Assembly: GCF_000383975.1 (NCBI RefSeq)
Contig: NZ_KB913017.1
Span: forward strand, 937,133 to 1,001,132
Direction of reading: 5' to 3'
From: Natronorubrum tibetense GA33
GTDB taxonomy: Archaea; Halobacteriota; Halobacteria; Halobacteriales; Natrialbaceae
DNA length: 64,000 bases
In this document: positions 1 to 64,000 of the stretch, in pieces
How positions within the stretch are numbered: the first letter of the stretch is position 1
How the letters are laid out: each line of letters starts with the position of its first letter
Made by a program: the position numbers and the translations under genes
Notes under the pieces: generated by a model
The model's input: only the letters and a program-made list of their open reading frames with translations
Database searches by the model: none
What the model was told of the DNA's origin: nothing

Positions 1-1162
1 GGAGCCCGTCGCCGACGAGTTTGAGCGAGACGACCGTCAGCGTGAGTGCGACCGCGGGGAACGTCGAGACCCACCAGATTTCGTGAGGCTCCATCACGAG
101 ACCGACGCCGGTCATCGCTGGGTCGAGTCCCTCCTGAATCGTCGACCCCCACGAGTAGAGCTCGAGGTGGTGAAAGCCGAGGAACGCGACGCCGGCTTCG
201 ACGAGGACCAGCAGTGCGAGGAGGTGGAAGATTGCCGGGACGAGCGTATTCGTAATGTTCGGGACGATGTGTCGTTTCGCGACATAAGACGGCGAGGCAC
301 CGAGACTTCGAGCGACGAGCACGTGGCCGTCTTCCCGTCGCTGGAGCGTCTCGCTTCTGACGAGTCGGGCGATACCGCCCCAGCTAAACAGCCCGAACAT
401 GACTAACAATAACAGCAGCGAAACGTTCCAGTACATGTACCCGATAAAAAAGACGACAACCGCAGGAATGCAGAGTTGCACGTCGACGTAGCTCATCAGC
501 AGATCGTCGACGCGTCCGCCACGGAACCCTGAAACGATCCCGACGGTCGCAGCGAGTGGGACGACGAACGCGGCCGTAAAGACCAGCACGTACAGCGTCG
601 TCTGTGCGCCTTCGATGATGAGGTGTCCCATCGGGTGCCCGCGATGGTTCGTTCCGAGCGGGTACGTCATCGTTCCGTCACAGTGGCGAGTGATTCCCTC
701 GCCGTCGGTCACCTCGCCGAGACACTCGGCGCTCCACGACGCCTCCGCGGTAAACCCGTACGGTGCGTGAAACCGGTGTTGAAACATGAGCTCCGGAGAG
801 CCGACGACGGCCGGGCCGACAACGGCGACGAGCGAGAGAATGCCGAGAAAGACGGCCCCAACAGCGTGGGCTGGCCGAGAGACAAGCCGATACAGCACAC
901 GTCGGGTCAGCTCGCGCCGTCGGACGGCGGGAACGACTACTACCGAAGTCAGCACGACGACGCCGAGTAAGATCACCCAGTCGATACGCCCGAAGTAAAC
1001 GCCGAGCGGAGCCATGTCGACCAGTTGGAAGAGGTAGAGACCTACGAGAAACACTACTCCTACGAAGAACACCGCTCTGGTCGGCGTAACGAACCGCCTC
1101 GAGTGACCGACTTCGTTCCAGTCGACCTGTTCGAAGCGGTGGGGTCCGGGAGACGCTCCCAT
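1..1162 (-). CDS. DppC-like ABC transporter permease (partial, C-terminus beyond window)
   Basis: Reading the minus strand from ATG 1162 gives an open frame of 387 codons that runs off the window start. The N-terminal part holds several hydrophobic segments (about residues 30-120), then a periplasmic-type loop with two Cys, then the BPD permease domain with the EAA-loop region (ARSLGAS followed by an AKRHIVPNI-like stretch) and the C-terminal KLVGDGL typical of DppC/OppC proteins. It would form the membrane channel of a peptide or nickel importer. The usual DppB partner is present but on the opposite strand (1433-2428). The substrate cannot be told from sequence. An N-terminal extension compared with bacterial DppC is common in haloarchaea. 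Confidence 0.85.
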   Translation of the reverse strand, partial: MGASPGPHRFEQVDWNEVGHSRRFVTPTRAVFFVGVVFLVGLYLFQLVDMAPLGVYFGRIDWVILLGVVVLTSVVVVPAVRRRELTRRVLYRLVSRPAHAVGAVFLGILSLVAVVGPAVVGSPELMFQHRFHAPYGFTAEASWSAECLGEVTDGEGITRHCDGTMTYPLGTNHRGHPMGHLIIEGAQTTLYVLVFTAAFVVPLAATVGIVSGFRGGRVDDLLMSYVDVQLCIPAVVVFFIGYMYWNVSLLLLLVMFGLFSWGGIARLVRSETLQRREDGHVLVARSLGASPSYVAKRHIVPNITNTLVPAIFHLLALLVLVEAGVAFLGFHHLELYSWGSTIQEGLDPAMTGVGLVMEPHEIWWVSTFPAVALTLTVVSLKLVGDGL

Positions 1163-1432
1163 AGGGGGACGACCAAAATATAGACTATCGTGTAATAAAT
1201 CTATCCATAGGAGGACGGTTTCGGCTCAATGTATAGAAGCGATACGTTTTTTATCTGATCGTTGGTACGGGTTGGCAATGCTCCCCACCCCCCGCTTCGG
1301 TACAGCACGTATCCGGGCCCGGACGGGGGCCGATCGTCGATTGCGATCGTGCACGACGCGGAACCTGCATGAACGGTCCCCCAAAACACCGACGTCACAG
1401 GTGGCCGATTCGACCGGGAAAACCGCCACAGT

Positions 1433-2428
1433 GTGGTGGTCGACGTGAACTTCGTTCGAATCATCGTCAAGCGGGTCTTCATGGGACTCGTCGCCGCGTG
1501 GGCCGTGTTGACCGCGGTCTTCGCGGCGTTCACCATGAGCCGAGACTGGGTCGAAGAGACGATCGAAGGGGCGATGCGATTCCGCGGGGCCGACGAACAG
1601 GAGGTCGAGAACTCGATCGACGAGTATCTGGCGACACACGGCTTCGATCGCCCGCTCTGGGAACAGTACCTCGACTGGATGGGGAACATGCTGACCCTCG
1701 AGTGGGGGGATTCGTTCTTTCTCGCCGCGGGCGAAGACGCGGAAGCGTCGTTTTACACGACCGGCGAACCGGTCTTTCCGATGGTCATGGATTCCGTCGT
1801 TCGAACGGCGATGTACGTTCTCCCCGCGGTCGTGATCGCGGTCGTGCTTGGGATTTGCATCGGTCTCTACGCAGCCATGAACCCCGACAGTCGCCTCGCC
1901 GAATCGGGACTGAATACGGCGTACCTCTGCTTTGCGCTGCCGAACTTCTGGATCGGCGGGATGTTGCTCTCGCTCGCCGCGGGCGGCGTGATCCCCGACT
2001 CGGCGGTGCTTTTCGATCACGTCCTTCCCATCGCACTGACCGCAACGACGCTGTTGGGCGGCTACGTGAGCTACTCGCGTGCACACTCGCTCGAGTACGC
2101 CGCTGCGGAGTTCGTGACGCTCGTCAAGGCGAAGGGGGCAGGCAGAGTGCGGATCGCGAGACACATCGTCCGGAACTCGGCGATTCCGCTGTTCTCGATG
2201 CTGTTTACCGAAGCGCTGGCGTTGCTCGTCCTCGCGGTGTTCGTGATCGAGTCGCTGTTTGGAATCGACGGCTTCGGGGCGCTCCTGTTCAACGCGGTCC
2301 ACGTACGGGACTTGCCGGTCGTTCTCGGCTGTACGCTGGTCATCATCGCGGTCGGCATCGTCGGAAACATCGTCCAAGATCTGGCCTACAACAGTCTCGA
2401 TCCGCGCGTCGATACCGGCCGTCGGTGA
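1433..2428 (+). CDS. DppB-like ABC transporter permease
   Basis: 331 residues with a first membrane helix right after the basic N-terminus (RIIVKRVF), an extracytoplasmic loop (residues about 35-120) and five further helices. The EAA-like loop (TLVKAKGAGRVRIARHIVRN) and the C-terminal YNSLDPRVD ending are hallmarks of DppB/OppB permeases. The start shown is GTG 1433; GTG 1445 in the same frame is equally possible. It is divergent from the DppC-like gene at 1162, with about 270 bases between them, so the pair is not in the usual dppBC tandem order. No ATPase or binding protein follows on this side. Confidence 0.85.
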   Translation: MVVDVNFVRIIVKRVFMGLVAAWAVLTAVFAAFTMSRDWVEETIEGAMRFRGADEQEVENSIDEYLATHGFDRPLWEQYLDWMGNMLTLEWGDSFFLAAGEDAEASFYTTGEPVFPMVMDSVVRTAMYVLPAVVIAVVLGICIGLYAAMNPDSRLAESGLNTAYLCFALPNFWIGGMLLSLAAGGVIPDSAVLFDHVLPIALTATTLLGGYVSYSRAHSLEYAAAEFVTLVKAKGAGRVRIARHIVRNSAIPLFSMLFTEALALLVLAVFVIESLFGIDGFGALLFNAVHVRDLPVVLGCTLVIIAVGIVGNIVQDLAYNSLDPRVDTGRR

Positions 2429-2671
2429 TCGGCTACCGACGTCTCGCCGCCAGGGCTCGATACCGTCGTCCTCGCCGCCGATCTCTTTCGGATCGAACTC
2501 GACAACGGCGCCTCGCAGTCGGCACACTCGAGCGCGAGCACTGCGTACGATCGACAGCACGAGTCGATCGACGAGTACCGCAAGTCGAGAGAACAGATCC
2601 TCTCGATTGGAAATCCATACAAACGACCGCGTCTCTCCTCGATACCGTCACACTACGGCGGTGGGAAATGA
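2429..2671 (+). pseudogene. Coding-like open stretch in frame after the DppB-like stop
   Basis: Directly after the TGA at 2426-2428 the same frame stays open for 80 codons up to TGA 2669-2671. Codons up to about 2615 have the strong G/C third-position bias of real genes here (for example a stretch reading LDTVVLAADLFRIELDN), then the bias is lost. It has no start codon of its own near the 5' end. It may be a decayed downstream gene or a lost C-terminal extension; I do not recognise a family. Confidence 0.3.
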
Positions 2672-3032
2672 GAGGTCGATTTGAACCACGCCGTCACCCT
2701 CGCTCCGCTCGGGTGCCGTCTGGTTCAAACTCCCACCGTGCTATGGATGGCGCTCACGAATTTGTTCGCGCGAAAACATAGCGGGAGGTCGATTTGAACC
2801 ACGCCGACTTCGGTCGCTTCGCTCCCTCGTCGTCTACTTCAAATCTACTCTAAACCATTTTCGACGCTCACGTCACTCATCACTCCGTTCTTCGTTATTG
2901 TTCGCGTCGAAAAGTAGCGGGAGGTAGATTTGAACCACGCCGTCACCCTCGCTACACTCGGGTGCCGTCTGGTCCAAACTCCCACCGTGCTATACTTGCT
3001 GCTCGCGAATTTGCTCGCAGCAAAAGTATAGC
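2661..3032. repeat. Array of tRNA 3'-end copies and palindromes beside initiator tRNA
   Basis: The last 20 bases of the neighbouring tRNA gene (seen on the plus strand as AGCGGGAGGT(A/C)GATTTGAAC) recur at 2780-2799 and 2916-2935, with a degenerate copy at about 2661-2685; the functional copy is at 3030-3049. Between them are degenerate inverted versions (2721-2744, about 2836-2850, 2970-2993), so each module is roughly palindromic. A 50-base block is repeated at 2689-2744 and 2938-2993. Hairpins such as 2989-2997 with 3024-3032 join modules. No protein gene is visible. The pattern fits repeated integration/excision at a tRNA 3' end or expansion of a tRNA-derived palindrome. Confidence 0.7.
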
Positions 3033-3103
3033 GGGAGGTAGATTTGAACTACCGGTCTGCGGGTTATGAGCCCGCCGGAATCTCCTGGCTATCCCATCCC
3101 GCT
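3029..3103 (-). tRNA. Initiator tRNA-Met (CAU)
   Basis: The minus strand folds as a complete tRNA: acceptor AGCGGGA paired with UCCCGCU, D-arm with GGGAUAGCCAGGAG, anticodon stem-loop GCGGGCUCAUAACCCGC, and T-arm GGUAGUUCAAAUCUACC. The anticodon is CAU. The GGG/CCC pairs next to the anticodon loop and the A1-U72 acceptor pair are the marks of an archaeal initiator rather than an elongator. Discriminator base is A (3029). CCA is not encoded. Confidence 0.95.
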
Positions 3104-3169
3104 ATCACATCATAACCGAGTCCACCAGATAAGGGTTGTGATTCGGACGCCGTATGCGGGTTTCTACCG

Positions 3170-3616
3170 TTAGTCCTGATGGACCTTCCACGTGTAGAGG
3201 CTCTCACAGGTGTAATTGACGAAGAATCCGATCGCGACTCCGATCAGGTTTGCCGCCAGATACCAGATGCCGAACCCGATGGTCAAAACTGCAAGCACCG
3301 ACAGCGTCACCAGGAAGCCGGCGAACCGAACCGCGTTCGAGCGAGCGAACCGCTTTCCGAGGGCTCGAGGCGTCATCGCGCCGTACTCCGAGAAGGTCCA
3401 CCGTTCGTTGACCGCGAAGATGACCACGATCGATAGCTCCCAAGAAATTATCTTCGCGCCCACGGGCCCGAGGCTGGTCAGTTCGACGAGCAAGACGAGG
3501 ACGAGGTTGTCGACGGCCGCGCCAACGATCCCGACACCGGCGAACTGGCTAAACCGTGCGGTCGAGCACAGCGCACGAAAGCGCGTCCGGATGGCCTCTG
3601 ATAGCGATCCACTCAT
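3170..3616 (-). CDS. GtrA-like membrane protein
   Basis: About 148 residues from the ATG at 3616 (MSGSLSEAIRTRF); an in-frame ATG at 3691 would add 25 polar residues that do not look like the family. Four membrane helices start after an FSQFAGVGIVGAAVDN segment, which is the classic opening of GtrA/DPMS-associated proteins, with N-E-R-W-T-F between helices 2 and 3 and a closing FFVNYTCESLYTWK. The family is thought to help move lipid-linked sugars across the membrane and often works with a GT2 glycosyltransferase. No such enzyme is adjacent here. Confidence 0.8.
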   Translation of the reverse strand: MSGSLSEAIRTRFRALCSTARFSQFAGVGIVGAAVDNLVLVLLVELTSLGPVGAKIISWELSIVVIFAVNERWTFSEYGAMTPRALGKRFARSNAVRFAGFLVTLSVLAVLTIGFGIWYLAANLIGVAIGFFVNYTCESLYTWKVHQD

Positions 3617-3902
3617 CGTACGCACCGTCGGTCGATCGCCCGTCGTCTCCAGCGAGCGTGCATGCGAGCGTATGTTCAGTGGCTCCGGCATCGGTATCGG
3701 TGTTATGATTCAGGCGTAAACTCCGGAACTCGCGGGCACGCGCGAAGAAAAAAGAATTAAGCATCGACTGGTAAATCTCGAGCGAGACGCAGCGAGACAC
3801 ACCGCAGCGAACGAGACAGCGAGTTCGACCCGGAAACGCTCCGATCGGGGTGAGACTCGAGACGATTCGAAAACCAGCCCGCTGAACAGCTTGCTCCTCG
3901 AG

Positions 3903-4169
3903 TCAGATCGCGAGGTCGGCTTTCGGACGAACGACATCGACATCCTCGGCGTCGACGCGGTCCACGTCGAGAAAGTGAGGCGTGTAGTTTCGTTTCTCGT
4001 AGTCTTCGTACTCGTCTTCGGTGCCGACCGTACACCACAGCTGGACCTGTTCTGGGCCGTGCCACTCTCCGTTTCGGTTGATCCCGAAACAGACCAGCTC
4101 CGACCCGTCGTAGTCGATGATGGCCCCCTTCCGGATCCCGGGATCGCCGTGGATGATGACCTGCTTCAT
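3903..4169 (-). CDS. Small conserved haloarchaeal protein (HAH_0734-type)
   Basis: 88 residues from ATG 4169 (MKQVIIHGDPGIRKGAIIDY). The frame is open further upstream to 4610, but that part is out of character (Cys/Arg rich) and overlaps the divergent ribosomal operon promoter. The protein is compact, beta-rich and acidic, with no membrane segment and no catalytic motif that I recognise. It resembles the haloarchaeal family named HAH_0734, of unknown function. It is divergent from rpl44e, which may matter, but no function should be inferred from that alone. Confidence 0.75.
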   Translation of the reverse strand: MKQVIIHGDPGIRKGAIIDYDGSELVCFGINRNGEWHGPEQVQLWCTVGTEDEYEDYEKRNYTPHFLDVDRVDAEDVDVVRPKADLAI

Positions 4170-4373
4170 ACGCCAGCCTACTCGTGACGGTGGATTAAGC
4201 CCTTCGGAGTATCCGTCCGGCGGTCGACCGCCCACACGAAAGTCAACCGTGTAGCCAAAGCATCGACCGCACTTCGATTCCTCGCGAACGAATACGCCAT
4301 CCGATCGGCCGACGGCGACGAACCAAACGGGTTTTAAACGGCGCTGTCTTAGCCCACGCCAAGTGAGATAACC

Positions 4374-4655
4374 ATGCAGATGCCACGCCGATTCAATACG
4401 TACTGCCCGCACTGCAACGCACACCACGAACACGAAGTCGAGAAGGCCCGTTCCGGTCGTTCCTCGGGGATGAAATGGGACGCTCGCCGTACCCGGCGAA
4501 ACTCCTCGTCGATCGGTAACTCCGGTCGCTTCTCGAAGGTGCCGGCCGGCGAAAAGCCCACCAAGAAGACCGACCTCAAGTACCGCTGCAGCGACTGCGG
4601 CAAGGCCCACCTCCGACAGGGATGGCGCGCCGGCCGACTCGAGTTCCAGGAGTGA
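4374..4655 (+). CDS. rpl44e: 50S ribosomal protein L44e
   Basis: 93 residues, very basic, with the two CxxC pairs of the L44e zinc site (CPHC near residue 12 and CSDC near residue 72) and a conserved basic middle. ATG 4374 follows a TATA-like TTTTAAAC at about 4331-4338. L44e binds near the E site of the large subunit. First gene of a tightly packed translation operon with rps27e, aIF2-alpha and nop10, an order typical of archaea. Confidence 0.97.
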
Positions 4656-4660
4656 TTACA

Positions 4661-4834
4661 ATGGCAGGAAATTTCTACAGCGTCCGATGCAGTGACTGCG
4701 AGAACGAACAGACCGTCTTCGGCAAAGCCTCGAGCGAGGTCGCCTGTGCCGTTTGTGGCACGACGCTCGCCCGACCGACGGGTGGCAAAGCCGAGATCGA
4801 CCACGAGATCTTAGAAACAGTCGAGTCACGATGA
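4661..4834 (+). CDS. rps27e: 30S ribosomal protein S27e
   Basis: 57 residues from ATG 4661, six bases after the rpl44e stop. It carries the four-Cys zinc ribbon (CSDC near residue 10 and CAVC near residue 29) of S27e. Earlier in-frame starts overlap rpl44e and are unlikely. The stop overlaps the aIF2-alpha start as ATGA (4831-4834), implying translational coupling. Confidence 0.96.
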
Positions 4835-5631
4835 AGTACAGCGGCTGGCCCGATCCCGGCGAACTGGTCGTCGGCAAGATCGACGAGATCGAAGATTTCG
4901 GTGTCTTCGTCGATCTCGAGGAGTATCAGGACAAACGCGGCCTGATCCACATCTCCGAGGTCGCGAGCGGCTGGATCAAAAACGTCCGCGATCACGTCCG
5001 TGAAGGCCAGATCGTCGTCTGCAAGGTCCTCGAGATCGACGAGAGCTCCCAGCAGATCGACCTCTCGCTGAAAGACGTCAACGACCACCAGCGCTCGGAT
5101 AAGATCCAGGACTGGAAGAACGAGCAAAAGGCCGACAACTGGATGGGAATCGCCCTCGGCGAGGACGTCGACGACGAGAGCTACACCGCCGTCGCCAACG
5201 AACTGATCGCCATCCACGGAAGCCTCTACGACGGCTTCAAGCAGGCCGCGATCCACGGCGAAGAGGCCCTCGAGGACACCGATCTCTCCGACGACGAGAT
5301 CGACTCGCTCGTCGAGACGGCCCGCGAGAACGTCTCGGTGCCGTACGTCAACGTCACCGGCTACGTCGACTTGGAGAACGCCTCGCCAAGCGGCGTCGAC
5401 GGTATCCGCGATGCCCTCGAGGCCGCCGAAGGGAACGGAGAGGTGCCCGACGAAGTCGACCTCGAGGTCAGCTACGTCGGCGCTCCGGAGTACCGCATCA
5501 AGGTGAAAGCGCCCAACTACAAGACCGCCGAGTCCCAGCTCGAGGAGAGCGCTCGACGAGCGGTCGCCGCGATCGAATCCGAGGACGGCGAGGGCGAGTA
5601 CCACCGCGAGCGACGAACCGACGACGAGTAA
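4831..5631 (+). CDS. Translation initiation factor aIF2 subunit alpha
   Basis: 266 residues. An N-terminal S1/OB domain (residues about 8-85, with [20 protein letters not shown] and GLIHISEV) is followed by the helical middle domain and the alpha/beta C-terminal domain (residues about 175-255) that contacts the gamma subunit. It is part of the trimer that delivers initiator Met-tRNA to the small subunit; the initiator tRNA gene lies 1.7 kb away. The start overlaps the rps27e stop by four bases. Confidence 0.96.
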
Positions 5632-5634
5632 CGC

Positions 5635-5814
5635 ATGAAGTCGGATATCCGGGTGTGTTCGGCGTGGCGCGACGCACACGACCGCCCGGTGTACACGCTT
5701 TCTGCGAGCTGTCCGGAGTGCGGTGCCGACGCGGAGAACAGCGCCCCTGCACCGTTCGATCCGAACGACCCACACGGCGAGTACCGACGGTCTCTTAAAC
5801 GTCGCAATCGCTGA
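5635..5814 (+). CDS. nop10: H/ACA ribonucleoprotein protein Nop10
   Basis: 59 residues from ATG 5635, three bases after the aIF2-alpha stop. It has the expected short zinc-ribbon-like N-terminus (CSAWRD...) and the CPECG motif followed by a proline-rich APAPFDPND and a basic C-terminal helix (YRRSLKRRNR), as in archaeal Nop10. It binds the pseudouridine synthase Cbf5 in guide RNA-directed modification of rRNA. The first zinc half has a single Cys, as in other archaeal homologues with a degenerate site. Confidence 0.93.
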   Translation: MKSDIRVCSAWRDAHDRPVYTLSASCPECGADAENSAPAPFDPNDPHGEYRRSLKRRNR

Positions 5815-5820
5815 TAGGGT

Positions 5821-6588
5821 ATGGACGAACTCGAGATCGACGCAGTCGCCGAGGTCGAGCTGGACGACCCCGTCCTCGTCGAGGGGCTGCCGGGTGTCGG
5901 TCACGTCGGAAGTCTTGCCGTCGAGCACCTGCTCGAGGAACTCGAGGGCGACAGTACGCTCGTACGCCGGATCTACTCCCACGAGTTCCCGCCGCAGGTA
6001 AGCGTCGAGGACGGCGTTTCGGAGCTCACCTGTGCGAAACTCCACGCCGTCACCGTTCCCGACGGTCGTGATCTCCTGTTGCTGACCGGCGACCATCAGG
6101 CCCAGACCAACGAGGGACACTACGTGCTAACCGACGCCTTCCTCGATATCGCAGAGGAGTTCGGCGCAGGCGAGGTGTACGCCCTTGGCGGCGTCCCGAC
6201 CGGCGAACTCATCGACGAGTACGCCGTCGTCGGCGCGGTCAGCGACGAGTCGATGCTCGAATCGCTCGAGGACGTCGGCGTCGAGTTCCGCGAGGACGAA
6301 CCCGCGGGCGGCATCGTCGGCGTCTCGGGGCTCATGCTCGGACTGGGCGAGCGCCGCGGCTTCGAGGCCGCCTGTTTGATGGGCGAGACCAGCGGCTATC
6401 TGGTCGATCCGAAAAGCGCTCGTGCGGTGCTCGAAGTGTTAGCGGAGCGACTCGGCTTCGACCTCGAGTACGAGTCCTTAGACGAGCGCGCCGACGAGAT
6501 GGAGGACGTCATCGGCAAGATCCAGGAGATGGAGCAACAACAGCAGATGGACGTCCCGACGGACGACGATCTGCGCTACATCGGCTAG
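5821..6588 (+). CDS. PAC2-family proteasome assembly chaperone-like protein
   Basis: 255 residues from ATG 5821, six bases after nop10. The opening DDPVLVEGLPGVGHVGSLAVEHLLEEL and later ALGGVPTGEL and GGIVGVSGLMLGLGERRGF blocks are typical of the archaeal PAC2 (COG2047) family. The C-terminal 30 residues are a Gln/Met-rich helix (EMEQQQQMDVP). Archaeal members are linked to proteasome assembly by homology to eukaryotic Pac2; the exact role is unproven. The last gene of the translation operon. Confidence 0.9.
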   Translation: MDELEIDAVAEVELDDPVLVEGLPGVGHVGSLAVEHLLEELEGDSTLVRRIYSHEFPPQVSVEDGVSELTCAKLHAVTVPDGRDLLLLTGDHQAQTNEGHYVLTDAFLDIAEEFGAGEVYALGGVPTGELIDEYAVVGAVSDESMLESLEDVGVEFREDEPAGGIVGVSGLMLGLGERRGFEAACLMGETSGYLVDPKSARAVLEVLAERLGFDLEYESLDERADEMEDVIGKIQEMEQQQQMDVPTDDDLRYIG

Positions 6589-6621
6589 GTCGACAGGTTA
6601 CGAACCGACTCTTTTCGGCAA

Positions 6622-6750
6622 TTACGATTGCGATCCTCGCGTCGTCTGTGGGCGAAACAGCGCGCAGTTCGGACACCAGACGGTGCCGTCGGTGCGGGCG
6701 ATCTTCTTTCCGTGACAGTCGGAACAGCGCTCCGCCGAATACTGAGTCAT
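6622..6750 (-). CDS. Very small zinc-finger protein
   Basis: 42 residues from ATG 6750 to TAA 6622. Two CxxC pairs (CSDC near residue 9, CPNC near residue 26) make a complete zinc ribbon (MTQYSAERCSDCHGKK...TVWCPNCALF). Small zinc-finger proteins of this kind are numerous in haloarchaea and often have no assigned function. It is convergent with the PAC2 gene. Confidence 0.7.
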   Translation of the reverse strand: MTQYSAERCSDCHGKKIARTDGTVWCPNCALFRPQTTRGSQS

Positions 6751-6890
6751 ACGATCTCGAGAATGAATTGCCCCGAGTGTTCATCTACCTTTCGGTGAAA
6801 TTAACGTTCGAATCGAGTGACACTCTTCGGTCGACGACGGTTCGACGCCGGGCAGAGTAGAGAGAAGCGATCGGGTACCGGCAGGGCCGA

Positions 6891-7718
6891 TCACGCGTCC
6901 CCGTCCGGCGCAAGCCCTTCGAACACGCGACAGGCGTTTTTCGAGAACGCTCGCCATAACTTGTCTTCGGAGACGTCGAGTGTGAGGATATCCATGACCG
7001 CGACGTCGGGATGGCAGGCTGGGGCCCCGCTGCCGAACAGCACTCGATCGGGATGCTCGAGCAGCGCCCGCTCGAGCAGATCCCGGTACCGGACGAAACT
7101 CGTCTCGAGGTAACAGTCGTCGTAGGCGTCGAGCAAATCCACCATCTCGTGCATGCGCGAGCGCTCGAGCGGGTGGCCGCCAAAATGGGCGACGACAACG
7201 GGGAACGAGCGCCCGAGCAGCGTCGCTGCGAGGGTCTCGGGCGGGGCGTCGACCCCGCCGCGGACGATGACGGGGAGATCGACGCTCTCGAGCGTGGCGA
7301 GGACGTCCTCGTCGGGGTAGCCATCGGCGGTGGTATCGATGACGAAACCATGAAAGCGGTCGTCGTACGCGTACTTCTCGACGTCTTCGGGAGTCGTATG
7401 GAACTCCTGACGGCTGCTAATTGCGTTTCGGAACCGTCCCGTTACGGAAGTGCCCGCCCGCTCGGTCCCGTTTATCCGGGCGACGGCGACGAACGGGCGG
7501 TCGACGCTGCGGCGGGCGACGCCGTTGTTCGCCGCGACGTAGCTCGTCTCCGCGCTGGCAGGCGGGAAGACGATCGATCTGGTGATTCCGGCCTGGTGCA
7601 TCTCCCGCTCGAGTCGATCGGGAGTGACTGGCTGTCCCCCGAACTCCGCCGCCATCCCGTCCGGCGCCAATCCTGCGTAGACGTCGACGATGCGAAATCC
7701 GTGTTCCAGTTCCAGCAT
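6891..7718 (-). CDS. Amidohydrolase-family (TIM-barrel) protein
   Basis: 275 residues from the ATG at 7718 (MLELEHGFRIVDVYAGL); an in-frame ATG at 7775 would add 19 unconvincing residues. The fold follows the amidohydrolase-2 pattern: VDV-type first strand, a PPAS loop, FHGFVID, VVVAHFGGHP (metal-ligand type His), and LFGSGAPACHPD near the end. The usual N-terminal HxH is VDVYAGL here, so one metal-binding position appears lost. Substrate unknown. It is upstream of, and divergent from, the thermosome gene. Confidence 0.8.
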   Translation of the reverse strand: MLELEHGFRIVDVYAGLAPDGMAAEFGGQPVTPDRLEREMHQAGITRSIVFPPASAETSYVAANNGVARRSVDRPFVAVARINGTERAGTSVTGRFRNAISSRQEFHTTPEDVEKYAYDDRFHGFVIDTTADGYPDEDVLATLESVDLPVIVRGGVDAPPETLAATLLGRSFPVVVAHFGGHPLERSRMHEMVDLLDAYDDCYLETSFVRYRDLLERALLEHPDRVLFGSGAPACHPDVAVMDILTLDVSEDKLWRAFSKNACRVFEGLAPDGDA

Positions 7719-7843
7719 TCCTTGCGCACTCTTTTCAGTCGAGACATATTTCCCTACCGGCCCCGTGACAGTCACAAGAGGCGGTATTCGGACGGCTGCC
7801 GGCAGTGCAATCGCCAGACGGAGTGGGGACGGGAGCGGAACAC

Positions 7844-7850
7844 TTATATA
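7844..7850 (+). promoter_or_regulatory. TATA box of the thermosome gene
   Basis: TTATATA at 7844-7850, preceded by a purine-rich BRE-like GCGGAAC, lies about 36 bases upstream of ATG 7886, the spacing expected for a short-leader archaeal transcript. Confidence 0.6.
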
Positions 7851-7885
7851 GAAGTGCTGACGACATAGTTAGTGAGGATTCAACT

Positions 7886-9463
7886 ATGGCACAACAGCGA
7901 CGCATGGGCGGGCAGCCTATGTTCATTATGAGCGAGGATAGCCAGCGAACGCAGGGTCGCGACGCCCAGTCGTCGAACATTATGGCCGGCAAGGCGGTTG
8001 CCGAAGCCGTACGGACGACGCTCGGACCCCGCGGTATGGACAAGATGCTCGTCGACTCCGCCGGCGAGGTCGTCATCACCAACGACGGGGCGACGATTCT
8101 CAACGAGATGGACATCGAGCACCCCGCGGCCCAGATGATCGTCGAGGTTGCCGACTCCCAGGAGGAGGAGGTCGGTGACGGAACGACGACTGCGGCCGTA
8201 GTCGCCGGCAATCTGCTCGGCGAGGCCGAAGACCTCATCGAACAGGACGTCCACGCGACGACGATCGTCGAGGGTTATCACGAGGCCTCCGAAATCGCCC
8301 TCGAGGCAATCGCCGAACAGATCAGCGAAGATGCCGTCGATGACGAGGTGCTCAAGCAGGTCGGCGAATCGAGCATGACCGGCAAAGGAACCGGCGGTCT
8401 CACCGCCGAGTCGCTGGCCGAGACGGTCGTCGAAGCGATCCGCCACGTCGAGACCGACGACGGCGTCGCTCGCGACAACGTCACCGTCCACACGCAGGTC
8501 GGTGCCTCCTCGAACGCGACGGAGCTCGTTCCCGGCATCGTCATCGACGAAGAGCCCGCCCACGAGGGCATGCCCAGCGAGGTCGAGGACGCGTCGATCG
8601 CGGTTCTCGACGTCGAACTCGGCGTCCGCACGGGCGATATCGACGCCGAGTACGCCATCGACTCGATCGATCAGCTCAACACGGCCATCGACGCCGAGGA
8701 GAGCGAGGTTCGGGGCTACGCCGAGACCGTCGCCGAGAGCGGGGCCGACGTCGTCTTCACGACCGACGACGTCGACGACCGCGTCAGCAACTACCTCGCC
8801 AACGAGGGCGTCCTCGTCTTCGAGAACATCGGCAACAGCGACGCTCGAGACATCGTCTCCGCGACGGGCGCTCGCCGCGTCGGTGCCCTCGACGACTTAG
8901 AGGAGTCCGACTTCGGCCACGCCGACCGCATCCGGAGCGAGAACTTCGGCGACGACGACCTCGCGTTCATCGAGGGCGGCGCGGCGGCCGAGACCGTCAC
9001 CGTCTTCGTCCGTGGCGGTACCGAACACGTCGTCGACGAACTCGAGCGCGCCATCGGCGACGCACTCGACGTCGTGGCGACCGCACTCGCCTCCGGCGAG
9101 GTCGTCCCCGGCGCCGGCGCGACCGAGATCGCCATCGCGGACAAGATCCGTCAGGAAGCCGCGGGCATCGAGGGCCGCAAACAGCTCGCCGTGACGGCCT
9201 TCGCCGACGCGCTCGACGTGATCCCGCGAACGCTCGCCGCCAACACCGGCCAGGACCCCATCGACGCACTCGTGGACCTTCGTGCCGCCCACGAATCCGA
9301 GGGCCGCGCCGGCCTGATCACCGACGGAGAGACCGTCACCATCGACGACCCATTCGAGTACGGCGTCGTCGACCCTGCCGACGTCAAACGTGAAGCCATC
9401 GAGAGCGCGACCGAGGCCGCGACGATGATCGTCCGCATCGACGACGTCATCGCCGCCGAGTAA
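7886..9463 (+). CDS. cct3: Thermosome (group II chaperonin) subunit, short-tailed
   Basis: 525 residues from ATG 7886. Equatorial-domain signatures are present: [23 protein letters not shown], the GDGTTT nucleotide motif (around residue 95) and the C-terminal [12 protein letters not shown]. It folds proteins in a double-ring ATP-driven chamber. The protein ends at ...DDVIAAE and lacks the Gly-Met-rich tail usual in the main haloarchaeal thermosome subunits, which matches the third, tail-less type (Cct3-like). A good TATA box is at 7844. Confidence 0.93.
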
Positions 9464-9524
9464 CGCCGTCGCTCACCGTTTTTCGTTTTGCATCGAGTGT
9501 AGTGACAGTCGTGCGGCCAGCAAT

Positions 9525-9534
9525 GTTATATGTT
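9525..9534 (+). promoter_or_regulatory. TATA box of the HalOD1 gene
   Basis: GTTATATGTT at 9525-9534 is about 26-30 bases before ATG 9560, so the transcript is probably leaderless; this supports the 9560 start over the upstream ATG at 9530. Confidence 0.55.
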
Positions 9535-9559
9535 GACATGGCGAAATACACACCGTATC

Positions 9560-9928
9560 ATGTCAGGAACGACTCGAGATCGGCTGACGCCGGTCAGTAA
9601 GACGGTTGACCGTCAGCTCTACTACGACGAGGGCCACGGAACGTATCACGCGTGGTGTCCCGACGTGGACTACGAGCCGGTGAGCACGGGACTCGTGATG
9701 GCCGTCTCGTCGATCCTCGAGACCGATCCAGCCGATCTCGAGTCGCTCTCGGCCTCCATCGATCCCGACGCGCTGAACGCCCTCGTCGGCCACTGGAGTG
9801 AACGCGAGCCACAGGGTGGGCGGAACTCGATCGCGTTTTCGTTCGCCGACTGTCTCATTACCGTCTACGCCGACGGCGAAATTGTAATCGATCCCGACCG
9901 CCCCGTCGACGAATCAATCGGTGCGTAA
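9560..9928 (+). CDS. HalOD1 output-domain protein
   Basis: 122 residues. After a short polar N-terminus come YYDEGHGTYHAWCPDVDYEPVS and SILETDPADLESLSASIDPDALNAL, then ISFSFADCLITVYADGEIVI-type strands, the pattern of the halobacterial output domain 1 (HalOD1). The family is specific to haloarchaea and is found alone or attached to sensory modules; its biochemical role is unknown. It stands alone, downstream of the thermosome gene with its own promoter. Confidence 0.85.
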   Translation: MSGTTRDRLTPVSKTVDRQLYYDEGHGTYHAWCPDVDYEPVSTGLVMAVSSILETDPADLESLSASIDPDALNALVGHWSEREPQGGRNSIAFSFADCLITVYADGEIVIDPDRPVDESIGA

Positions 9929-9982
9929 TCGGTTGCGCACCGAGCGCGGCCGTCGTCGGTCGGCTCCGTTCGTATCGTCCGT

Positions 9983-10879
9983 TCACTCGCTATCAGTGAG
10001 ATCGTTACTGCAGTCAGCGGTAGCCGCGGTCTCGAGAACCACCCGATCGCTAGCCGCGAGTGCGAATGCCTCGTCTCCCCGCCCCCGATTGACATCGAGT
10101 TCTACGTAGCCCTGGCTGCCGACGGTGGCGAGTTTTTCACCGGCGGGGACCGCGGCGAACGTCTCGCCGACGGGTATAGTATCACCGTTCGCGACGATCC
10201 GCTCCCGTCCGGCGAGGAATCCCCCCGGAACGTTCGTGACGACGTTTCCGAAGCCGTCGACGACCAGCACCTCCCCCGTCGCGCAGTCGTGTTCTCCCGC
10301 TGGCCCGGTCTCGAGCGTCGCCTCCGGGAGCACGAGATCAACGGGAGCGCCCGAAAACGGCGCGAGCCACTCGAGGTCACCGAGGGCCTCGAGCGCGGAG
10401 TCATGAACTCCCGCTGCGGCGGGCGCGAAGACATCCCGGCCGTGGAACGTGTTGCTCGCGGGTCCCGCAGTCGCATCCTCCGGGTCGGTGGAATCCGCTG
10501 TCGCCGATCGCTGTGTGCCGGCTGGTTCGACGGGCTCGAGACGACGCTCGTCGATGACGTAGTACTCGAGGTCGGCGTCGCCGGCGAGTCGGCGCGCGGC
10601 GGGGAGCAGGACGCCGTTATCGGGACCGACGAGCGCGTGCTCGCCCGCACGGACGACTAGCGCGTTGCGGTCGGTGCCGACGCCGGGATCGACGACGACG
10701 AGGTGGGTCGCCGGCGGAAAGTAGGGAAGCGTTTCGCGGAGCCAGAAGGCGGCGGCACGAACGTCCTGACGGGGGAAGTCGTGGGCGACATCTACCAGCC
10801 TGCAATCGGTTCGCTGGAGAATAACGCCCTTCATCGCCGCGGGGTACGGCGAACCGAAATCCGACGCGAGCGTGATCAT
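9983..10879 (-). CDS. SAM hydrolase / SAM hydroxide adenosyltransferase (DUF62)
   Basis: 298 residues from ATG 10879 (MITLASDFGSPYPAAMKG). Family marks are the N-terminal TLxxDFGxxY, VDVAHDFPRQDVRAAAFWL, VVVDPGVGTDR and GPDNGVL, and the C-terminal domain with VDGFGNVVTNV. These enzymes split S-adenosylmethionine to adenosine and methionine using water. A low-complexity linker (residues about 125-145) is a haloarchaeal insertion. The frame continues open upstream of 10879 but that part is a shadow of the next gene. Confidence 0.92.
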   Translation of the reverse strand: MITLASDFGSPYPAAMKGVILQRTDCRLVDVAHDFPRQDVRAAAFWLRETLPYFPPATHLVVVDPGVGTDRNALVVRAGEHALVGPDNGVLLPAARRLAGDADLEYYVIDERRLEPVEPAGTQRSATADSTDPEDATAGPASNTFHGRDVFAPAAAGVHDSALEALGDLEWLAPFSGAPVDLVLPEATLETGPAGEHDCATGEVLVVDGFGNVVTNVPGGFLAGRERIVANGDTIPVGETFAAVPAGEKLATVGSQGYVELDVNRGRGDEAFALAASDRVVLETAATADCSNDLTDSE

Positions 10880-10935
10880 GTGCCGTCGTAGCGTTCGATC
10901 GAAGAAAGGCGATTCGGAACGGTCGTTCGGAGCGG

Positions 10936-11496
10936 CTACGGGCGGACAGTGCTTCGCAACGATGTGAGACCCCACGCTCCGATCCACAGGCAGACCGACG
11001 TGAAAAAGAGGACGAACGCCGCGTGTCCATCCAGTCCGGCTACTGACTCGAGACCGACTACCGACCCGATCGGCGGAGGTGAACGGAATCCGATGGTCCA
11101 GAACTCCGCAAAGAGAACGACGATCGGAAAGCTCACGACGGCGAGGACGATCGCACCGCACTCGAGACAGCAGACGAGGAGGGTTCCGACGCCGACGTCG
11201 AGATCGACACCGGATCGCGTCGCGTCGAGTACCGCTCGAACGACCACGAATCCCGGCGGCAGACCGGCGCTCAGCAGCGTCAACGGGACCAAATACATCG
11301 TGAGGCTCTGCATCCACTCGCTGAGCCAACCGAACCCCTGAATCGGCGTTGTCGCCTCCAGCGCGATGGCGATAACCGTTAGACTCCCGCCGAGGATCGG
11401 AAGGCCGACGAGCAGTACCGCCGTCAAGACCCATCCCGAGAAGAACCGTGACCGATCTCGCCCTCGAGAGCCGTCCGGGACCGGGGTCGAGTGCAT
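10936..11496 (-). CDS. Multi-pass membrane protein of unknown function
   Basis: 186 residues with four hydrophobic segments (residues about 22-48, 63-90, 103-130, 158-180). There is a short basic N-terminus (GSRGRDRSRFF) and no recognisable motif. It starts one base after the nadM stop, so the two are probably co-transcribed, and it is followed 56 bases later by the SAM hydrolase. I do not recognise a family. Confidence 0.65.
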   Translation of the reverse strand: MHSTPVPDGSRGRDRSRFFSGWVLTAVLLVGLPILGGSLTVIAIALEATTPIQGFGWLSEWMQSLTMYLVPLTLLSAGLPPGFVVVRAVLDATRSGVDLDVGVGTLLVCCLECGAIVLAVVSFPIVVLFAEFWTIGFRSPPPIGSVVGLESVAGLDGHAAFVLFFTSVCLWIGAWGLTSLRSTVRP

Positions 11497-11497
11497 C

Positions 11498-12016
11498 TCA
11501 CTCGCCGTTCGAGTCCGAGCCGCTGATCATTTGGATGCGTTCGATGCCCCCGATTTCGCCGATGACGCCGGCTACGGCTTCGGGAACCAGTGTCTCCCAG
11601 TCGCCGCCGTGGATCATCCGTTGGCGGACTTCGCTCCCCTCGAGCACCTCGCGGTTGAACATCGGCGACTGGCGGATCTCGATGTCGGCCTCGCGAAACA
11701 GCTGGATGACCAGCGGGTTGTTCGAGTAGGCGACGTCGAAGTCCGGACTCATGCTCTGGACGTGGCTCACCCAGACCGAGTTGCGCTCTAAGTCCTCGAT
11801 CGGGACGGCGTAGGTCACGAGATCGTGATCGACGAGCGACTTCGTGATCATCATGATCCGTTCGCCGGCCGTGAACGGGTTTCGGATCGTGTGTGAGTCG
11901 TCAGCGCTCCCGATGCCGAGTACGAGTTCGTCGACGTCGTCGGCGATCTGCTCGACCATGCTGAGGTGGCCGTCGTGGAACGGCTGAAAGCGGCCGATGT
12001 AGAACCCCCGGGTCAT
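11498..12016 (-). CDS. nadM: Nicotinamide-nucleotide adenylyltransferase (archaeal NadM type)
   Basis: 172 residues from ATG 12016 (MTRGFYIGRFQPFHDGHL). The GRFQPFHxGHL nucleotidyltransferase signature is at the N-terminus, ELVLGIGSADDSHT follows, and NRExLEGSEVRQRM occupies the ISGTxIR position. It makes NAD from NMN and ATP. The size agrees with archaeal NadM. The more upstream start at 12124 adds out-of-family residues and is rejected. Confidence 0.95.
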   Translation of the reverse strand: MTRGFYIGRFQPFHDGHLSMVEQIADDVDELVLGIGSADDSHTIRNPFTAGERIMMITKSLVDHDLVTYAVPIEDLERNSVWVSHVQSMSPDFDVAYSNNPLVIQLFREADIEIRQSPMFNREVLEGSEVRQRMIHGGDWETLVPEAVAGVIGEIGGIERIQMISGSDSNGE

Positions 12017-12284
12017 GCCGGACAGTGTTCGGGCCGCGTGCTTAAGCGTGGCGAGTTTTCCAGCGGCTGAACGGCCGTCTTTGCCGGCGTCTCGAGCGAC
12101 CGCATGACTGGGAGCGAGTACCACACATCTTGCGGGCTCGACACGACCGCATGAAAACGAGGCGGAAAGACTAATCCCGCCTTTCGACGCCTGTAGGTGC
12201 CGGTTTCAGGCACTGTCACCATACTCCGCATGGAGAAAGTATATCAGTCCCAATCCCTTCGAATCAGGTACTGAACAGAGTTCT

Positions 12285-14510
12285 ATGAGTAACGATACGA
12301 ACGTTGACGACCCTCCCGAAGACGCCCCTTCCACTGAGCCTGACGAGGAGCAGGCACAGCCTCGGTCCCAGGACCAGGAGTCGGTGCGTCAGGGAGAACG
12401 GTCGCCGCCTGAGGAGGACGGTGACCGGCGCGACGACGTCGACGACGGTGACCAACAGGAGGAGATCGACGACGGCGACGAGTTCGACGACCCGATCGAC
12501 GAGTTCGATCGGGAGTCGACCGACGAGGACGACGACATCGAAACCGTCGAAGATCTCGGGAGTACGGTCGACGTCGATCCGGGCGTCGAGATCGACGAGG
12601 AGAACGCCGAGGACGATCTACTCGGCGGTCTCAAGGTCGACTCGACGGCAGATATCGAGGTTCCGGATCGGCTCGTCGACCAGGTCATCGGTCAGGACGA
12701 AGCACGGGATATCATCATCAAGGCGGCCAAGCAGCGACGGCACGTGATGATGATCGGCTCCCCGGGTACCGGGAAGTCGATGCTGGCGAAAGCGATGAGC
12801 CAGTTGCTCCCGAAAGAGGATCTCCAGGACGTCTTAGTCTACCACAACCCAGACGACGGCAACGAGCCGAAGGTCCGAACCGTCCCCGCCGGCAAAGGAG
12901 AACAGATCATCGACGCCCACAAGGAGGAAGCTCGCAAGCGCAACCAGATGCGCTCGATCCTGATGTGGGTCATCATCGCGATCATCATCGGCTACGCGAT
13001 TCTCAGCCCCGCCAGCATTCTGCTCGGCATTCTCGCGGCGGGTATCGTCTGGCTGATCTTCCGCTACACGTCCCGCGGCACGGACGCCATGGTGCCGAAC
13101 ATGATCGTCAACAACGGCGATCAGCGCACCGCACCGTTCGAGGACGCGACCGGTGCCCACGCCGGCGCACTGCTGGGCGACGTTCGCCACGACCCCTTCC
13201 AGTCCGGTGGGATGGAAACCCCGAGCCACGACCGCGTCGAACCCGGCTCGATCCACCAGTCCAACAAGGGCGTGCTGTTCGTCGACGAGATGAACACGCT
13301 CGACATCCGCACCCAACAGAAGCTGATGACCGCGATTCAGGAGGGCGAGTTCGCCATCACTGGCCAGTCCGAGCGCTCCTCGGGTGCGATGGTCCAGACC
13401 GAACCCGTCCCCTGTGACTTCATCATGATCGCGGCGGGGAACTTAGACGCGATGGAGAACATGCACCCCGCGCTCCGCTCGCGAATCAAGGGCTACGGCT
13501 ACGAAGTCTACATGGAGGACACCATCGAGGACACCCCCGAGATGCGCCGGAAGTACGCCCGCTTCATCGCCCAGGAGGTCGAACGCGACGGCCGACTGCC
13601 CCACTTTACCCGCGAGGCCGTCGAGGAGCTCATCCTCGAGGCCAAACGCCGCGCCGGCCGGAAGGAACACCTCACGCTGCACTTCCGGAACCTCGGCGGA
13701 CTGGTCCGCGTCGCAGGCGACATCGCCCGCGCCGAGGATCGGGAACACACGACTCGAGAGGACGTCCTGCAGGCCAAGCGCCGCTCCCGGTCGATCGAGC
13801 AACAGCTCGCCGACGACTACATCGAGCGCCGCAAGGACTACGAACTGCAGGTCACCGACGACGGCGTCGAGGGCCGCGTCAACGGACTCGCCGTCATGGG
13901 CGAGGACTCCGGGATCATGCTCCCCGTGATGGCCGAAATCGCCCCCGCACAGGGTGGCGGACAGGTCATCGCGACGGGACAGCTAAAGGAGATGGCCGAG
14001 GAGTCCGTCCAGAACGTCTCGGCGATCATCAAGAAGTTCTCCGACGTGGACCTCTCGGAGAAGGACATCCACATCCAGTTCGTCCAGGCCGGCGAAGGCG
14101 GCGTCGACGGCGACTCCGCCTCGATTACGGTGGCAACCGCCGTTATCAGCGCCTTAGAGGACATTCCGGTCGATCAGTCGATTGCGATGACCGGCTCGCT
14201 GTCGGTTCGGGGCGACGTGCTCCCCGTCGGCGGCGTCACCCACAAGATCGAAGCCGCCGCGAAGGCCGGCTGCGAAAAGGTCATCATCCCCGCTGCAAAC
14301 GAGCAGGACGTGATGATCGAAGACGAGTACAAGGAGATGATCGAGATCATCCCGTGTTCGAACATTAGCGAAGTGTTAGATGTCGCGCTGATGGGCGAAC
14401 CGAAAAAAGACTCGCTGGTCGACCGCCTCAAGTCGATCACTGGCTCGGCCTTCGAGGGCAGCCAGAGCGGCGTCGGCTCCGCCAGCGGCTCGAACCCGAG
14501 TCCGCAATAG
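12285..14510 (+). CDS. lonB: Membrane-bound ATP-dependent protease LonB
   Basis: 741 residues. A very acidic N-terminal region (residues 1-115) precedes the AAA+ module with Walker A GSPGTGKS near residue 158, split by two adjacent membrane helices (about 224-260), as in archaeal LonB. The C-terminal protease domain has the catalytic Ser in GDSAS (about 611) and Lys in THKIEAA (about 654). It is the main membrane quality-control protease of archaea. The long acidic N-terminus is typical of haloarchaeal forms. It directly abuts the CPBP gene downstream. Confidence 0.97.
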   Translation: MSNDTNVDDPPEDAPSTEPDEEQAQPRSQDQESVRQGERSPPEEDGDRRDDVDDGDQQEEIDDGDEFDDPIDEFDRESTDEDDDIETVEDLGSTVDVDPGVEIDEENAEDDLLGGLKVDSTADIEVPDRLVDQVIGQDEARDIIIKAAKQRRHVMMIGSPGTGKSMLAKAMSQLLPKEDLQDVLVYHNPDDGNEPKVRTVPAGKGEQIIDAHKEEARKRNQMRSILMWVIIAIIIGYAILSPASILLGILAAGIVWLIFRYTSRGTDAMVPNMIVNNGDQRTAPFEDATGAHAGALLGDVRHDPFQSGGMETPSHDRVEPGSIHQSNKGVLFVDEMNTLDIRTQQKLMTAIQEGEFAITGQSERSSGAMVQTEPVPCDFIMIAAGNLDAMENMHPALRSRIKGYGYEVYMEDTIEDTPEMRRKYARFIAQEVERDGRLPHFTREAVEELILEAKRRAGRKEHLTLHFRNLGGLVRVAGDIARAEDREHTTREDVLQAKRRSRSIEQQLADDYIERRKDYELQVTDDGVEGRVNGLAVMGEDSGIMLPVMAEIAPAQGGGQVIATGQLKEMAEESVQNVSAIIKKFSDVDLSEKDIHIQFVQAGEGGVDGDSASITVATAVISALEDIPVDQSIAMTGSLSVRGDVLPVGGVTHKIEAAAKAGCEKVIIPAANEQDVMIEDEYKEMIEIIPCSNISEVLDVALMGEPKKDSLVDRLKSITGSAFEGSQSGVGSASGSNPSPQ

Positions 14511-15500
14511 ATGGCCGACTGGGCGACGTTCGCCGGTATTACGGGCGTCGTCCTCGTGTTATTGCTGGTTTTATCGTATCTGACGCAGTCAGCGTTCGAC
14601 GACGGCTCGAAGCCGGATACTGCCCGTGACTCGAGCGGCAGTCTCGACCCCGAACCGAGCGCGGACCTCGACTCGTCGACGCACACCGAACCAACAGACT
14701 CCCGTTCGGACATCGGGACCGACGATCCGGTTGCGACCGGTCGTGACGGACCGCTCGAGCGAGATGCGAATCCTGCTACCCCCGACGTCGAATTCGGCGA
14801 GCGGACCGAGGCCACCCCGATCGATTCCGAGCACCATTCCCGTCCCGAACGCGGACAGCGCGCCGATCGACCGACCGAAGTCGATCCTCGATCGCTGTCG
14901 ACGGGAGAACTTCTGGCGAATGTCGCGCTCTCGCAGGGGCTGTTTGCCCTCGTCCTGCTCGGTGCCGTGATCTACACGGGGATTCCGGCCGACGCGCTGG
15001 GAATCGAGTTTTCGACTGGCTACCTCGAGCAGGGACTGCTGCTGGGAACGGCGTTCGGTCTCGTATTGTACGTCGCGAACGAAATCGGTGCCGCGGCGGC
15101 GACCCGGTTCGGCTTCGATCACGACGAAGAGCTTCGAGAACTGCTCGCGCCGGATTCGGCGCGGGGGTGGTCCGCCCTCCTGCTGGTCGTGCTTCCCATC
15201 ATCGCCGTCTTCGAGGAACTGCTCTTTCGCGCGGCGCTGATCGGGGTCATCGCAGCCGGCTTCGGCGTCTCGCCGTGGCTGCTCGCCGTCGTCTCCTCGG
15301 TCGCGTTCGCCGTCGGCCACGGCATGCAGGGATCGGTCGGTGTCGTCGTCACGGGCCTGCTCGGATTCGTCCTGGCGGCGATTTTCATCGTCACGGGGAG
15401 TTTCCTCGCGGTCGTCGTCGCACACTACCTGGTCAACGCCCTCGAGTTCGTCGTCCACGAGGGGCTGGGCTTCGACTGGGCCCAAACCCTCGAAAGCTAA
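14511..15500 (+). CDS. CPBP-family intramembrane metalloprotease
   Basis: 329 residues starting on the base after the lonB stop, so translationally linked. A single N-terminal helix (residues 6-28) is followed by a long disordered acidic linker (28-130) and a bundle of at least six helices. The CPBP motifs are visible: FEELLFRAALIG (EExxxR), then FAVGHG and a late HYLVNALEF (His). Such proteins act in CAAX-type processing or as membrane proteases; substrate is unknown. Pairing with lonB suggests a membrane-proteolysis unit. Confidence 0.88.
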   Translation: MADWATFAGITGVVLVLLLVLSYLTQSAFDDGSKPDTARDSSGSLDPEPSADLDSSTHTEPTDSRSDIGTDDPVATGRDGPLERDANPATPDVEFGERTEATPIDSEHHSRPERGQRADRPTEVDPRSLSTGELLANVALSQGLFALVLLGAVIYTGIPADALGIEFSTGYLEQGLLLGTAFGLVLYVANEIGAAAATRFGFDHDEELRELLAPDSARGWSALLLVVLPIIAVFEELLFRAALIGVIAAGFGVSPWLLAVVSSVAFAVGHGMQGSVGVVVTGLLGFVLAAIFIVTGSFLAVVVAHYLVNALEFVVHEGLGFDWAQTLES

Positions 15501-15525
15501 GGGTTGTGACCTGCTGGGTGTGGGT

Positions 15526-15879
15526 ATGAACGGGCTCGACGACGTTCCGGACACGGTCTATCGGGCGATCTTCTCCGGGATTATCCTCTACTTCGCACTG
15601 CTGTTGTACGCACAGGCGACGGGCGACTCTCTGGCGGCGTTCGCCTCGGAGTTCGTCTTCGGCGTGATCGCTATCGGCGTGGGAACGATTCTGTACCTGC
15701 AGGCCGAGACGGATCGCGGCTCGTGGGTAATTCCCGGGGCGGCCGTCTGTCTCGTCCTCGGCGGCATGTTCCAGTTCGCGTTCCTGTTTACCCGCATCCC
15801 GGTGCTCGATCAGGTGTCATCGATCATCGTCTTCGTCGGGATCGGGCTCTACATCTACGCGGTCTGGTACACCGACTAA
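15526..15879 (+). CDS. Small four-helix membrane protein
   Basis: 117 residues from ATG 15526 (MNGLDDVPDTVYRAIF), 25 bases after the CPBP gene. Four hydrophobic segments fill most of the protein (about 15-33, 40-60, 68-88, 95-113). Conserved-looking but without motif; family not recognised. It ends just before the IS element, whose right-end hairpin begins 15 bases later, so the element may serve as its 3' boundary. Confidence 0.7.
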   Translation: MNGLDDVPDTVYRAIFSGIILYFALLLYAQATGDSLAAFASEFVFGVIAIGVGTILYLQAETDRGSWVIPGAAVCLVLGGMFQFAFLFTRIPVLDQVSSIIVFVGIGLYIYAVWYTD

Positions 15880-15892
15880 CGCGTAGCCGCGG

Positions 15893-15990
15893 ATTGACAT
15901 CCTCCCCGCCCTGAAGGGCGAGGATTCTCACGGCACCGCGCCGCTGGGTTGGGATATTGTGGTTTACGACGTTACCTGTTCTTGAGGCGC
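15893..15990 (-). ncRNA. Candidate omega-RNA (reRNA) at the tnpB 3' end
   Basis: TnpB proteins use a guide RNA made from the element's right end, overlapping the tnpB 3' region and ending at the transposon border. The sequence from the tnpB stop to the border (through the GCGGCGCGG stretch and the terminal hairpin) has the expected position and structure. The 5' limit is a guess; no expression evidence is available. Confidence 0.45.
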
Positions 15991-17244
15991 GAATGCGCCA
16001 GTTTCCTTGTCAAACAGGAACGCCGATGGCTGTGCCAACCAGCCGTTACTCCTATTCACTGACAAACTCGGTGAACTCGGAGATACTTTCTGTCGGATGT
16101 TCTCAGCACCGTTCACGTCTGCGTTCGCTGTCGTCCCACATTCATCGCAGACGTACAACCCGCGCTCGACACGGTTCGCCTTCCGCGTGCGACCACAGCA
16201 CGAACACGACTTCGACGTGTCACGCTCGGACACCTCCTTGACGGTGATCCCTACCATCTCAGCCTTGTAGGTGAGCAACTCCGTGAAGCGGTCGAACGCC
16301 CACGAGTGGAGATCGAGATTGCCATGCCGACCCCAGTTTTCCGACTCACCGTTCTCGTCGTCCTCACGGATGTCGGAGAGATCACCAACCACGATTGTTC
16401 CAACGCCTTCCTCAACACACCGCTGAACGATGTGTTTTGAGAGCGCATGGAAGTAGTGGGTGCGGCGAGCCGACTTCTTCTGATTCAGCCGCATGGCTTG
16501 CTCAGAGTCCGAGTCGTCACACCGCGCGAGCCGCTTGCTGAAGTAGTAGTCATCCTGCTTCAGACAGTTCAACGGATACAGCTCGCTGTGGCCATCCTCG
16601 TAGGCTAACGCGGCAAAGTTGTTGATGCCGAGATCGATGCCGACAGTGTGATCGCCGGGCGACTCAGACACCTCAATCTCCACCTTACAGACGAAGTGGA
16701 GTTCCCATTCATCCCCTGTCCAAACCGTCTTCACTTGTTGGACGTTCTCCACGGTAGAGAGGTCAACGTCGGGACGAGTTTGGAATTTGCAGAGGATGAA
16801 GTCCGACCAATACTCTTTGAGATTCGATCCCTGTGAGAGTCGAACGCGATTGTACTGGGTGTCGAGTTTGAAGCCGGCGGCTTTGAACGTCACCGTCGAG
16901 TGCGGGTGATCGTCGTTGCGTTTGCGGTAGCCGGGCGGATTTGCTCTCGTGTCTCCGTTGCGTCGTTTGCCGTACCAGCCGTTGAACGCTTCAGCGAGTT
17001 CTTGAAGGACTCGCTGACTTGACTGAGAATGCAGGTCATCATAGCGTTCGTGGGTCTTGAGATACGCGGTGAGTTCGTTGTGATTTGGGATGTGACCGAT
17101 TTCGTCCCAGATCCGACTGCATGTCCACCGCCCGACGTTCCAGAGTTTCGAGGCTGCGAACCCGAGGGCGTCAAGACCGTCCGACACCCGTGACTGGTTC
17201 CGAATGGAAGCAGTATAGGTGCGCGTGACGACCTTTTTTGCCAT
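15964..17244 (-). CDS. tnpB: TnpB-like RNA-guided nuclease of an IS1341-type element
   Basis: 426 residues from ATG 17244 (MAKKVVTRTYTASI). N-terminal helical/OrfB-HTH region, then RuvC-I GIDLGINNFAAL (around residue 200), RuvC-II-like TIVVGDLSDIRED (around 285), a four-Cys zinc finger (CSCC...CDEC, about 350-372) and RuvC-III TTANADVNGAENI. The usual Glu of RuvC-II is Gly here (VVGDL), a change reported for TnpB groups with a rearranged active site. It cuts DNA next to a TAM guided by omega-RNA and helps the element persist. The gene looks intact. Confidence 0.93.
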   Translation of the reverse strand: MAKKVVTRTYTASIRNQSRVSDGLDALGFAASKLWNVGRWTCSRIWDEIGHIPNHNELTAYLKTHERYDDLHSQSSQRVLQELAEAFNGWYGKRRNGDTRANPPGYRKRNDDHPHSTVTFKAAGFKLDTQYNRVRLSQGSNLKEYWSDFILCKFQTRPDVDLSTVENVQQVKTVWTGDEWELHFVCKVEIEVSESPGDHTVGIDLGINNFAALAYEDGHSELYPLNCLKQDDYYFSKRLARCDDSDSEQAMRLNQKKSARRTHYFHALSKHIVQRCVEEGVGTIVVGDLSDIREDDENGESENWGRHGNLDLHSWAFDRFTELLTYKAEMVGITVKEVSERDTSKSCSCCGRTRKANRVERGLYVCDECGTTANADVNGAENIRQKVSPSSPSLSVNRSNGWLAQPSAFLFDKETGAFAPQEQVTS

Positions 17245-17344
17245 ACGTAACCTATGACAGCGATCCTACTTAACAGTGGCTATTGTCAAAGCGTGGAATA
17301 TCCTGCCGTGCCTTCGAACGGTGGACTATGGAGGAGTTGTCGGA

Positions 17345-17380
17345 TTCATCCCCGCGCTGAAGCGCGAGGCTTTCTCCTTG
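17345..17380 (-). repeat. Solo right-end hairpin of a second IS1341-type element
   Basis: TTCATCCCCGCGCTGAAGCG and its continuation hold a hairpin CGCGCT-GA-AGCGCG (17353-17366) in a context (…GAGAAAGCCTCGC… on the minus strand) nearly parallel to the right end at 15893-15930 but of a different subfamily. It points the same way as the intact element and has no tnpB of its own on the expected side. Confidence 0.55.
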
Positions 17381-17473
17381 ACTCTCCGTAACATGTGTTC
17401 GCCTGTGGTCGGCGAAGTAACACGCATGCTATCGATTTTCGAGCACTGTGTGTCCGACCATCTCGAGTTGAGA

Positions 17474-17944
17474 CTACAGGCCTTCGAGCGACCGCAACTT
17501 CTGTTCGACGGCCGGCGGCGCGGCGCTCGGCCCGTCGCGCACGCGGTGGTCGGGAATCAAGATCGGGGTCGGGTTCCCATCGAGGGCCGTCCGAACGAGG
17601 ATGAGGTCGTCCTCGTCGTCGGGATCGAGTTCGGGGGTCATCCGCGCGAGGGCGTCGACGCTGACCTGCTCGCCGTAGGGGATTCCGCGGACCTGCTTCA
17701 AGACCGCGCGCTGGTCGGTCGGGACGGTCAGGGCCACCTGGAGTTCGTCGAAGTGGACCTCCTCCAGTCCCTCGAGGTAGTCGAAGATTTGCTCGAGGAC
17801 GGGGTGGTCCTCCTGGGCCTCCTCGTCGGGCAGGTCGGGAAACGAGACGCTCAGGACACGGCCGCTCGCGGCCCCGAGCTGGACGTATCGATCGAGATAC
17901 GATGATTCTCGCGCGTAGATTCCGGCGTCCGTGACGTCCTCCAT
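17474..17944 (-). CDS. MGMT-family DNA-binding protein lacking the active-site Cys
   Basis: 156 residues from ATG 17944. The C-terminal half matches the O6-alkylguanine-DNA alkyltransferase core: VLKQVRGIPYGEQVSVDALARM and ALDGNPTPILIPDHRVRDG. The active-site motif PCHR reads PDHR, so the alkyl-accepting Cys is Asp. It cannot act as a normal suicidal methyltransferase; it may recognise alkylated bases like the alkyltransferase-like (ATL) proteins, which carry Trp or Ala at this site. The N-terminal half is short and acidic. It stands next to the IS region but looks intact. Confidence 0.8.
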   Translation of the reverse strand: MEDVTDAGIYARESSYLDRYVQLGAASGRVLSVSFPDLPDEEAQEDHPVLEQIFDYLEGLEEVHFDELQVALTVPTDQRAVLKQVRGIPYGEQVSVDALARMTPELDPDDEDDLILVRTALDGNPTPILIPDHRVRDGPSAAPPAVEQKLRSLEGL

Positions 17945-18320
17945 ATTCCTGCGTAAGTGGTAGGGCCTTGAATAATCGCCGGTCGCCGTTTTCGTCCACT
18001 CAGTCCCAGAAATTCGGAGCAGTCAGCCGCTCACCGGCTCCCACCGATTCTGACGGGCCATCGTAAACGCCGCCGACGCTGGCACCGATGAAGACCACAC
18101 CCTCCCCAGCCGCCTGCGGTCCTCGCTCCATCCGTCGCTGCGGTCCTCGGCCCTCGCACGCCGTCGGCGACGGACCCTCGCTCACTTTTCGAGGTGCTCG
18201 CACGGCTCGCACCTCGCAACGCTCGGCTCCGTCGACAGCGCGCGCCACCGCACGTGGGGGTCGATCGGCCGAAATCTCGGTAGTTGCCCGGGTTCGACTC
18301 GTTCCGATGGCGCAAAGCTT
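17945..18320. other. Non-coding stretch before trpC
   Basis: About 375 bases with no convincing gene. Open frames here are Arg/Ala-rich shadows. The sequence contains low-complexity, dyad-rich blocks (for example GGTGCTCGCACGGCTCGCACC at 18193-18213) of the type common in haloarchaeal intergenic DNA. Confidence 0.5.
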
Positions 18321-18348
18321 TTGTACATATGAGTACGTCGATGTACAA
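18321..18348 (+). promoter_or_regulatory. Candidate trp operator
   Basis: A perfect 8-base inverted repeat, TTGTACAT (18321-18328) and ATGTACAA (18341-18348), separated by 12 bases, ends two bases before the trpC ATG. A third GTAC sits in the spacer, so GTAC occurs at 18323, 18333 and 18343, exactly one helical turn apart. The position over the core promoter fits a repressor site for the trp operon. Confidence 0.6.
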
Positions 18349-18350
18349 CA

Positions 18351-19208
18351 ATGAACTCTCGAACAGATCTCGCGCCCGCGGTGGCGTCGATCCTCGAGGC
18401 CGCCCGAGAGCGGCCGGGAGGCGACGGCCTCGTGGACGTCGACGCGCGATCGTTACCCGATGCGCTCGCGCGCGCGGAGGCCGACGGTCGCGTTCCGGTA
18501 ATCGCGGAAGTAAAGCCCACGAGCCCGACCGCCGACGGCACGCGCGACGACGATCCCGTCGAACTGGCCGAGGCGATGGTTGCGGGCGGCGCGGCGGCGA
18601 TCTCGGTCCTCACCGAGCCGACTCACTTCGGCGGCTCACCCGAGTCGCTGACTCGCATTCGCGATGCCGTCGACGTCCCCGTCCTGCGAAAGGACTTCGT
18701 GCTCGAGGAAGCACAGATGGACGTCGTCGAAGCCGATCTGCTCCTGTTGATCGTCCGGTTCGTGGACGTTCGCGAATCGGACGATTCGCGAGCCAGTCAG
18801 AACGCCGTGCGTTCTGACGCTGATCTGGAAGGACTCATCGCGGCCGCGCACGAGCGCGGCTTCCAGCCGCTGGTCGAGGTCCATGACCGCGCGGAACTCG
18901 AGACTGCCCTCGAGGCCGGTGCCGAAATCATCGGCGTGAACAATCGGGACCTGGCGCGACTCGAGGTGGACCTCGAAACCTTCGAGTCCGTGAGCCCCCA
19001 CGCGAGACAGGCTTCGGACGAGGTAACGCTGATCGCCGAGAGCGGCGTGTCGACCCCTGCGGACGTTCGCCGGATGCGGGAGGCGGGCGCCGACGCGCTC
19101 CTGATCGGCAGCGCGATTATGGACCACGCTTCGGACGACAGCGACGTGGCCGAGAACACCCAGCGGTTGGTTCAAGCGGAAAACAGGGCGAACGGAGGAA
19201 ACACATGA
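18351..19208 (+). CDS. trpC: Indole-3-glycerol phosphate synthase
   Basis: 285 residues. The TIM-barrel family motifs are clear: [60 protein letters not shown] and [12 protein letters not shown]. It closes the indole ring in tryptophan synthesis. Between [10 protein letters not shown] and LEGLIAAA, about residues 142-158, an extra polar segment is encoded by two perfect palindromes (18770-18791 and 18796-18818), not seen in the usual family. The stop overlaps the trpB start by four bases. A candidate operator lies directly upstream. Confidence 0.95.
18770..18818. repeat. Two short perfect palindromes inserted in trpC
   Basis: TCGCGAATCG (18770-18779) pairs with CGATTCGCGA (18782-18791) around a 2-base loop; GTCAGAACGC (18796-18805) pairs with GCGTTCTGAC (18809-18818) around CGT. 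Together they make up an in-frame polar insertion. Confidence 0.8.
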
Positions 19209-20527
19209 GCACAAGCGACCACGATAACGAACGCACTCGAGAGCGCGATAGCGAGGCAACCTTCGGTGACTACGGCGGGCAGTACGTCCCCGAGGCCCTG
19301 ATGCCGGCGGTCCAGGAACTCGAGGACGCCTACGAACGCTACGTCCTCGAAAACGAGGACGGCTTCATGGATGAGTTCCACGACCGAATGCGGGATTTCG
19401 GCGGCCGACCGACGCCGCTGCAGCGCGCGGAACGCCTCAGCGAGCGCTACGACCGCGAGATCTACCTCAAGCGCGAGGATCTGCTCCACGGCGGCGCCCA
19501 CAAACTCAACAACGCGCTCGGACAGGTTCTACTGGCCAAGTATATGGGCAAAGAGCGGATCATCGCCGAGACCGGCGCCGGCCAACACGGCACGGCGACC
19601 GCGATGGCGGCGGCCCACCTCGATATGCCCTGTGAGATCTACATGGGCCGAACCGACATCAACCGTCAGCGACCGAACGTCTACCGGATGCGGATGAACG
19701 GTGCCGAGGTAAACCCGGTCACGGCGGGCAGCGGAACCCTGAAGGAGGCGATCAACGAGACGATGCGCGACTGGGCGACGACCGTCGAACGGACCCACTA
19801 CGTTATCGGCTCCGTGGTCGGTCCGCACCCGTTCCCGAAACTCGTTCGGGACTTCCAGTCCGTTATCAGCCAGGAGGCCCGCAAGCAGATTCGGGAGAAG
19901 GCGGGCCGACTCCCAGACAGTGTCGTCGCCTGCGCGGGCGGCGGCTCGAACACGATGGGGACGTTCCACGAGTTCGTTCTTGACGAGGACGTGGACCTGT
20001 ACGCCGTCGAGGCCGGCGGCTCGAGCCTCGAGATCGACGAGGAAAACGCGCTGGCCCCGAACTCGGCGACGCTCTCGACGGGAACGGACGGCGTGCTCCA
20101 CGGCGCGATGACGAAACTCCTCCAGAGCGAGGACGGGCAAATCATGGAATCACACAGCGTGAGCGCCGGACTGGACTACGCCGGCGTCGGGCCCGAACTC
20201 TCCCATCTCGTCGATATCGGACGCGTCACCCCCGTGAGCGTCGACGACGAGGCGGCACTCAACGGCTTCCACCGGCTCTCGAACCTCGAGGGGATTATCC
20301 CCGCGCTCGAGTCGAGTCACGCGCTCGGATATCTCGAACGCGCGGCGGGACCCGCCGCGGATGGGTCGAGCGGGCAAAGCCCGCGAGACGAGAACGACGA
20401 CGATCTCGGCGAAGTCATCGTCGTCAACGTCTCCGGACGGGGCGACAAGGATCTCGAGACGGTGCTCGAGGAGACGGAGAAGCGTGATCTCGAGGCCGCT
20501 CCCGAAGTGGAGGTGTTCGATAGATGA
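19205..20527 (+). CDS. trpB: Tryptophan synthase beta chain
   Basis: 440 residues. The PLP lysine is in [12 protein letters not shown] (Lys about 100); EGAGQHG-type [12 protein letters not shown], the VGPHPFP block and [11 protein letters not shown] (phosphate-binding Gly loop) are present. It joins indole and serine to tryptophan. Near the C-terminus (about residues 380-400) a non-family insertion carries two palindromes (20341-20359 and 20370-20384), reading through [17 protein letters not shown]. It overlaps trpC and trpA by four bases at each end, so the three are one coupled operon. Confidence 0.96.
20341..20384. repeat. Two short palindromes inserted near the 3' end of trpB
   Basis: CGCGGCGGG and CCCGCCGCG (20341-20359) pair around a single A; GCGGGC and GCCCGC (20370-20384) pair around AAA. 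They encode a Gly/Ser/Ala-rich segment absent from typical TrpB. Confidence 0.7.
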
Positions 20528-21453
20528 CGAGCGAGGATCGACGACTGGAGGGAGGAGAGCCTCGGGAAACGCGAGTGGGGAGCGACGGTGGAAAGCGACC
20601 CGCGAGCGCCGACTACGACAGCGACGTCGAGGCCGCCATCCGCGAGAACCATCCTGCACTCATCACCTATCTCGCCGTCGGCGATCCGTCGATCGAGGAG
20701 ACGAAGGCGTACGTCGAAGCGCTCGACCGCGGCGGCTCGGACCTGATCGAACTCGGCCTGCCGTTCTCGGAACCGATCGCCGAGGGGCCGACGATTCAGG
20801 CGTCGATCAACCGCGCGCTCGAGGCCGGCACCACCTCCGAAGCGTTCTTCGAGTTGGTCGAGGACCTCGAGACGGAGGCGACGCTGCTGGTCATGACGTA
20901 CTACAACAAGATCTTACAATACGGTGACGAACCCGATGTGGGGCCGTTCGTGAAACGAGCGGCGGAAGTCGGTCTCTCGGGAATCATCGTCCCCGATCTG
21001 CCCGCGGAGGAGGCCGACCCACTGCGCGAGGCATGTGACGAACACGGTCTCGATCTGATCTTCATCATCGCGCCGACGACCGAGGGCGAGCGCCTCGAGA
21101 CGATCATGTCTCGGGTCTCTGGCTTCGCTTACGTCCAGGCCCGACTCGGAACGACCGGCGCTCGAGGCGACGTCTCGTCGGCGACCCACGACAGCCTGAC
21201 ACGTCTGTCCGAATACGAGGTCCCCAAGGCGGTCGGGTTCGGCGTCAGCGAGGGCGACCACGCGGCCGAGATCGTCGAGGCCGGTGCCGACGGCGTCATC
21301 GTCGGCAGCGCGCTGATCGACATCGTCGCTTCGAGCGACGACCCCGCGGCCGCACTCGAGGCCAAAGCCGAAGAGCTCAAACGCGGCGCCGTTCGCGGAT
21401 CCGAAACCGTCACGAACGATACGGAAGATGCACCGGAACCAGAACAGCCATAA
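20524..21453 (+). CDS. trpA: Tryptophan synthase alpha chain
   Basis: 309 residues. The TIM-barrel motifs are [35 protein letters not shown] (catalytic Glu and the usual Asp position occupied by Glu in SEPIAEG), [28 protein letters not shown] and [11 protein letters not shown]. It cleaves indole-glycerol phosphate and channels indole to TrpB. An N-terminal polar extension of about 35 residues precedes the family start. ATG overlaps the trpB stop (20524-20527). Confidence 0.95.
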
Positions 21454-21477
21454 CTGCAAGCTTGCTACACTCCCGCA

Positions 21478-22275
21478 ATGACTACCACAGGCATCGACGC
21501 ACGACTCGACAGAATCGGTACAAACGACTCGTACGTGATCATTCCGATGGATCACGGCATCACGATGGGGGCGGTTCAGGGGCTGAAAGACATCGAATCG
21601 ACGATCGACGGTGTCACCAGCGGCGGTGCGGATGCGGTCCTCACGCAGAAAGGAATCGCACCTCGCGTCCACGAGCACAAGAACGGAAAAGGGTACATCG
21701 TCCATCTCAACGGCTCGACGACGATCGGTCCCGACGAGCAAGACAAGCGACTGACCGGGACCGTCGAGGAGGCCGTCCGTGTTGGTGCCGACGCCGTCTC
21801 CTTCCACATCAACGTCGGCTCGGACCACGAACCCGACCAGATTTCCCAGCTCTCGGAGATCACGGCGAACGCCCAGCGACTCGGCATTCCGGTGCTGGCG
21901 ATGGCCTACGCCCGCGGTCCGGGCGTCGACTCCGAGGATCCCGAAGCGCTCGGCCACGCCGTCCGTCTCGCGGAAGAACTCGGCGCTGATATCGTCAAGA
22001 CAGGCTACAGCGGCGACGCCGAGAGCTTCCAACACGTCGTGGAATCGACTCGGCTACCGGTCGTTATCGCCGGCGGCTCGAAAGGAACTGACCGCGAGAC
22101 CGTCGAGATGGTCCGCGGCGTGATGGACGCCGGTGGCTCCGGCGTCTCGATGGGGCGATCGATCTTCCAGCACGAGAATCCGGAGGCCATCGCAAAGGCC
22201 GTCGCCGGCGTCGTCCACCACGATCTCTCGACCGACGACGCGCTCGCCAAGGCCGGACTCGCGCTCGAGGCCTGA
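21478..22275 (+). CDS. aroA': 2-amino-3,7-dideoxy-D-threo-hept-6-ulosonate synthase (ADH synthase)
   Basis: 265 residues, class I aldolase-like barrel of the archaeal Fba/AroA' family: VIIPMDHGITMGAVQGL, AVLTQKGIAPRVHEHK, AVSFHINVGSDHE, MAYARGPGV, IVKTGYSGDAESF (Schiff-base Lys) and VVIAGGSKGTDRE. It forms the first intermediate of the archaeal route to 3-dehydroquinate. It lies 24 bases after trpA, so probably belongs to the trp transcript. Its pathway partner, DHQ synthase II, is 8 kb downstream at 30285. Confidence 0.93.
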   Translation: MTTTGIDARLDRIGTNDSYVIIPMDHGITMGAVQGLKDIESTIDGVTSGGADAVLTQKGIAPRVHEHKNGKGYIVHLNGSTTIGPDEQDKRLTGTVEEAVRVGADAVSFHINVGSDHEPDQISQLSEITANAQRLGIPVLAMAYARGPGVDSEDPEALGHAVRLAEELGADIVKTGYSGDAESFQHVVESTRLPVVIAGGSKGTDRETVEMVRGVMDAGGSGVSMGRSIFQHENPEAIAKAVAGVVHHDLSTDDALAKAGLALEA

Positions 22276-22396
22276 GCACCACGTCTTTTACTCTCTGTGG
22301 CCAACCGCTACCGATGGAACGGGCCGCTCGGTAGCGGTTCGCAACTGGCCTGTGCGTGACCACCAATTATTACGGCCACTCGCCTATCCGACAGTC

Positions 22397-22990
22397 GTGA
22401 CGCCAGCGTCGTTTCGGACCCACCGACTCGCGGAAACCGACACCGGCCACTACACCGAACTGCTGTCCGACAACGGGAGCAACGACGAGGTGCTCGTCTG
22501 TGCCGCCCACGGCGGACACGTCGAGCCCGGCACCGCCGAACAGGCGCTCGATCTCGCCGCTCGACTCCCTCAGGCCAGCTGCTGGGCCTGCCTTGGCTAC
22601 GACAGGCAGGGAAGCCCGTTCGAACTGTGGCATCCGCCCTCGAGCGCCTTCTCGCCCGACGACTACCCTCTCCTCGCCGAAATCGCCGACCGAGGCTTCG
22701 AGACCGTCGTCAGCTTCCACGGGCTCGGCGACGACCGAGTGCTCGTCGGCGGCGGGATCGACGCCGGCACGAAACGCGCCGTCAGCGATCGACTCGAGAA
22801 CGTAGTGACGCCACCCGTCGAACCGGTCTCGACGGGCCCGTACGCCGGCGTCAGCTCGAACAACTTCGTCAACTGGCTCGCTCGAGACGGCGGCGGCCTC
22901 CAACTCGAGCAGAGCCGCACCGTCCGCATCGACGAACGCGACGCCGTCAATTCCGTACTCGAGGGACTCCTCGAGGCTGGCGTGCTCTGA
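22397..22990 (+). CDS. Poly-gamma-glutamate hydrolase-like protein
   Basis: 197 residues from GTG 22397 (VTPASFRTHRLAETDTG); no ATG fits. The N-terminal VLVCAAHGGHVEPGTAEQAL, VVSFHGLGDDRVLVGGGID and SNNFVNWLARDGGGLQLEQSRTVR blocks match the phage-type poly-gamma-glutamate hydrolase family (zinc-dependent, His ligands in AAHGGHVEPGT and SFHG). Such enzymes cut gamma-linked polyglutamate capsules; some haloarchaea make this polymer. Whether this one acts on it is not shown. It may be an accessory gene in the aromatic pathway gap. Confidence 0.82.
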   Translation: MTPASFRTHRLAETDTGHYTELLSDNGSNDEVLVCAAHGGHVEPGTAEQALDLAARLPQASCWACLGYDRQGSPFELWHPPSSAFSPDDYPLLAEIADRGFETVVSFHGLGDDRVLVGGGIDAGTKRAVSDRLENVVTPPVEPVSTGPYAGVSSNNFVNWLARDGGGLQLEQSRTVRIDERDAVNSVLEGLLEAGVL

Positions 22991-23001
22991 GCGAGGAGCC
23001 G

Positions 23002-23994
23002 TCAGTCGACGTTTCTCGACCCGATCCCGAGCGGGTCCGCCCCAGCGAGTTCCGAGACGACTGCTCCACCGACGCGCGCGGCGTTCTCGATCCCCAGCGC
23101 GAGACTGGCAGGGTTCCCGTCGAAGCTCTCCGCGACCGACTGGCCGGGCGCCGCCCGATCGTAGTTCGAGACGGCGCGGACGCTCAGGTACCGCTCGCGC
23201 AGGCCGAATCGCTCGAGGGCCGTTGCCGTCGCGGCATCTTCCATTTGGGTCGTCACGTAGGGGCCAACACCGTACCGCTCGCAGAGCCACTGAACCTCCC
23301 GCGCGTAGCGAGGGCCGTGCCAGAACTCGTCGCCGCAGACGGTCGTCCCTCGTTCGATCGTCGGTCCCGCGTCGGGGGCGTTCGAATACGATCGTTGGTA
23401 GTCGCGAGCGTCGGCGTCTTCGCACAGGTCGACGTCTCGGGCGGCCTCGAGCGCGCAGTCGACGACGGCCTCCTCGAGCCGGTGGATGTAATCCCGCGGT
23501 CGGTACGCGAGGAGGTCGATGGGGCGCTCTTCGATGGAGTGGTCCTCGGTGGACGCTTCCGACGCGGAATCCGTTCCGGCGGCGTCGGATCGATGATCCC
23601 ACCGGTGCTTTCGGTCCCAGTCGACGACGGCGTCCGCAATCGCGACCGAGCCGAGCGCCGTCGTCTCCGGCGACGAGCCGGCGATACCGCAGGAGACGAC
23701 GTACGTCGACTCGAGGTCCACACCCGGGTTCGACAGAATAGCGGTGACGGTCGTCGCCGCGTCGCTCTTGCCGATTCCGGTGGTCGTGACGGCGATTCCG
23801 GAGTCAGTCACGTAGACGGGGGTCTCCGCGCCCGGTATCTCGAGGGCGCCGACGAGGTCGTCGCGCTCGAGCCACGGTCGGCGTTCATCGAGCGGGTCCT
23901 CGAACGCCGCGGTGAGGACCAGTGCGTCGGGAGCGATCGGGTCTTCCGGGTCGGGATCTCGAGGCACCGGCAGCGGTCTGTCAGTTGGAGTCAT
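23002..23994 (-). CDS. Purine nucleoside permease/phosphorylase-fold protein (NUP family)
   Basis: 330 residues from ATG 23994. The pattern ALVLTAAFEDPLDERRPW, YVTDSGIAVTTTGIGKSDAATTVTAIL, YVVSCGIAGSSPETTALGSVAIADAVVDWD and YVTTQMEDAATATALERFG fits the NUP (purine nucleoside permease) family, which shares the nucleoside phosphorylase fold. A polar insertion at about residues 135-160 is low complexity. No signal peptide or membrane helix is seen, so a transport role is doubtful and a phosphorylase-like activity is as likely. Candidate operator sites lie upstream at 24056-24090. Confidence 0.85.
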   Translation of the reverse strand: MTPTDRPLPVPRDPDPEDPIAPDALVLTAAFEDPLDERRPWLERDDLVGALEIPGAETPVYVTDSGIAVTTTGIGKSDAATTVTAILSNPGVDLESTYVVSCGIAGSSPETTALGSVAIADAVVDWDRKHRWDHRSDAAGTDSASEASTEDHSIEERPIDLLAYRPRDYIHRLEEAVVDCALEAARDVDLCEDADARDYQRSYSNAPDAGPTIERGTTVCGDEFWHGPRYAREVQWLCERYGVGPYVTTQMEDAATATALERFGLRERYLSVRAVSNYDRAAPGQSVAESFDGNPASLALGIENAARVGGAVVSELAGADPLGIGSRNVD

Positions 23995-24055
23995 GGCTGG
24001 TTTGCACGGAACGGGTAATTGCGTTGTATACCCCTCTCGTTGCGTGAAAGGACTT

Positions 24056-24090
24056 GGTACATGTGATGTAACGTGTTACATGTATGTAAC
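24056..24090. promoter_or_regulatory. Candidate operator: alternating 7-base half-sites
   Basis: Three perfect half-sites alternate in direction with 2-base spacers: ATGTAAC (24066-24072), GTTACAT (24075-24081), ATGTAAC (24084-24090); a fourth, GGTACAT (24056-24062), is one base off. They sit between the divergent purine permease (start 23994) and SprT (start 24160) genes, upstream of a TATA-like GTATAC at about 24026-24032 for the permease. Confidence 0.55.
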
Positions 24091-24159
24091 GGACCTGGGG
24101 TCGCCTCGGATTCACGGCGCAACCGGAACACCTTCGAAATCCGCCTTCCATTTCCGAGT

Positions 24160-24729
24160 GTGACCGACGAGGACCTCACGATCGACGACGAAATCGTCGC
24201 TCGAGCCCGGATCCACGCCCGTGAGGTGCTTTGCGACCACGACCTCGAGATCGATCGCGCGTCCCTCGAGTGGGAGGTCACCACGCGCGCCCGTCGTCGC
24301 GCGGGGGCCTGCCGTTGGAACGCGAGCCGCGAGGTCGCGACGATCGTGCTGACGCGACAGGCGTACGAACGCTACGAGTGGGAGACGTTCGCGGGCGTCG
24401 TCAGACACGAACTCGTCCACGCCTGGGAGTTTCAGCAGTACGGCGAGTCGGGACACGGCTCGCGGTTTCGCGAGCAGGCGGCGCGCCTCGAGGCCCCCAG
24501 ACACTGCGAGACGTTTTCGGAGCCGCGGTACGTCCTCCGTTGTCTTGCGAGCGACTGCGACTGGTCTGCGAGACGCCATCAGGCCTCGAAACCGGTAAAA
24601 TCGCCCGACCAGTATCGGTGTGGATCCTGTGGCAGCGATATCGAGGTGGAACACGCCGATAGCGGACGGGCGTGGACGTCCGCGAGCGGGTTCGGTGGGA
24701 CGAAGGCGGCGCTCGGGGACGATTGGTGA
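24160..24729 (+). CDS. SprT-like zinc metalloprotease-fold protein
   Basis: 189 residues from GTG 24160 (VTDEDLTIDDEIVARAR); the frame is open upstream to 24073 but that part overlaps the operator-like repeats. The HExxH motif is VVRHELVHAWEFQQYGESGHGSRF, with the third His in GHG, and the C-terminal zinc ribbon has CxxxxC...CGSCG. This is the SprT/Spartan architecture, linked to processing of DNA-protein crosslinks in eukaryotes. The role in archaea is inferred only from the fold. Confidence 0.9.
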   Translation: MTDEDLTIDDEIVARARIHAREVLCDHDLEIDRASLEWEVTTRARRRAGACRWNASREVATIVLTRQAYERYEWETFAGVVRHELVHAWEFQQYGESGHGSRFREQAARLEAPRHCETFSEPRYVLRCLASDCDWSARRHQASKPVKSPDQYRCGSCGSDIEVEHADSGRAWTSASGFGGTKAALGDDW

Positions 24730-24940
24730 GGGACGAGATTCGGGCGAAGCGAGAATCTCGGAATAGCGATCGGGGAGCGGTGCGAGGTCTGAGCGGAGCG
24801 AAGACCTCGATGCGAACGGAGAGCGAGAGCGAGCCGTGAGCGAAGCGACCCGCGAGCAGCGAGATTCGAACCGAGTGAGAACCTCGGAACGGCGAGTCAA
24901 CCGCGGAACACTTATTCGACTTCCCCTGTCTGTTTCAGCT

Positions 24941-25477
24941 ATGGGACTACTCGAGTTGATGCTGGGCCAGTCAGGACCCGGCGAACAGGGAGTCGAGGGA
25001 CGGTCGTACAAACTGCCGAAGGAGACCCACGACTTCGTCTACCCGGTCGCCGTGCGCTCGCGGGAACTCGAGGCGTTCGTCCAGCTCCTCGAGACTGAGA
25101 GCGACGCGCCGTCGCTCGAGGACAACACCGACGAACTGCAGGACGTCTTCGACGATGTGCTCGGCGACGTGGAGATTGACGCCTCGGAGCTGGCCGAACG
25201 GCAGCGAAAGCCGCGACTCGAGACCGAAGCGATCGTCGACCACTGGCGCGGGCAGGTCACGGACGACGTCGGCGTCGTCTACGCTCGCGTGGACACCTAT
25301 CCGACGCTGCTCTCGTTCGTCAAACGCTGCAAACAGCGCGACGAGCAGGCCGACGACCCGTTCGAACTCCCCGAGAACTTCGGCGACGGAGCCGCGTTGC
25401 TGAAGCGACTCGAGACCGCGACGAACGATCAGTATCGGGCCGTCGTCCACACGGATCTGCTCCCGCCCGAGAAGTAA
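24941..25477 (+). CDS. Conserved haloarchaeal protein of unknown function
   Basis: 178 residues from ATG 24941 (MGLLELMLGQSGPGEQG), with a TATA-like CTTATTCG about 30 bases before. Mixed alpha/beta, acidic, no membrane helix. A conserved-looking AIVDHWRGQVTDDVGVVYARVDTYPTLLSFVKRCKQ segment lies in the middle. No family recognised. The 210 bases before it are low-complexity GAGCGAAGCGA-type DNA without a gene. Confidence 0.6.
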   Translation: MGLLELMLGQSGPGEQGVEGRSYKLPKETHDFVYPVAVRSRELEAFVQLLETESDAPSLEDNTDELQDVFDDVLGDVEIDASELAERQRKPRLETEAIVDHWRGQVTDDVGVVYARVDTYPTLLSFVKRCKQRDEQADDPFELPENFGDGAALLKRLETATNDQYRAVVHTDLLPPEK

Positions 25478-25502
25478 GGCGACGGTCGCGCGCTCGCGTC
25501 GG

Positions 25503-26009
25503 TTAGTCGGCCGCCGTCCCCCGTTCGGAAGCCACGCGGCGAGTCCACCGCCATCGATACACGGCATACACCGTCGCCACTAGCAGCGTACCGACGAATC
25601 CAAGGAGCCACGCGATGGCGGCGTACCCGACGAAAACGTTCTCGTACGGTCCGAGAACGTCCCGTGGCGGTTCGATTGCCCACGGTCCGAAGTGGACGAC
25701 GGTGACGACGAGACAAAGCGTCCCCAGCAGGACGGCCCAGTACCCTGCCCCGACCCGCTCCGTGAGCGTTAGATAGAGCCCGACCGCGATGAGCGGGTAG
25801 ACCGCGAGGGTGTAGGTGAAGACCGTAACCTCGGGAATCAGCGGCCAGCCGACGTGATTTCCTCGAACGATGTGATCGAGATGGTGTCCGATTCCGAAGA
25901 CCGTCGCGAGGGTGATCAGCGCATAGAGGCGCGTATCAACGGTTGCCAGTTCCGACTGCTCGCTTTCGTTCTCGCGACGACGGTGCGTGTTGCTGGACGT
26001 CTCGGACAT
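25503..26009 (-). CDS. Four-helix membrane protein of unknown function
   Basis: 168 residues from ATG 26009. After a polar, basic N-terminus of about 25 residues come four hydrophobic segments, with a His-rich VFGIGHHLDHIVRGNHVGWP loop at the start of the membrane part and VVHFGPWAIEPP between helices 3 and 4. The His pattern could bind metal, but this is speculative. Convergent with the preceding gene. Confidence 0.65.
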   Translation of the reverse strand: MSETSSNTHRRRENESEQSELATVDTRLYALITLATVFGIGHHLDHIVRGNHVGWPLIPEVTVFTYTLAVYPLIAVGLYLTLTERVGAGYWAVLLGTLCLVVTVVHFGPWAIEPPRDVLGPYENVFVGYAAIAWLLGFVGTLLVATVYAVYRWRWTRRVASERGTAAD

Positions 26010-26109
26010 AGCTAGAATCAGTTCGAGCAGCTGTGAATATATTGCCCCAACATGATAGTCGTTGGTGAATCAGCTCTTTTGAAAGCAATCAATCGTCCGC
26101 AAGTGGGTG

Positions 26110-26760
26110 CTACTGTATCCGGGTTCCTTTCCGTTCCGGACCGGTCAGGAACCACTTGACCAGCGCCGCTTCGCCTCGGCGGAGCGTCGTGCTCGCCGTC
26201 GCCTTATCGATCTCGAGCGTTTCGGCGAGTGCCGCGAGCGTACACTCCCTCGGGACTTCGAAGTACCCCTCTCGGACAGCGGCCTCGAGGAGTTCGCGCT
26301 GGCGATCAGTCAGTAACGTGCCCGAATCCGTCGTGCTGACTACTGATTGCAGTTCGTACGACACGTCAGCCGCCTCGAGCGTTGTCCGCAGCTGCTCGAG
26401 TTCCGCACGCGTCCCGGTGAGATCGAACTCGAACCAGCCGTTCCGGGCGACGACCGGGAACTCGACGGGCAACGACGACAGTTCGACGAACTCGTAGAGA
26501 TCCGTGTCAGTCGTCTCGTACTTGCTGAGCACGCGTCTCTCGGTCGACTCCAACAGTTCGAACTGGGTGATCGCGGGGTGCGTGCGCAGCGCGTCGACGA
26601 CCGTATCCGGTTCGTCCGTGCGTATCTCCCCGAGTTCGATCGCCGTCTCGCCCATCTGGTAGCCCGCCAAAAGCGTAAACCTCGCGTCGGGAAACGTCCG
26701 TGAAACGTCCGTCAGCCACACACCCTCGGGGAGGCTGATCAGAAACTGTGCACGGATCAT
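26110..26760 (-). CDS. Bat-type helix-turn-helix transcriptional regulator
   Basis: 216 residues. The C-terminal HTH_10 domain is clear: LLTDRQRELLEAAVREGYFEVPRECTLAALAETLEIDKATASTTLRRGEAALVKWFL (as two stretches around residues 145-205). The N-terminal part is the usual beta-rich sensor-like region of haloarchaeal Bat-like regulators. It is divergent from the DUF4188 gene at 26890, 130 bases away, and may control it. Confidence 0.88.
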   Translation of the reverse strand: MIRAQFLISLPEGVWLTDVSRTFPDARFTLLAGYQMGETAIELGEIRTDEPDTVVDALRTHPAITQFELLESTERRVLSKYETTDTDLYEFVELSSLPVEFPVVARNGWFEFDLTGTRAELEQLRTTLEAADVSYELQSVVSTTDSGTLLTDRQRELLEAAVREGYFEVPRECTLAALAETLEIDKATASTTLRRGEAALVKWFLTGPERKGTRIQ

Positions 26761-26889
26761 GGATCGTCGGAAGTGACAGCCGAGCGGTCGTCGACAACGG
26801 GTCTGTGACGGTCTTTGCCGAGCTGAGATCGGACGATCGAGCGAAGCGTCAACATGTTGGGGTCACTGGCAAGCTCTCTCCCCACGATT

Positions 26890-27459
26890 ATGAGCGTAAT
26901 GCAAGCGCAGGATCACAGCGCTGACGGGGTGAACGAACGGAAAGTGACCGCCGAACGTGACGAGGGGTTCGTGGTTTTCCATATCGGCATGCGTATCAAC
27001 GCGCTCTGGAAGATTCACCGGTGGCTCCCGCTGGTGTTCGTCGCGCCGCGAATGGTCCGCGAACTGGTCGGCGATTCGGAGTCGGGCCTGCTCGGCAACC
27101 GAACGGTAGTCGGACCCGGCATCCGAAATATCGGTTTCGTCCAGTATTGGGAGTCGTTCGACGCACTCGAAGCGTACGCTCGCGACAGCGACCGATTGCA
27201 CTTCCCCGCCTGGCAGGAGTACTACGAGGATGGGATCAACACGGACGCTTCGGTCGGGATCTGGCACGAAACCTATCTCGTCGATGCGGACGGGTTCGAG
27301 ACCATCTACAACAACATGCCGGCGCACGGACTCGCGGCGTGCGACGGAACGAAGATCGTCTCTGCAACGGCGCGACGAAAGACGGCTGCTGGCCGGTTGG
27401 GAGACGCGGATGATTCGTTCGGAGACACGAGCGATTCGTCCAGAACGGCCAGTCAATAG
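26890..27459 (+). CDS. DUF4188 family protein
   Basis: 189 residues from ATG 26890 (MSVMQAQDHSADGVNERKVTAERDEG). Family marks: FVVFHIGMRINALWKIHRWLPLVFVAPRMVREL, IRNIGFVQYWESFDALEAYARDSDRLHFPAWQEYY and VGIWHETYLVDADGFETIYNNMP. This has an ABM-like (dimeric ferredoxin) fold and is often called monooxygenase-like; function unknown. Its 3' end overlaps the convergent HAD gene by seven bases (27453-27459). Confidence 0.85.
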   Translation: MSVMQAQDHSADGVNERKVTAERDEGFVVFHIGMRINALWKIHRWLPLVFVAPRMVRELVGDSESGLLGNRTVVGPGIRNIGFVQYWESFDALEAYARDSDRLHFPAWQEYYEDGINTDASVGIWHETYLVDADGFETIYNNMPAHGLAACDGTKIVSATARRKTAAGRLGDADDSFGDTSDSSRTASQ

Positions 27460-28139
27460 ATGATCGTGTCGAAGGCCTCGAGCGACGACAGTTCGTACGT
27501 CGGTTCGTGCTCGACGCCGTCGCGGTCGTCCCGGCCGAGGTCGATCCAGGCCGAGTCGATCCCCATCGCGTTCGCGCCCGCGATATCCGCGTGTAAGGAG
27601 TCGCCGACGTGAATCGCCGCATCGGGTGCAACCCCGAGTTCACCCAGTGCGTACTCGAACGGAACTGCGTTCGGTTTCGGGTGGATCCCCGCGCTCGGCT
27701 CTGTGAAGACGCGAACGTCGAAGGCGTCCGCGATGTCGAGCGCCTCGAGTTTCTGCGTCTGCGTCGGCCGGCCCCCGTTGGTGATCAAGCCGACCGGACC
27801 ACAGTCACGGGCGCGCTCGAGCGCCGCCTTCGCGCCGGGACGAAACCGGACGGCGGTCGGATCCTGTAACTCGAGGTATTGGGCGGCGAGCGCAGGCGCG
27901 ATCCCGGTGTCGAGATCGGTCTCGGCGCGGTCGACGACCGCAGTGAACAGGTTCTCGTAGAACTCGCGATCAGTCTCGGCCGTCGGCAGCGACGGCACGG
28001 CCGCTCGCAGGTCCGCGGGCGTACAGAACGGCTCGCAGCCGACTCGGTCGAACGTGGACTCGAGCAGCGTCGCGGCGTCCCGCGTGGGTTCACAGAGCGT
28101 CTGATCGAGATCGAAACAGATCGCGTCGTACGCAGCCAT
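27453..28139 (-). CDS. HAD-family hydrolase
   Basis: 228 residues. HAD motif I is CFDLDQTL near the N-terminus, motif II LITNGG in the middle, motif III Lys in IHPKPNAVPFEYAL and motif IV IHVGDSLHADIAGANAMG. A helical cap lies between motif I and II, as in phosphatases of the YjjG/phosphoglycolate type. Substrate unknown. A second HAD protein is at 35179. Confidence 0.88.
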   Translation of the reverse strand: MAAYDAICFDLDQTLCEPTRDAATLLESTFDRVGCEPFCTPADLRAAVPSLPTAETDREFYENLFTAVVDRAETDLDTGIAPALAAQYLELQDPTAVRFRPGAKAALERARDCGPVGLITNGGRPTQTQKLEALDIADAFDVRVFTEPSAGIHPKPNAVPFEYALGELGVAPDAAIHVGDSLHADIAGANAMGIDSAWIDLGRDDRDGVEHEPTYELSSLEAFDTIIY

Positions 28140-28324
28140 ATGCCGGGAATAGGACGGCGAGTGTTCTCAACGTTTCGGGGGTGGAGGGGTCGTGCGCATC
28201 CAACTCATGACGTGCTGACGAACCCACCGACGTGCCTTCGGTGGGGGTCTCGGAGCCGGGTGCAGGCGCGGCCGACCGCCGACCGATCCGCAGCCGTTAT
28301 TTTCGCAGCGGTTCCTGTCAACGT

Positions 28325-29194
28325 ATGAACGTCGTCAAACGAGTCCACATCGTGCCCCTCGGCTACGAGTACGACCGAATCATCGAGCCAATCAGGGCAC
28401 AACGGGCTGACCTCGTCTACCTCCTCGCAGATGACCGAACCGACGGTGACAGGGGTCCCGTCGACGGCGACTGCGTCGACGGCGGTCCCTCCGGTGGAGA
28501 CACCACCGCAGACGGCGACGCAGTTACCGCCGACTATCACGACGACCTCCGGACCGAACTCGAGTCGACCGTCCCCGAGGTCGAGACGCGACGCTGCGAT
28601 CTGGGTGACGTCTACGCCGTTCTCGGCGAGGTGACGACGATCGCCGCGGAACACGCCGAGGACACCGTCTCGGTCAACGTCTCCGGCGCGGGAACGATCG
28701 CCGCGATCGGCGCAACCATGGCCTGCATGGACGTCTCGACGGACGCACACGCCTACTACGTCGAACCGTCCGACTACGCCCACGAGGGCGAACGCGAGCC
28801 GATCTCGACCGGGATCGCCGCGACCGAACGCCTTCCCACGTATCCGATCGACTCGCCGACGCCCGACCAGGTCGCGATCATGGCATTCCTCGCCGATCCC
28901 AACACGTGGGACGGTTACCACGAGGAACGGACGAGTCCGCCGAAAAAGAAAGACCTGATCGAGTACGCTCGAGATCGGGAGCTCTCCTTTATGGCCGATC
29001 GCCGACCACCGGAAGAACGCGGCGGCGAGGACAAGGGTGCCTTCCGCGTGCTCGATACGCACGTGCTGGACCCGCTCGAGGCCGACGGCTACGTGACGAT
29101 CGAGTCGGTGGGTCGCCGCCGCGTGGTCGAACTGACCGAGCAGGGGACCAACGCCTACCGCGCGTTCAAGCACAAACTCGCCGACGGCGAGTGA
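28325..29194 (+). CDS. CARF-like winged-helix regulator (DUF6293 / HFX_2341 type)
   Basis: 289 residues from ATG 28325 (MNVVKRVHIVPLGYEYDRI). The N-terminal Rossmann-like domain has VSVNVSGAGTIAAIGATMACM, matching CARF domains such as Csa3, then a linker (PTPDQVAIMAFLADP) and a C-terminal winged helix (ADGYVTIESVGRRRVVELTEQGTNAYRAF). A low-complexity Asp/Gly insertion interrupts residues about 42-66. CARF proteins sense cyclic oligonucleotides in CRISPR systems; no CRISPR gene is in the window. Confidence 0.8.
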   Translation: MNVVKRVHIVPLGYEYDRIIEPIRAQRADLVYLLADDRTDGDRGPVDGDCVDGGPSGGDTTADGDAVTADYHDDLRTELESTVPEVETRRCDLGDVYAVLGEVTTIAAEHAEDTVSVNVSGAGTIAAIGATMACMDVSTDAHAYYVEPSDYAHEGEREPISTGIAATERLPTYPIDSPTPDQVAIMAFLADPNTWDGYHEERTSPPKKKDLIEYARDRELSFMADRRPPEERGGEDKGAFRVLDTHVLDPLEADGYVTIESVGRRRVVELTEQGTNAYRAFKHKLADGE

Positions 29195-29381
29195 GTGAGC
29201 CGTCGACAGAACGGGAAACCGCAGTCGAGGACGGTAAGAAGCGGCGGACAGAACCGTATCGAGGGCGAAAACGGGTGGAGGGCCGAAACGCCAGCGGTGA
29301 CGGAAACGAGTGGCCGGCCGATAGCACCGGAATCGGCCGAGTGGAGGGCCGCCGTCAGCGGGGATTGGTGCCGGGCGAGTC

Positions 29382-29954
29382 CTACTCGCCGTCCTCGACG
29401 CCCGCGCCGAGGGTCGTTCCCAGTCGGGCGAACTCGAGGTCGGCCTCGAGTCGCTCGGCGTGAGCCCGAAGCGCGGCTTCGTCGAGTCCCTCCTCGTCGT
29501 CACGGCCGGGACTGGTCGCTCGAGCGAGCAGGAAGGGGGCAGCGTCGGCGAGCGACGAGTTGGGAGGCTCGGGGCCGACGACACTCCCGCGTTCGGCCGC
29601 GGCGAGGAGTTCGTGGACGACGATCAGCCGCCGTCGCAGCGATCGGATCTCCTCGGGAGCCGCGGGCGAGCCGACCTGATCCGCCAGCAACTCGTCGGCC
29701 GCGACTACGCGGTCGGGATCGACCTCGAACGCCGTCTCGAGGCGCTCGCACTCGAGCGCTCGAGCGTCGGTCCGACGGCAGGCGAGTCGAACGGCACCCA
29801 GGACGGCTGCCGTTCGGCCGTACCGTCGCGACGCGAGGTCGCCCGCATGGTCGAACGCCGTACGAGCAACGGGGGAGATCGCGTCAACCTCGAGTCGACG
29901 GGTCGCCTGGTCTACCGTCAGTCCGTCGCGTGCAGGGGAGTGTCGCTGACCCAT
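29382..29954 (-). CDS. Haloarchaeal protein, possibly a single TFB-like cyclin box
   Basis: 190 residues from ATG 29954, alpha-helical throughout. Residues about 28-95 (ISPVARTAFDHAGDLASRRYGR followed by TAAVLGAVRLACRR) look like one cyclin-fold repeat of TFB, including the GRxxxxxxAxxLACR core. There is no N-terminal zinc ribbon and no second repeat. The rest is unassigned. I infer, without proof, a TFB-derived fold. It faces the aroB' gene divergently. Confidence 0.5.
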   Translation of the reverse strand: MGQRHSPARDGLTVDQATRRLEVDAISPVARTAFDHAGDLASRRYGRTAAVLGAVRLACRRTDARALECERLETAFEVDPDRVVAADELLADQVGSPAAPEEIRSLRRRLIVVHELLAAAERGSVVGPEPPNSSLADAAPFLLARATSPGRDDEEGLDEAALRAHAERLEADLEFARLGTTLGAGVEDGE

Positions 29955-30284
29955 AGTTGAACAGTCACGCGAGAGTACATTATTCGCTTCTAAGAGAGTA
30001 TCATAACAATCGAAACTATCAATACTAACGTTACTATCGTACTATGCGCTCGATCGCCCGGAAACGGTGACGTTCGAGAGAGACGCCTGCTGTCCGAGAC
30101 CGAACACGCACGAACCCCTCTCCGGCCCTCGAATCGGCCGCTACAACTGATGGCTCTGTTTCGGGAGAACAACGCTCCAGTCGACCAATTCCGGCTCGAT
30201 CATCGCGCCGGAGGCCGATTGGGTGTGTCGATTCCGGCTGCGGCATTCGCCACGTTCAAGCCGATTCCCTTCGACGGTCGATTT
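29955..30284 (+). other. Intergenic region upstream of DHQ synthase II
   Basis: 330 bases with no supported gene. The first 90 bases are AT-rich and contain repeated ACTAT(C) words (about 30018-30046), suitable for promoters in either direction. The frame of aroB' is open back to 30150, so a longer N-terminus cannot be excluded. Confidence 0.4.
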
Positions 30285-31487
30285 ATGACGCGATCTGTCT
30301 GGGTAAAAGCCGACGACACGGTTGGCGACTGGGACGACCGCCGTGCGCGGATCACTGCCGCACTCGAGTCGGGTGCGGACTGGGTACTGGTCGACGAGGA
30401 CGACGTCGCCCGCGTGCGCGAACTCGGCGATATCAACGTCGCGGCGTTCCGAACCGACGGCGACGTGACGCTGGTCGACAATATCGACGACGCGGAAGCC
30501 GACAGCGAGGAGACCGAACCGGCCGCGCGTCCCGACGCCGTCGTCGTCGGGAAGGAAGGCGAGGGCGACGCGACGATCGACCTCCCCGAGGACTTCTCCG
30601 GCTCGGCGGATCTCTCGACACTTCGTCGACGCGACGGCGATCTCGAGCGCGGCGCGTACGTCCGTATTCTGGGCCAAGAGTACGAACAGTTCGCCGAGAC
30701 CGCCGCCGACGAGGCCGACTACACCATCGTTGTCGGCGAAGATTGGACGATTATCCCCCTCGAGAATCTGATCGCCCGCATCGGCGAGGAGACCGACCTT
30801 GTCGCGGGCGTCACCAGCGCCGAGGAGGCCAAGACGGCGTTCGAGACGCTCGAGATCGGCGCCGATTCGGTCCTGCTGGATTCGGACGATCCGGACCAGA
30901 TCCGCGAGACCGTCGAGGTCCGCGACGAGTCAGAACGCGAGTCGCTCGACCTCCAGTACGCCGACGTGCTCGACGTCGAACAAATCGGCAGCGCCGACCG
31001 AGTCTGCGTCGATACGGGCAGCCTGTTAGAACACGACGAAGGGATGCTCGTCGGCTCGATGGCCCGCGGTCTCGTCTTCGTCCACGCCGAGACGGCCGAA
31101 TCGCCCTACGTCGCCTCCCGCCCGTTCCGGGTCAACGCGGGAGCCGTCCACGCCTACGTGCGCACGCCCGACGGCGGCACGAAGTACCTCTCGGAACTCC
31201 AGAGCGGCGACGAGGTCCAGATCGTCGACACCGCCGGCAACACCCGCGAGGCGATCGTCGGCCGCGTCAAAATCGAAAAGCGGCCGATGTTCCGCGTCGC
31301 CCTCGAGACCGACGACGGCGACCGCATCGAGACCCTCCTGCAGAACGCCGAGACGATCAAGGTCCCGACGCGCGACGGACGGACGGCGGTCACCGATCTC
31401 GAGGCCGGCGACGAACTCCTCCTCTACTACGAGGATACGGCGCGACACTTCGGGGAGGCCGTCGAGGAGAGCATCATCGAGAAGTGA
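30285..31487 (+). CDS. aroB': 3-dehydroquinate synthase II
   Basis: 400 residues from ATG 30285 (MTRSVWVKADDTVGDWDDR). The archaeal DHQS II pattern is clear: DYTIVVGEDWTIIPLENLIA, VCVDTGSLLEHDEGMLVGSMARGLVFVHAET, PFRVNAGAVHAYVRTPDGGTKYLSEL and GRVKIEKRPMFRV. It converts the ADH-derived intermediate to 3-dehydroquinate using NAD, replacing the bacterial DAHP/AroB start of the shikimate route. Its partner ADH synthase is at 21478. Confidence 0.95.
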   Translation: MTRSVWVKADDTVGDWDDRRARITAALESGADWVLVDEDDVARVRELGDINVAAFRTDGDVTLVDNIDDAEADSEETEPAARPDAVVVGKEGEGDATIDLPEDFSGSADLSTLRRRDGDLERGAYVRILGQEYEQFAETAADEADYTIVVGEDWTIIPLENLIARIGEETDLVAGVTSAEEAKTAFETLEIGADSVLLDSDDPDQIRETVEVRDESERESLDLQYADVLDVEQIGSADRVCVDTGSLLEHDEGMLVGSMARGLVFVHAETAESPYVASRPFRVNAGAVHAYVRTPDGGTKYLSELQSGDEVQIVDTAGNTREAIVGRVKIEKRPMFRVALETDDGDRIETLLQNAETIKVPTRDGRTAVTDLEAGDELLLYYEDTARHFGEAVEESIIEK

Positions 31488-31564
31488 CGGGACTGTCGGC
31501 TAGTCGCGGGATCGCCTACAGTAACCGACAGAAGAAACAATTCTGACGCACGAAACGGGTCCGG

Positions 31565-32023
31565 CTACGGACGAGTCGGCGTTTCCTGCTCGGAATCTTC
31601 GGCATCGATGGGCGTTTCCTCGTCCTCCGGGTCGACCGGCTCGAGACGGGTCGTACACCAGTGACAGAACGTGAGGTCGTCGTCGAGTTCCTTCCCACAC
31701 TGCGGGCAGGACGGGCCGTCGCTCGAGTCAGAGCTGTTCGGCGGGAAGCCGACCGCCCTGAATGTGGCGTCGATAGCCGCAAAGAGAGCGATAAACATAA
31801 TGAAGAACTGCGCCATCGTGTCGGTCTGGGTGTTTGCGATATCCATTCCTTCCGAGAACGACGCAGCGTCGACCATCTGGCTGATCGGGAAGAAAAACCA
31901 GACCGCCGAGAAGTAGAGCCCGGCGAACACCAGCGCACGGAGCCAGTCCCGAATCAAGGCGTGGCCTGCACCGGGGAGGAAGATCGAGAGGCCGCCGGCG
32001 AACAGCGCGCGAAGCCATGTCAT
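31565..32023 (-). CDS. Membrane protein with C-terminal zinc ribbon
   Basis: 152 residues from ATG 32023. Three hydrophobic segments (about 5-22, 30-48 and 72-92) precede a cytosolic zinc ribbon CPQCGKELDDDLTFCHWC (residues about 106-123) and an acidic tail. Proteins of this layout are common in haloarchaea and uncharacterised. Convergent with aroB'. Confidence 0.75.
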   Translation of the reverse strand: MTWLRALFAGGLSIFLPGAGHALIRDWLRALVFAGLYFSAVWFFFPISQMVDAASFSEGMDIANTQTDTMAQFFIMFIALFAAIDATFRAVGFPPNSSDSSDGPSCPQCGKELDDDLTFCHWCTTRLEPVDPEDEETPIDAEDSEQETPTRP

Positions 32024-32089
32024 CGTACGTGGTGCTAGGGGACCCCGCCCCTTAACATTCCGATTTTCCTCCGCGGCCTGACTGATCGG

Positions 32090-32773
32090 CTACGACGACA
32101 GTTCCGAAGCGAGTATCGACAGCGTCTCGAGGTCGTACTGTCCCGGCGCAGTCGCATCCGCTGCATCCACGGGCGCATACCCTATTTTCGACCCATAAAC
32201 AGGCGCAACCGCACGCGTATGACTCCCGACCTCACCCATTGCCATCGTCGCCACCCGATCCCCGTGGGCGGTCACCTGCTCCGTCGCGGCGAGCACGGCG
32301 AGCGTGTCCTTCTTCGATTCCGCAGTGACGGCCAGCTTCGACACGTCGGCGTGCTTGGCCGCTTCCGTCAACGTCGAGACCATCTCGCCTCGAGAGGGCG
32401 TCCCCTCGAAATCGTGACTCGAGGCGACCACCGAGACGTCACGATCACGCGCAGTCTCCAACACGTTCTCGGCGTCGCCATCGAGAATCGCCTCGAGTTC
32501 CACGTCGATCGCCCCCACGGCATCGAACTGAGTCGCCTCCGCCAACACCTCGAGTCGCTCCTCATCATCTCCCACCCACTCGCCGCCTTCCCAGGCGGCC
32601 CTGTTCGTCGCGAGAATGGGCAACTCGCCCTCGTACTGCTCGAGCACCGCAAGGGGCTCGTCGGTCAGATCCATTCGAAACTCGATCGCGTCCGCATGCT
32701 CGCGGGCTGCGGGTTCTTCGGAGAGATCGGCGGTCGACGCGGTGAGGACGAACGAGTCGAAGTCGAGGCTCAT
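32090..32773 (-). CDS. aroD: 3-dehydroquinate dehydratase, type I
   Basis: 227 residues. Type I signatures: AIEFRMDLTD, VVASSHDFEGTPS (catalytic His) and VSKLAVTAESKKDTLAV (Schiff-base Lys), then VATMAMGEVGSHTRAVAPVYGSKIGYAPV. It performs the third step of the aromatic pathway, directly after DHQ synthase II encoded 0.6 kb away on the other strand. Confidence 0.95.
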   Translation of the reverse strand: MSLDFDSFVLTASTADLSEEPAAREHADAIEFRMDLTDEPLAVLEQYEGELPILATNRAAWEGGEWVGDDEERLEVLAEATQFDAVGAIDVELEAILDGDAENVLETARDRDVSVVASSHDFEGTPSRGEMVSTLTEAAKHADVSKLAVTAESKKDTLAVLAATEQVTAHGDRVATMAMGEVGSHTRAVAPVYGSKIGYAPVDAADATAPGQYDLETLSILASELSS

Positions 32774-32827
32774 TGTGACTGTTGTGTGTGAACGGAGAGA
32801 AAAACAAACCGGTGTCGATCCGCGAGA

Positions 32828-33808
32828 TTAGGCCAGTCCGAGCGTCTCCTCAGCCTCGAGGAGTTCGTGATACCGGTTCCGAATCGTTACTTCGGAGATG
32901 TCAGCGACGTCGCTGACGGCGGCCTGCGTGGTCTTCTCGTTGGTCAACAGTGCGGCGGCGTAGACCGCAGCGGCGGCGAGGCCCACCGGCGACTTCCCGC
33001 TGTGGACGCCCTTTTCCTTGGCGTTCTGGAGGAGTCCGCGGGCGCGGTGTTCGGCCTCGTCGGAGAGGTCGAGTCCCGAGGCGAAGCGGGGAACGTAGCT
33101 CTCTGGGTCGGCGGGCTGGACCTCGAGACCCAGTTCACGGACGACGTAGCGGTAGGTCCGAGCGATCTCGTTTTTCTCGACGCGGGAGACGTCGGCGATC
33201 TCGTCGAGGCTTCGGGGGACGCCCGCCTGACGGGCGGCGGCGTAGACACAGGAAGTCGAGACGCCCTCGATGGAGCGGCCGGGGAGCAGGTCCTCGTCGA
33301 GTGCGCGACGGTAGATGACGGACGCGGTCTCGCGGACGTTCGTCGGCAGTCCGAGCGCACTCGCCATTCGGTCGATCTCGCCCAGGGCCTGTTTCAGGTT
33401 GCGTTCCTTGGAGTCGCGGGTGCGGAAGCGCTCGTTCCACTTGCGGAGACGCTGCATCTTCTCGCGCTGGCGGGAGCCAAGCGAGTTTCCGTAGGCGTCC
33501 TTGTTCCGCCAGTCGATGTTCGTCGACAGCCCCTTGTCGTGCATCGTGTTCGTCGTGGGCGCGCCCACGCGGGACTTTTCGTTCTTCTCGGCGGCGTCGA
33601 ACGCGCGCCACTCGGGACCGCGGTCGACCGAGTCCTCTTCGACGACTAGGCCGCAGTCCTCACAAACGGTTTCGCCGTGTTCGTCGTCGACGACCAGGTG
33701 TCCCGTACACTCGGGGCAGGCGAGGTCGTTCTGCTCGGTCTCGTTCGTCTCTTCGTTCGATTCTCGTTCGGTACGTCGTACTCTGGTGCTCGATGGTGTG
33801 TTAGTCAT
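32828..33808 (-). CDS. tfb: Transcription initiation factor TFB
   Basis: 326 residues from ATG 33808 (MTNTPSSTRVRRTERE). An N-terminal zinc ribbon (CPEC...CEDCG, residues about 27-46), the B-finger region (GPEWRAFDAAEKNEKSRVGAP), and two cyclin repeats (ending with VRNxYHELLEAEETLG-type TIRNRYHELL) are complete. It binds TBP-DNA and recruits RNA polymerase. Haloarchaea carry several TFB paralogues with partly distinct roles; which one this is cannot be told here. Confidence 0.96.
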   Translation of the reverse strand: MTNTPSSTRVRRTERESNEETNETEQNDLACPECTGHLVVDDEHGETVCEDCGLVVEEDSVDRGPEWRAFDAAEKNEKSRVGAPTTNTMHDKGLSTNIDWRNKDAYGNSLGSRQREKMQRLRKWNERFRTRDSKERNLKQALGEIDRMASALGLPTNVRETASVIYRRALDEDLLPGRSIEGVSTSCVYAAARQAGVPRSLDEIADVSRVEKNEIARTYRYVVRELGLEVQPADPESYVPRFASGLDLSDEAEHRARGLLQNAKEKGVHSGKSPVGLAAAAVYAAALLTNEKTTQAAVSDVADISEVTIRNRYHELLEAEETLGLA

Positions 33809-34027
33809 ACGATGGCGAATGCTGACCGGCCGAACTGACTGCAAAAGCCCGGACGGGTTCGTTACCTACCTCGTTCTGATACTCGAGGGTTAAGGGTTTC
33901 GGAATCGCGGGCCGACACCTCTCGAAAGCGGATAATTCGGGCGAACTAGTATGATCATTCGGAACAGTTATGCTGAGAAGGTGATCCGAATCGTCACTGC
34001 CTAATCCGGACCGTCCGAACCACAGGT

Positions 34028-34555
34028 ATGGACGTCGCAGTCGGGAGTACGAACCCGGTCAAGGTGGATGCGGTCGAACGAACGCTCGAGCGATTCCGGC
34101 CGTCGGTGTCCGCGGTCGCCGTCGACTCGGGCGTCCCCGAACAGCCGTGGTCGATCGAGGAAACCGTGACGGGTGCCGAAAACCGCGCACGACGAGCCCT
34201 CGCCGCGACCGACGCCGACTACGGGATCGGTCTCGAGGGCGGTGTCGCCCGAATCGACGGCGTCCCCGGCCTCTCGTTGATCATGTGGGCCGCCGTGACC
34301 GACGGCGACCGACTGGAACGCGGTGGCGGCCCGACGCTTCCGCTCCCCGACGACGTCGCTCGTCGCCTCGAGGACGGGGCCGAACTGGGGCCGGTGATGG
34401 ACGACCGCCACGGTACCGACGGAATCGCCGAACGCGACGGTGCGGCCGGAGTGCTGACGGACGGGCTGACGAACCGGTCGCGGGCGCTGAGCGAAGCGGT
34501 CGCGTGTGCCGTCGGTCCGTTCGTCATCGGTGACTCGTTTGCTAGCCGACTGTAA
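34028..34555 (+). CDS. Inosine/xanthosine triphosphatase (DUF84)
   Basis: 175 residues from ATG 34028. The DUF84 pattern MDVAVGSTNPVKVDAVERTLER, DSGVPEQPWSIEETVTGAENRARRAL, YGIGLEGGVARIDGVPGLSLIMWAAV and DDRHGTDGIAERDGAAGVLTDGL is complete. It hydrolyses non-canonical purine nucleoside triphosphates and so cleans the nucleotide pool. Confidence 0.9.
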   Translation: MDVAVGSTNPVKVDAVERTLERFRPSVSAVAVDSGVPEQPWSIEETVTGAENRARRALAATDADYGIGLEGGVARIDGVPGLSLIMWAAVTDGDRLERGGGPTLPLPDDVARRLEDGAELGPVMDDRHGTDGIAERDGAAGVLTDGLTNRSRALSEAVACAVGPFVIGDSFASRL

Positions 34556-34692
34556 CGCATCGACGACGGTTTTTATCGACGGGGTGTTTACACTCCCACG
34601 AAACCCGTTCGACTGCCAGTACCGTCAAAAACTGACGATAGTACGAAAAAATTGACGTTCGTTGTCTGTAGATAGTCAGTAAAAGGCATATA

Positions 34693-34789
34693 TTAACCGA
34701 ACGTACCAACGAAAGCTTTCTGCTCCGTTATGCATCCATTACTCACTGAGAAAACCGCATGCAAGCGAAGGGTTAACCGCACGTACCAA
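34693..34789 (+). promoter_or_regulatory. Duplicated 17-base element upstream of the DUF7123-type gene
   Basis: TTAACCGAACGTACCAA (34693-34709) and TTAACCGCACGTACCAA (34773-34789) differ by one base and are 80 bases apart. The first follows directly on a TATA-like CATATATT (34688-34695). They lie in an AT-rich leader unlike the surrounding DNA. Confidence 0.5.
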
Positions 34790-34823
34790 ACCCCCTAAGG
34801 GCATTCTCGGCATTGACTGGAGT

Positions 34824-35057
34824 ATGAGCACTGCACTAACCGCGGACCTCACGAACAAACAGCGCCAGATCCTCCAGTATCTCCGTAATAACGCCGGAAC
34901 GAAGACGTACTTTAAGTCACGTCTCATCGGCAAGGAGTTGGGCATGACGGCCAAGGAGGTCGGCTCGAACATCACCGCCCTCCAGGACGGCAACTACGAC
35001 ATCGAGATCGAGAAGTGGGGCTACTCCTCGAGCACGACGTGGAAAGTCAACGCGTAA
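34824..35057 (+). CDS. Small winged-helix protein (DUF7123-like)
   Basis: 77 residues from ATG 34824. The sequence forms one winged helix: LTNKQRQILQYLRNNAGTKTYFKSRLIGKELGMTAKEVGSNITALQ then a beta wing YDIEIEKWGYSSSTTWKV. Basic for a haloarchaeal protein, so DNA binding is likely. Very similar small proteins are widely conserved in haloarchaea. Its long AT-rich leader with a duplicated 17-base element suggests specific control. Confidence 0.85.
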   Translation: MSTALTADLTNKQRQILQYLRNNAGTKTYFKSRLIGKELGMTAKEVGSNITALQDGNYDIEIEKWGYSSSTTWKVNA

Positions 35058-35178
35058 CGGATCGCAGCCGGCCAGTCACCGCCTCTGGCCTGCACACGTC
35101 GTCTTGTCCGCGTTTTCCGTCTCCCCCATCGTTCGTCGACCGCTTTTTTACGGCTCGCTACGTACCCTCGATCGACAG

Positions 35179-35847
35179 ATGTCGCCGCCGATACTGTTCG
35201 ACATGGACGGAGTTATTCTCGAGGGCCCCGGCACCGATCCACAGGTGTACGCCGACGCGGCCGACGCGGCCCTCGACGAGCTCGGTGCCGAGCCGACGCC
35301 AGCCCAACTAACCGATCTCAGACGGCACAACCTCGAACACATCAGCGACCACTGCGACGCGCTGGGTATCGACGCTGAGGCGTTCTGGAAGCTAAAAGAC
35401 GAGTACGCATCGGAGACGAGCCACGACCTGATTCGGTCGGGCGAACGCGGGCTGTACGACGATATCGACGCACTCGCCGACCTAGCCGATCGGACCACGA
35501 TCGGACTCGTCACGAACAACCGCCACGCGACCGCCGAGTTCGTCGCCGACCACATGCCAGTCGAGTTCGATGTCGTTCGCGGTCGCCGGCCAACGTTCGA
35601 CGACTTTCGGAGAAAGAAACCCGAGCCCGACTTCATCGATGACGCGCTCTCGGAACTCGGTGTCGACAACGGGTTCTACGTCGGCGACTCGCACAAAGAC
35701 GTCACGGCGGGACGGGCGGCGGGTCTCGAGCCGATCTACCTCCGTCGCTCGCACAATCGGCACGTCGATCGACCGGTCGACGCCGCGGCGATCGTCGACT
35801 CACTCGTAGCGCTCCCGACGCTCCCGGCGGTCGTCGAAACGATTTGA
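35179..35847 (+). CDS. HAD-family hydrolase
   Basis: 222 residues from ATG 35179 (MSPPILFDMDGVILEGPG). HAD motif I LFDMDGV, motif II LVTNNRHATAEFVADH, motif III Lys in DFRRKKPEPDFIDDAL and motif IV FYVGDSHKDVTAGRAAG. A helical cap lies between motif I and II, so it is a small-molecule phosphatase or epimutase-like enzyme. Substrate unknown. Confidence 0.88.
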   Translation: MSPPILFDMDGVILEGPGTDPQVYADAADAALDELGAEPTPAQLTDLRRHNLEHISDHCDALGIDAEAFWKLKDEYASETSHDLIRSGERGLYDDIDALADLADRTTIGLVTNNRHATAEFVADHMPVEFDVVRGRRPTFDDFRRKKPEPDFIDDALSELGVDNGFYVGDSHKDVTAGRAAGLEPIYLRRSHNRHVDRPVDAAAIVDSLVALPTLPAVVETI

Positions 35848-35906
35848 ACGACACAAACGGCCCCGAATCCGGGGAGTAATCTACTCTTACCGCCCGTATT
35901 ACGTCC

Positions 35907-36524
35907 TTACCCGTCGTAGACGATGAACTGATCGGCGTTCCGCGCGAGCTGTCGGGCCGCCTCCCCGAAGGAGTCGGCGTGACGGACGACCAGAATCAGG
36001 ACCGTCTCGGGGCGTTCGACGGCGTAACCGTCCTCGCGCGAGAGCAAGCCGGCCTCTTCGAGTTCGCCGGCGTACTTGCTCACCGTCGGCGGCGAAACGT
36101 CGAGCGCCGTCGCGAGGTCGCCGGCCGTCGCGTCCGACGTCGAGAGGAGTTCGATCAACATCCCGCGCGGCGTATCCCGGCGAAGGTAGCCAAGCGTCTG
36201 CTTTTCGAACTCGTCGAACCGATCCGCGAGGACGAATCGTTTGTAGTCGCCGTCCCGAAAGCGTTCGATTGCGTCGAGTTCCTCGAGCCGGCGCAGGTGG
36301 TGTTGGGTCTCGCCGGTGCCGAGTTGGAGATCGTCCCGGATCTTCGAGAAGTGTGCACCGGGCGTCGTGGAGAGATAGCCGGCGATCGCGTCGCGGGCGT
36401 CGCTTTCGCCCGTATCAGCTGCTGCAGAATCGGAGAGGCCGGCCAGCGGTGCCGCAGCACCGAGCGCTGCGAACCGGCGCAGGGTCGCTCGTTTATCGTC
36501 GTCGACCCCATCGGAACTCGTCAT
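35907..36524 (-). CDS. Winged-helix regulator with a Tat-like N-terminus
   Basis: 205 residues. The N-terminus reads DDDKRATLRRFAALGAAAPLAGLSDSAAADTG, which resembles a twin-arginine signal (RR, then a short hydrophobic Ala/Leu stretch), though no lipobox is present. Two winged-helix units follow: ARDAIAGYLSTTPGAHFSKIRDDLQLGTGETQHHLRRLEEL and RGMLIELLSTSDATAGDLATALDVSPPTVSKYAGEL. The rest resembles haloarchaeal MarR/ArsR-type regulators. If the Tat-like part is real, a DNA-binding protein would be exported, which is odd; a shorter start is possible. Confidence 0.8.
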   Translation of the reverse strand: MTSSDGVDDDKRATLRRFAALGAAAPLAGLSDSAAADTGESDARDAIAGYLSTTPGAHFSKIRDDLQLGTGETQHHLRRLEELDAIERFRDGDYKRFVLADRFDEFEKQTLGYLRRDTPRGMLIELLSTSDATAGDLATALDVSPPTVSKYAGELEEAGLLSREDGYAVERPETVLILVVRHADSFGEAARQLARNADQFIVYDG

Positions 36525-36606
36525 GTAATACCTACCGACCGAAACGTGGCGGGACGTAAAACAGGTTTCGCTCCGCTTTCTTCACCGAGAGCGGAGTGTC
36601 TGGAAT

Positions 36607-37749
36607 CTATGAACCCTTGCCGGAGTCGGCGTCGCCGGCGAACTCCTGATCCATCTCTTCGATAACGTCGTCGGGATCGGAGATCGTGCCGGCGTCTTTG
36701 CCCTCTTTGATCGCCTGGGCTTCCTGTTCCATCGCCTCGAGATCCATCTCGGCTTCCTCGTCGATCTCGCCGATGATTTCGGCGATGTCGTCGAGCCCGA
36801 TCAGTTCGCGAGTTTCCTCGTCGAACTCGAGGCTCTCGAGCGAGTCGCCGTCTTCCTTGACATCGCTGCCCGAGAGGTGTTTGCCGTAGCGGCCGACCAT
36901 CGAGGTGAGCTCTTGGGGCATCACGAACGTTGTCGAATCGCTCTGGCCGATCTCGGCGAGCGTCTCCATCCCCTGATCGATGATGGCGCGTTCGCCCATC
37001 GATTCGGCGGATTTCGCGCGCAGGACCGTCGAAATCGAGTCACCCTGTGCTTCGAGGATCTGACTCTGCTTTTCACCCTGTGCGCGGATGATCTCGGACT
37101 GCTTGTCACCTTCCGCCTTCTCGACGGCACTGCGGCGTTCACCCTGTGCCTCGAGAATCATGGCGCGGCGTTTCCGCTCCGCGGAGGTCTGTTGCTCCAT
37201 CGCGCGCTGGACGTCCTTGGACGGGTTGACTTCACGGACCTCCACCGACTCGACGCGAATACCCCACTCGTCGGTGGGTTCGTCGAGCTCCTGGCGGATG
37301 CGCGCGTTGATCTCCTGGCGCTTGTTCAGCGTGTCGTCCAGCTCCATGTCACCCAGTACGGCACGCAGAGTGGTCTGGGCGAGGTTCGAGGTCGCTCGTT
37401 TGTAGTCGTCGACCTGGAGGAACGCCTTCTTGGCGTCCATAACCTTGATGTAAACGACGGCATCGGCGGTCACGGGGGAGTTGTCGCGCGTGATCGCTTC
37501 CTGCCGAGGGACGTCCAGCGTCTGCGTTCGCATGTCGAACCGATACGTGTTCGAGACGAACGGCGGGACGAAGTTGATTCCGGGCTCGAGGAGTTTTCTA
37601 TACTCCCCGAAGACAGTGAGCGCACGCTTCTCGTACGCGTCGACGATCTCGATCGCACTGAGCAGTGCGGCGATAACGACGAGGAGGACGAGTGCACCGA
37701 GGAATAGCAGTGCACCGCCGGTCTGCAACGGGAGTAGTTCTACAACCAT
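36607..37749 (-). CDS. SPFH/stomatin-prohibitin-like membrane protein
   Basis: 380 residues. One N-terminal membrane helix (residues 12-35), then the SPFH (band 7) domain with IEIVDAYEKRALTVFGEYRKLLEPGINFVPPF and DVPRQEAITRDNSPVTADAVVYIKV, a long coiled coil (about 190-265, rich in EAQGER/EAEGDKQ-type repeats) and an acidic tail. Such proteins form membrane rings and partner NfeD. The NfeD gene is directly upstream (37886-38503) in the same direction, as in many archaea and bacteria. Confidence 0.94.
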   Translation of the reverse strand: MVVELLPLQTGGALLFLGALVLLVVIAALLSAIEIVDAYEKRALTVFGEYRKLLEPGINFVPPFVSNTYRFDMRTQTLDVPRQEAITRDNSPVTADAVVYIKVMDAKKAFLQVDDYKRATSNLAQTTLRAVLGDMELDDTLNKRQEINARIRQELDEPTDEWGIRVESVEVREVNPSKDVQRAMEQQTSAERKRRAMILEAQGERRSAVEKAEGDKQSEIIRAQGEKQSQILEAQGDSISTVLRAKSAESMGERAIIDQGMETLAEIGQSDSTTFVMPQELTSMVGRYGKHLSGSDVKEDGDSLESLEFDEETRELIGLDDIAEIIGEIDEEAEMDLEAMEQEAQAIKEGKDAGTISDPDDVIEEMDQEFAGDADSGKGS

Positions 37750-37885
37750 AGTTCCGTCTTACGGGGGGGACGGCAAAAACGTTCCCTTATTTCAGTAACA
37801 TATCCGTCGACGCGACCGTCTCGAGCCGAGGTCAAGCCTAACTCGAGCCGAGGTTTCGATCGGCTCGAGCCCAACCGTCTGCGTC

Positions 37886-38503
37886 TCAGTTCGATTTCTC
37901 CGTCTCCGTTTCGGTTTCGGCTTCCGGTTCGGCGTCCGACTCCACGTCGTCCGTCGGCTGGGAGTCGTCGACTTCCACCGCAGAATCCGAGTCGGCAGCA
38001 CCCTCCGCGAGCGCCCGATCGATCTCATCCTCACCAATCGCGCCAAGCGATTCGACCGTGAGCACGTTTCCGCCGCCGGGATCGAGAACGATCACTTCTT
38101 CGCCCTCCTCAATCGTTCCGCTCGTCGTCCGCGCGCTGTAGAAGGGCGCGAATCCGCCTTCGTCGAGTTTGACCTCGCCGTCGCGAGTCGTGACGGTCTC
38201 GGTGACGTAGCCCGTCGTGCCCGCGAGCGTACTCGAGTCCGAAGTCTGTGCGGTTCCCTTCCCACCGTAGAAGTCGAACTCGTTGTAGACGTAGGCCGCG
38301 GCGAGGCCGATGACGAGCGTCAACCCCGCCAGTATGAACGTGTTGGCGACGGGCGGAAAGATGAGTCCGATGAGCCCCGCACCGACCAGTGCGACGCCGA
38401 TGACGATGAGGTGTGCACCCGGCGAGAGGGCCTCGAGCGCCATCAGGACGAGACCCACCGAAAGGAGCACGAGCGGCATGTTCGCGAAGAGGAGTTCGAG
38501 CAT
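37886..38503 (-). CDS. NfeD-family membrane protein
   Basis: 205 residues from ATG 38503 (MLELLFANMPLVLLSVG). Four membrane segments in the first 90 residues, then the OB-fold domain (LAGTTGYVTETVTTRDGEVKLDEGGFAPFYSART and VIVLDPGGGNVLTVE) and an acidic C-terminal tail. The short NfeD form lacks the protease domain of long versions. It is 136 bases upstream of the SPFH partner. Confidence 0.92.
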   Translation of the reverse strand: MLELLFANMPLVLLSVGLVLMALEALSPGAHLIVIGVALVGAGLIGLIFPPVANTFILAGLTLVIGLAAAYVYNEFDFYGGKGTAQTSDSSTLAGTTGYVTETVTTRDGEVKLDEGGFAPFYSARTTSGTIEEGEEVIVLDPGGGNVLTVESLGAIGEDEIDRALAEGAADSDSAVEVDDSQPTDDVESDAEPEAETETETEKSN

Positions 38504-38609
38504 ACGTCGAGCTAAGTTCTCACCCAAATTAAAGGTTGTCGAGGCGGTCCGTTAACCGTACCGACGGAAACCAGACAGCGGTCGCTTCGGTGCCGCCTCT
38601 TACCCCCGC

Positions 38610-39041
38610 TCAAAGCATAATCGACGCGATCTGGAACATCACGAGTAGCATCGCGACTGCACCCAGAATAACGAAGAGGATGTTCTCGAGCGACGGGTCG
38701 CCGGGTTCGATCGGCGTCGAGCTGGGTTCCGGTGCGTACGGATCGTCTCCGTCTGCATCGTCAGCACCGTCTGCGCTCGTTTCGTCCTCGTCGGGCGCGT
38801 CAGAGAGATCCAGTGGGACCCGGTACTCGTCGTCGGTTCGTTCAGGCCGCCCGACACGGTCGTTGCCTTCCACGTAGCCGTTGTCCTCGAGCCGGTCTTT
38901 GTCTCCTGGAGATGCCGTGGTATCCCACTCGTCCGCGGACTGCGCTGATTTTGTCTCCTCGTCCGAGTACTTGCCGTCCGGAGCTGCCGGTGGCTCACGC
39001 CGGTCGTTCTCACCGTCGCTTCCGGACGCATCGTCTGCCAT
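38610..39041 (-). CDS. Acidic tail-anchored protein
   Basis: 143 residues from ATG 39041 (MADDASGSDGENDRREPPAAPDG). About 115 disordered, strongly acidic residues are followed by one hydrophobic helix at the C-terminus (ILFVILGAVAMLLVMFQIA), so it is probably anchored at the membrane by its end. No known domain. The open frame upstream to 39668 is an Arg-rich shadow of pyk. Confidence 0.65.
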   Translation of the reverse strand: MADDASGSDGENDRREPPAAPDGKYSDEETKSAQSADEWDTTASPGDKDRLEDNGYVEGNDRVGRPERTDDEYRVPLDLSDAPDEDETSADGADDADGDDPYAPEPSSTPIEPGDPSLENILFVILGAVAMLLVMFQIASIML

Positions 39042-39118
39042 AGACGGTCCTAACAGGTCCGCCGTCAAAAATCCGCGGTCCGCGCGCGGGCGAAGGGCAC
39101 CGCACTCCCGCCGACGAT

Positions 39119-40918
39119 TCAGGCCAGTTCGACCTGCTCGTCCCGATCCGTTCGATCGCTGAGGTCGCCGCCGTAGATGACTCCGCGTTCGGCGTCGAGC
39201 GTCACGACGCTGCCCTCCTCGGCCGCCGAGAGATCGGCTCCGCTGACCATCGGAATGTTCATCTCCCGCGCGACCAGCGCCGGGTAGCCGGTCAGTCCGC
39301 GCTGGGCGTCGACGATTCCGCCGATCGTCGTCAGATCGCCCTCGAACTCCTCGTCGAAGTCGGCCGCCAACGAGAGGACTGCTCCCTCGGGGACGTCCGA
39401 GAGGTCGCCGTCCGTCATTCGGACGAGGGGGCCGGTCGTCCGTCCCTCGACGACGACGCGACCGGTCGTCAGCGCCTCCGCGGCGACGTGGACTTTCAGC
39501 ATGTTCGTCGTGTTCGCGCCCTCGAGTTCGGTCATCATGCCACAGAGGACGACGACGGTGTCGCCGCTGTCGGCGACCCCAGCATCGAGCGCGGCTTGGA
39601 CCGCCTTCTCGACGACGGCGTCGGCTCCCTGATCCGAGACACGGGCGTACAGCGGCGTTACGCCCCACGAGAGGGCGAGTCGCCGCCTGACCTCGTGACT
39701 CGGCGTCGACGCGACGACCGGAACGCCGGGGCGGTACTTCGCCGTTTTCAGTGCCGTGTAGCCGGACTCGGTTGCCGCGACGACCGCATCCGCGTCGATG
39801 TCGCGCGCGAGAAAGCGCGCCGAGCGCGCCAGCGCATCCGTTCGTGCCTCGCCCGCGGTGGGAACGCGTTGCTCGAGCATCTCGGCGTACTCCTCGGAGT
39901 TTTCGACCTGACGGATGATGCTGCCCATCGCGTCGACGACCGCAACGGGGTGGTCGCCGATGGCGGTCTCGGCCGACAACATCACGCCGTCGGTGCCGTC
40001 GAGAACGGCGTTCGCGACGTCCGAGGCCTCAGCCCGTGTGGGCCGGCGAGCGTGGACCATCGAGTCGAGCATCTCCGTCGCCGTAATCACCGGCGATCCC
40101 TCGTTGCGACACTTGCGGATGATTCGCTTCTGGATCATCGGAACGTCCTCCATCGGACACTCGACGCCCAGATCGCCGCGGGCGACCATGATCCCGTAGG
40201 CGGCTTCGATGATCTCGTCCAAGTTCTCGACCGCACCCGCGCGTTCGATCTTCGCGATCAGCGGGATTTCGACGTCCAGTTCCTCGAGCACCTCGCTGAC
40301 CGCGTAGACGTCCTCGGCGTCGCGGACGAAACTCGCCGCGACGAAGTCGACCCCCTTCTCGGCGGCTAACTCGAGGTCCTTGCGGTCGGACTCGGTGACG
40401 ATCTCGAGATCGAGATCTACCCCGGGCACGTTGACGCCCTTTCGGCCGCCCAGTTCGCCACCGGTGTCGACGCGGGCACGGACCGACTGGTCGTCGTGCC
40501 CTCGCGAATCCGCATCCTCGGGCTCGAGGACGGTCGTCTCGATTAGTCCGTCGTCGAGCAGAATTCGGTCGCCCGGCTCGACGGCCCCGATCGGCAGTGA
40601 GAGACCGACGCTATCGGGGGACACCTCGTCGCCTTCGACGAATCGAATCTCCGAACCGGTCTCGAGGCTCACCGTCTCTCCCTCGGGGAGCGGCGCGGTC
40701 CGGATCTCCGGACCCTGCATGTCGAGCATCACCGCGACGGGCGCCTCGCGGGACTCGTCGACGGCCCGAACCCGGTCGATCAGTTCGGCGCGATCTTCGC
40801 GGCTCCCGTGGCTCGCGTTCAGACGGGCGACTGACATCCCGGCGTCGGCGAGCTCCCGGATCGTGTTCCGGTCGCTCGAGGCCGGCCCCAGCGTACAGAC
40901 GATTTTCGCGTTTCTCAT
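39119..40918 (-). CDS. pyk: Pyruvate kinase
   Basis: 599 residues from ATG 40918 (MRNAKIVCTLGPASSD). Pyruvate kinase marks: LNASHGSREDRAELI, MLDMQGPEIRT, VDFVAASFVRDAEDV, IAKIERAGAVEN, MVARGDLGVECP and GVMLSAETAIGDHP. A C-terminal domain resembles the PEP-utilising swivelling domain (PALVAREMNIPMVSGADLSAAEEGSVVTLDAERG), but its usual THAAIVAR His is replaced (LTGYPALVARE). It makes ATP and pyruvate from PEP; ppsA at 48530 does the reverse. Confidence 0.95.
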   Translation of the reverse strand: MRNAKIVCTLGPASSDRNTIRELADAGMSVARLNASHGSREDRAELIDRVRAVDESREAPVAVMLDMQGPEIRTAPLPEGETVSLETGSEIRFVEGDEVSPDSVGLSLPIGAVEPGDRILLDDGLIETTVLEPEDADSRGHDDQSVRARVDTGGELGGRKGVNVPGVDLDLEIVTESDRKDLELAAEKGVDFVAASFVRDAEDVYAVSEVLEELDVEIPLIAKIERAGAVENLDEIIEAAYGIMVARGDLGVECPMEDVPMIQKRIIRKCRNEGSPVITATEMLDSMVHARRPTRAEASDVANAVLDGTDGVMLSAETAIGDHPVAVVDAMGSIIRQVENSEEYAEMLEQRVPTAGEARTDALARSARFLARDIDADAVVAATESGYTALKTAKYRPGVPVVASTPSHEVRRRLALSWGVTPLYARVSDQGADAVVEKAVQAALDAGVADSGDTVVVLCGMMTELEGANTTNMLKVHVAAEALTTGRVVVEGRTTGPLVRMTDGDLSDVPEGAVLSLAADFDEEFEGDLTTIGGIVDAQRGLTGYPALVAREMNIPMVSGADLSAAEEGSVVTLDAERGVIYGGDLSDRTDRDEQVELA

Positions 40919-41036
40919 GGCTCGACGTAGCGGGAGTACGGGCAAAAAGATAGGTGGTTTACTCGCCTTCGAGTTGTCTTTCGACCCGTCCTGTGCCACG
41001 CGAACGGTTTTCCCACGGACGACCCACCCATCGAAC

Positions 41037-41324
41037 ATGGCCACGTACGCATCACTCGTCGACATCGACGATCGAGACGTACAGAACGCCCAGGAGCTCT
41101 CGTCGATCTGGGGCGAGATCAGGACGGAGTTCGAGGAGCACGAGGCCGACGTAATCGACTCCTACGCGATCCTCGGGGGACACGACTTCCTCGTCTTATT
41201 CGAGGCACCGGACCGAGAGTCGGCGTTCAAGTCGGCGCTGACGCTGCGCCGTCACGGGCTGTCAGCGGAGACGATGGAGGTTACCCATACCGACGACTTC
41301 GCACATCTAGTCGACGAAGTGTAA
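41037..41324 (+). CDS. GYD-domain protein
   Basis: 95 residues from ATG 41037 (MATYASLVDIDDRDVQNAQEL). It has the GYD pattern: an alpha/beta ferredoxin-like fold with EADVIDSYAILGGHDFLVLFEAPDRESAFKSALTLRRHG and VEVTHTDDF. Function unknown. Divergent from pyk. Confidence 0.85.
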   Translation: MATYASLVDIDDRDVQNAQELSSIWGEIRTEFEEHEADVIDSYAILGGHDFLVLFEAPDRESAFKSALTLRRHGLSAETMEVTHTDDFAHLVDEV

Positions 41325-41428
41325 GCGGTCGTGTCGAATCCCACAGCCGAATCGAGGTTCGAACGAAGCCGTCCCTCGAGTGCTTCGAAAAACGCAGTCG
41401 ACGGAAACTCGAGCCGGCCGACGCGAAG

Positions 41429-43546
41429 CTACTTGATTTTCTCGCCGATTTCGGCGTCGCCGTGGGTCGTCAGCAGGTCCGCCTCCTCGCCCGCGGCGAG
41501 GATCATCCCGTTCGACTCCACGCCGAACAGCTCCGCGGGCTCCATGTTCGCGAGGAGCACGCAGTTCGTTCCCGGTAGCTCGTCGAGGTCGTGTAGCTGC
41601 TTGATTCCCGCGACGACCTGTCGGGTCTCGAAGCCAATGTCGACCTCGAGTTTGGCGAGGTCGTCCGCGCCCTCGATCCCCTCGGCCGACTCGATCCGGC
41701 CGACGCGGATGTCCAGTTCCTGAAAGTCCTCGAATCCGATTCGATCCTCGAGTAGCGGCTCGAGATCGCCAGTGTCTGCCATATCGTCGCCTTCGGCCCC
41801 ATCGGTGTCGTCGTTTTCGGTTTCTCCCTCGTCGGACTCCTCCTCGTCGCTCGAGGCCGCTTCGACTCGTTCCTCGAGCTTTCGAGTGAGTTCCTCGACG
41901 CGGTCGTCCTCGATCTTTTCGAAGAGTTCGCCGGGTTCGTCAAAAGTTCGTGGCGGGGCCTCGAGGGCGTCCTCGAGGTGGGCGTCCGCGATTTCGCCGT
42001 CCTCACCGATCTGTTCCCAGAGCAGTTGGGATTTATCGGGTGTGATCGGCTCGAGGAGCACGCCGACGGCCTTGGCGAGTTGGACGCAGTCGCGGATGAC
42101 CTGTGCCGCCCGCTCCGGCTCTTCGTCGGTGAGCTTCCAGGGCTCGTTTCGCTGGATGTACTCGTTGCCGAACTGGGCGAGTCGCGTCGCGGCGTGGCCG
42201 ACGCCGCGGAGATCGTAGTCGTTGACCGCGTCGCGGGTCTCGCCGATCGCGCCCTCGATGCGTTCCCGTACCTCCTCGGAGACGTCCGTCTCCGGTGTCC
42301 CCTCGTAGTTCCGGTAGGCGAAGAGCAGCGAGCGGTACCAGAAGTTGCCGACGGTTCCCACCAGTTCGCCGTTGACCTTTTCTTGGAACGCCTCCCAGGA
42401 GAAGTCGACGTCCTGCTGGAGGCCGCCGGTCGTGGTCAGGTAGTATCGCAGAAGGTCGGGGTGGAACCCTTCCTCGAGATACTCTTTCGCCCAGATCGCT
42501 CGATTTCGGCTGGTCGAGAGTCCCTTGCCGTTGATCGTGATGAAACCGGTCGCCGCGATTCCGCGAGGGGCATTGTAGCCGCTACCCTCGAGCATCGCCG
42601 GCCAGAAGATGGCGTGGTGCTGGATGATGTCGCGGCCGATGACGTGGACGATATCGCCGTCGTCCTTCCAGACGCGCTCCCAGTCGTACTCATCAGCGCC
42701 GACGCGCTCGGTGTACTGCCTGGTCGAGGCGATGTACTCGATCGGGGCGTCGACCCAGACGTAGAGGACGAGGTCGTCGTCCGTTTCGGTGTCGTCCCCG
42801 TCGCCAGGATAGTCGATCCCCCAGTCCATATCCCGCGTGATACACCAGTCCTGCAGGCCGTCTTCGATCCACTGGCGCGGCTGGTTTCGGGCGTTCGAGG
42901 TTCCCTCGAGGCCGTCTAAGAACTCGGTCAGGTAGTCGGTGAACTCGGAGACCTCGAAGAACTTGTGGGCTCGCTTCCGGTACTCGGCCGGGTTCCCGGT
43001 AATCGTACTCTCCGGGTCCTCGACTTCACCGGGCTCTAAGTGTCGTTGACAGCCCTCGTCGCACTCGTCGCCGCGGGCCTTCTCGCCACAGTAGGGGCAG
43101 GTCCCGACGACGTAGCGGTCGGGGAGGTACTGGTCGGCGTCAGGATCGTAGGCGACCTGAATCTCCTTCTCGTAAATGTAGCCCGCGTCGTCCAGTGTGC
43201 GGACGATCTCCTGGGTTAGTTCGGTGTTCGTCTCGTCGTGGGTGTGCCCGTAGTTGTCGAAGTCGACGTTGAACTGCGGGAACGTCTCCTCGTACTGTTC
43301 GTGCCACTCGAGTGCGAAATCCGCGGGGTCGACGCCCTCCTGTTCGGCGTTGACGGCAACCGGGGTGCCGTGCATGTCCGAGCCGCAGACGTAGGCCGTC
43401 TCTTGGCCTAACGTTTTGAGCGAGCGGTTGAACGCGTCGGCGCCGATGTACCCCCGCAGGTGACCGATGTGCAGGTCGCCGTTGGCGTACGGCAACCCAC
43501 AGGTCACGACCGCGGGTCTGTCCGTCGGAAAGTCGTCGTTGCTCAT
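41429..43546 (-). CDS. metG: Methionyl-tRNA synthetase
   Basis: 705 residues from ATG 43546 (MSNDDFPTDRPAVVTCGLPYANGDLHIGHL). HIGH motif, the two CxxC zinc knuckles (CPYCGEKARGDECDEGC), KMSKS as KGLSTSR, anticodon-binding helices and a C-terminal EMAP/Trbp OB-fold (LDIRVGRIESAEGIEGADDLAKLEVDIG) after an acidic linker are present. It charges tRNA-Met, including the initiator encoded at 3029. An in-frame extension to 43864 exists but overlaps promoter-like DNA and is rejected. Confidence 0.96.
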   Translation of the reverse strand: MSNDDFPTDRPAVVTCGLPYANGDLHIGHLRGYIGADAFNRSLKTLGQETAYVCGSDMHGTPVAVNAEQEGVDPADFALEWHEQYEETFPQFNVDFDNYGHTHDETNTELTQEIVRTLDDAGYIYEKEIQVAYDPDADQYLPDRYVVGTCPYCGEKARGDECDEGCQRHLEPGEVEDPESTITGNPAEYRKRAHKFFEVSEFTDYLTEFLDGLEGTSNARNQPRQWIEDGLQDWCITRDMDWGIDYPGDGDDTETDDDLVLYVWVDAPIEYIASTRQYTERVGADEYDWERVWKDDGDIVHVIGRDIIQHHAIFWPAMLEGSGYNAPRGIAATGFITINGKGLSTSRNRAIWAKEYLEEGFHPDLLRYYLTTTGGLQQDVDFSWEAFQEKVNGELVGTVGNFWYRSLLFAYRNYEGTPETDVSEEVRERIEGAIGETRDAVNDYDLRGVGHAATRLAQFGNEYIQRNEPWKLTDEEPERAAQVIRDCVQLAKAVGVLLEPITPDKSQLLWEQIGEDGEIADAHLEDALEAPPRTFDEPGELFEKIEDDRVEELTRKLEERVEAASSDEEESDEGETENDDTDGAEGDDMADTGDLEPLLEDRIGFEDFQELDIRVGRIESAEGIEGADDLAKLEVDIGFETRQVVAGIKQLHDLDELPGTNCVLLANMEPAELFGVESNGMILAAGEEADLLTTHGDAEIGEKIK

Positions 43547-43984
43547 ATCTGTGTGGTGTCGGTGGCGGGCGTAAAACCCGCCGGTTTTCGGTCGTCGGTC
43601 GGTTCGCGAGCGATACCAGTCGCTTTCGAGTAAGGAATCGAGACTGACTCGAGTTTCGCGCCACGCGACCGTCGTATGACCGACGTGTTCGCAGCGTTCC
43701 ACCCGGTGCGGTACCGTCGCTACGGGCGCATCAGAAGAGCGTCGCGGACGGTACGCGTCCTCATCAGTTTCGAGTTGTTCGTATATCCACATAACTGTTC
43801 GGTCCTGTGACTCTAGCGTCACTTCACCCTGCGTTCCGCTCGAATGCTCGTATGTGACCCCCAAGAAGCCGGTCTTTCAACGTCGATGAATTCGAGGGTA
43901 GTGTTTATATACGGTCCACAAGCCCGGATTTCCGGACTCGACGATCACGTACCGTTTTGACATATACGATAGCACGACCCACGT
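43547..43984. other. Divergent intergenic region between metG and the NSS transporter
   Basis: 438 bases without a supported gene. TATA-like TTTATATA at 43904-43911 and CATATA near 43961 face the transporter; a short dyad (CCGGA at 43924-43928 with TCCGG at 43931-43935) lies just downstream of the first. Confidence 0.45.
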
Positions 43985-45352
43985 ATGAGCTCCGTCGATA
44001 TCCCGCGCGAACAGTGGGCGACCCGGGTCGGATTCATCTTCGCGGCCGTCGGCAGCGCCGTTGGACTCGGGAACATCTGGCGGTTTCCGTTCCAGGTGGG
44101 ACAGGAGGGCGGTGCCGGCTTCCTCCTGATGTACCTGCTGTTCATCGTCGTCATCGGCTTCCCGGCGATGCTTGTCGAGTTCGTCGTCGGTCGCCGAACC
44201 GAACGTAACCCCGTCGGCGCGCTCAAAGAGATCGGCTCCGGGATCTGGGAGTACGTCGGCTGGATCTTCATCGCGACCGGGTTCGTCATTCTGTCGTACT
44301 ACAGCGTCGTCGCCGGCTGGACGATCCGCTATACGATCCTCGGGCTGCAGGACGGCTACCTCGCCGACGCCGCCGAGGCCGAAGGGCAGTTCGTCACGCT
44401 CGCGAGCGGCCTCGACGCCATCCTCTTTCACGCCATCTTCATGGCTGCCGTGATCGCCATCGTCGCCGTCGGGATCGAACGCGGGATCGAACTCGCGGTG
44501 AAGGTGATGGTTCCCGCGATCATCATCATTACCATCGGATTGGCGATCTACGCCGCAACCCTTCCGGGCGCGGGCGAGGCCTACAGCTACTATCTCTCCC
44601 CCGAGTGGGGCGTCATCGCCGACAACTGGCAGAGCATCGTCCCCGCCGCGGCCGGCCAGGCCTTCTTCACCCTCTCGCTCGGTATGGGGGTAATGATCAC
44701 CTACGCCTCCTACCTTGGTGAGGACCGCAACCTCGCGGAGGACGGCGCGATCATCATCGGCTTCGATACCGCGATCGCCTTTATCACCGGCCTGATCGTC
44801 TTTCCGATCCTTTTCACCGCGGGCGTCGATCCGGCCGATCCCGGCGCAGGTGCGATCTTCGTCTCGCTAGCCGCCGCGTTCGGTGACCTCACGCTCGGCT
44901 GGCTGATCGGGGCCGTCTTCTTCGGCACCGTCGCCATCGCCGCGCTCTCGAGTGCGATCAGTCTCATGGAGGTCGTCGTCTCCTACATTATCGACGAGCG
45001 TGGTATCAGCCGACCCACGGCCGCGATCGGCATCGGCGGCGCGATGTTCCTGCTCGGTGTGCCGTCCGCCTACGACCTCGTCTTGCTCGACCTCTTCGAT
45101 CTCTTCGCCGATCAGATCCTCCTGGTGCTCGGCGGACTCCTCCTCATGATTCTCGTCGGCTGGTCGCTCCCCGACCTCGCGGTCGACGAACTACAACGCG
45201 GGATCGGTGACCTCGGCTCGCTCGGCCCGGCCTGGATCTGGGCCGTCAGGATCCCCGTCATCCTCGTGCTGCTCGTCGCGCTCGTACTCGGTATCCTCGA
45301 TTACTACGAGTTCCTCACCGGCCCCTTCGCCGAGTGGGTCGGCGACCAGTAG
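43985..45352 (+). CDS. Sodium-dependent transporter, NSS/SNF family
   Basis: 455 residues with twelve predicted helices. The first helix has the family signature WATRVGFIFAAVGSAVGLGNIWRFPFQVGQEGGAGFLLMYLLF; unwound TM6-type residues (FFTLSLGMGVMITYASYLGEDRNL) and SSAISLMEVVVSYIIDE in TM8 follow. It imports an amino acid or related solute with Na+, well suited to a high-salt habitat. The substrate is not predictable. Confidence 0.95.
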   Translation: MSSVDIPREQWATRVGFIFAAVGSAVGLGNIWRFPFQVGQEGGAGFLLMYLLFIVVIGFPAMLVEFVVGRRTERNPVGALKEIGSGIWEYVGWIFIATGFVILSYYSVVAGWTIRYTILGLQDGYLADAAEAEGQFVTLASGLDAILFHAIFMAAVIAIVAVGIERGIELAVKVMVPAIIIITIGLAIYAATLPGAGEAYSYYLSPEWGVIADNWQSIVPAAAGQAFFTLSLGMGVMITYASYLGEDRNLAEDGAIIIGFDTAIAFITGLIVFPILFTAGVDPADPGAGAIFVSLAAAFGDLTLGWLIGAVFFGTVAIAALSSAISLMEVVVSYIIDERGISRPTAAIGIGGAMFLLGVPSAYDLVLLDLFDLFADQILLVLGGLLLMILVGWSLPDLAVDELQRGIGDLGSLGPAWIWAVRIPVILVLLVALVLGILDYYEFLTGPFAEWVGDQ

Positions 45353-45361
45353 TCGCCCGCG

Positions 45362-45703
45362 TTAGCCGTCCGTCCGCTCCTCGGGAGCCGTCCCGTGCCA
45401 GATCGCCGGGAGCAGGTCCAGTCGGTCCGCAAGCAACAGCCCCAGTCCCAGAAGCAACGGGCCGAAGAACGTGACGACGAACGCGCCACCACCGGGGGCG
45501 ATCACGAGCGCGACGGCGGCCCCGACCCACGCCAACCAGGCCAGCGCCTCCCAGGGCCGGCCGCCGTAGAGTCGCCAACTCGAGAGCGAGAGCGCAAAGC
45601 CGCCGAGCGCGGCCGCCACGACGACCCCCTCGAGCGCCGCCGATGCCGCGACTATCGCGGCGAAGCCGACGACTGCGACGCCGTCGATTCGATCCATTGC
45701 CAT
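45362..45703 (-). CDS. Small membrane protein of unknown function
   Basis: 113 residues from ATG 45703, four hydrophobic stretches (about 10-25, 27-43, 52-68, 72-95) with short loops. No motif recognised. It is convergent with the transporter, 9 bases away. Confidence 0.6.
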   Translation of the reverse strand: MAMDRIDGVAVVGFAAIVAASAALEGVVVAAALGGFALSLSSWRLYGGRPWEALAWLAWVGAAVALVIAPGGGAFVVTFFGPLLLGLGLLLADRLDLLPAIWHGTAPEERTDG

Positions 45704-45853
45704 ACTCGAGTCTCAGAGCGATGGGGCAAACGGGTATCGATTCCCGTCGATGCGCTACGATGCTCACCGACGAACGGCCGATCGAACCACGTGGGCGGCG
45801 CGCGCTGGACCGTGGTGAGTGAAAATGAACCACGGTTCGACTGTGCGCGAGGG

Positions 45854-46081
45854 ATGAGCGACGGAGCAACGCGACGGAGCGAATCGGCTGGGGAGGACGT
45901 GGCTCTCATCGTCGCCAGATGAGCAGCGTAGACGATTGGGTCGTAGACGATTGGGTGGAGGTATCGTCCGCGGGTGGAGCCGTCGCGGTCAGCAGTACCG
46001 TCGACAACCAGTAACGCAGTGCTTCTAGCAACGGGGATTTCCACGTCCTCCCCGGCCGATTCGTTCGCTCCGCTCACTCAT
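45854..46081. repeat. Inverted-repeat-bounded non-coding module (MITE-like)
   Basis: The left arm (45854-45902, starting ATGAGCGACGGAG and ending GGGGAGGACGTGG) is the imperfect inverted copy of the right arm (46041-46081, starting CCACGTCCTCCCC). The 138 bases inside hold a tandem 14-base repeat, GTAGACGATTGGGT, at 45928-45941 and 45943-45956. No reading frame is convincing. Layout resembles a miniature inverted-repeat element. Confidence 0.55.
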
Positions 46082-46086
46082 CCATA

Positions 46087-46182
46087 GGAAGACGCTCCGC
46101 GTCTTCCACGCAGTCGCTCGTGGCATCTGCTTACGGGCGCTCCGCGCCCGTTCGCACGGTCCGCGGGATCGTTGATCCCGCG
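46087..46182. repeat. Three consecutive perfect hairpins
   Basis: GGAAGACGC/GCGTCTTCC (46087-46107, loop TCC), ACGGGCGC/GCGCCCGT (46133-46151, loop TCC) and CGGCGGGATC-like arms 46162-46170 with 46174-46182 (loop GTT). All have stems of 8-9 bases and 3-base loops, the same format as the palindromes inserted in trpC. The rest of 46183-46381 shows no gene. Confidence 0.7.
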
Positions 46183-46381
46183 CTACTCGCGACGACCTCG
46201 CGCAACGTCGGACTGCGGCTCACGTTTCGTTCGCCACAGCCCAGCGTGCGCCACTGCACCTAGATCGGACGATCGGACACGAGATGAGACTCGCCGAGGC
46301 GAACGCCGTGAACACCGCTTCTCGAGCGTATCGCACCGGAAAACGCGTGCGAGCCGCGACGGCTCCCGGGCCCGACCCCCC

Positions 46382-47467
46382 CTAATCACCGCTCGCGACG
46401 GGGACGCTTGCGCGCACCTCGAGTCGATCCAGATCCCCGATAAACGACGCCAGCATCTCCCGCGAGACGTGGGGCATACAGACCACCCGTAGCTCACCCG
46501 TCCCGGTTCTCGAGATCCGCCATCCCTCGTCCCGCAGCGCGTCGAACGTCGACCGCGGCAGGTCGGCCGCAACGAGCGGAAGCGTCGGATCGACGACGTC
46601 GTAGCCCCGTTTCTCGAGGGCATTTGCGAGCCACTCGGCGTTGTGCCGAGATCGGGCGTACTGGCGACGGTAGCCCTCGGGCCACAGTTCGTCCATCGCC
46701 GCCACGGCGCTGGCGACCCCCGCTCCGGACCGCGTTCCGGTCAGCGTCGCCTGCGAGGTCGACTCGAGGTAGGGCGTGTCGACGGCGAGTTCGTCGAGCA
46801 GGTCGTCCGAGCGAACCAACAACCCGCCCGCGGGGACCGCGGCCTGGCCCATCTTGTGGGGATCGATCGCCATCGTGTCGACCGCGGCGTGGCCGAAGTG
46901 CCACTCGTGGTCGGTAAACGGCAGGACGAACCCGCCCCAGGCGGCGTCGACGTGCAACAGTGCCCCGACAGAGCGGGCGATCTCACCGAGTTCGGGGATC
47001 GGATCGACGCGGCCGTACTCGGTCGTCCCCGCGACGCCGACCACCATGGCCGTCTCCGCATCGACGCAGGAGCGGACCGCCTCGAGGTCGGCCCGAAAGT
47101 CGTCGTCCGTGGGAACGATCCGCAACTCCACGCCGAGAACGTCGGCGGCCTTCTGGAAACTGAAGTGTCCCGATTCGGGCATGACGACGTTCAGCGTCCG
47201 CGTCTCCGCGCGGTCGCGAGCGATCCGGACCGCCTGAATGTTCGCTTCCGTTCCGCCGCTGGCGACGTAGCCAGCGGGATCCTCGAGTCCCGCGATTTCG
47301 CCTAACGTAGCGATCGCATCCTCTTCCAGGGCCGTAACGTTCGGATAGGTTCCGGGATCGCCGGGGTTCGTCGCGAGAAATCGTTCGGCCGCCTTGCGTG
47401 CGACCGGGTGGGGCTCGGTGCACATCGACGAGAGCACCCGATCGAACGACTGCGGCTCGATTTGCAT
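46382..47467 (-). CDS. mfnA: L-aspartate / tyrosine decarboxylase MfnA
   Basis: 361 residues from ATG 47467 ([16 protein letters not shown]); a start at 47530 would add 21 residues. PLP-dependent group II decarboxylase: [54 protein letters not shown] and the PLP-lysine motif [17 protein letters not shown]. In haloarchaea it most likely makes beta-alanine from aspartate for coenzyme A; methanogen MfnA decarboxylates tyrosine. Confidence 0.92.
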
Positions 47468-47795
47468 ATCACGCACGAGTACGTTCACCGGTTTCAACGT
47501 TGCGTTTAGCGCCGACACGTACGGTTTCATACACTCGGAGAAACCGACTCGCGGTTGTCGTCGGGCTTGAACGTCGCCGCGGCTGTGTCGACTAGTCTGC
47601 AGGCTCGAAAAATTGTCCGACGGCGACCGCGGTGTCAGCGAATCGAATCGAACAACAGCTTCTGTTCGACGTATTTGACCCTGTGCTAGACGTCTCGGAT
47701 GAAGTCAGATCGATACACGCTGCAATATCAGATGGTACATCACTTACAAACCTACATCGGTAACGCTTACTACGATTCGACAAGAAGTACGTTAC
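47468..47795. other. Intergenic region holding a ppsA-tail relic
   Basis: 328 bases between mfnA and the antitoxin gene. Apart from the ppsA relic (47635-47703) there is no supported gene; the last 95 bases are AT-rich and probably carry the promoter of the toxin-antitoxin pair. Confidence 0.5.
47635..47703 (-). pseudogene. Decayed copy of the ppsA 3' end
   Basis: The minus strand reads RDV[24 protein letters not shown], next to the real ppsA ending RDVQHEVKRTEQKLLLDSVR-stop. About 14 of 20 residues agree and one Gln codon (CAG) has become TAG. It lies in the same direction as ppsA, so the toxin-antitoxin genes sit between two direct copies of the ppsA tail. Confidence 0.8.
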
Positions 47796-48152
47796 ATGTC
47801 GATCGATATCGAAACGTTCGAGGAAACACCGGAAGAGGAACTCCGGGACCTGAGCAATCCCGAGAAAGTTCTCCAGTTCCTCCTCACGAACGACGACAAG
47901 GCGTTCAAGGCTGCCGAAATCGCAGCTCGAACGGATATCAACGAGAACTCGATTCACACCGTCCTTGGTCGACTCGAGGAGCGTGATCTGGTTCGACACA
48001 AGGGCGAGTACTGGGCGATCGGCGACCGAGACCGCATCCGATCGTTCGGCAGATACCGCCGAGCGACTGAACGGCTCAACGAACAGTATGGAACCGAAGA
48101 CAAAGAGGAGTGGCGAGCTCACGCCGTCGACGACACGACTTCGGAGAACTAG
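47796..48152 (+). CDS. Winged-helix protein, probable antitoxin of the PemK-like toxin
   Basis: 118 residues from ATG 47796. A winged helix of MarR/ArsR type covers residues about 25-80: PEKVLQFLLTNDDKAFKAAEIAARTDINENSIHTVLGRLEERDLVRHKGEYWAIGD (as separate helices and wing), then an acidic C-terminal helix. It ends seven bases before the toxin gene. MazE/PemI antitoxins are normally AbrB- or ribbon-type, so a winged-helix partner is unusual but seen in haloarchaea. The role as antitoxin is inferred from position. Confidence 0.75.
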   Translation: MSIDIETFEETPEEELRDLSNPEKVLQFLLTNDDKAFKAAEIAARTDINENSIHTVLGRLEERDLVRHKGEYWAIGDRDRIRSFGRYRRATERLNEQYGTEDKEEWRAHAVDDTTSEN

Positions 48153-48159
48153 TCGACCG

Positions 48160-48495
48160 ATGGCAAGTGATCTCGAGCGTTGCGACGTCTGCTACGGCGA
48201 CGATCCGTTCAAAGGAGCCGACTATTCACGGCCGTGGGTACTTATCAGCAACGAGTCACAGCCGTTTCAGGGCGATCAGTACATCGCTCTCGCACTGACG
48301 ACCCGAACCTGGCACGACGGATTTGTTCGGATCCCCGACGACGCCTGGGTCGAAGGCGGGACGCCGAAGTCGAGCAGTATCGTTCCGTGGAGCGTGGAAA
48401 CCATCGACGCAAACGACATCGAGTTCCGACAAGGCCGTCTGGAAACGGCACTCGTCGATGAAACCGTTGCCACGCTCACGGAGTATGTCTCTTGA
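48160..48495 (+). CDS. PemK/MazF-like toxin
   Basis: 111 residues from ATG 48160 (MASDLERCDVCYGDDPFKGADYSRPWVLISN). The family pattern is RPWVLISNESQPFQGDQYIALALTTRTWHDGFVRIPDDAWVEGG, SSIVPWSVETI and LDETVATLTEYV. MazF-type toxins cleave RNA. An N-terminal CDVC pair is extra. It follows the winged-helix gene closely and stops 34 bases before the ppsA stop (facing). Confidence 0.78.
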   Translation: MASDLERCDVCYGDDPFKGADYSRPWVLISNESQPFQGDQYIALALTTRTWHDGFVRIPDDAWVEGGTPKSSSIVPWSVETIDANDIEFRQGRLETALVDETVATLTEYVS

Positions 48496-48529
48496 ACGCT
48501 GAAAGCGACCTATCGGAGACGGTTTCGAT

Positions 48530-50878
48530 TTAGCGAACCGAATCGAGCAGGAGTTTCTGTTCGGTCCGCTTGACTTCGTGCTGAACGTCGCGAACGGCGT
48601 CGATGTTCGCCGAGATCGAACTCACGCCCTCGTCAACGAGGAACTGGACCATCTCCGGCTTGGAGCCAGCCTGCCCGCAGATGCTCGTCTCGACATCGTG
48701 TTCGCGACAGGTCTCGATGACGGTCCCGATCAGTTTCAGGATCGACGGGTGGAGCTCGTCGAACCGGTCGGCGACGTGTTCGTTGTTCCGGTCGACCGCG
48801 AGCGTGTACTGGGTGAGGTCGTTGGTGCCGAAGGAGGCGAAATCGATCCCCGCCTCGGCCATCCCCTCGATCGACAGCGCGGAGGCCGGCGTCTCGATCA
48901 TCGCCCCCCACTTGCGCTTCTTGTGGTCGATCCCCGCCTCCTCCATCAGCCGCTTGGCCTGATAGATGTCCTCGGCATCGTTGACCAGCGGGAACATGAT
49001 CTCGACGTTGTCGTAGCCCATCTCGTACAGTCGGCGGAACGCCTCGAGTTCGTGGGCGAAGACCTCGGGCCGGTCGAGCGACCGGCGAATCCCGCGATAG
49101 CCGAGCATCGGGTTGTGCTCCTTTGGCTCGTCGTCGCCGCCCTCGAGCTGGCGGAACTCGTCGGTGGGCGCGTCGAGCGTTCGCACGCGGACGGGACGGG
49201 GATAGAACTCGTCGGCGACGCCGCGGATGCCCTCGACGAGTTCCGTGATGTAGGCGTCCTCGCCGTTTTCCTCGATGTAGTTGGCGGGCGTCTGGTTCAG
49301 CGAGAGGATCATGTGCTCCGTGCGGAGCAGGCCGACGCCGTCGGCGCCCGTCGCGGCCGCGCGTTCGGCGGCCTCGGGGATCGAGACGTTGACCTTCACC
49401 TCGGTCGCGGTCATCGGTTTGACCGGCGACTGCGGACGCACCTCTTCGACGGGTTCGGTCTCCTCGTCGGGTTCGACCTTCTGACCCTCGAGCACCGCAC
49501 CCTTGTCGCCGTCGAGCGTGACGAGTTGGCCGTCCTCGAGGACGGTGGTGGCGTTCGTCGTGCCGACGATGGCCGGGACGCCGAGTTCGCGGGAGACGAT
49601 GGCGGCGTGGCTGGTCATGCCGCCCTCGTCGGTGATGATTCCCGAGGCGCGTTTCATCGCGGGGACCATATCCGGCATCGTCATCTCCGTGACGATGATG
49701 TCGCCCTCCTTGACCTTGTCCAGATCGTCGAGTTTCAGGACGATCTGTGCGGCCCCGCTGACGGTGCCCGGACTCGAGCCGAGTCCGTCGACGATGACGT
49801 CGCCGGAGGAGCCGGTGCTCGAGCCGCCGTCACCGCCCGATTCGGCCTGCATGCCGCCGCTGCCACTGCCGTCGGTGACGCCTTTCGCAGCGTCGACGAC
49901 ACCGCTCGCGTCGGCCGCCTCGACTCCGTTTCCGCTCTCGTCGATGGTGGTGATCGGTCTGGACTGCAGCATGTAGACGTCTCCGTCGATGATGGCCCAC
50001 TCGACGTCCTGCGGGGTGTCGTAGTGGTCCTCGACGCGCTCACCGAGTTCGACGAGTTTGTCGATCTCCTCGTCGCTGAGTACGCGCGCGTTTCGTTTGT
50101 CTGCGGGCACCTCACGCTCGACGGTCTCGCCCGTCTCCTCGTCTTTTTCGTGCATCACCTTCTTTTCGGCGACGGTCACGTCCGTCTCCTCATCGTCGCG
50201 CGGGACGACGTAGTTGTCCGGCGAGACGGCGCCTGAGACGACGGCTTCGCCAAGTCCCCACGCGGCCTCGATGATCATCGTCGGGTCGCCCGTCGACGGG
50301 TGGCTCGTGAACATCACGCCCGACTTCTCAGCGTCGACCATCTGCTGGACGACGACCGCGATGTTGACCGTGGAGTGGTCAAAGCCCTGCTCCTGGCGGT
50401 AGTAGATCGCTCGCTGAGTGAACAGCGACGCCCAGCACTCGCGAACGCGGTCGAGAAGCGCCTCCTCGGTCACGTTCAGGAAGGTTTCCTGCTGTCCAGC
50501 AAAGGAGGCGTCGGGCAGGTCCTCCGCCGTCGCCGAGGATCGAACGGCGACGAACGCCTCGCCGTTGCCGACCTCGCGATAGGATGCAAGGATCTCCTCG
50601 CGCAGCTGGTCGGGGAACGGCGTCTCGAGAATGAGTTCCTGCGCGCGGTCGGCCGCGGTCGCGAGCGCGCTCGAGTCGTCGACGTCGACCTCGACGGCCT
50701 CGAACAGCTCCTCGTCGATTTCGGCGTCTTCGATGAACGATCGATAGGTTCCGGCGGTTACCACGAATCCCGGCGGTACGGGCAGCCCAGCACCCGTAAG
50801 CTCGCCCAGGGAGGCACCTTTGCCGCCGACCTTCTCGAGGTCGCCGGCACTGATCTCGTCCAGCCAGAGTACAGCCAT
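48530..50878 (-). CDS. ppsA: Phosphoenolpyruvate synthase
   Basis: 782 residues from ATG 50878 (MAVLWLDEISAGDLEKVGGKGASLGEL). ATP-grasp domain, then the swivelling domain with the catalytic His in GGMTSHAAIVSRELG, then the PEP/pyruvate barrel (DGVGLLRTEHMIL, SFGTNDLTQYTLAVDRNNEHVA, ICGQAGSKPEMVQFLV). A Gly/Ser-rich insertion at about residues 345-400 lies between ATP-grasp and swivelling parts. It regenerates PEP from pyruvate and ATP, for gluconeogenesis and aromatic synthesis. The same tail is duplicated at 47635. Confidence 0.96.
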   Translation of the reverse strand: MAVLWLDEISAGDLEKVGGKGASLGELTGAGLPVPPGFVVTAGTYRSFIEDAEIDEELFEAVEVDVDDSSALATAADRAQELILETPFPDQLREEILASYREVGNGEAFVAVRSSATAEDLPDASFAGQQETFLNVTEEALLDRVRECWASLFTQRAIYYRQEQGFDHSTVNIAVVVQQMVDAEKSGVMFTSHPSTGDPTMIIEAAWGLGEAVVSGAVSPDNYVVPRDDEETDVTVAEKKVMHEKDEETGETVEREVPADKRNARVLSDEEIDKLVELGERVEDHYDTPQDVEWAIIDGDVYMLQSRPITTIDESGNGVEAADASGVVDAAKGVTDGSGSGGMQAESGGDGGSSTGSSGDVIVDGLGSSPGTVSGAAQIVLKLDDLDKVKEGDIIVTEMTMPDMVPAMKRASGIITDEGGMTSHAAIVSRELGVPAIVGTTNATTVLEDGQLVTLDGDKGAVLEGQKVEPDEETEPVEEVRPQSPVKPMTATEVKVNVSIPEAAERAAATGADGVGLLRTEHMILSLNQTPANYIEENGEDAYITELVEGIRGVADEFYPRPVRVRTLDAPTDEFRQLEGGDDEPKEHNPMLGYRGIRRSLDRPEVFAHELEAFRRLYEMGYDNVEIMFPLVNDAEDIYQAKRLMEEAGIDHKKRKWGAMIETPASALSIEGMAEAGIDFASFGTNDLTQYTLAVDRNNEHVADRFDELHPSILKLIGTVIETCREHDVETSICGQAGSKPEMVQFLVDEGVSSISANIDAVRDVQHEVKRTEQKLLLDSVR

Positions 50879-51034
50879 CTCTAGTGGCGTGGACACCCGA
50901 GCGAATAAAAAGGGTTGCGAACAGTCGCGCCGATTCGCAACTCGGGACCGAATGAGTTTCGACGGTAGGCGCCGGCTTATTGCCGGTTCCGGCAATTCTT
51001 CCGGTCGACGTGCGGCCGGCAGATCGTCGGCTGG

Positions 51035-51904
51035 CTACACGTTTCTGGCAATCGTCAAATAGCCCGTGTGGCCGACCGGCGCGGTCGACGGTCGCGAGCC
51101 CCGGTCGTCGAACTGCATCTCCCGCTGGATCGTCTCCCGGGTACGTACGTTCGACAGGCCGGCCTCGCGGGCCGTCTCGACGACCGCGCGAGTCGACTCG
51201 ATAAAGGGGCTATAGACTGCGACGAAGCCGCCCTCGACCAGTAGCTCCGGGGCGTGTCCGACCAACTCCGCGGCGTCTCCGGTGTCGAGCGTCATCACGT
51301 CGAACGAGGCGGGTTCGAGTTCCTCGACGTCCTCGGTCAGGTCGCCCGTTCGAATATCGACGGCCTCGGCGACCCCGCCCAACTTCATGTTTTCGCGCGC
51401 GACATCGGCGAACTCCGGGTCGCGCTCGTAGGTCACGACCGACGCCCCGGCGCGAGCCATCGACGCCGAGAGCACGCCCGTTCCGGTGCCGGTATCGAGC
51501 ACTCGGTCTCCCTGTGCGATCCCCGTCTCACCGATGATCAGGCCGATGTCGCGAGGGACCATCGGCGCACCCGTGCGCTCGAAGTGATGGAAGAGGTCCG
51601 GGCCGCGCAGTCTGCGGACCCGAAACTCGTCGCCCAGGTGGGTCTCGATGGTGTCGCCCGGTTGCACGTCTTCGGGCACCTCGAGGACCCCCAGATCGGT
51701 CCCCTGCTCTTCGCCGGGTTCGACCAGATAGTTTCGGTCCTCGCGGACGAGCAGGACGGGAACGCGGTCGCTCCCGGTGTCTGGCTCGTGCTCCTCGTGA
51801 GATTCGATCCCGCCGTCAGCTCCGGCTTTCGCATCCTGATCCGCTTTCGCTTCGCCTGCAGTGTCGTCGTTGGCCTCCGAATCGCGCTCGCTCACGCGCG
51901 TCAC
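51035..51904 (-). CDS. trmI: tRNA (adenine-N1)-methyltransferase, TrmI type
   Basis: 289 residues. An acidic N-terminal extension (residues 1-45) precedes the TrmI beta-barrel ([39 protein letters not shown]) and the SAM-binding domain with [31 protein letters not shown] and [11 protein letters not shown]. It would methylate N1 of A57/A58 in tRNA. ATG overlaps the NAC stop (ATGA at 51901), so the two are coupled, a common archaeal pairing. Confidence 0.9.
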
Positions 51905-52284
51905 TCGAGGGATTCGACTGCTGCGGCGAGGTCGCCGTCGACGTCCTCGAGGGCCTCGCGGGCCTCGTCCTCGCTGACGCCGGTGCGGGCCGAGACGAGT
52001 TCGACGTCGTCGTCGGGAATCGCACTGCCGGCGTCCGCGTCGCCCCCGGCGTCGGCGCTTCCGCCTGCGGCACCGGACTCGACTTGCTCCGGCGAGCCGA
52101 TGACCTGATAGGTCTCCTGGCCGCGAGCGTCCATCTTCGTGACTTCGGCGTCGTTGAAGACGAGGTCGTACTCGTCGGTGCGGATGATGACCTCTTCGGC
52201 GTCGATATCCTCGACGTCGATGCCCATCTGTTCCATCATCTGTTCCATCTTGCGCGGGTTCAGTCCGCCGCCTCCTCCGAACAT
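51901..52284 (-). CDS. nac: Nascent polypeptide-associated complex protein (NAC)
   Basis: 127 residues from ATG 52284 ([21 protein letters not shown]). The NAC domain is [43 protein letters not shown], followed by a Ser/Gly/Asp-rich linker and a C-terminal UBA ([30 protein letters not shown]). It binds nascent chains at the ribosome exit. The ATG at 52308 is rejected because it adds eight residues outside the family. Confidence 0.95.
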
Positions 52285-52434
52285 ACCCGACACGTCGCTA
52301 CCAGCCACCTTTTACCCTGCGGTCTAGCGCGCCCGGCGGTCGTCGATTCCCTCATACGGTTTGCTGTAACGAGTTGCCGGTGGGGCCGCAGGATGGCTCT
52401 CGGTCCCGCGGCAAATGATGCACAACAGACAGTA

Positions 52435-52953
52435 TCACGCGACCGCGGCGAGTCCGAGCAGCGGGAGAGCAACGTAGACGGTGTGATACAGCAGCGTCGA
52501 TGCGCCGACGTGGACGAGGTATCGACGCCGCGGGTACGAACTGACTCCGGCTGGAATCGCGATCAGTCCACGACTCCACGGGAGCACGTTCGTCCCGAAG
52601 ACGGCGACATCGCCGTAGCGGTCGAACCACTGACCGACCCGACGAAACCGGTCCGACGACGGATCAAAATTGAGGTAGGGGACCGCCGAGACGATCTCCT
52701 CGCCGTATCGTCTGCTTCCGGTGTAGACGGCGAACTGGCCGATCACGTGCGCGACCGTCACGAGGACGACGATCGTTGCGGCACCCACGTGCGTCGGGGC
52801 GGTGAGGACCACGTATCCCGAGAGGAACACGCTCGTCGGAAAGATCTTCCCGACGAGGGCACCTTTCAAGACGAAGACGACGAACAGCGCCGGAAGACCG
52901 GCGACGCTGATCGCGGCGAGGGTGTACTCGAGCGAGAGCGTGATGGGCGACAT
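52435..52953 (-). CDS. DedA/VTT-domain membrane protein
   Basis: 172 residues, with the VTT-domain pattern LFVVFVLKGALVGKIFPTSVFLSGYVVL near the N-terminus, VIGQFAVYTGSRRYGEEI and GDVAVFGTNVLPWSRGLIAIPAGVSSYPRRRYLVHVGASTLLYHTVYVALPLLGLA at the end. DedA proteins are membrane phospholipid/transport-related. Slightly shorter than many bacterial DedA proteins. Confidence 0.88.
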   Translation of the reverse strand: MSPITLSLEYTLAAISVAGLPALFVVFVLKGALVGKIFPTSVFLSGYVVLTAPTHVGAATIVVLVTVAHVIGQFAVYTGSRRYGEEIVSAVPYLNFDPSSDRFRRVGQWFDRYGDVAVFGTNVLPWSRGLIAIPAGVSSYPRRRYLVHVGASTLLYHTVYVALPLLGLAAVA

Positions 52954-53098
52954 GGGGTGAAGCCGGTGTCAACACGGGGAACGGCGCGACACCGAACGTA
53001 CACCGTCAGTCGAACGGGAAGAACATAAAGGGGTGACTGAATTTTCCGATCCAGATACTCGTCCGATCGTCGACGCCGTCGGGCCGTCTCGGATTCGC

Positions 53099-53593
53099 TC
53101 AGTCGGTCGCAGGTGCACCCTCGCGTACGGTAACGGCCATCCCGGTCTCGAAGTCCTCGATAGCCTCGGCGCCGAGTCGTGCCGTCCCGACCGCGATCAC
53201 CTCGCCGCGCTCGTGGACGACCACCACCTCGTCGCCCGGCCGGATTTCCGGGCCGACCTCGAGGACGAACTTCGTGAAGACGTTCTTCTCGTCGCGGACG
53301 AACGGTTCGCTCTCGTCGTCGACGACGACGCGGTAGGCCGGGTGGTCGAGTGCCACGTGGAGTCGTCGACCGCCCTCGAGTCCGAGCGTAAATCGGCCGT
53401 CGGTACCGAAGGAAACGAGACGGCCGGCATCGGCGTGGACCTGCTGGGGGCGACCCGAGGTCGTCCGTTTGACCGTCAACGATTCCGCGGGTGGGAACAG
53501 CGCGTCGCCCGCCCCTGCGCCGAACTGGTAGTCCGCGATCGTGCGGAGATTCGAAAGCCCCGCCAGCCCGTTTTCGTCGCCTGTGTCGCTCAT
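53099..53593 (-). CDS. PUA-domain protein
   Basis: 164 residues from ATG 53593. A zinc-free N-terminal part (NLRTIADYQFGAGAGDALFPP) is followed by PUA-type strands, best in VDDESEPFVRDEKNVFTKFVLEVGPEIRPGDEVVVVHERGEVIAVGTARLGAEAIEDFETGMAVTVREG. It resembles the stand-alone PUA/ArcTGT C-terminal proteins of haloarchaea, which bind RNA. Specific role unknown. Confidence 0.85.
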   Translation of the reverse strand: MSDTGDENGLAGLSNLRTIADYQFGAGAGDALFPPAESLTVKRTTSGRPQQVHADAGRLVSFGTDGRFTLGLEGGRRLHVALDHPAYRVVVDDESEPFVRDEKNVFTKFVLEVGPEIRPGDEVVVVHERGEVIAVGTARLGAEAIEDFETGMAVTVREGAPATD

Positions 53594-53764
53594 TGTGTTG
53601 CGTTTCGTGCGGGCGGTCGAAAGCCCTTCGACCTCGAGCGCCGCGTGATCGGCGACCGGACCGGTTCGTAGCCGACACCGATCTACGTATCACACATATC
53701 AAATTCCAATATAAAAACGAGATAGAGAACGTTATAATACTCGATTCTGTAGTACCGCTATCCA

Positions 53765-53947
53765 ATGGATGTCACGCAAATCGGCCTCGGGGCTGCCCTA
53801 CTCGTCTTCGGCACCCTGACGCTGGCTGGCCCGGCCTCGCTCGTCTCGGGCCCGACAACCTATCTTCTCGCGGGTGTGACCCTGCTCGTTACCGGCTACG
53901 CGCTACTGATCGGTCTCTGGCGAAGTCAGTACCCGCATCGAGCCTGA
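53765..53947 (+). CDS. Two-helix small membrane protein
   Basis: 60 residues from ATG 53765 (MDVTQIGLGAALLVFGTL). Two membrane helices fill the protein (residues 6-26 and 31-51) with a short basic end (WRSQYPHRA). The 70 bases before are AT-rich with a TATA-like AATATAAAAAC (53708-53718) about 50 bases upstream. No family assigned. Confidence 0.6.
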   Translation: MDVTQIGLGAALLVFGTLTLAGPASLVSGPTTYLLAGVTLLVTGYALLIGLWRSQYPHRA

Positions 53948-53997
53948 TCGGTTGCCGCGAATCGCCCGCGACGACCGAGAGTGACACGCGAAAGCGC

Positions 53998-54495
53998 CTA
54001 CAGCAGAAACGTCTCGTGGCGCTCGCCGAGGTCGAGGAACGAATCCGCCGCGTCGATGAGTTCTTCAGCCGTCGAGGACTCGAACGCCATCACCTCGACG
54101 CGGACCCCTTCGTGGCGCAGGTGCGAGCAGAGCCGCGAGAAGTCGCCGTCGCCCGTACAAAGGACGAGCGTGTCGATGTGGTTCGCGAGGGTGATCGCGT
54201 CGAGACTCATTCCGACGTCCCAGTCGGCCTTCTTTGTCCCGTCCGAGAACGTCTTGATATCCTTGATTTTCGGCTCGAAGCCGATATCGACCAGCGCTTC
54301 GAAGAAGCTCTCTTCTTCCGGCGAGTCCGCGCGGATCACGTACGCGATGGCGCGAGTCAGCTGGCGGTCCTGTACGGCCTTGTCGAGGAGCGCGGAGTAG
54401 TCGATATTTCGACTGTGGAGGCTCTGTGCCGTGTGATAGAGGTTCTGGGCGTCGACGAGGACGGCGACGCGCTGGCCGGGATGAATTTCGGTCAT
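53998..54495 (-). CDS. NYN-domain (PIN-like) protein
   Basis: 165 residues from ATG 54495 (MTEIHPGQRVAVLVDAQNLYHTAQSL). The NYN pattern is VAVLVDAQNLYHTA, YVIRADSPEEESFFEALVDIGFE, KADWDVGMSLDAITLA, DTLVLCTGDGDFSRLCSHLRHEGVRVEVMAFESST. The acidic residues of a metal-dependent nuclease centre are present. It is LabA/DUF88-like; an RNase role is possible. Confidence 0.9.
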   Translation of the reverse strand: MTEIHPGQRVAVLVDAQNLYHTAQSLHSRNIDYSALLDKAVQDRQLTRAIAYVIRADSPEEESFFEALVDIGFEPKIKDIKTFSDGTKKADWDVGMSLDAITLANHIDTLVLCTGDGDFSRLCSHLRHEGVRVEVMAFESSTAEELIDAADSFLDLGERHETFLL

Positions 54496-54702
54496 GGACT
54501 ACATTGTATCGGCAATCGTTAAAAAGGCGCGTCGTTGGGTCCGTATTTGCGGGCTTCGACCTCGGCGACTCGAGACACGTAGCCGATATCACTCACGCTC
54601 GAGTGATCGTCATCGTTCGAGTTGGCGGCCGGCCGGCGCGGTCGCTCCGGACGGTGATGAACAGCAGCCAAAATATCGTCGACTGTAGCCGATCGTCAGC
54701 CG

Positions 54703-55527
54703 TTAGCTGCGGAGCTTCTCGATGCGCTTCTCGGTCGGCGGGTGGGTCGCGAACAGCTGTGCCATGAGGCTCTTGTCGGAGTTGAAGATACAGAGTGCGG
54801 CCTGCCCGTCGTCGATGGTCGACTCGCGGTTTTCCGACCCCTGCGAGATCTTCTCGAGGGCGCGGGCGAGCGGGTCGCCGCTGCCGATGTACTGGCGGGC
54901 GTCGTCGTCGGCGACGTACTCGCGGTACCGGGAGATGGCCATCACGAGCACCGTCACGAGCATCTGGGCGATCATCGAGAGCACCATCCCGACGATGAAG
55001 CCGCCGGGGTTGTCCTCGCCCGCGAACACGTAGACGAAGTAGACGGCATAGCCGACCATCATCCCGATGGAGCTGCCAACCGTCATCATGAGCACGTCGC
55101 GGTTCTTGATGTGGGCGAGTTCGTGGGCGATGACGCCCTCGAGTTCGTCGCGGTCGAGCAGCCGGATGAGCTCCTCGCTGACGACGACGACACCGTCACC
55201 CTTGCGGCCGGTCGCGAAGGCGTTCGGGACGCCCATCTGCTGAACCATCAATTTGGGTTTATCGATACCCATGTCGCGGGAGAGCGACTCGGTCATCCGG
55301 TGAATGTCCGCGTACTGGCCGGTTTCGGGCATCTCTTCGGCCTTTCTGGTGGCGGCCCAGGTCCCGATTTTGTACTGGATGAACGGGAACGTAACCAGCA
55401 ACAGCAAGACGATCGGCCACGCCCCTGTACCCAGGAACGCCAGTCCGACGGCCCCGACGAACAGGTATAACGCCGCCAGCATCGAGCCGACGACGAACAT
55501 CCGCAGTTTCAGTCCGAAGTCTGTCAT
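54703..55527 (-). CDS. htpX: HtpX-like M48 membrane zinc metalloprotease
   Basis: 274 residues from ATG 55527 (MTDFGLKLRMFVVGSMLAALYLF). Two N-terminal membrane helices, the HExxH motif VIAHELAHIKNRDVLMM, then two more helices, the third zinc ligand region SRYREYVADDDARQYIG and the closing FATHPPTEKRIEKL. It degrades damaged membrane proteins, complementing LonB. An in-frame start at 55638 adds 37 residues and is less likely. Confidence 0.95.
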   Translation of the reverse strand: MTDFGLKLRMFVVGSMLAALYLFVGAVGLAFLGTGAWPIVLLLLVTFPFIQYKIGTWAATRKAEEMPETGQYADIHRMTESLSRDMGIDKPKLMVQQMGVPNAFATGRKGDGVVVVSEELIRLLDRDELEGVIAHELAHIKNRDVLMMTVGSSIGMMVGYAVYFVYVFAGEDNPGGFIVGMVLSMIAQMLVTVLVMAISRYREYVADDDARQYIGSGDPLARALEKISQGSENRESTIDDGQAALCIFNSDKSLMAQLFATHPPTEKRIEKLRS

Positions 55528-56049
55528 AGACAGGGGTAAGTGATCATGATGTATAAACATCGCGGGATATACCGACGGATCCAGCGGTGCCGTCACCCGG
55601 TCCCACAGTGTGCTCCCGGTTGCTGATCGATCCGTCATTGCCGGTGATAGGTCCGTCGAGCGGTACGTCCAGAGGGCGTCGCGCCAGCCGAAGAAGAGCG
55701 AAATTCATAAGTCGGTTCCCGTCCCTCTCACTCGTATGACCCACTCCGCTCGCGTCGTCGTCTCTCGTCGCGTGAGTGGACCGTCTGCGGCTCCTTTTGG
55801 TAAAAAACGCCCGTAACGTAACCAGTGCTCGAGGCGGGCGTAGCACCCCCGTCCCGGGCGCGACCTCGACGCAGTCAGGTCGAGTTCGATTCCACGCCTG
55901 ATACGGATGTACTGTACCGATTTACCGGCGCAACCGTCGACCGGATCGCGGTTGCGCCGTAAATGACTTACAGTAAACCGTATGACCCACGACGCGCGAA
56001 TAACCAATCCCAAGTACCCAGCAGCCGACTCAGATAGCAACACCCACCC
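55528..56049. other. Intergenic region before dapA
   Basis: 522 bases without an established gene. A TATA-like TTCATAAG (about 55704-55711) precedes a possible 26-residue leaderless reading frame (ATG 55736 to TAA 55816, MTHSARVVVSRRVSG...), which is basic and of doubtful reality. The large dyad at 55910-55975 is listed separately. Confidence 0.4.
55910..55975. promoter_or_regulatory. Nested dyad upstream of dapA
   Basis: TTTACCGGCGCAACCG (55921-55936) pairs with CGGTTGCGCCGTAAA (55949-55963), with one bulged C; an outer pair TACTGTA (55910-55916) with TACAGTA (55969-55975) flanks it with similar spacing on both sides. The loop is 12 bases. It ends 75 bases before the dapA ATG. Confidence 0.6.
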
Positions 56050-56979
56050 ATGACATCCGATATCGACTTCACCGGCGTCTTCCCGGCAATGTGTACGCCG
56101 TTCGACGAGGACGAACGCATCGACTTCGAAACGCTCCAGACCGACGCCCAGCGACTCGAGGCCGCGGGCGTCGACGGACTCGTTCCCGTCGGCTCGACGG
56201 GCGAATCCGCGACGCTGACCCACGACGAACACGTCCGCGTCGTCGAGGCCGTCATCGAGGCCGTCGACGACGTGCCCGTCATCGCGGGCACGGGCTCGAA
56301 CAACACCCGCGAGGCGCTCGAACTCTCCGAACGCGCCGCCGAAGCCGACGCGGACGGGCTCCTCCTGATCTCGCCGTACTACAACAAGCCCGAGCAGCGC
56401 GGACTGGTCGACCACTTCCGAACGATCGCCGACGCGGTCGACCTCCCGCAGATTGTCTACAACGTGCCCTCGCGTACGGGCCAGAACATCGAACCCGACA
56501 CCGCCGTCGAACTCGCGAGCCACGAGAATATCGCGGGCTACAAGGCCGCAAGCGGCGACCTGGGCCAGATCGGCGAGATCGCCGAGCGCACGATGGACGA
56601 GGACTTCGCGGTCCTCTCGGGCGACGACGCGCTCACCCTGCCGACGATCGCGGTCGGCGGCACCGGCACGATCAGCGTCGCCGGCAACATCGAACCCGAA
56701 CTCACCTGCGCGATGGTCGGCGCGGCGCTCGACGGCGACTACGCGCGCGCCCAGCAACTGCACCACGAACTCGGCCCGCTGTTCCGCGAACTGTTCGTCG
56801 AGACCAACCCGATCCCGGTCAAGGAGGCCATGGAGATCCGAGGCTACGGACCCGCCCGGATGCGGCCGCCGCTGACCCGACTCTCCGAGGAGTACCGCGA
56901 GGGCCTCGAGGCCGTCCTCGCGGACCTCGAGCGCGAGTCGACCGAGGTCGCCGATGCGAATCCGGAGGGTGATCGATGA
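56050..56979 (+). CDS. dapA: 4-hydroxy-tetrahydrodipicolinate synthase
   Basis: 309 residues from ATG 56050 (MTSDIDFTGVFPAMCTPF). TIM-barrel aldolase marks: LVPVGSTGESATLTHDEH, PVIAGTGSNNTREALELSERA, LLISPYYNKPEQRGL, QIVYNVPSRTGQNIE (Tyr) and IAGYKAASGDLGQI (Schiff-base Lys). It joins pyruvate and aspartate semialdehyde, the first step of lysine synthesis. Its stop overlaps dapB (ATGA at 56976). Confidence 0.96.
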   Translation: MTSDIDFTGVFPAMCTPFDEDERIDFETLQTDAQRLEAAGVDGLVPVGSTGESATLTHDEHVRVVEAVIEAVDDVPVIAGTGSNNTREALELSERAAEADADGLLLISPYYNKPEQRGLVDHFRTIADAVDLPQIVYNVPSRTGQNIEPDTAVELASHENIAGYKAASGDLGQIGEIAERTMDEDFAVLSGDDALTLPTIAVGGTGTISVAGNIEPELTCAMVGAALDGDYARAQQLHHELGPLFRELFVETNPIPVKEAMEIRGYGPARMRPPLTRLSEEYREGLEAVLADLERESTEVADANPEGDR

Positions 56980-57743
56980 CGGTACGGGTCGGCGTCACCG
57001 GGGCCACCGGCCGAATGGGACGAGAAGTGATCGCCGCCACAGCGGACCACGCCGACTGCGAGGTCGTCTTCGCGGTCACCCGGGAACCCGAGGGCGAGAC
57101 GGTCGACGACGTCGACATCGAACCCGCAGACGACTTCGACGCGCTGGTCGTCGAGCACGAGCCCGCCGTTGTGATCGACTTCACCGGTCCCGATTCGGCC
57201 GTCGATTACGCCGAAGCCTGCGCCGACGCCGGCGTCGCCTTCGTCACGGGAACGACGGGCTTCGACGATGGACAGCGCGAGGCCCTCGAGTCCGCGAGCG
57301 AGGAGGTCGCCGTCCTCCACGCGCCGAACTTCGCCCGCGGGGTCCAGGCCCTGCTGAACGCTGTCGGCGAGGCCGTCCGAAACCTGCCAGGCTACGACGT
57401 CGAACTCGTCGAGACCCACCACAACGCGAAACGCGACGCGCCGAGTGGCACCGCAAACCGGCTGCTCTCCGAGATCGAGGCCAACGGCGACTTCAACGGC
57501 CGTACCCACGGCCGCGAAGGTGAGGACCCGCGCGAGGAGGGTGAGATCGGCGTCCACGCGCTCCGCGCGGGCAACGTCACGGGCGAACACGAAATCGTCC
57601 TCGCGGGCAATCACGAGGAGGTTCGACTCACCCACCGCGCCGAGGACCGCGGGGTCTTCGCCGCGGGCGCGGTCGACGCGGCAGTTTGGATCGCTGGACA
57701 GAAGGCGGGCGACTACGACTTCGCGGACGTGATTAGCGAATGA
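56976..57743 (+). CDS. dapB: 4-hydroxy-tetrahydrodipicolinate reductase
   Basis: 255 residues. Rossmann motif VGVTGATGRMGREVIA at the N-terminus, FVTGTTGFDDGQ, APNFARGVQALLNAVG and the substrate/catalytic motif ETHHNAKRDAPSGTAN. It reduces the DapA product with NAD(P)H. Overlaps dapA and dapD by four bases each. Confidence 0.96.
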   Translation: MTVRVGVTGATGRMGREVIAATADHADCEVVFAVTREPEGETVDDVDIEPADDFDALVVEHEPAVVIDFTGPDSAVDYAEACADAGVAFVTGTTGFDDGQREALESASEEVAVLHAPNFARGVQALLNAVGEAVRNLPGYDVELVETHHNAKRDAPSGTANRLLSEIEANGDFNGRTHGREGEDPREEGEIGVHALRAGNVTGEHEIVLAGNHEEVRLTHRAEDRGVFAAGAVDAAVWIAGQKAGDYDFADVISE

Positions 57744-58576
57744 GCACGCTCGAGACCGAGATCGACGAACTGTGGGAGCGCAAGCAAAACGACGACGTCG
57801 GCGTCGAGACCGTCGGCGAGGACGAAAAAGCGACGCTCGACGCCTTCCTCGAGGCCCTCGAAGAGGGCGAGGCTCGCGCCGCGGAGAAACGGGGCGACAC
57901 CTGGGAGGCCAACGAGTGGGTCAAGCAGGGCATCCTGCTCAACTTCGGCCTGCGCGAGACCGTCCCCCGCGAGTACGGCGGCGTCACGTACAACGACGTC
58001 CTTCCGCTCGCGGACTCGAGCGGGTACGGCGACCGCGGGAGCCGCAACACGCCCGACGGAACCGTCGTCCGCAAGGGCGCTCACATCGGCTCGGACTGCA
58101 TCCTGATGAGCCCGGCCTTCGTCAACATCGGAGCCCACATCGGCGACGGCACGCTCGTCGACTCCTGTGACACCGTCGGCTCCTGCGCCCAGATCGGCGC
58201 GAACGTCAAACTCGGCGCGAACACCCTCATTGGGGGTGTGCTCGAGCCAGTCGAGGACGCACCGGTCATCGTCGAGGATGGCGTCTCGCTCGGCGCGGGC
58301 TGTCGCGTCACCTCGGGGTTCGTCGTCGGCGAGAACAGCGTCGTCGGCGAGAACACGCTGCTGACGCCGCGCATTCCCGTCTACGACCTCGTCGAAGACG
58401 AGGTCCTCTACGGCGAACTGCCGGCCGACCGCCGCGCGTTCACCCGCTTCGTCGAATCTTCGATCAGCGACCACGCGCTCTTCGACGGCGGCGCCTACAA
58501 ACCGGCCGTCGTGGCGACGGATCTGGAGACGGAGACGCTCGAGGCGACCGAGCGCGAGGACGCGCTGCGGGAATAA
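57740..58576 (+). CDS. dapD: 2,3,4,5-tetrahydropyridine-2,6-dicarboxylate N-succinyltransferase
   Basis: 278 residues. The left-handed beta-helix hexapeptide repeats are clear (VRKGAHIGSDCILMSPAFVNIGAHIGDGTLVDSCDTVGSCAQIGANVKLGANTLIGGVLEP, in short stretches). It succinylates the tetrahydrodipicolinate ring, so this organism uses the succinylase branch of the DAP route. Its last codons (TETLEATEREDALRE) are copied at 59836-59883. Confidence 0.95.
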   Translation: MSTLETEIDELWERKQNDDVGVETVGEDEKATLDAFLEALEEGEARAAEKRGDTWEANEWVKQGILLNFGLRETVPREYGGVTYNDVLPLADSSGYGDRGSRNTPDGTVVRKGAHIGSDCILMSPAFVNIGAHIGDGTLVDSCDTVGSCAQIGANVKLGANTLIGGVLEPVEDAPVIVEDGVSLGAGCRVTSGFVVGENSVVGENTLLTPRIPVYDLVEDEVLYGELPADRRAFTRFVESSISDHALFDGGAYKPAVVATDLETETLEATEREDALRE

Positions 58577-58710
58577 GCGGAAACGGCCGACACTGTTTCT
58601 TCGTCCGTTGGTCGACTCCACTACCGTTGAATCGAGATTTGAGGAGCGCTAACACCGGATCGAGCGTGTAAATGTCCAGCAGACACCAGAGAGTGAGCGA
58701 AAATTCCCAG

Positions 58711-59625
58711 TCAGGAACGGGTTCTGTACTCGTTGAGTACCCAATCGTACGTCTCGCAAAACGGTTCGGGATCCATGTAGAACGCACCTCGCAGTTCCTC
58801 AAGTCCCGCTTTCTCTTCGATACCTGTGAGCAACGCTAAGCCGACACGATAGGGGAGGCGCAGTTCGCTGAAAAGCCGTTTGAACAGCGTATCGCGCGAT
58901 ACCGCCCCGTCTCGAAGCGTTTGGCGGAACGAATCGTACTTCACGACGAGGTCGCTCAACAGTGCCTCGTCAGCTAGCACGCGGTAGTCTTCGCAAAGTG
59001 CGTGGTCGTGACCGCCGACGTTTCCGTCCGCTTTTCGCAGTTTGAGCGGCGTATAGGTGGCGAACGCTTCGGTGTGAACAATCGTATTGAAGACCCGCCA
59101 CTGCACCTCTCGAGAGCGCATCGGCTTCGAACCCAGTTCCGTGATCGAGCCGTGTTCCCGCTCGTAGAGGACGTGAGAACTCTCGTGGATGGCAGTGTAG
59201 AGTAACTGCCGTGGCGACTCGAGGAAAAACGGGTCGTTCAGGTTCACGTACGCGCCGGATCCCAAACCGATTCCGAGTTCGTAGCCGATGGCCAAATGAA
59301 GGATTACGTCCGAGACATCCTCGTCCGGTGTGACGCGTAGCAGCTGTCGATCGATTAGGTCGGTCCACTCGGCTTCCTGGGAGCGGACGTGATCGAGCAA
59401 TCGATCGATCCGGTCCCGGTTTTCAGTGACGTCTTCCACCTCGGAGAACGTGGTCCGTTCGCCATTCATCGCCCGTTGAACGTCTGCCTGCGTGAGATCC
59501 CGGCCGAGTACCGATGCGTGTTTGCGTGCGATTTCGTAGGCTGGATGCCCCCAGATCCGTGACAACGGCACGTCGCCATCTGCGTAGGAGAGAAACAAGT
59601 CGGCGGCAGACCCGTCTATCTGCAT
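58711..59625 (-). CDS. Putative zinc metallopeptidase (HExxH), inserted in the lysine operon
   Basis: 304 residues from ATG 59625. The metallopeptidase motif is LLYTAIHESSHVLYEREHGS (HExxH, near residue 145), and HTEAFATYTPLKL about 45 residues later may give the third ligand. Not acidic as its neighbours, no signal peptide or membrane helix. It sits on the opposite strand between dapD and lysA, with duplicated dapD and lysA pieces on its far side. Family not identified. Confidence 0.7.
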   Translation of the reverse strand: MQIDGSAADLFLSYADGDVPLSRIWGHPAYEIARKHASVLGRDLTQADVQRAMNGERTTFSEVEDVTENRDRIDRLLDHVRSQEAEWTDLIDRQLLRVTPDEDVSDVILHLAIGYELGIGLGSGAYVNLNDPFFLESPRQLLYTAIHESSHVLYEREHGSITELGSKPMRSREVQWRVFNTIVHTEAFATYTPLKLRKADGNVGGHDHALCEDYRVLADEALLSDLVVKYDSFRQTLRDGAVSRDTLFKRLFSELRLPYRVGLALLTGIEEKAGLEELRGAFYMDPEPFCETYDWVLNEYRTRS

Positions 59626-60018
59626 GCCGTTCAGTGGTCACGACGACGAAAAAATTCCTCCGGTATCGGATCTCGTGACCAAGTGCGGGAATTCAGACCC
59701 TCGAATCCTCACGGTCAGTTCGGGTGAGCAAGGGCTACGTTCGCGGAATCGCCGGCCATCCGTCGGCTCGTCAACTGAGGCGTAGCGCGACTCGAGTCTC
59801 TCGCCGACTACGGCTCGTCGCTATACGTCCTCAAGACGGAGACGCTCGAGGCGACTGAACGCGAGGACGCGCTGCGCGAGTAGTCGAACCCTTCGGAATT
59901 CGACGGAAGCAAGGTCAATGCGGTCGACGGGCTGTTTGTTGCTGGAGGTCACCTTGTCGAACCGAAAGTGACACGATATCATGATCTGCGATTCGAACGC
60001 GGTCCGTGACTCGCTCCA
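59626..60018. other. Inter-gene region with the lysA/dapD chimera
   Basis: 393 bases without an intact gene. Besides the chimeric relic (59778-59883) the DNA is ordinary and shows no other features. Confidence 0.45.
59778..59883 (+). pseudogene. Relic: lysA 5' fragment joined to dapD 3' end
   Basis: From 59778 (GAGGCG) the DNA follows lysA 60654-60710: it reads RLESLADYGSSLYVL beside lysA LRDLVADYGSPLYVL. At about 59834 it switches, in frame, to the last 15 codons of dapD: KTETLEATEREDALRE and a stop (TAG 59881-59883). The two parts lie in an order opposite to the functional genes. Confidence 0.75.
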
Positions 60019-60417
60019 TCAGCTGTTTCGCTCGGATTCCAGATTCCGCTCGTCCACCCCCTCGCCAGCGTCCTCGAGGAACGTCTCCGCGTCGGCTACG
60101 GATTCGGTCTCGAGGAGACGCGTGACGCGCCGCTCGAACTCCTCTTCGTCGATTTCCCCGCTAGCGTACCGCTCGCGAAGTGTTTCGAGCGGTCGTTGCT
60201 GCTCGTTGTTAGTGTGGGGCTGTGAATCGTGTGTTGCGCTCGAGGACTGTGTCTCGTACCACTGGGCGAGTTGGACGGCCGCCGGCAGGACGAATGCGAA
60301 TCCGATCACGAACACGATCCAGAAGTTCGACCAGCCGAGAAACAGCAGTCCGAGAGCCAGTCCGACGGTCAACATACTGACGGCGCTGCTGACGACTGCG
60401 GTTAGCGGCTGTGTCAC
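60019..60417 (-). CDS. SHOCT-domain membrane protein
   Basis: 132 residues from ATG 60417. Two membrane helices (residues 8-28 and 32-52) are followed by a Gln/Ser-rich linker and a SHOCT motif PLETLRERYASGEIDEEEFERRVTRLLETE (about residues 78-108). Such proteins are abundant in haloarchaea and uncharacterised. It lies, like the HExxH gene, inside the lysine operon and opposite to it. Confidence 0.85.
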   Translation of the reverse strand: MTQPLTAVVSSAVSMLTVGLALGLLFLGWSNFWIVFVIGFAFVLPAAVQLAQWYETQSSSATHDSQPHTNNEQQRPLETLRERYASGEIDEEEFERRVTRLLETESVADAETFLEDAGEGVDERNLESERNS

Positions 60418-60599
60418 TATCCAACATCTTATCGATGAGAAAGAAAAGTTTACCGGGCTGTCAGTACCGTGTAAAGAGCCACCGGTGACACCGATTTTCG
60501 GGAGCGACGGCTCCGGCGAATCTCACAGCCATCCCTTTCACTGACAGTTGAATCCGGAAATCCAAACTCTTGAATTGTTACGCTCATTACGAATGACCA

Positions 60600-62033
60600 A
60601 TGACTGAGTTCGCCGAGTCACCTGCCGTCCGCCGTCTCGTAGACTGGGACGCGGAGGCGCTGCGTGATCTCGTCGCCGACTACGGCTCGCCGCTGTACGT
60701 CCTCGATCTCGAGCGCGTCCGCGAGAACGCTCACCGAATCCGGTCTGCGTTTCCGGACGCAGAAATCCTCTACGCCGTGAAGGCGAACGCTCTGGGAGAC
60801 GTCCTCGAGACCCTCCACGCGGAAGGCGTGGGTCTCGAGTGCGCCTCCGCAGGCGAACTCAAGCGCGCGCTCGCAGCTGTCGACTCGAGCACCGAAGGCG
60901 ACGCGACGGGTGCGGACGTCCACTACACGGCCGTCAACCCGCCCGCGCGTGACCTCGACTGGGTCGTCGACGCCTGGGAAGACAATCCCGACCTAACGAT
61001 CACCGCTGGAGCCGAGGATACGATCGACCGCCTCGAGAACCGGGGCTACGACGGCCGGCTCTGTCTCCGGGTCAATCCGGGCATCGGCGCGGGCCACCAC
61101 GAGAAAGTCCAGACCGGCGCCAACGCGAAGTTCGGCGTCCCCGCAGAGCGCGCGGTCGACGTGCTCACCGACGCCGCCGAGCGCGGCTTCGACGTCGTCG
61201 GCATCCACGCCCACGTGGGATCGGGCGTCTCGAGCGACCAACTCGACGATCACCGGGAGTTCGTCGAGCGGATGGGGAATCTGGCGCGAGACGTGAGCAA
61301 CGCGATCGCGGCCGTCGACGGCGACGGCCTCGAGTTCGTCGACGTCGGCGGCGGCTTCGGCGTTCCATATCGCGACGAGGAGGAACCACTGGACCTCGAG
61401 GCGGTCGCCGATGCGACGCGCGAGGCGATCGGCGAGGTCGACGCGAGGCTGACGATCGAACCCGGCCGCTACTTCGTGGCCGACGCGGGCGTCCTCCTGA
61501 CCGAAGTCAACACCGTCAAGGAGGCCCGCGACACGCTCGCGGTCGGCGTCGACGCCGGAATGACGACGCTGCTCCGGCCCGCGATGTACGACGCTTACCA
61601 CCCGATCCGGAATCTGACGGCGGACTCGAGCACCACCGGCGGGCACGGCGGCGACACCGACACGAACAACAGCCACACCAGCCGCGAGATCCGCCCACAG
61701 ACCATCACCGGCCCGATCTGCGAGAGCGGGGACGTGTTCTGTACCGACCGTCGACTGCCTGCGAGCGAGCGCGGCGATGTCCTCGCGATCGGAAACACGG
61801 GGGCCTACGGCTACGAGATGGCCAACCAGTACAACTCCCGTCCCCGGCCGGCCTCGGTCGTCCTCGACGGCGACGGCGTGCGACTCGCCCGTCGCCGCGA
61901 GACGCTCGACGACATCACTCGGCTCGAGACCGAGCGCTCCGACCCGACGGACAAAGCCGGCGGCGCCGGATCGAACGGGAACGCTGATACCGACGCAGAC
62001 CGAGAAGCACATAACGGCCACGATACTCGATAG
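60600..62033 (+). CDS. lysA: Diaminopimelate decarboxylase
   Basis: 477 residues. PLP fold III barrel with the lysine in EILYAVKANALGDVLE, HHEKVQTGANAKFGVP, GIHAHVGSGVSS, FVDVGGGFGVPY, TIEPGRYFVADAGVLLTEVNTVK and TGPICESGDVFCTDR. It makes lysine from meso-DAP. A Gly/Asp/Thr-rich insertion (residues about 340-360) and a polar C-terminal tail lengthen it compared with bacterial LysA (about 420). An N-terminal piece is duplicated at 59778. Confidence 0.95.
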   Translation: MTEFAESPAVRRLVDWDAEALRDLVADYGSPLYVLDLERVRENAHRIRSAFPDAEILYAVKANALGDVLETLHAEGVGLECASAGELKRALAAVDSSTEGDATGADVHYTAVNPPARDLDWVVDAWEDNPDLTITAGAEDTIDRLENRGYDGRLCLRVNPGIGAGHHEKVQTGANAKFGVPAERAVDVLTDAAERGFDVVGIHAHVGSGVSSDQLDDHREFVERMGNLARDVSNAIAAVDGDGLEFVDVGGGFGVPYRDEEEPLDLEAVADATREAIGEVDARLTIEPGRYFVADAGVLLTEVNTVKEARDTLAVGVDAGMTTLLRPAMYDAYHPIRNLTADSSTTGGHGGDTDTNNSHTSREIRPQTITGPICESGDVFCTDRRLPASERGDVLAIGNTGAYGYEMANQYNSRPRPASVVLDGDGVRLARRRETLDDITRLETERSDPTDKAGGAGSNGNADTDADREAHNGHDTR

Positions 62034-62037
62034 CACG

Positions 62038-62868
62038 ATGACCGTACCATTTCAGAAGTACCACGGCACCGGCAACGACTTTCTAATTATCCACGCGGAC
62101 GAGTACGTCTCCGATCGGGGGGCACTCGCGGTCCGCGAGTGCGATCGCGAGAACGGCGTCGGTGCCGACGGAATCCTCTATCTCGCACTCGAGGAGAAAT
62201 TTAGGCCCCCACGCGTCGTGATGACGCTGGTCCAGCCCGATGGCTCGACGGCTCCGATGTGCGGCAACGGCGCACGCTGTGCCGCCGAGTGGGCCATGGA
62301 CCGTACCGACACCGATAGCGTCATGATCGACACGCAGTCCGGCACCCTGCGCGCGGATCGGACCGACGGCGTGGTCACCATCGAGATGGGGACGCCGACG
62401 TTCGATCCCGACGACGTTCCAGTGCGGGCGGACGACCCGGTCTTCGAGGAGGAGATCGACGGCCTCGAGGTGACGATGGTCAACACCGGCGTCCCACACG
62501 CCGTCGCGTTCGTCGACGATGTCGACGATGTCGACCTCGAGGCGGTTGCGCCGCCGGTGCGCCACGGCGACGCGTTCCCGAAGGGGACGAACGTCACGAT
62601 CGCCAGCCCCGACGGCGACGGCGGCTTCGACCAGCGGACCTACGAGCGCGGCGTCGAAGCCGAGACGGACTCCTGTGGGACGGGCGCTGTCGCCATCGCC
62701 GTCGTCGCTCGTCGCCTCGGACGCACCGACGCCGACCCGGTTGAAGTACGTCCACCAGGTGGCGACCTGCAGGTCAGCTTCAACGACCGCGGAAACGCGA
62801 CGCTCACGGGTCCCGTCGAACACGAGTTCGACGGCGAAGTCACGCCCGAATCGCCGGCCGAACTGTGA
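62038..62868 (+). CDS. dapF: Diaminopimelate epimerase
   Basis: 276 residues from ATG 62038 (MTVPFQKYHGTGNDFLIIHADE). Both catalytic Cys are present: PMCGNGARCAAEW and ETDSCGTGAVAIAV. It converts LL-DAP to meso-DAP, the substrate of LysA. Four bases after lysA. Confidence 0.95.
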   Translation: MTVPFQKYHGTGNDFLIIHADEYVSDRGALAVRECDRENGVGADGILYLALEEKFRPPRVVMTLVQPDGSTAPMCGNGARCAAEWAMDRTDTDSVMIDTQSGTLRADRTDGVVTIEMGTPTFDPDDVPVRADDPVFEEEIDGLEVTMVNTGVPHAVAFVDDVDDVDLEAVAPPVRHGDAFPKGTNVTIASPDGDGGFDQRTYERGVEAETDSCGTGAVAIAVVARRLGRTDADPVEVRPPGGDLQVSFNDRGNATLTGPVEHEFDGEVTPESPAEL

Positions 62869-62935
62869 GCGGGGAGAGGATGGGCGAGAGCAAGAGCGGG
62901 CGACGACCGGGAACGACTGGAAAGGGGGCCGAACG

Positions 62936-64000
62936 ATGAGCGAGGATCGGGCACGGACGACGAACCGAGCGGTCGACGACGCCTTCGATCCCGTCGCCTT
63001 CCTGGAGACCGCAGTTCAGCACGCCTCCCACGAGGACGTCGAGTCGATGCGGATGTTTCTCTGTGAGACGCTCGAGGAGCACGGGGTCACCCCGCAAATC
63101 GACCAGCACGGAAACGTAATCGCGACTCGCGGGCCGGCCGACGCCGACACCCACCTCGTGTTGAACACGCACATCGACACCGTCTCGCCGCACGTGCCGT
63201 TCGAGCGGGACTCGACTGGGGGTGAAGGTAGCGGCGAAACCGAGAACGGCGATGTGATCCGAGGCCGTGGCTCCTGTGACGCGAAGGGGCCGCTCGCCGC
63301 GTTGCTGTCGGCGTTTTTCGCTGTCGATCCCACGCACGCGACTGGCCGCGTCACGCTCGCGATCACCCCCGACGAGGAGGTGCTCTCGATCGGCGCGTAC
63401 GAACTGGTGTCGGGCGCGGAGTCGCCGACGCGGGACGCCGACGCGGTGATCGTCGGCGAACCGACGAACCTCGACGTCTGTACGGCTGCCAAAGGGCGAT
63501 TTCAGGGGACGATCCACCTGTCGGGCGCAAACGCCCACGCCGCCGAACCGGAGACGGGAGTCAACGCCGTCGCCGCACTCGAGTCCGCCCTCGCGGCGAT
63601 CCGAACGTTCGACGACCGAGACGACGCGCCGCCGGCACACCCACAACTCGGCGAGGCGACGCTCACGCCAACCGTTGTCGAGGGTGGCGCGGCCACGAAT
63701 CAGGTGCCGGCCGACTGCGCGCTGACGGTCGATCGACGGAGCGTCCCGCCCGAAACGGCCGACGGGTTCCACGCGGCGCTGACCGAGCAGCTGCGGATCG
63801 CCGTCCCCGACGACGTGGGTCTCGAGTTTCGCTATACGGACCGGCCGACGCCGTTTCTCGAGGCCTGGGACACCGACCCCGACGCGCGAATCGTCGAGGT
63901 CCTCTCGTCCGCCTCCGGCGGGGACGTCCGACCCTTTGCCGCCGCGACCGAGGCGTCGTACTTCGCTGCGGATGCGCCGACGGTCGTCTTCGGTCCGGGC
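62936..64000 (+). CDS. M20-family metallopeptidase, probable succinyl-DAP desuccinylase (partial)
   Basis: From ATG 62936 the frame is open for 355 codons to the window end. M20 marks: LVLNTHIDTVSP (metal His/Asp), RGRGSCDAKGPLAALL, VTLAITPDEEVLS (catalytic Glu) and the dimerisation domain beginning AAKGRFQGTIHLSGANAHAAEPETGVNA. Given the operon it most likely removes succinate in the DapE step, although ArgE/carboxypeptidase-like M20 enzymes look alike. A Gly/Ser/Thr-rich insertion is at about residue 95. Confidence 0.9.
   Translation, partial: MSEDRARTTNRAVDDAFDPVAFLETAVQHASHEDVESMRMFLCETLEEHGVTPQIDQHGNVIATRGPADADTHLVLNTHIDTVSPHVPFERDSTGGEGSGETENGDVIRGRGSCDAKGPLAALLSAFFAVDPTHATGRVTLAITPDEEVLSIGAYELVSGAESPTRDADAVIVGEPTNLDVCTAAKGRFQGTIHLSGANAHAAEPETGVNAVAALESALAAIRTFDDRDDAPPAHPQLGEATLTPTVVEGGAATNQVPADCALTVDRRSVPPETADGFHAALTEQLRIAVPDDVGLEFRYTDRPTPFLEAWDTDPDARIVEVLSSASGGDVRPFAAATEASYFAADAPTVVFGPG

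Follow-up and report, generated by a model that had tools for sequence, protein, structure and literature searches.

TGTACA-like boxes in helical phase before trpC and trpD in haloarchaea as a probable tryptophan operator, most likely of TrpY

Little is known about the control of tryptophan biosynthesis in archaea. As described in PMC6737238, Methanothermobacter thermautotrophicus carries TRP boxes between trpY and trpE, its TrpY is autoregulated and its trp operon is repressed in response to tryptophan, whereas in Thermococcus kodakarensis the trp operon is not under the control of TrpY, and the TrpY branches that include the haloarchaea had not been examined as of 2019. For Halobacterium, PMC4162585 reports that removal of aromatic amino acids induces all seven trp genes (trpCBA-OE1472F and trpD1FE1G1) as well as aroK, aroA and aroC (3.6-6 fold), and that OE1472F, the gene for the 2-amino-3,7-dideoxy-D-threo-hept-6-ulosonate (ADTH) synthase step, comes after trpCBA. 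For Haloferax volcanii, it is stated that tnaA is induced by tryptophan, that the native trpCBA promoter is not tightly regulated (both PMC13147458, the latter citing Large 2007) and that the tnaA promoter, p.tna, is stringently regulated (PMC8305020); no regulator of the tnaA promoter is named in the extracts of PMC12186497 or PMC10448506. Among the matches listed by a literature search, covering titles and the opening lines of abstracts, there was no report of a TrpY operator in haloarchaea. Here we describe an array of TGTACA-like boxes, phased with the DNA helix, which spans the core promoter of the operon trpCBA-(ADTH synthase) and also stands before trpD(FEG), and which we read, with a probability of roughly 0.7, as a tryptophan operator most likely bound by TrpY.

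The window, i.e., the whole stretch of 64,000 nucleotides of Natronorubrum tibetense that was analysed, contains an operon on the plus strand whose first gene is trpC, for indole-3-glycerol phosphate synthase (18351..19208; NF041303, 406.4 bits, cut-off 380). It is followed by trpB, which overlaps trpC by 4 bases (19205..20527; TIGR00263, 590.3 bits, cut-off 392.45), trpA (20524..21453; TIGR00262, 236.2 bits, cut-off 102.35) and the gene for ADTH synthase, step one of the aromatic pathway (21478..22275; TIGR01949, 354.4 bits, cut-off 299.45). The 28-mer TTGTACATATGAGTACGTCGATGTACAA occupies 18321-18348, leaving 2 bases before the trpC ATG at 18351, and has the form TTGTACAT-N12-ATGTACAA with a GTAC in the middle, the GTAC words starting at 18323, 18333 and 18343, i.e., in 10-base steps. 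The first-pass annotation had described a GTAC triplet within an inverted repeat, in 10-base phase and two bases before trpC, and the coordinates bear this out. The pattern is also unique in the genome: with up to 3 mismatches the palindrome matched once in the window and never in 100 dinucleotide shuffles, and across the 4.93-Mb genome it matched with 0-2 mismatches at the trpC site only, four further places appearing at 3 mismatches. Three GTAC words at 10 bp gave one exact match in the window, and four matches with up to 2 mismatches against 1.24 expected.

Alignment of 29 distinct trpC sites resolves the region, here on the plus strand throughout, into a conserved block which begins sharply at -40 with a BRE-like CGCAAG, continues as CTTATGTA and ends at -4. 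The first part is CGCAAA in this genome (18311..18316), which we take to be BRE-like from established knowledge of archaeal promoters; conservation is 86-100% over columns -40 to -36, and 76% of sites have a G at -35 (A here). Next comes a presumed TATA-like element, CTTTTGTA (18318..18325; columns -33 to -29, 66-100% conserved), overlapped by box 1, TGTACA (18322..18327). Box 2 is a degenerate AGTACG with a GTNC core (18332..18337) and box 3 is again TGTACA (18342..18347), ending 3 bases before the ATG; the hexamer of boxes 1 and 3 is the same as the TRP box of Methanothermobacter TrpY. The G of each box (-28, -18 and -8) is invariant and the C (-25, -15 and -5) is conserved in 97, 100 and 100% of sites. 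A possible fourth box in the same 10-bp phase, TGAACT (18352..18357; GAAC at 18353-18356), matches with one mismatch and overlaps the start codon, with C at +5 in 69% of sites, which is weak evidence because its G belongs to the ATG. The distance from the TATA-like element to the ATG suggests that the trpC transcript is leaderless, and the placing of box 1 over that element and of the end of box 3 at an apparently leaderless start would fit steric repression.

The array is not a peculiarity of this genome. At least 47 trpC loci were collected by a protein scan blind to their promoters, and the array was found in all 46 testable haloarchaeal promoters (the window and 45 loci), so that the absence from orthologous trpC promoters that had been named as grounds for discarding the motif did not materialise. 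Two loci were left out, L073, whose start is cut off, and L080, a Methanophagales relative of 40% identity; starts were re-set from sequence in L072, L074 and L078, and L077 was aligned at the common offset of -30 although a different offset scored higher. At least five genomes from four other genera of Natrialbaceae carry the identical 28-mer, spacer included. The mean best three-box score over the 46 promoters, taken as the best match anywhere from -120 to +5, was 21.4 at a spacing of 10 bp against 12.7-14.7 at 7, 8, 9 and 11-14 bp, and the shuffle test was passed (P ≤ 0.05) by 46/46 promoters as against 0/30 random stretches. The same phase was evident from GNNC pairs, of which 36 lay at lag 10 in 14 dereplicated trpC sites compared with a shuffle mean of 0.8.

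One of the four 3-mismatch matches elsewhere in the genome turned out to precede trpD, in the promoter of the trpDFEG operon. Here the array words GTAC, GGAC, AGAC, GTAC and GTTC start at 8520, 8530, 8540, 8550 and 8560 of locus L082, the ATG following at 8567; directly upstream of the array there is a TATA-like CTTAAG. Across haloarchaea a 10-bp phased array was present (P ≤ 0.05) at 35/35 trpD(FEG) loci, 30 of them collected in a protein search (69 genomes searched, 64 with a match, the best 30 taken) and five fetched by pattern, the latter being circular as evidence. A site profile built from 25 trpC and 21 trpD sites found, in this genome at E ≤ 10 with 150 of 657 candidates scored, the trpC (E 2.6e-5) and trpD (E 0.017) promoters only. 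The two operons are the same two that are induced in Halobacterium; since aro genes are also induced there, yet the profile finds only trpC and trpD here, the aromatic response is wider than the array. In 125 haloarchaeal genomes, searched with stricter filters at E ≤ 0.1, the profile gave two hits in 85, one in 26, three in one and none in 13, and in a family search of 26 genomes at E ≤ 0.5 it gave two hits in 20, one in four and three in two, all of these being counts of hits, with gene identity confirmed for part of them. At least two of the 13 genomes without hits (G004 and G044) do show a trpD array (L110 and L108), so the missing hits partly reflect low sensitivity.

Two other clusters of similar words were seen. 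Overlapping TGTACA words with 8-bp offsets, off the 10-bp rule, occur at about 10321-10466 of a 13-kb contig (G040 contig C55; L009/L088), with no trp gene recognised adjacent. At about position 625 of L263 (G143) there is a palindrome-like TTTTACAT...AGTACAA, also without a recognised adjacent trp gene, which is probably due to chance.

A third class of promoter, that of tryptophanase, was chosen because p.tna is induced by tryptophan, which makes it a directed test of a single hypothesis and not a genome-wide discovery. A tryptophanase-like gene was found with TIGR02617 in 110/195 haloarchaeal genomes, all under the model cut-off; the tnaA of this genome scores 636.2 bits against the broader tryptophanase model NF009709, whose cut-off is 285. 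Of 30 fetched tnaA promoters, 10 individually passed the shuffle test at 10 bp (P ≤ 0.05). In the tnaA promoter of this genome GTCC, GCAC, GTCC and GGAC follow one another in 10-bp steps (P 0.002). Taken together, 25 dereplicated tnaA promoters scored with a box matrix derived from trpC only gave z 11.7 for three boxes and 14.2 for four at 10 bp, compared with -0.1 and -0.5 for trpY promoters under the same matrix (n = 45). At 10 bp the three-box score was 0.7, whereas shuffles averaged -10.5 (sd 0.96) and six other spacings gave -13.0 to -6.6; the maximum of these, at 13 bp, exceeds the shuffle mean, so the spacing control is not perfectly flat. When the start was moved 39 bases inward (23 sequences), the signal lay between -130 and -38 (z 13.3 and 13.0), and the core from -40 to +10 gave none (z 0.3 and 1.4). 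Matrix-free counts of GNNC pairs in 24 tnaA sequences agreed, with 38 at lag 10 against 17.0 expected (z 5.1) and 34 at lag 20 against 14.8 (z 5.0), while the lag-10 controls were flat in eight dereplicated tnaA coding stretches (z -0.9) and in 50 trpY promoters (z -0.3). The tnaA boxes are degenerate, 10-bp phased and upstream of the TATA region, whose position was judged by eye; the set consists of promoters homologous to that of Haloferax volcanii. Their sequences are weak, and the genome profile search at E ≤ 10 with 150 of 657 candidates scored does not find them. The first-pass annotation had proposed looking for the motif before other trp and tryptophan-related genes, and it was duly found at every trpD(FEG) locus of the set and, unexpectedly and in degenerate form, before tnaA.

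For the protein that would bind these sites, the surroundings of trpC offered no candidate. No regulator was recognised by eye among the ORF clusters listed for 47 trpC regions (the window and 46 loci, without L080) and six trpD regions, and a regulator encoded beside trpC in haloarchaea was rejected on the basis of that clustering. In the window, trpC is divergent from a minus-strand gene with an O6-methylguanine-DNA methyltransferase DNA-binding domain (17474-17944; PF01035), and several relatives have ORFs in this divergent arrangement that were judged by eye to be similar. A TnpB-like protein of an IS605-type element is encoded some 1.1 kb upstream of trpC (15964-17244, minus strand; PF01385, PF07282).

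The lead came from outside the haloarchaea. When 20 genomes of other families were inspected by eye, no regulator was seen among the ORFs before trpE; reading from trpD and trpC in nine of those 20 led to a neighbour in a genome of family f24 (locus L157), a 173-aa ORF divergent from trpC which matches NF053754 (TrpY_fam) at 187.7 bits against a cut-off of 180. In f24, trpY is divergent beside trpC in four of five genomes (G331, G322, G304 and G338), while in the fifth, G313, the two are on different contigs; the matches in G304 (172.7 bits) and G313 (179) are slightly below cut-off. Natronorubrum tibetense has a single TrpY homologue (G000:C1:1629503-1629988; 239.2 bits at L180:1513-2013), which is unlinked to trp and adjoins an ORF read by eye as hisB. 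Matches to TrpY_fam were obtained in 287/293 haloarchaeal genomes (284 over cut-off), nearly always singly, in 255/255 haloarchaeal genomes of good quality and in 107/110 genomes of the phylum (103 over cut-off); Haloferax volcanii is among the species with a match. With TrpY nearly universal, its co-occurrence with the array carries little information.

In Pfam the TrpY of this genome shows a sub-threshold ACT domain (23.7 of 27 bits), no HTH hit and no AsnC-family match, and in its 33%-identical relative from L157 ACT reaches 24.5 of 27 bits, with HTH_11 matching at E 0.086. Residues D54, R55, V57 and V58 (numbering of the Natronorubrum protein) are invariant across 36 aligned sequences, and the D54-V58 stretch is putatively the recognition helix; a search of solved structures with the TrpY alignment returned no credible relative. 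Autoregulation of TrpY through a 10-bp array was considered and found no support, one of 61 trpY promoters carrying an array at P ≤ 0.05; this counts against the TrpY reading, given the autoregulation seen in Methanothermobacter. The first-pass annotation had envisaged a dimeric or tetrameric repressor, with Lrp/TrpY-like proteins as candidates. The presence of one TrpY-family protein in the genome and the arrays at trp promoters speak for the TrpY side of that suggestion; a palindrome of two arms read by a dimer is too narrow a description of three to five phased boxes.

Other families of the phylum provide both support for and evidence against this reading. Before the first trp gene, the array was found (P ≤ 0.04; 200 shuffles per locus, uncorrected for the number of loci, L153 left out) in 10 of 18 testable genomes with TrpY over cut-off (L150, L151, L154, L156, L158, L159, L160, L162, L166 and L266, in the last before a trpB2-like gene), which suggests that the system is old. 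L166 is not specific for spacing, scoring 17 at both 10 and 14 bp, and L267 is borderline (P 0.055). For L161 and L165, initial scoring before trpE gave P 0.345 and 0.465; once a trpB2-like gene had been noticed ahead of trpE, its promoter was scored in place of the first (P 0.000 and 0.055). In L266 and L267 a trpB2-like gene, named by eye, stands ahead of trpE with phased boxes in its promoter (P 0.000 and 0.055). Against our proposal, eight of the 18 TrpY-bearing genomes are without an array at P ≤ 0.04, including that member of f24 in which trpY adjoins trpC; besides L267, these are L152, L157, L163, L164, L167, L168 and L169, in which no array was found. The divergent trpY-trpC region of f24 likewise showed no clear 10-bp array (L157 scored; L157 and L268-L270 by eye). 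None of the three genomes that lack a TrpY match above cut-off (L155, L264 and L265) carried the array; they are too few to conclude from, one being 78% complete.

A separate observation concerns L164 (G363), whose trp promoters are without array. Two small ORFs upstream of trpC, at about 0.8-1.9 kb upstream of trpD, appear by eye to encode an ACT-domain protein and an AsnC-type ligand domain, and are a possible lead to another regulator there.

The main rival reading, which we consider unlikely, accepts an operator for tryptophan and assigns it to another regulator, most likely of Lrp/AsnC type such as LrpA2 (Trh1). Lrp proteins are able to bind phased sites as octamers. The hexamer TGTACA is the box of a TrpY protein, which counts against LrpA2, for which we know of no operator sequence. 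What recommends LrpA2 is its 14.9-fold induction without aromatic amino acids in Halobacterium, where it is proposed as a regulator of aromatic biosynthesis (PMC4162585), but induction of its gene is not evidence of binding and the array is also present in other families that have TrpY. It is far less probable that the block is an unusual core promoter only, in which BRE, TATA and leaderless initiation region are kept for the basal factors. The trpC block does span BRE to start, but a core promoter has no need of G and C positions conserved to 97-100% each 10 bp as far as -5. Furthermore, at trpD the same 10-bp phased boxes stand closer to or further from the start than at trpC and follow a separate TATA-like element, the degenerate boxes of tnaA lie upstream of the core, and the profile at E ≤ 10 found no third promoter in this genome among the 150 of 657 candidates scored. 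An element working in RNA (leader, attenuator or riboswitch), as its nearness to the gene and partial palindromy might hint, was set aside as hardly credible, given that the trpC array stops where an apparently leaderless transcript has its start codon and so would be untranscribed, and that 10-bp phasing is the period of the DNA helix. Almost no weight falls on a Tar-like (MarR-type) activator as in Thermococcus, since Tar boxes have a 14-bp spacing and stand upstream of BRE/TATA and, outside Thermococcales, homologues are noted in few genomes, with Korarchaeum and Methylocella named (PMC6737238), whereas the array here has 10-bp spacing over the TATA-like element and scores 14.3 at 14 bp against 21.4 at 10 bp.

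We return to TrpY as the preferred regulator, in a scheme that takes the array, its conservation and phasing, its two trp targets and the presence of TrpY from the sequence and infers the binding, the protein, the ligand and the steric step. TrpY would consist of an N-terminal HTH and a C-terminal ACT-like domain, the latter binding tryptophan. With one box per 10 bp, all boxes before trpC would lie on the same face of the DNA, beginning at the TATA-like element and reaching the apparently leaderless start; the second array lies over the trpD(FEG) promoter, immediately downstream of the TATA-like element there. Tryptophan-loaded TrpY dimers may line up on these boxes and exclude TBP, TFB and RNA polymerase, switching both operons off, and without tryptophan the array would be released or partly filled. 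The position of the boxes could determine the outcome: an array running from TATA to start (trpC) or from TATA into the leader (trpD) would exclude the basal machinery, and one that ends upstream of TATA (tnaA) could help to recruit it. We offer more tentatively, at somewhat less than even odds, that TrpY is a position-dependent two-way tryptophan switch which represses both trp operons and activates tnaA. This would agree with the physiology, as the trp operons of Halobacterium rise without aromatic amino acids and tryptophan induces tnaA in Haloferax. Against TrpY control speak the additional rise of aroK, aroA and aroC, the Haloferax volcanii trpCBA promoter described as not tightly regulated, the proposal of LrpA2, and the trp operon of Thermococcus kodakarensis, which its TrpY leaves alone. 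Should the tnaA part be right, a single regulator would set making against degrading tryptophan by the location of its boxes, and the tnaA promoter, a standard expression tool in Haloferax volcanii, would gain its regulator. The proposal thus comprises one gene, a precisely located operator and two to three targets, in organisms among which there is a model amenable to genetics.

Set against the systems described so far, the p.tna of Haloferax volcanii is alike in being a haloarchaeal tryptophan-responsive promoter, whose homologues carry degenerate phased boxes, but these lie upstream of the TATA region and not over it as in the trp arrays, and the promoter is induced rather than repressed. 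LrpA2/Trh1 and other Lrp-like proteins of Halobacterium share the role of proposed haloarchaeal aromatic regulator (PMC4162585), and differ from the TrpY of this genome, which has no AsnC-family match in Pfam and an ACT domain at sub-threshold level only. Tar (TK0271) of Thermococcus kodakarensis also controls a trp operon through a pair of palindromic hexamers, but is an activator with a 14-bp box spacing upstream of BRE/TATA (PMC6737238); no operator of the form TGGACA-N8-TGTCCA lies upstream of BRE/TATA here, where boxes at 10-bp spacing cover the TATA-like element. The closest relative is the TrpY/TRP box system of Methanothermobacter thermautotrophicus. A TrpY_fam member is present here too, and TGTACA boxes stand in the core promoters of trpC and trpD as in a trp operon under TRP-box control. 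The differences are that there are two operons, with trpC and trpD as first genes, that trpY is unlinked and its promoter is without an array (1/61 at P ≤ 0.05), in contrast to the known boxes between trpY and trpE, and that a further array stands at tnaA; the strict 10-bp arrays of three to five copies are probably another. We would accordingly regard repression of trp genes by TrpY at TRP boxes as the known kind of control that this system probably follows, and the operon layout, the unlinked trpY without array, the 10-bp arrays and the tnaA array as what appears to be new.

Follow-up and report, generated by a model that had tools for sequence, protein, structure and literature searches.

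Gaps between conserved genes can act as hotspots that hold varying accessory genes, and the exchange of these genes is thought to proceed via the flanking core genes (2017, PMC5635113). Homology-facilitated illegitimate recombination, with joints at 3-10 bp, has been documented in the laboratory in transformable bacteria (PMC6382021). Haloferax volcanii is without Ku and joins breaks by annealing of short words (MMEJ; review PMC7776575). In Natrinema gari J7-2, a non-conserved gene of the lysine cluster, hyp4048, lies between dapD and lysA (PMC10433800).

The locus described here is located in a stretch of 64,000 nucleotides from Natronorubrum tibetense GA33 (contig NZ_KB913017.1), referred to as the window. 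It resembles the core-gene hotspots in carrying variable accessory genes in one gap and no recognised mobile-element gene. In those hotspots, however, double homologous recombination swaps cassettes, whereas here both cassettes were kept with a chimera of the core genes between them. The addition of foreign DNA with one homologous end, and putatively with another end at 3-10 bp, recalls homology-facilitated illegitimate recombination, but the process is deduced here from the genomes of archaea in nature, with an illegitimate end that repeatedly falls on the same position of dapD. The joints that could be resolved here lie in shared words of 5-10 bp, comparable to the short words annealed in MMEJ of Haloferax volcanii, although the products described for MMEJ are deletions and rearrangements and not additive insertions as found here. 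The gene hyp4048 occupies the same slot as the cassettes of the window; the accessible text of that report describes a hypothetical gene only, and neither a slot nor stacking nor a scar. A literature search, mostly without subscription papers, yielded no description of the slot or the scar beyond hyp4048.

In the window, dapD and lysA are separated by 2023 bp with two minus-strand genes inside, in agreement with the preliminary description, which had given a distance of about 2 kb and two opposite-strand genes. The features of the locus are as follows.

57740..58576, + strand: dapD (tetrahydrodipicolinate N-succinyltransferase), left border of the slot (ORF, Pfam THDPS_N_2 / Hexapep)
58711..59625, - strand: left cassette, HExxH protein of 304 aa (homologue alignment, predicted structure)
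59686..59832, + strand: scar part 1, remnant of the lysA upstream element together with the first ~35 lysA codons (BLAST, profile HMM)
59827..59883, + strand: scar part 2, remnant of the dapD 3' terminus (last ~54 nt), in frame with part 1, to which it is joined at CTC(A/G)AG
59884..60018, + strand: spacer between the dapD-tail relic and the SHOCT gene (colinear with the dapD-SHOCT spacer of locus L025)
60019..60417, - strand: right cassette, SHOCT-domain membrane protein of 132 aa (Pfam SHOCT, E 4e-11)
60540..60599, + strand: conserved element immediately 5' of lysA (AATCCAAACTCTTGAATTGTTACGCTCA), retained
60600..62033, + strand: lysA (diaminopimelate decarboxylase), right border of the slot (Pfam; identity to the sister species)

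The genome is congeneric with N. texcoconense (L005/G008) and N. halalkaliphilum (L025/G004). In N. texcoconense, the closest relative in the sample, dapD is followed by lysA after 51 bp, with no insert and no tail copy; it thus provides the alignment to a relative with abutting genes that the preliminary description had proposed. The sister carries neither cassette, which does not fix the order of gain and loss within the genus. N. halalkaliphilum has the arrangement dapD-SHOCT-lysA, with both the HExxH gene and the relic absent. DapD of the window is 96% identical to that of N. texcoconense at the amino acid level. No crossover within dapD was seen; DNA identity to the sister is 87-97% throughout in 100-bp steps and 94% in the last 100 bases. 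Further upstream, the region 55377-55877 in front of dapA mostly shares 77-95% identity with N. halalkaliphilum. Its identity to N. texcoconense, elsewhere the closer of the two, is only 37-80%, which suggests another recombination junction near the protease gene and dapA.

The relic between the two cassettes spans 59686-59883. It opens with the lysA upstream element (CCCTCGAATCCTCACGG), followed by ~35 lysA codons and the last ~16 codons of dapD. The reading frame is continuous over the joint, with ADYGSSLYVL leading directly into KTETLEATEREDALRE and the stop codon. A chimera of a lysA 5' piece and a dapD 3' end had been described at 59778-59883; the chimera and its frame hold, but the relic starts ~90 bp further 5'. 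That it does not result from chance similarity is borne out by BLAST within the slot, in which the lysA-like DNA yielded 73.5% identity over 151 bp (E 6e-19) and the dapD-tail DNA 91.8% over 49 bp (E 3e-17). When profile HMMs were used, the window was the top slot match for the lysA head (E 4e-22), and the dapD tail was found with E 2e-14. Reversed and shuffled slots searched in the same manner gave nothing stronger than E 0.3, and the same relic search in 1.06 Mb of flanking DNA gave nothing below E 0.02; these two controls rule out chance similarity. The lysA part of the relic contains a stop codon and indels further 5', and the relic is therefore a decayed pseudogene. Because it begins with the lysA upstream element, the HExxH gene formerly stood directly before a lysA. 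The nearest lysA head is a Haloterrigena-type one (L154, 79%), with several others at 74-77% and the resident lysA at 76%. Assignment of a donor by identity was indecisive with a relic this decayed.

For comparison, 161 dapD loci were collected, of which 149 are distinct and 135 are distinct with lysA in view. Of these 135 loci, 54 have a gap of at most 100 bp and 69 a gap of more than 300 bp. In Natrialbaceae, the gap between dapD and lysA is a slot with interchangeable contents: it is empty in some members and, where occupied, usually contains a single small cassette. These cassettes are unrelated to each other and include three PIN-type toxin-antitoxin pairs (AbrB-like/PIN, VapB/PIN and a second PIN/AbrB-like arrangement) and one MazF-type pair (MazF(PemK)/HTH); the AbrB-like partner was named by eye and has no Pfam match. 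Further occupants are the SHOCT gene, a membrane protein of no assigned function, DUF7344, an aldo/keto reductase and others. Pfam searches with ten cassette proteins and with the genes of the window identified PIN, VapB, PemK/MazF, SHOCT, DUF7344 and aldo/keto reductase, but neither an integrase nor a transposase. Long inverted repeats and no obvious cassette gene were seen in the slots of L009 (290 bp at 68%) and L016 (70 bp at 80%), and tandem repeats are present instead of an obvious cassette gene in L044. The gene lysA itself seems to have been replaced in some Natrialbaceae, as judged from two lysA lineages with a protein identity of ~52% that occupy the same locus in different members of the family (60600-62033 in the window; L019, L145, L189 and others).

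The two cassettes of the window differ in their distribution. The SHOCT protein is 81-82% identical at the amino acid level to the product of the same-slot gene in N. halalkaliphilum. A single alignment of 636 bp pairs positions 1254-1872 of the window gap with the region from -53 to +577 relative to the dapD end in that species (77.5% identity). From the dapD tail rightwards, the window is hence in unbroken colinearity with the sequence dapD 3' end-spacer-SHOCT of N. halalkaliphilum. SHOCT is present in the same slot without the HExxH gene in that species, and in L145 it follows a VapBC pair, so the two genes were acquired separately. Of the earlier proposal that one event had brought in the HExxH gene and possibly also the SHOCT gene, the rearrangement with foreign DNA stands, while the joint arrival does not.

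The HExxH gene is missing from the other 9 genomes of the genus. Homologues with 42-61% identity were found in 5 of 390 other genomes sampled from the class, always as single copies beside unrelated genes and in none of the fetched regions next to dapD. The residues H147, E148, H151 and E186 are invariant in six homologues. The AlphaFold model (mean pLDDT 88.6) resembles M1 aminopeptidases with a VIA-align Z of 9-10 and an rmsd of 3.8-4.0 over ~180 residues, with a Foldseek E of only 0.07. Based on the invariant residues and the fold match, the protein is probably a gluzincin-type metalloprotease. It has no match in Pfam, NCBIfam or PDB sequences at threshold; PADLOC matches were weak and were set aside as a basis for naming. 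A genome with dapD-HExxH-lysA alone was not found among the sampled class genomes, in which the homologues sit elsewhere. It is the relic itself that points to this arrangement as the putative left parent of the window.

Comparable scars are present in other loci. Copies of the dapD 3' end were found inside the slot in the window, L145 (g14), L149 (g2, the genus of Natrinema versiforme) and L198 (g12). The lysA 5' end is copied in the slots of the window and L155 (g2), the latter with a lysA head but no dapD tail at its joint. Haloarculaceae slots also hold dapD 3'-end copies, with breakpoints elsewhere (L063, 6952-6994; L041, 7713-7782; L059). The dapD-tail copies were counted in the retrieved loci, leaving out weak tail matches in L031, L178 and L208. 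Identity of the tail copies to the dapD of their own locus ranges from 98% to 83%; the copy of L198 is at 98% and that of L145 is decayed. Searches for lysA-head remnants 5' of the dapD tails in L145, L149, L198 and L063 gave no alignment convincingly above shuffled sequence; in L149, a piece of the lysA upstream element was recognised by eye. In all five Natrialbaceae cases, the scar separates two groups of cassettes.

Window: HExxH to the left of the scar, SHOCT to the right
L145: VapB/PIN to the left, SHOCT to the right
L149 and L155: AbrB/PIN to the left, membrane protein to the right
L198: MazF/HTH to the left, VapB/PIN-membrane protein-DUF7344 to the right

The halves of the stacks were matched to existing alleles. 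In L155, the left half corresponds to the L014 allele (dapD-AbrB/PIN-lysA) through lysA +62 (89% over 900 bp) and the right half to the L177 allele (dapD-membrane protein-lysA), with 91% identity over 894 bp between dapD +57 and the start of lysA. The left half of L149 corresponds to the L172/L159 allele up to approximately lysA -46, and its right half to the L171 allele from dapD -54 to lysA -10 (83% over 1065 bp). Both single-cassette parental arrangements therefore exist for L155 and L149, two Natrinema-type stacks, and both loci run unbroken to lysA on the right side. The right half of the window corresponds to the L025 allele from dapD -53 (77.5% over 636 bp, the alignment given above), and its left half ends at about lysA +105. 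For L198, the right half matches an L145-type allele from dapD -52 (86% over 753 bp). On the side of the joint away from dapD, the breakpoints of L145 and L198 could not be fixed exactly, as no parent was found for it. Judged by these alignments, each scar is the right end of one slot allele joined to the left end of another.

On this basis, we consider it highly probable that homology-anchored illegitimate recombination between slot alleles stacked two cassettes and left the scar behind. In this lineage, an allele dapD-HExxH-lysA would have come together with DNA from an allele dapD-SHOCT-lysA. Of the two ends of the incoming DNA, one would have been resolved by ordinary homologous recombination in a flanking gene (the lysA 5' end or dapD). 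At the other end, the lysA 5' part of one allele would have been joined illegitimately to the dapD 3' part of the other at CTCGA, which is common to both. The expected product, dapD-HExxH-[lysA 5' / dapD 3']-SHOCT-lysA, would retain both enzyme genes intact as well as both cassettes, and the fusion would decay as a pseudogene. For the window, we infer the exchange between strains, the homology-anchored end and the microhomology mechanism from this comparison. The preliminary description had held that a duplication plus insertion or a circle was required for the reversed order; a single joint of two slot alleles gives the same order and parental arrangements are known from other loci, so that a duplication or circle is possible for the window joint but not needed.

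Shared words at the joint could be resolved for the window and L155, but not for L145, L149 and L198. The L155 joint lies inside a 10-bp word (GGCGCTCGTC) shared by the L181-type lysA and the L177 spacer. In the window, the sequences at the joint are GTCCTCGAT for lysA, TCTCGAGACGG for dapD and GTCCTCAAGACGG for the relic; we assume that the relic joint represents a CTCGA-joined product with one later substitution. As for the anchored end, the first 150 nt of lysA in L149 are 98% identical to L152, which carries VapBC only, vs 86% to the membrane-protein parent L171, and dapD of L149 is equally near L152 and a membrane-protein locus. The lysA flank of L149 is thus of the VapBC-only type and dapD does not contradict this, indicating that the second cassette entered a resident VapBC allele, for which homology on the lysA side served as the anchor, and that the other side was joined illegitimately. 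The window is in keeping with this polarity, with dapD sister-like throughout and the lysA 5' part less so: the first ~470 nt of lysA are 84% identical to the sister vs 91% for the rest, a weak signal that is the third lowest of 92 comparable pairs. The dapD-side breakpoint is located -52 to -54 nt from the stop, at CTCGAG, in four of the five Natrialbaceae joints. No hexamer of the window is commoner than CTCGAG, with 243 copies vs 159 expected under a maximal-order Markov model. The placement at this frequent word speaks for the recombination between alleles, although plain microhomology joining would not call for a position this constant. Also counting against it are the lack of a dapD-HExxH-lysA genome in the sample, the decay of the lysA relic, the sister without either cassette and the weakness of the lysA 5' signal.

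This regularity bears on two of the other explanations. Site-specific integration at an att site in the dapD 3' end, in which dapD is restored and the old tail is displaced as an attR-like repeat, would account for tail copies that begin at -52 to -54 in four genomes whose cargo differs. Displaced gene ends in the form of repeats are a hallmark of integrative elements, such as those targeting tRNA genes, and a displaced 3' gene end as a direct repeat is present in the window, L145, L149, L198, L063, L041 and L059. Yet neither HExxH, SHOCT nor the Pfam-tested cassettes include an integrase, many relatives carry single cassettes without a tail repeat, and the Haloarculaceae copies begin elsewhere. 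Part of the lysA 5' region also belongs to the window scar, and the lysA head of L155 comes with no dapD tail, which leaves site-specific integration very unlikely. A single founding scar in an ancestor, which later served as an extra homology arm for swapping cassettes on either side, fits the identical breakpoint in four genera and the position of SHOCT, which lies to the right of the scar in L145 as it does in the window. It is nonetheless unlikely, if somewhat less so: the SHOCT allele of the window is nearer to that of the scarless N. halalkaliphilum (with its colinear spacer) than to that of the scarred L145, the joint of L155 differs, and the 98% identity of the L198 tail to its own dapD next to the decayed tail of L145 indicates different ages.

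Least probable of all, in our view, is a tandem duplication, within one genome, of a segment reaching from the end of dapD into the start of lysA, with later divergence or replacement of the spacers. It would yield exactly the order lysA 5'-dapD 3' at the joint, where the resident dapD and lysA both have GATCTcGAG-like words, but the HExxH and SHOCT spacers share only their ends, and the resident lysA is not the nearest match of the lysA relic. In L155 and L149 this explanation is largely refuted, as the halves match two different existing alleles and not each other. Beyond these alternatives, we regard it as a speculative addition, and a rather doubtful one, that CTCGAG in the dapD tail is a preferred cut or annealing site and that addiction to a resident VapBC or MazF pair selects against clean replacement, so that the slot accumulates cassettes. 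If true, the scars would record addiction-driven gene gain. Of the 5 scarred stacks, 4 carry toxin-antitoxin cargo, compared with 17 of the 64 remaining occupied slots (Fisher p 0.03, a post hoc comparison with small numbers).

With respect to expression of the lysine genes, an element directly 5' of lysA, with the consensus CCAAACNCTTGAATYCTC ~40 nt before the start, was found in loci with and without inserts. It is kept in the window and also in the relic. The dependence of lysA-dapF-dapE on a new promoter, as suggested earlier, is not supported; since lysA retains its upstream element whatever precedes it, there is no reason in the sequence to postulate one.

Taken together, the individual mechanisms are known, and the recurrent scars with surviving parental arrangements are a variant of recombination-driven hotspot growth. 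Core-gene hotspots are well known, but the growth of a slot from one insert to two is seldom caught. Here, the preserved joint and, for two stacks, both parental arrangements make it possible to reconstruct an additive transfer during which the flanking biosynthetic genes were kept. The scar, to which the left gene contributes a copy of its 3' end and the right gene one of its 5' end, is a simple marker that could be searched for at every syntenic gap in archaea and bacteria. The toxin-antitoxin cargo of the scarred stacks, although based on small numbers and a post hoc comparison, provides a testable link between addiction and the accumulation of genes in the slot.
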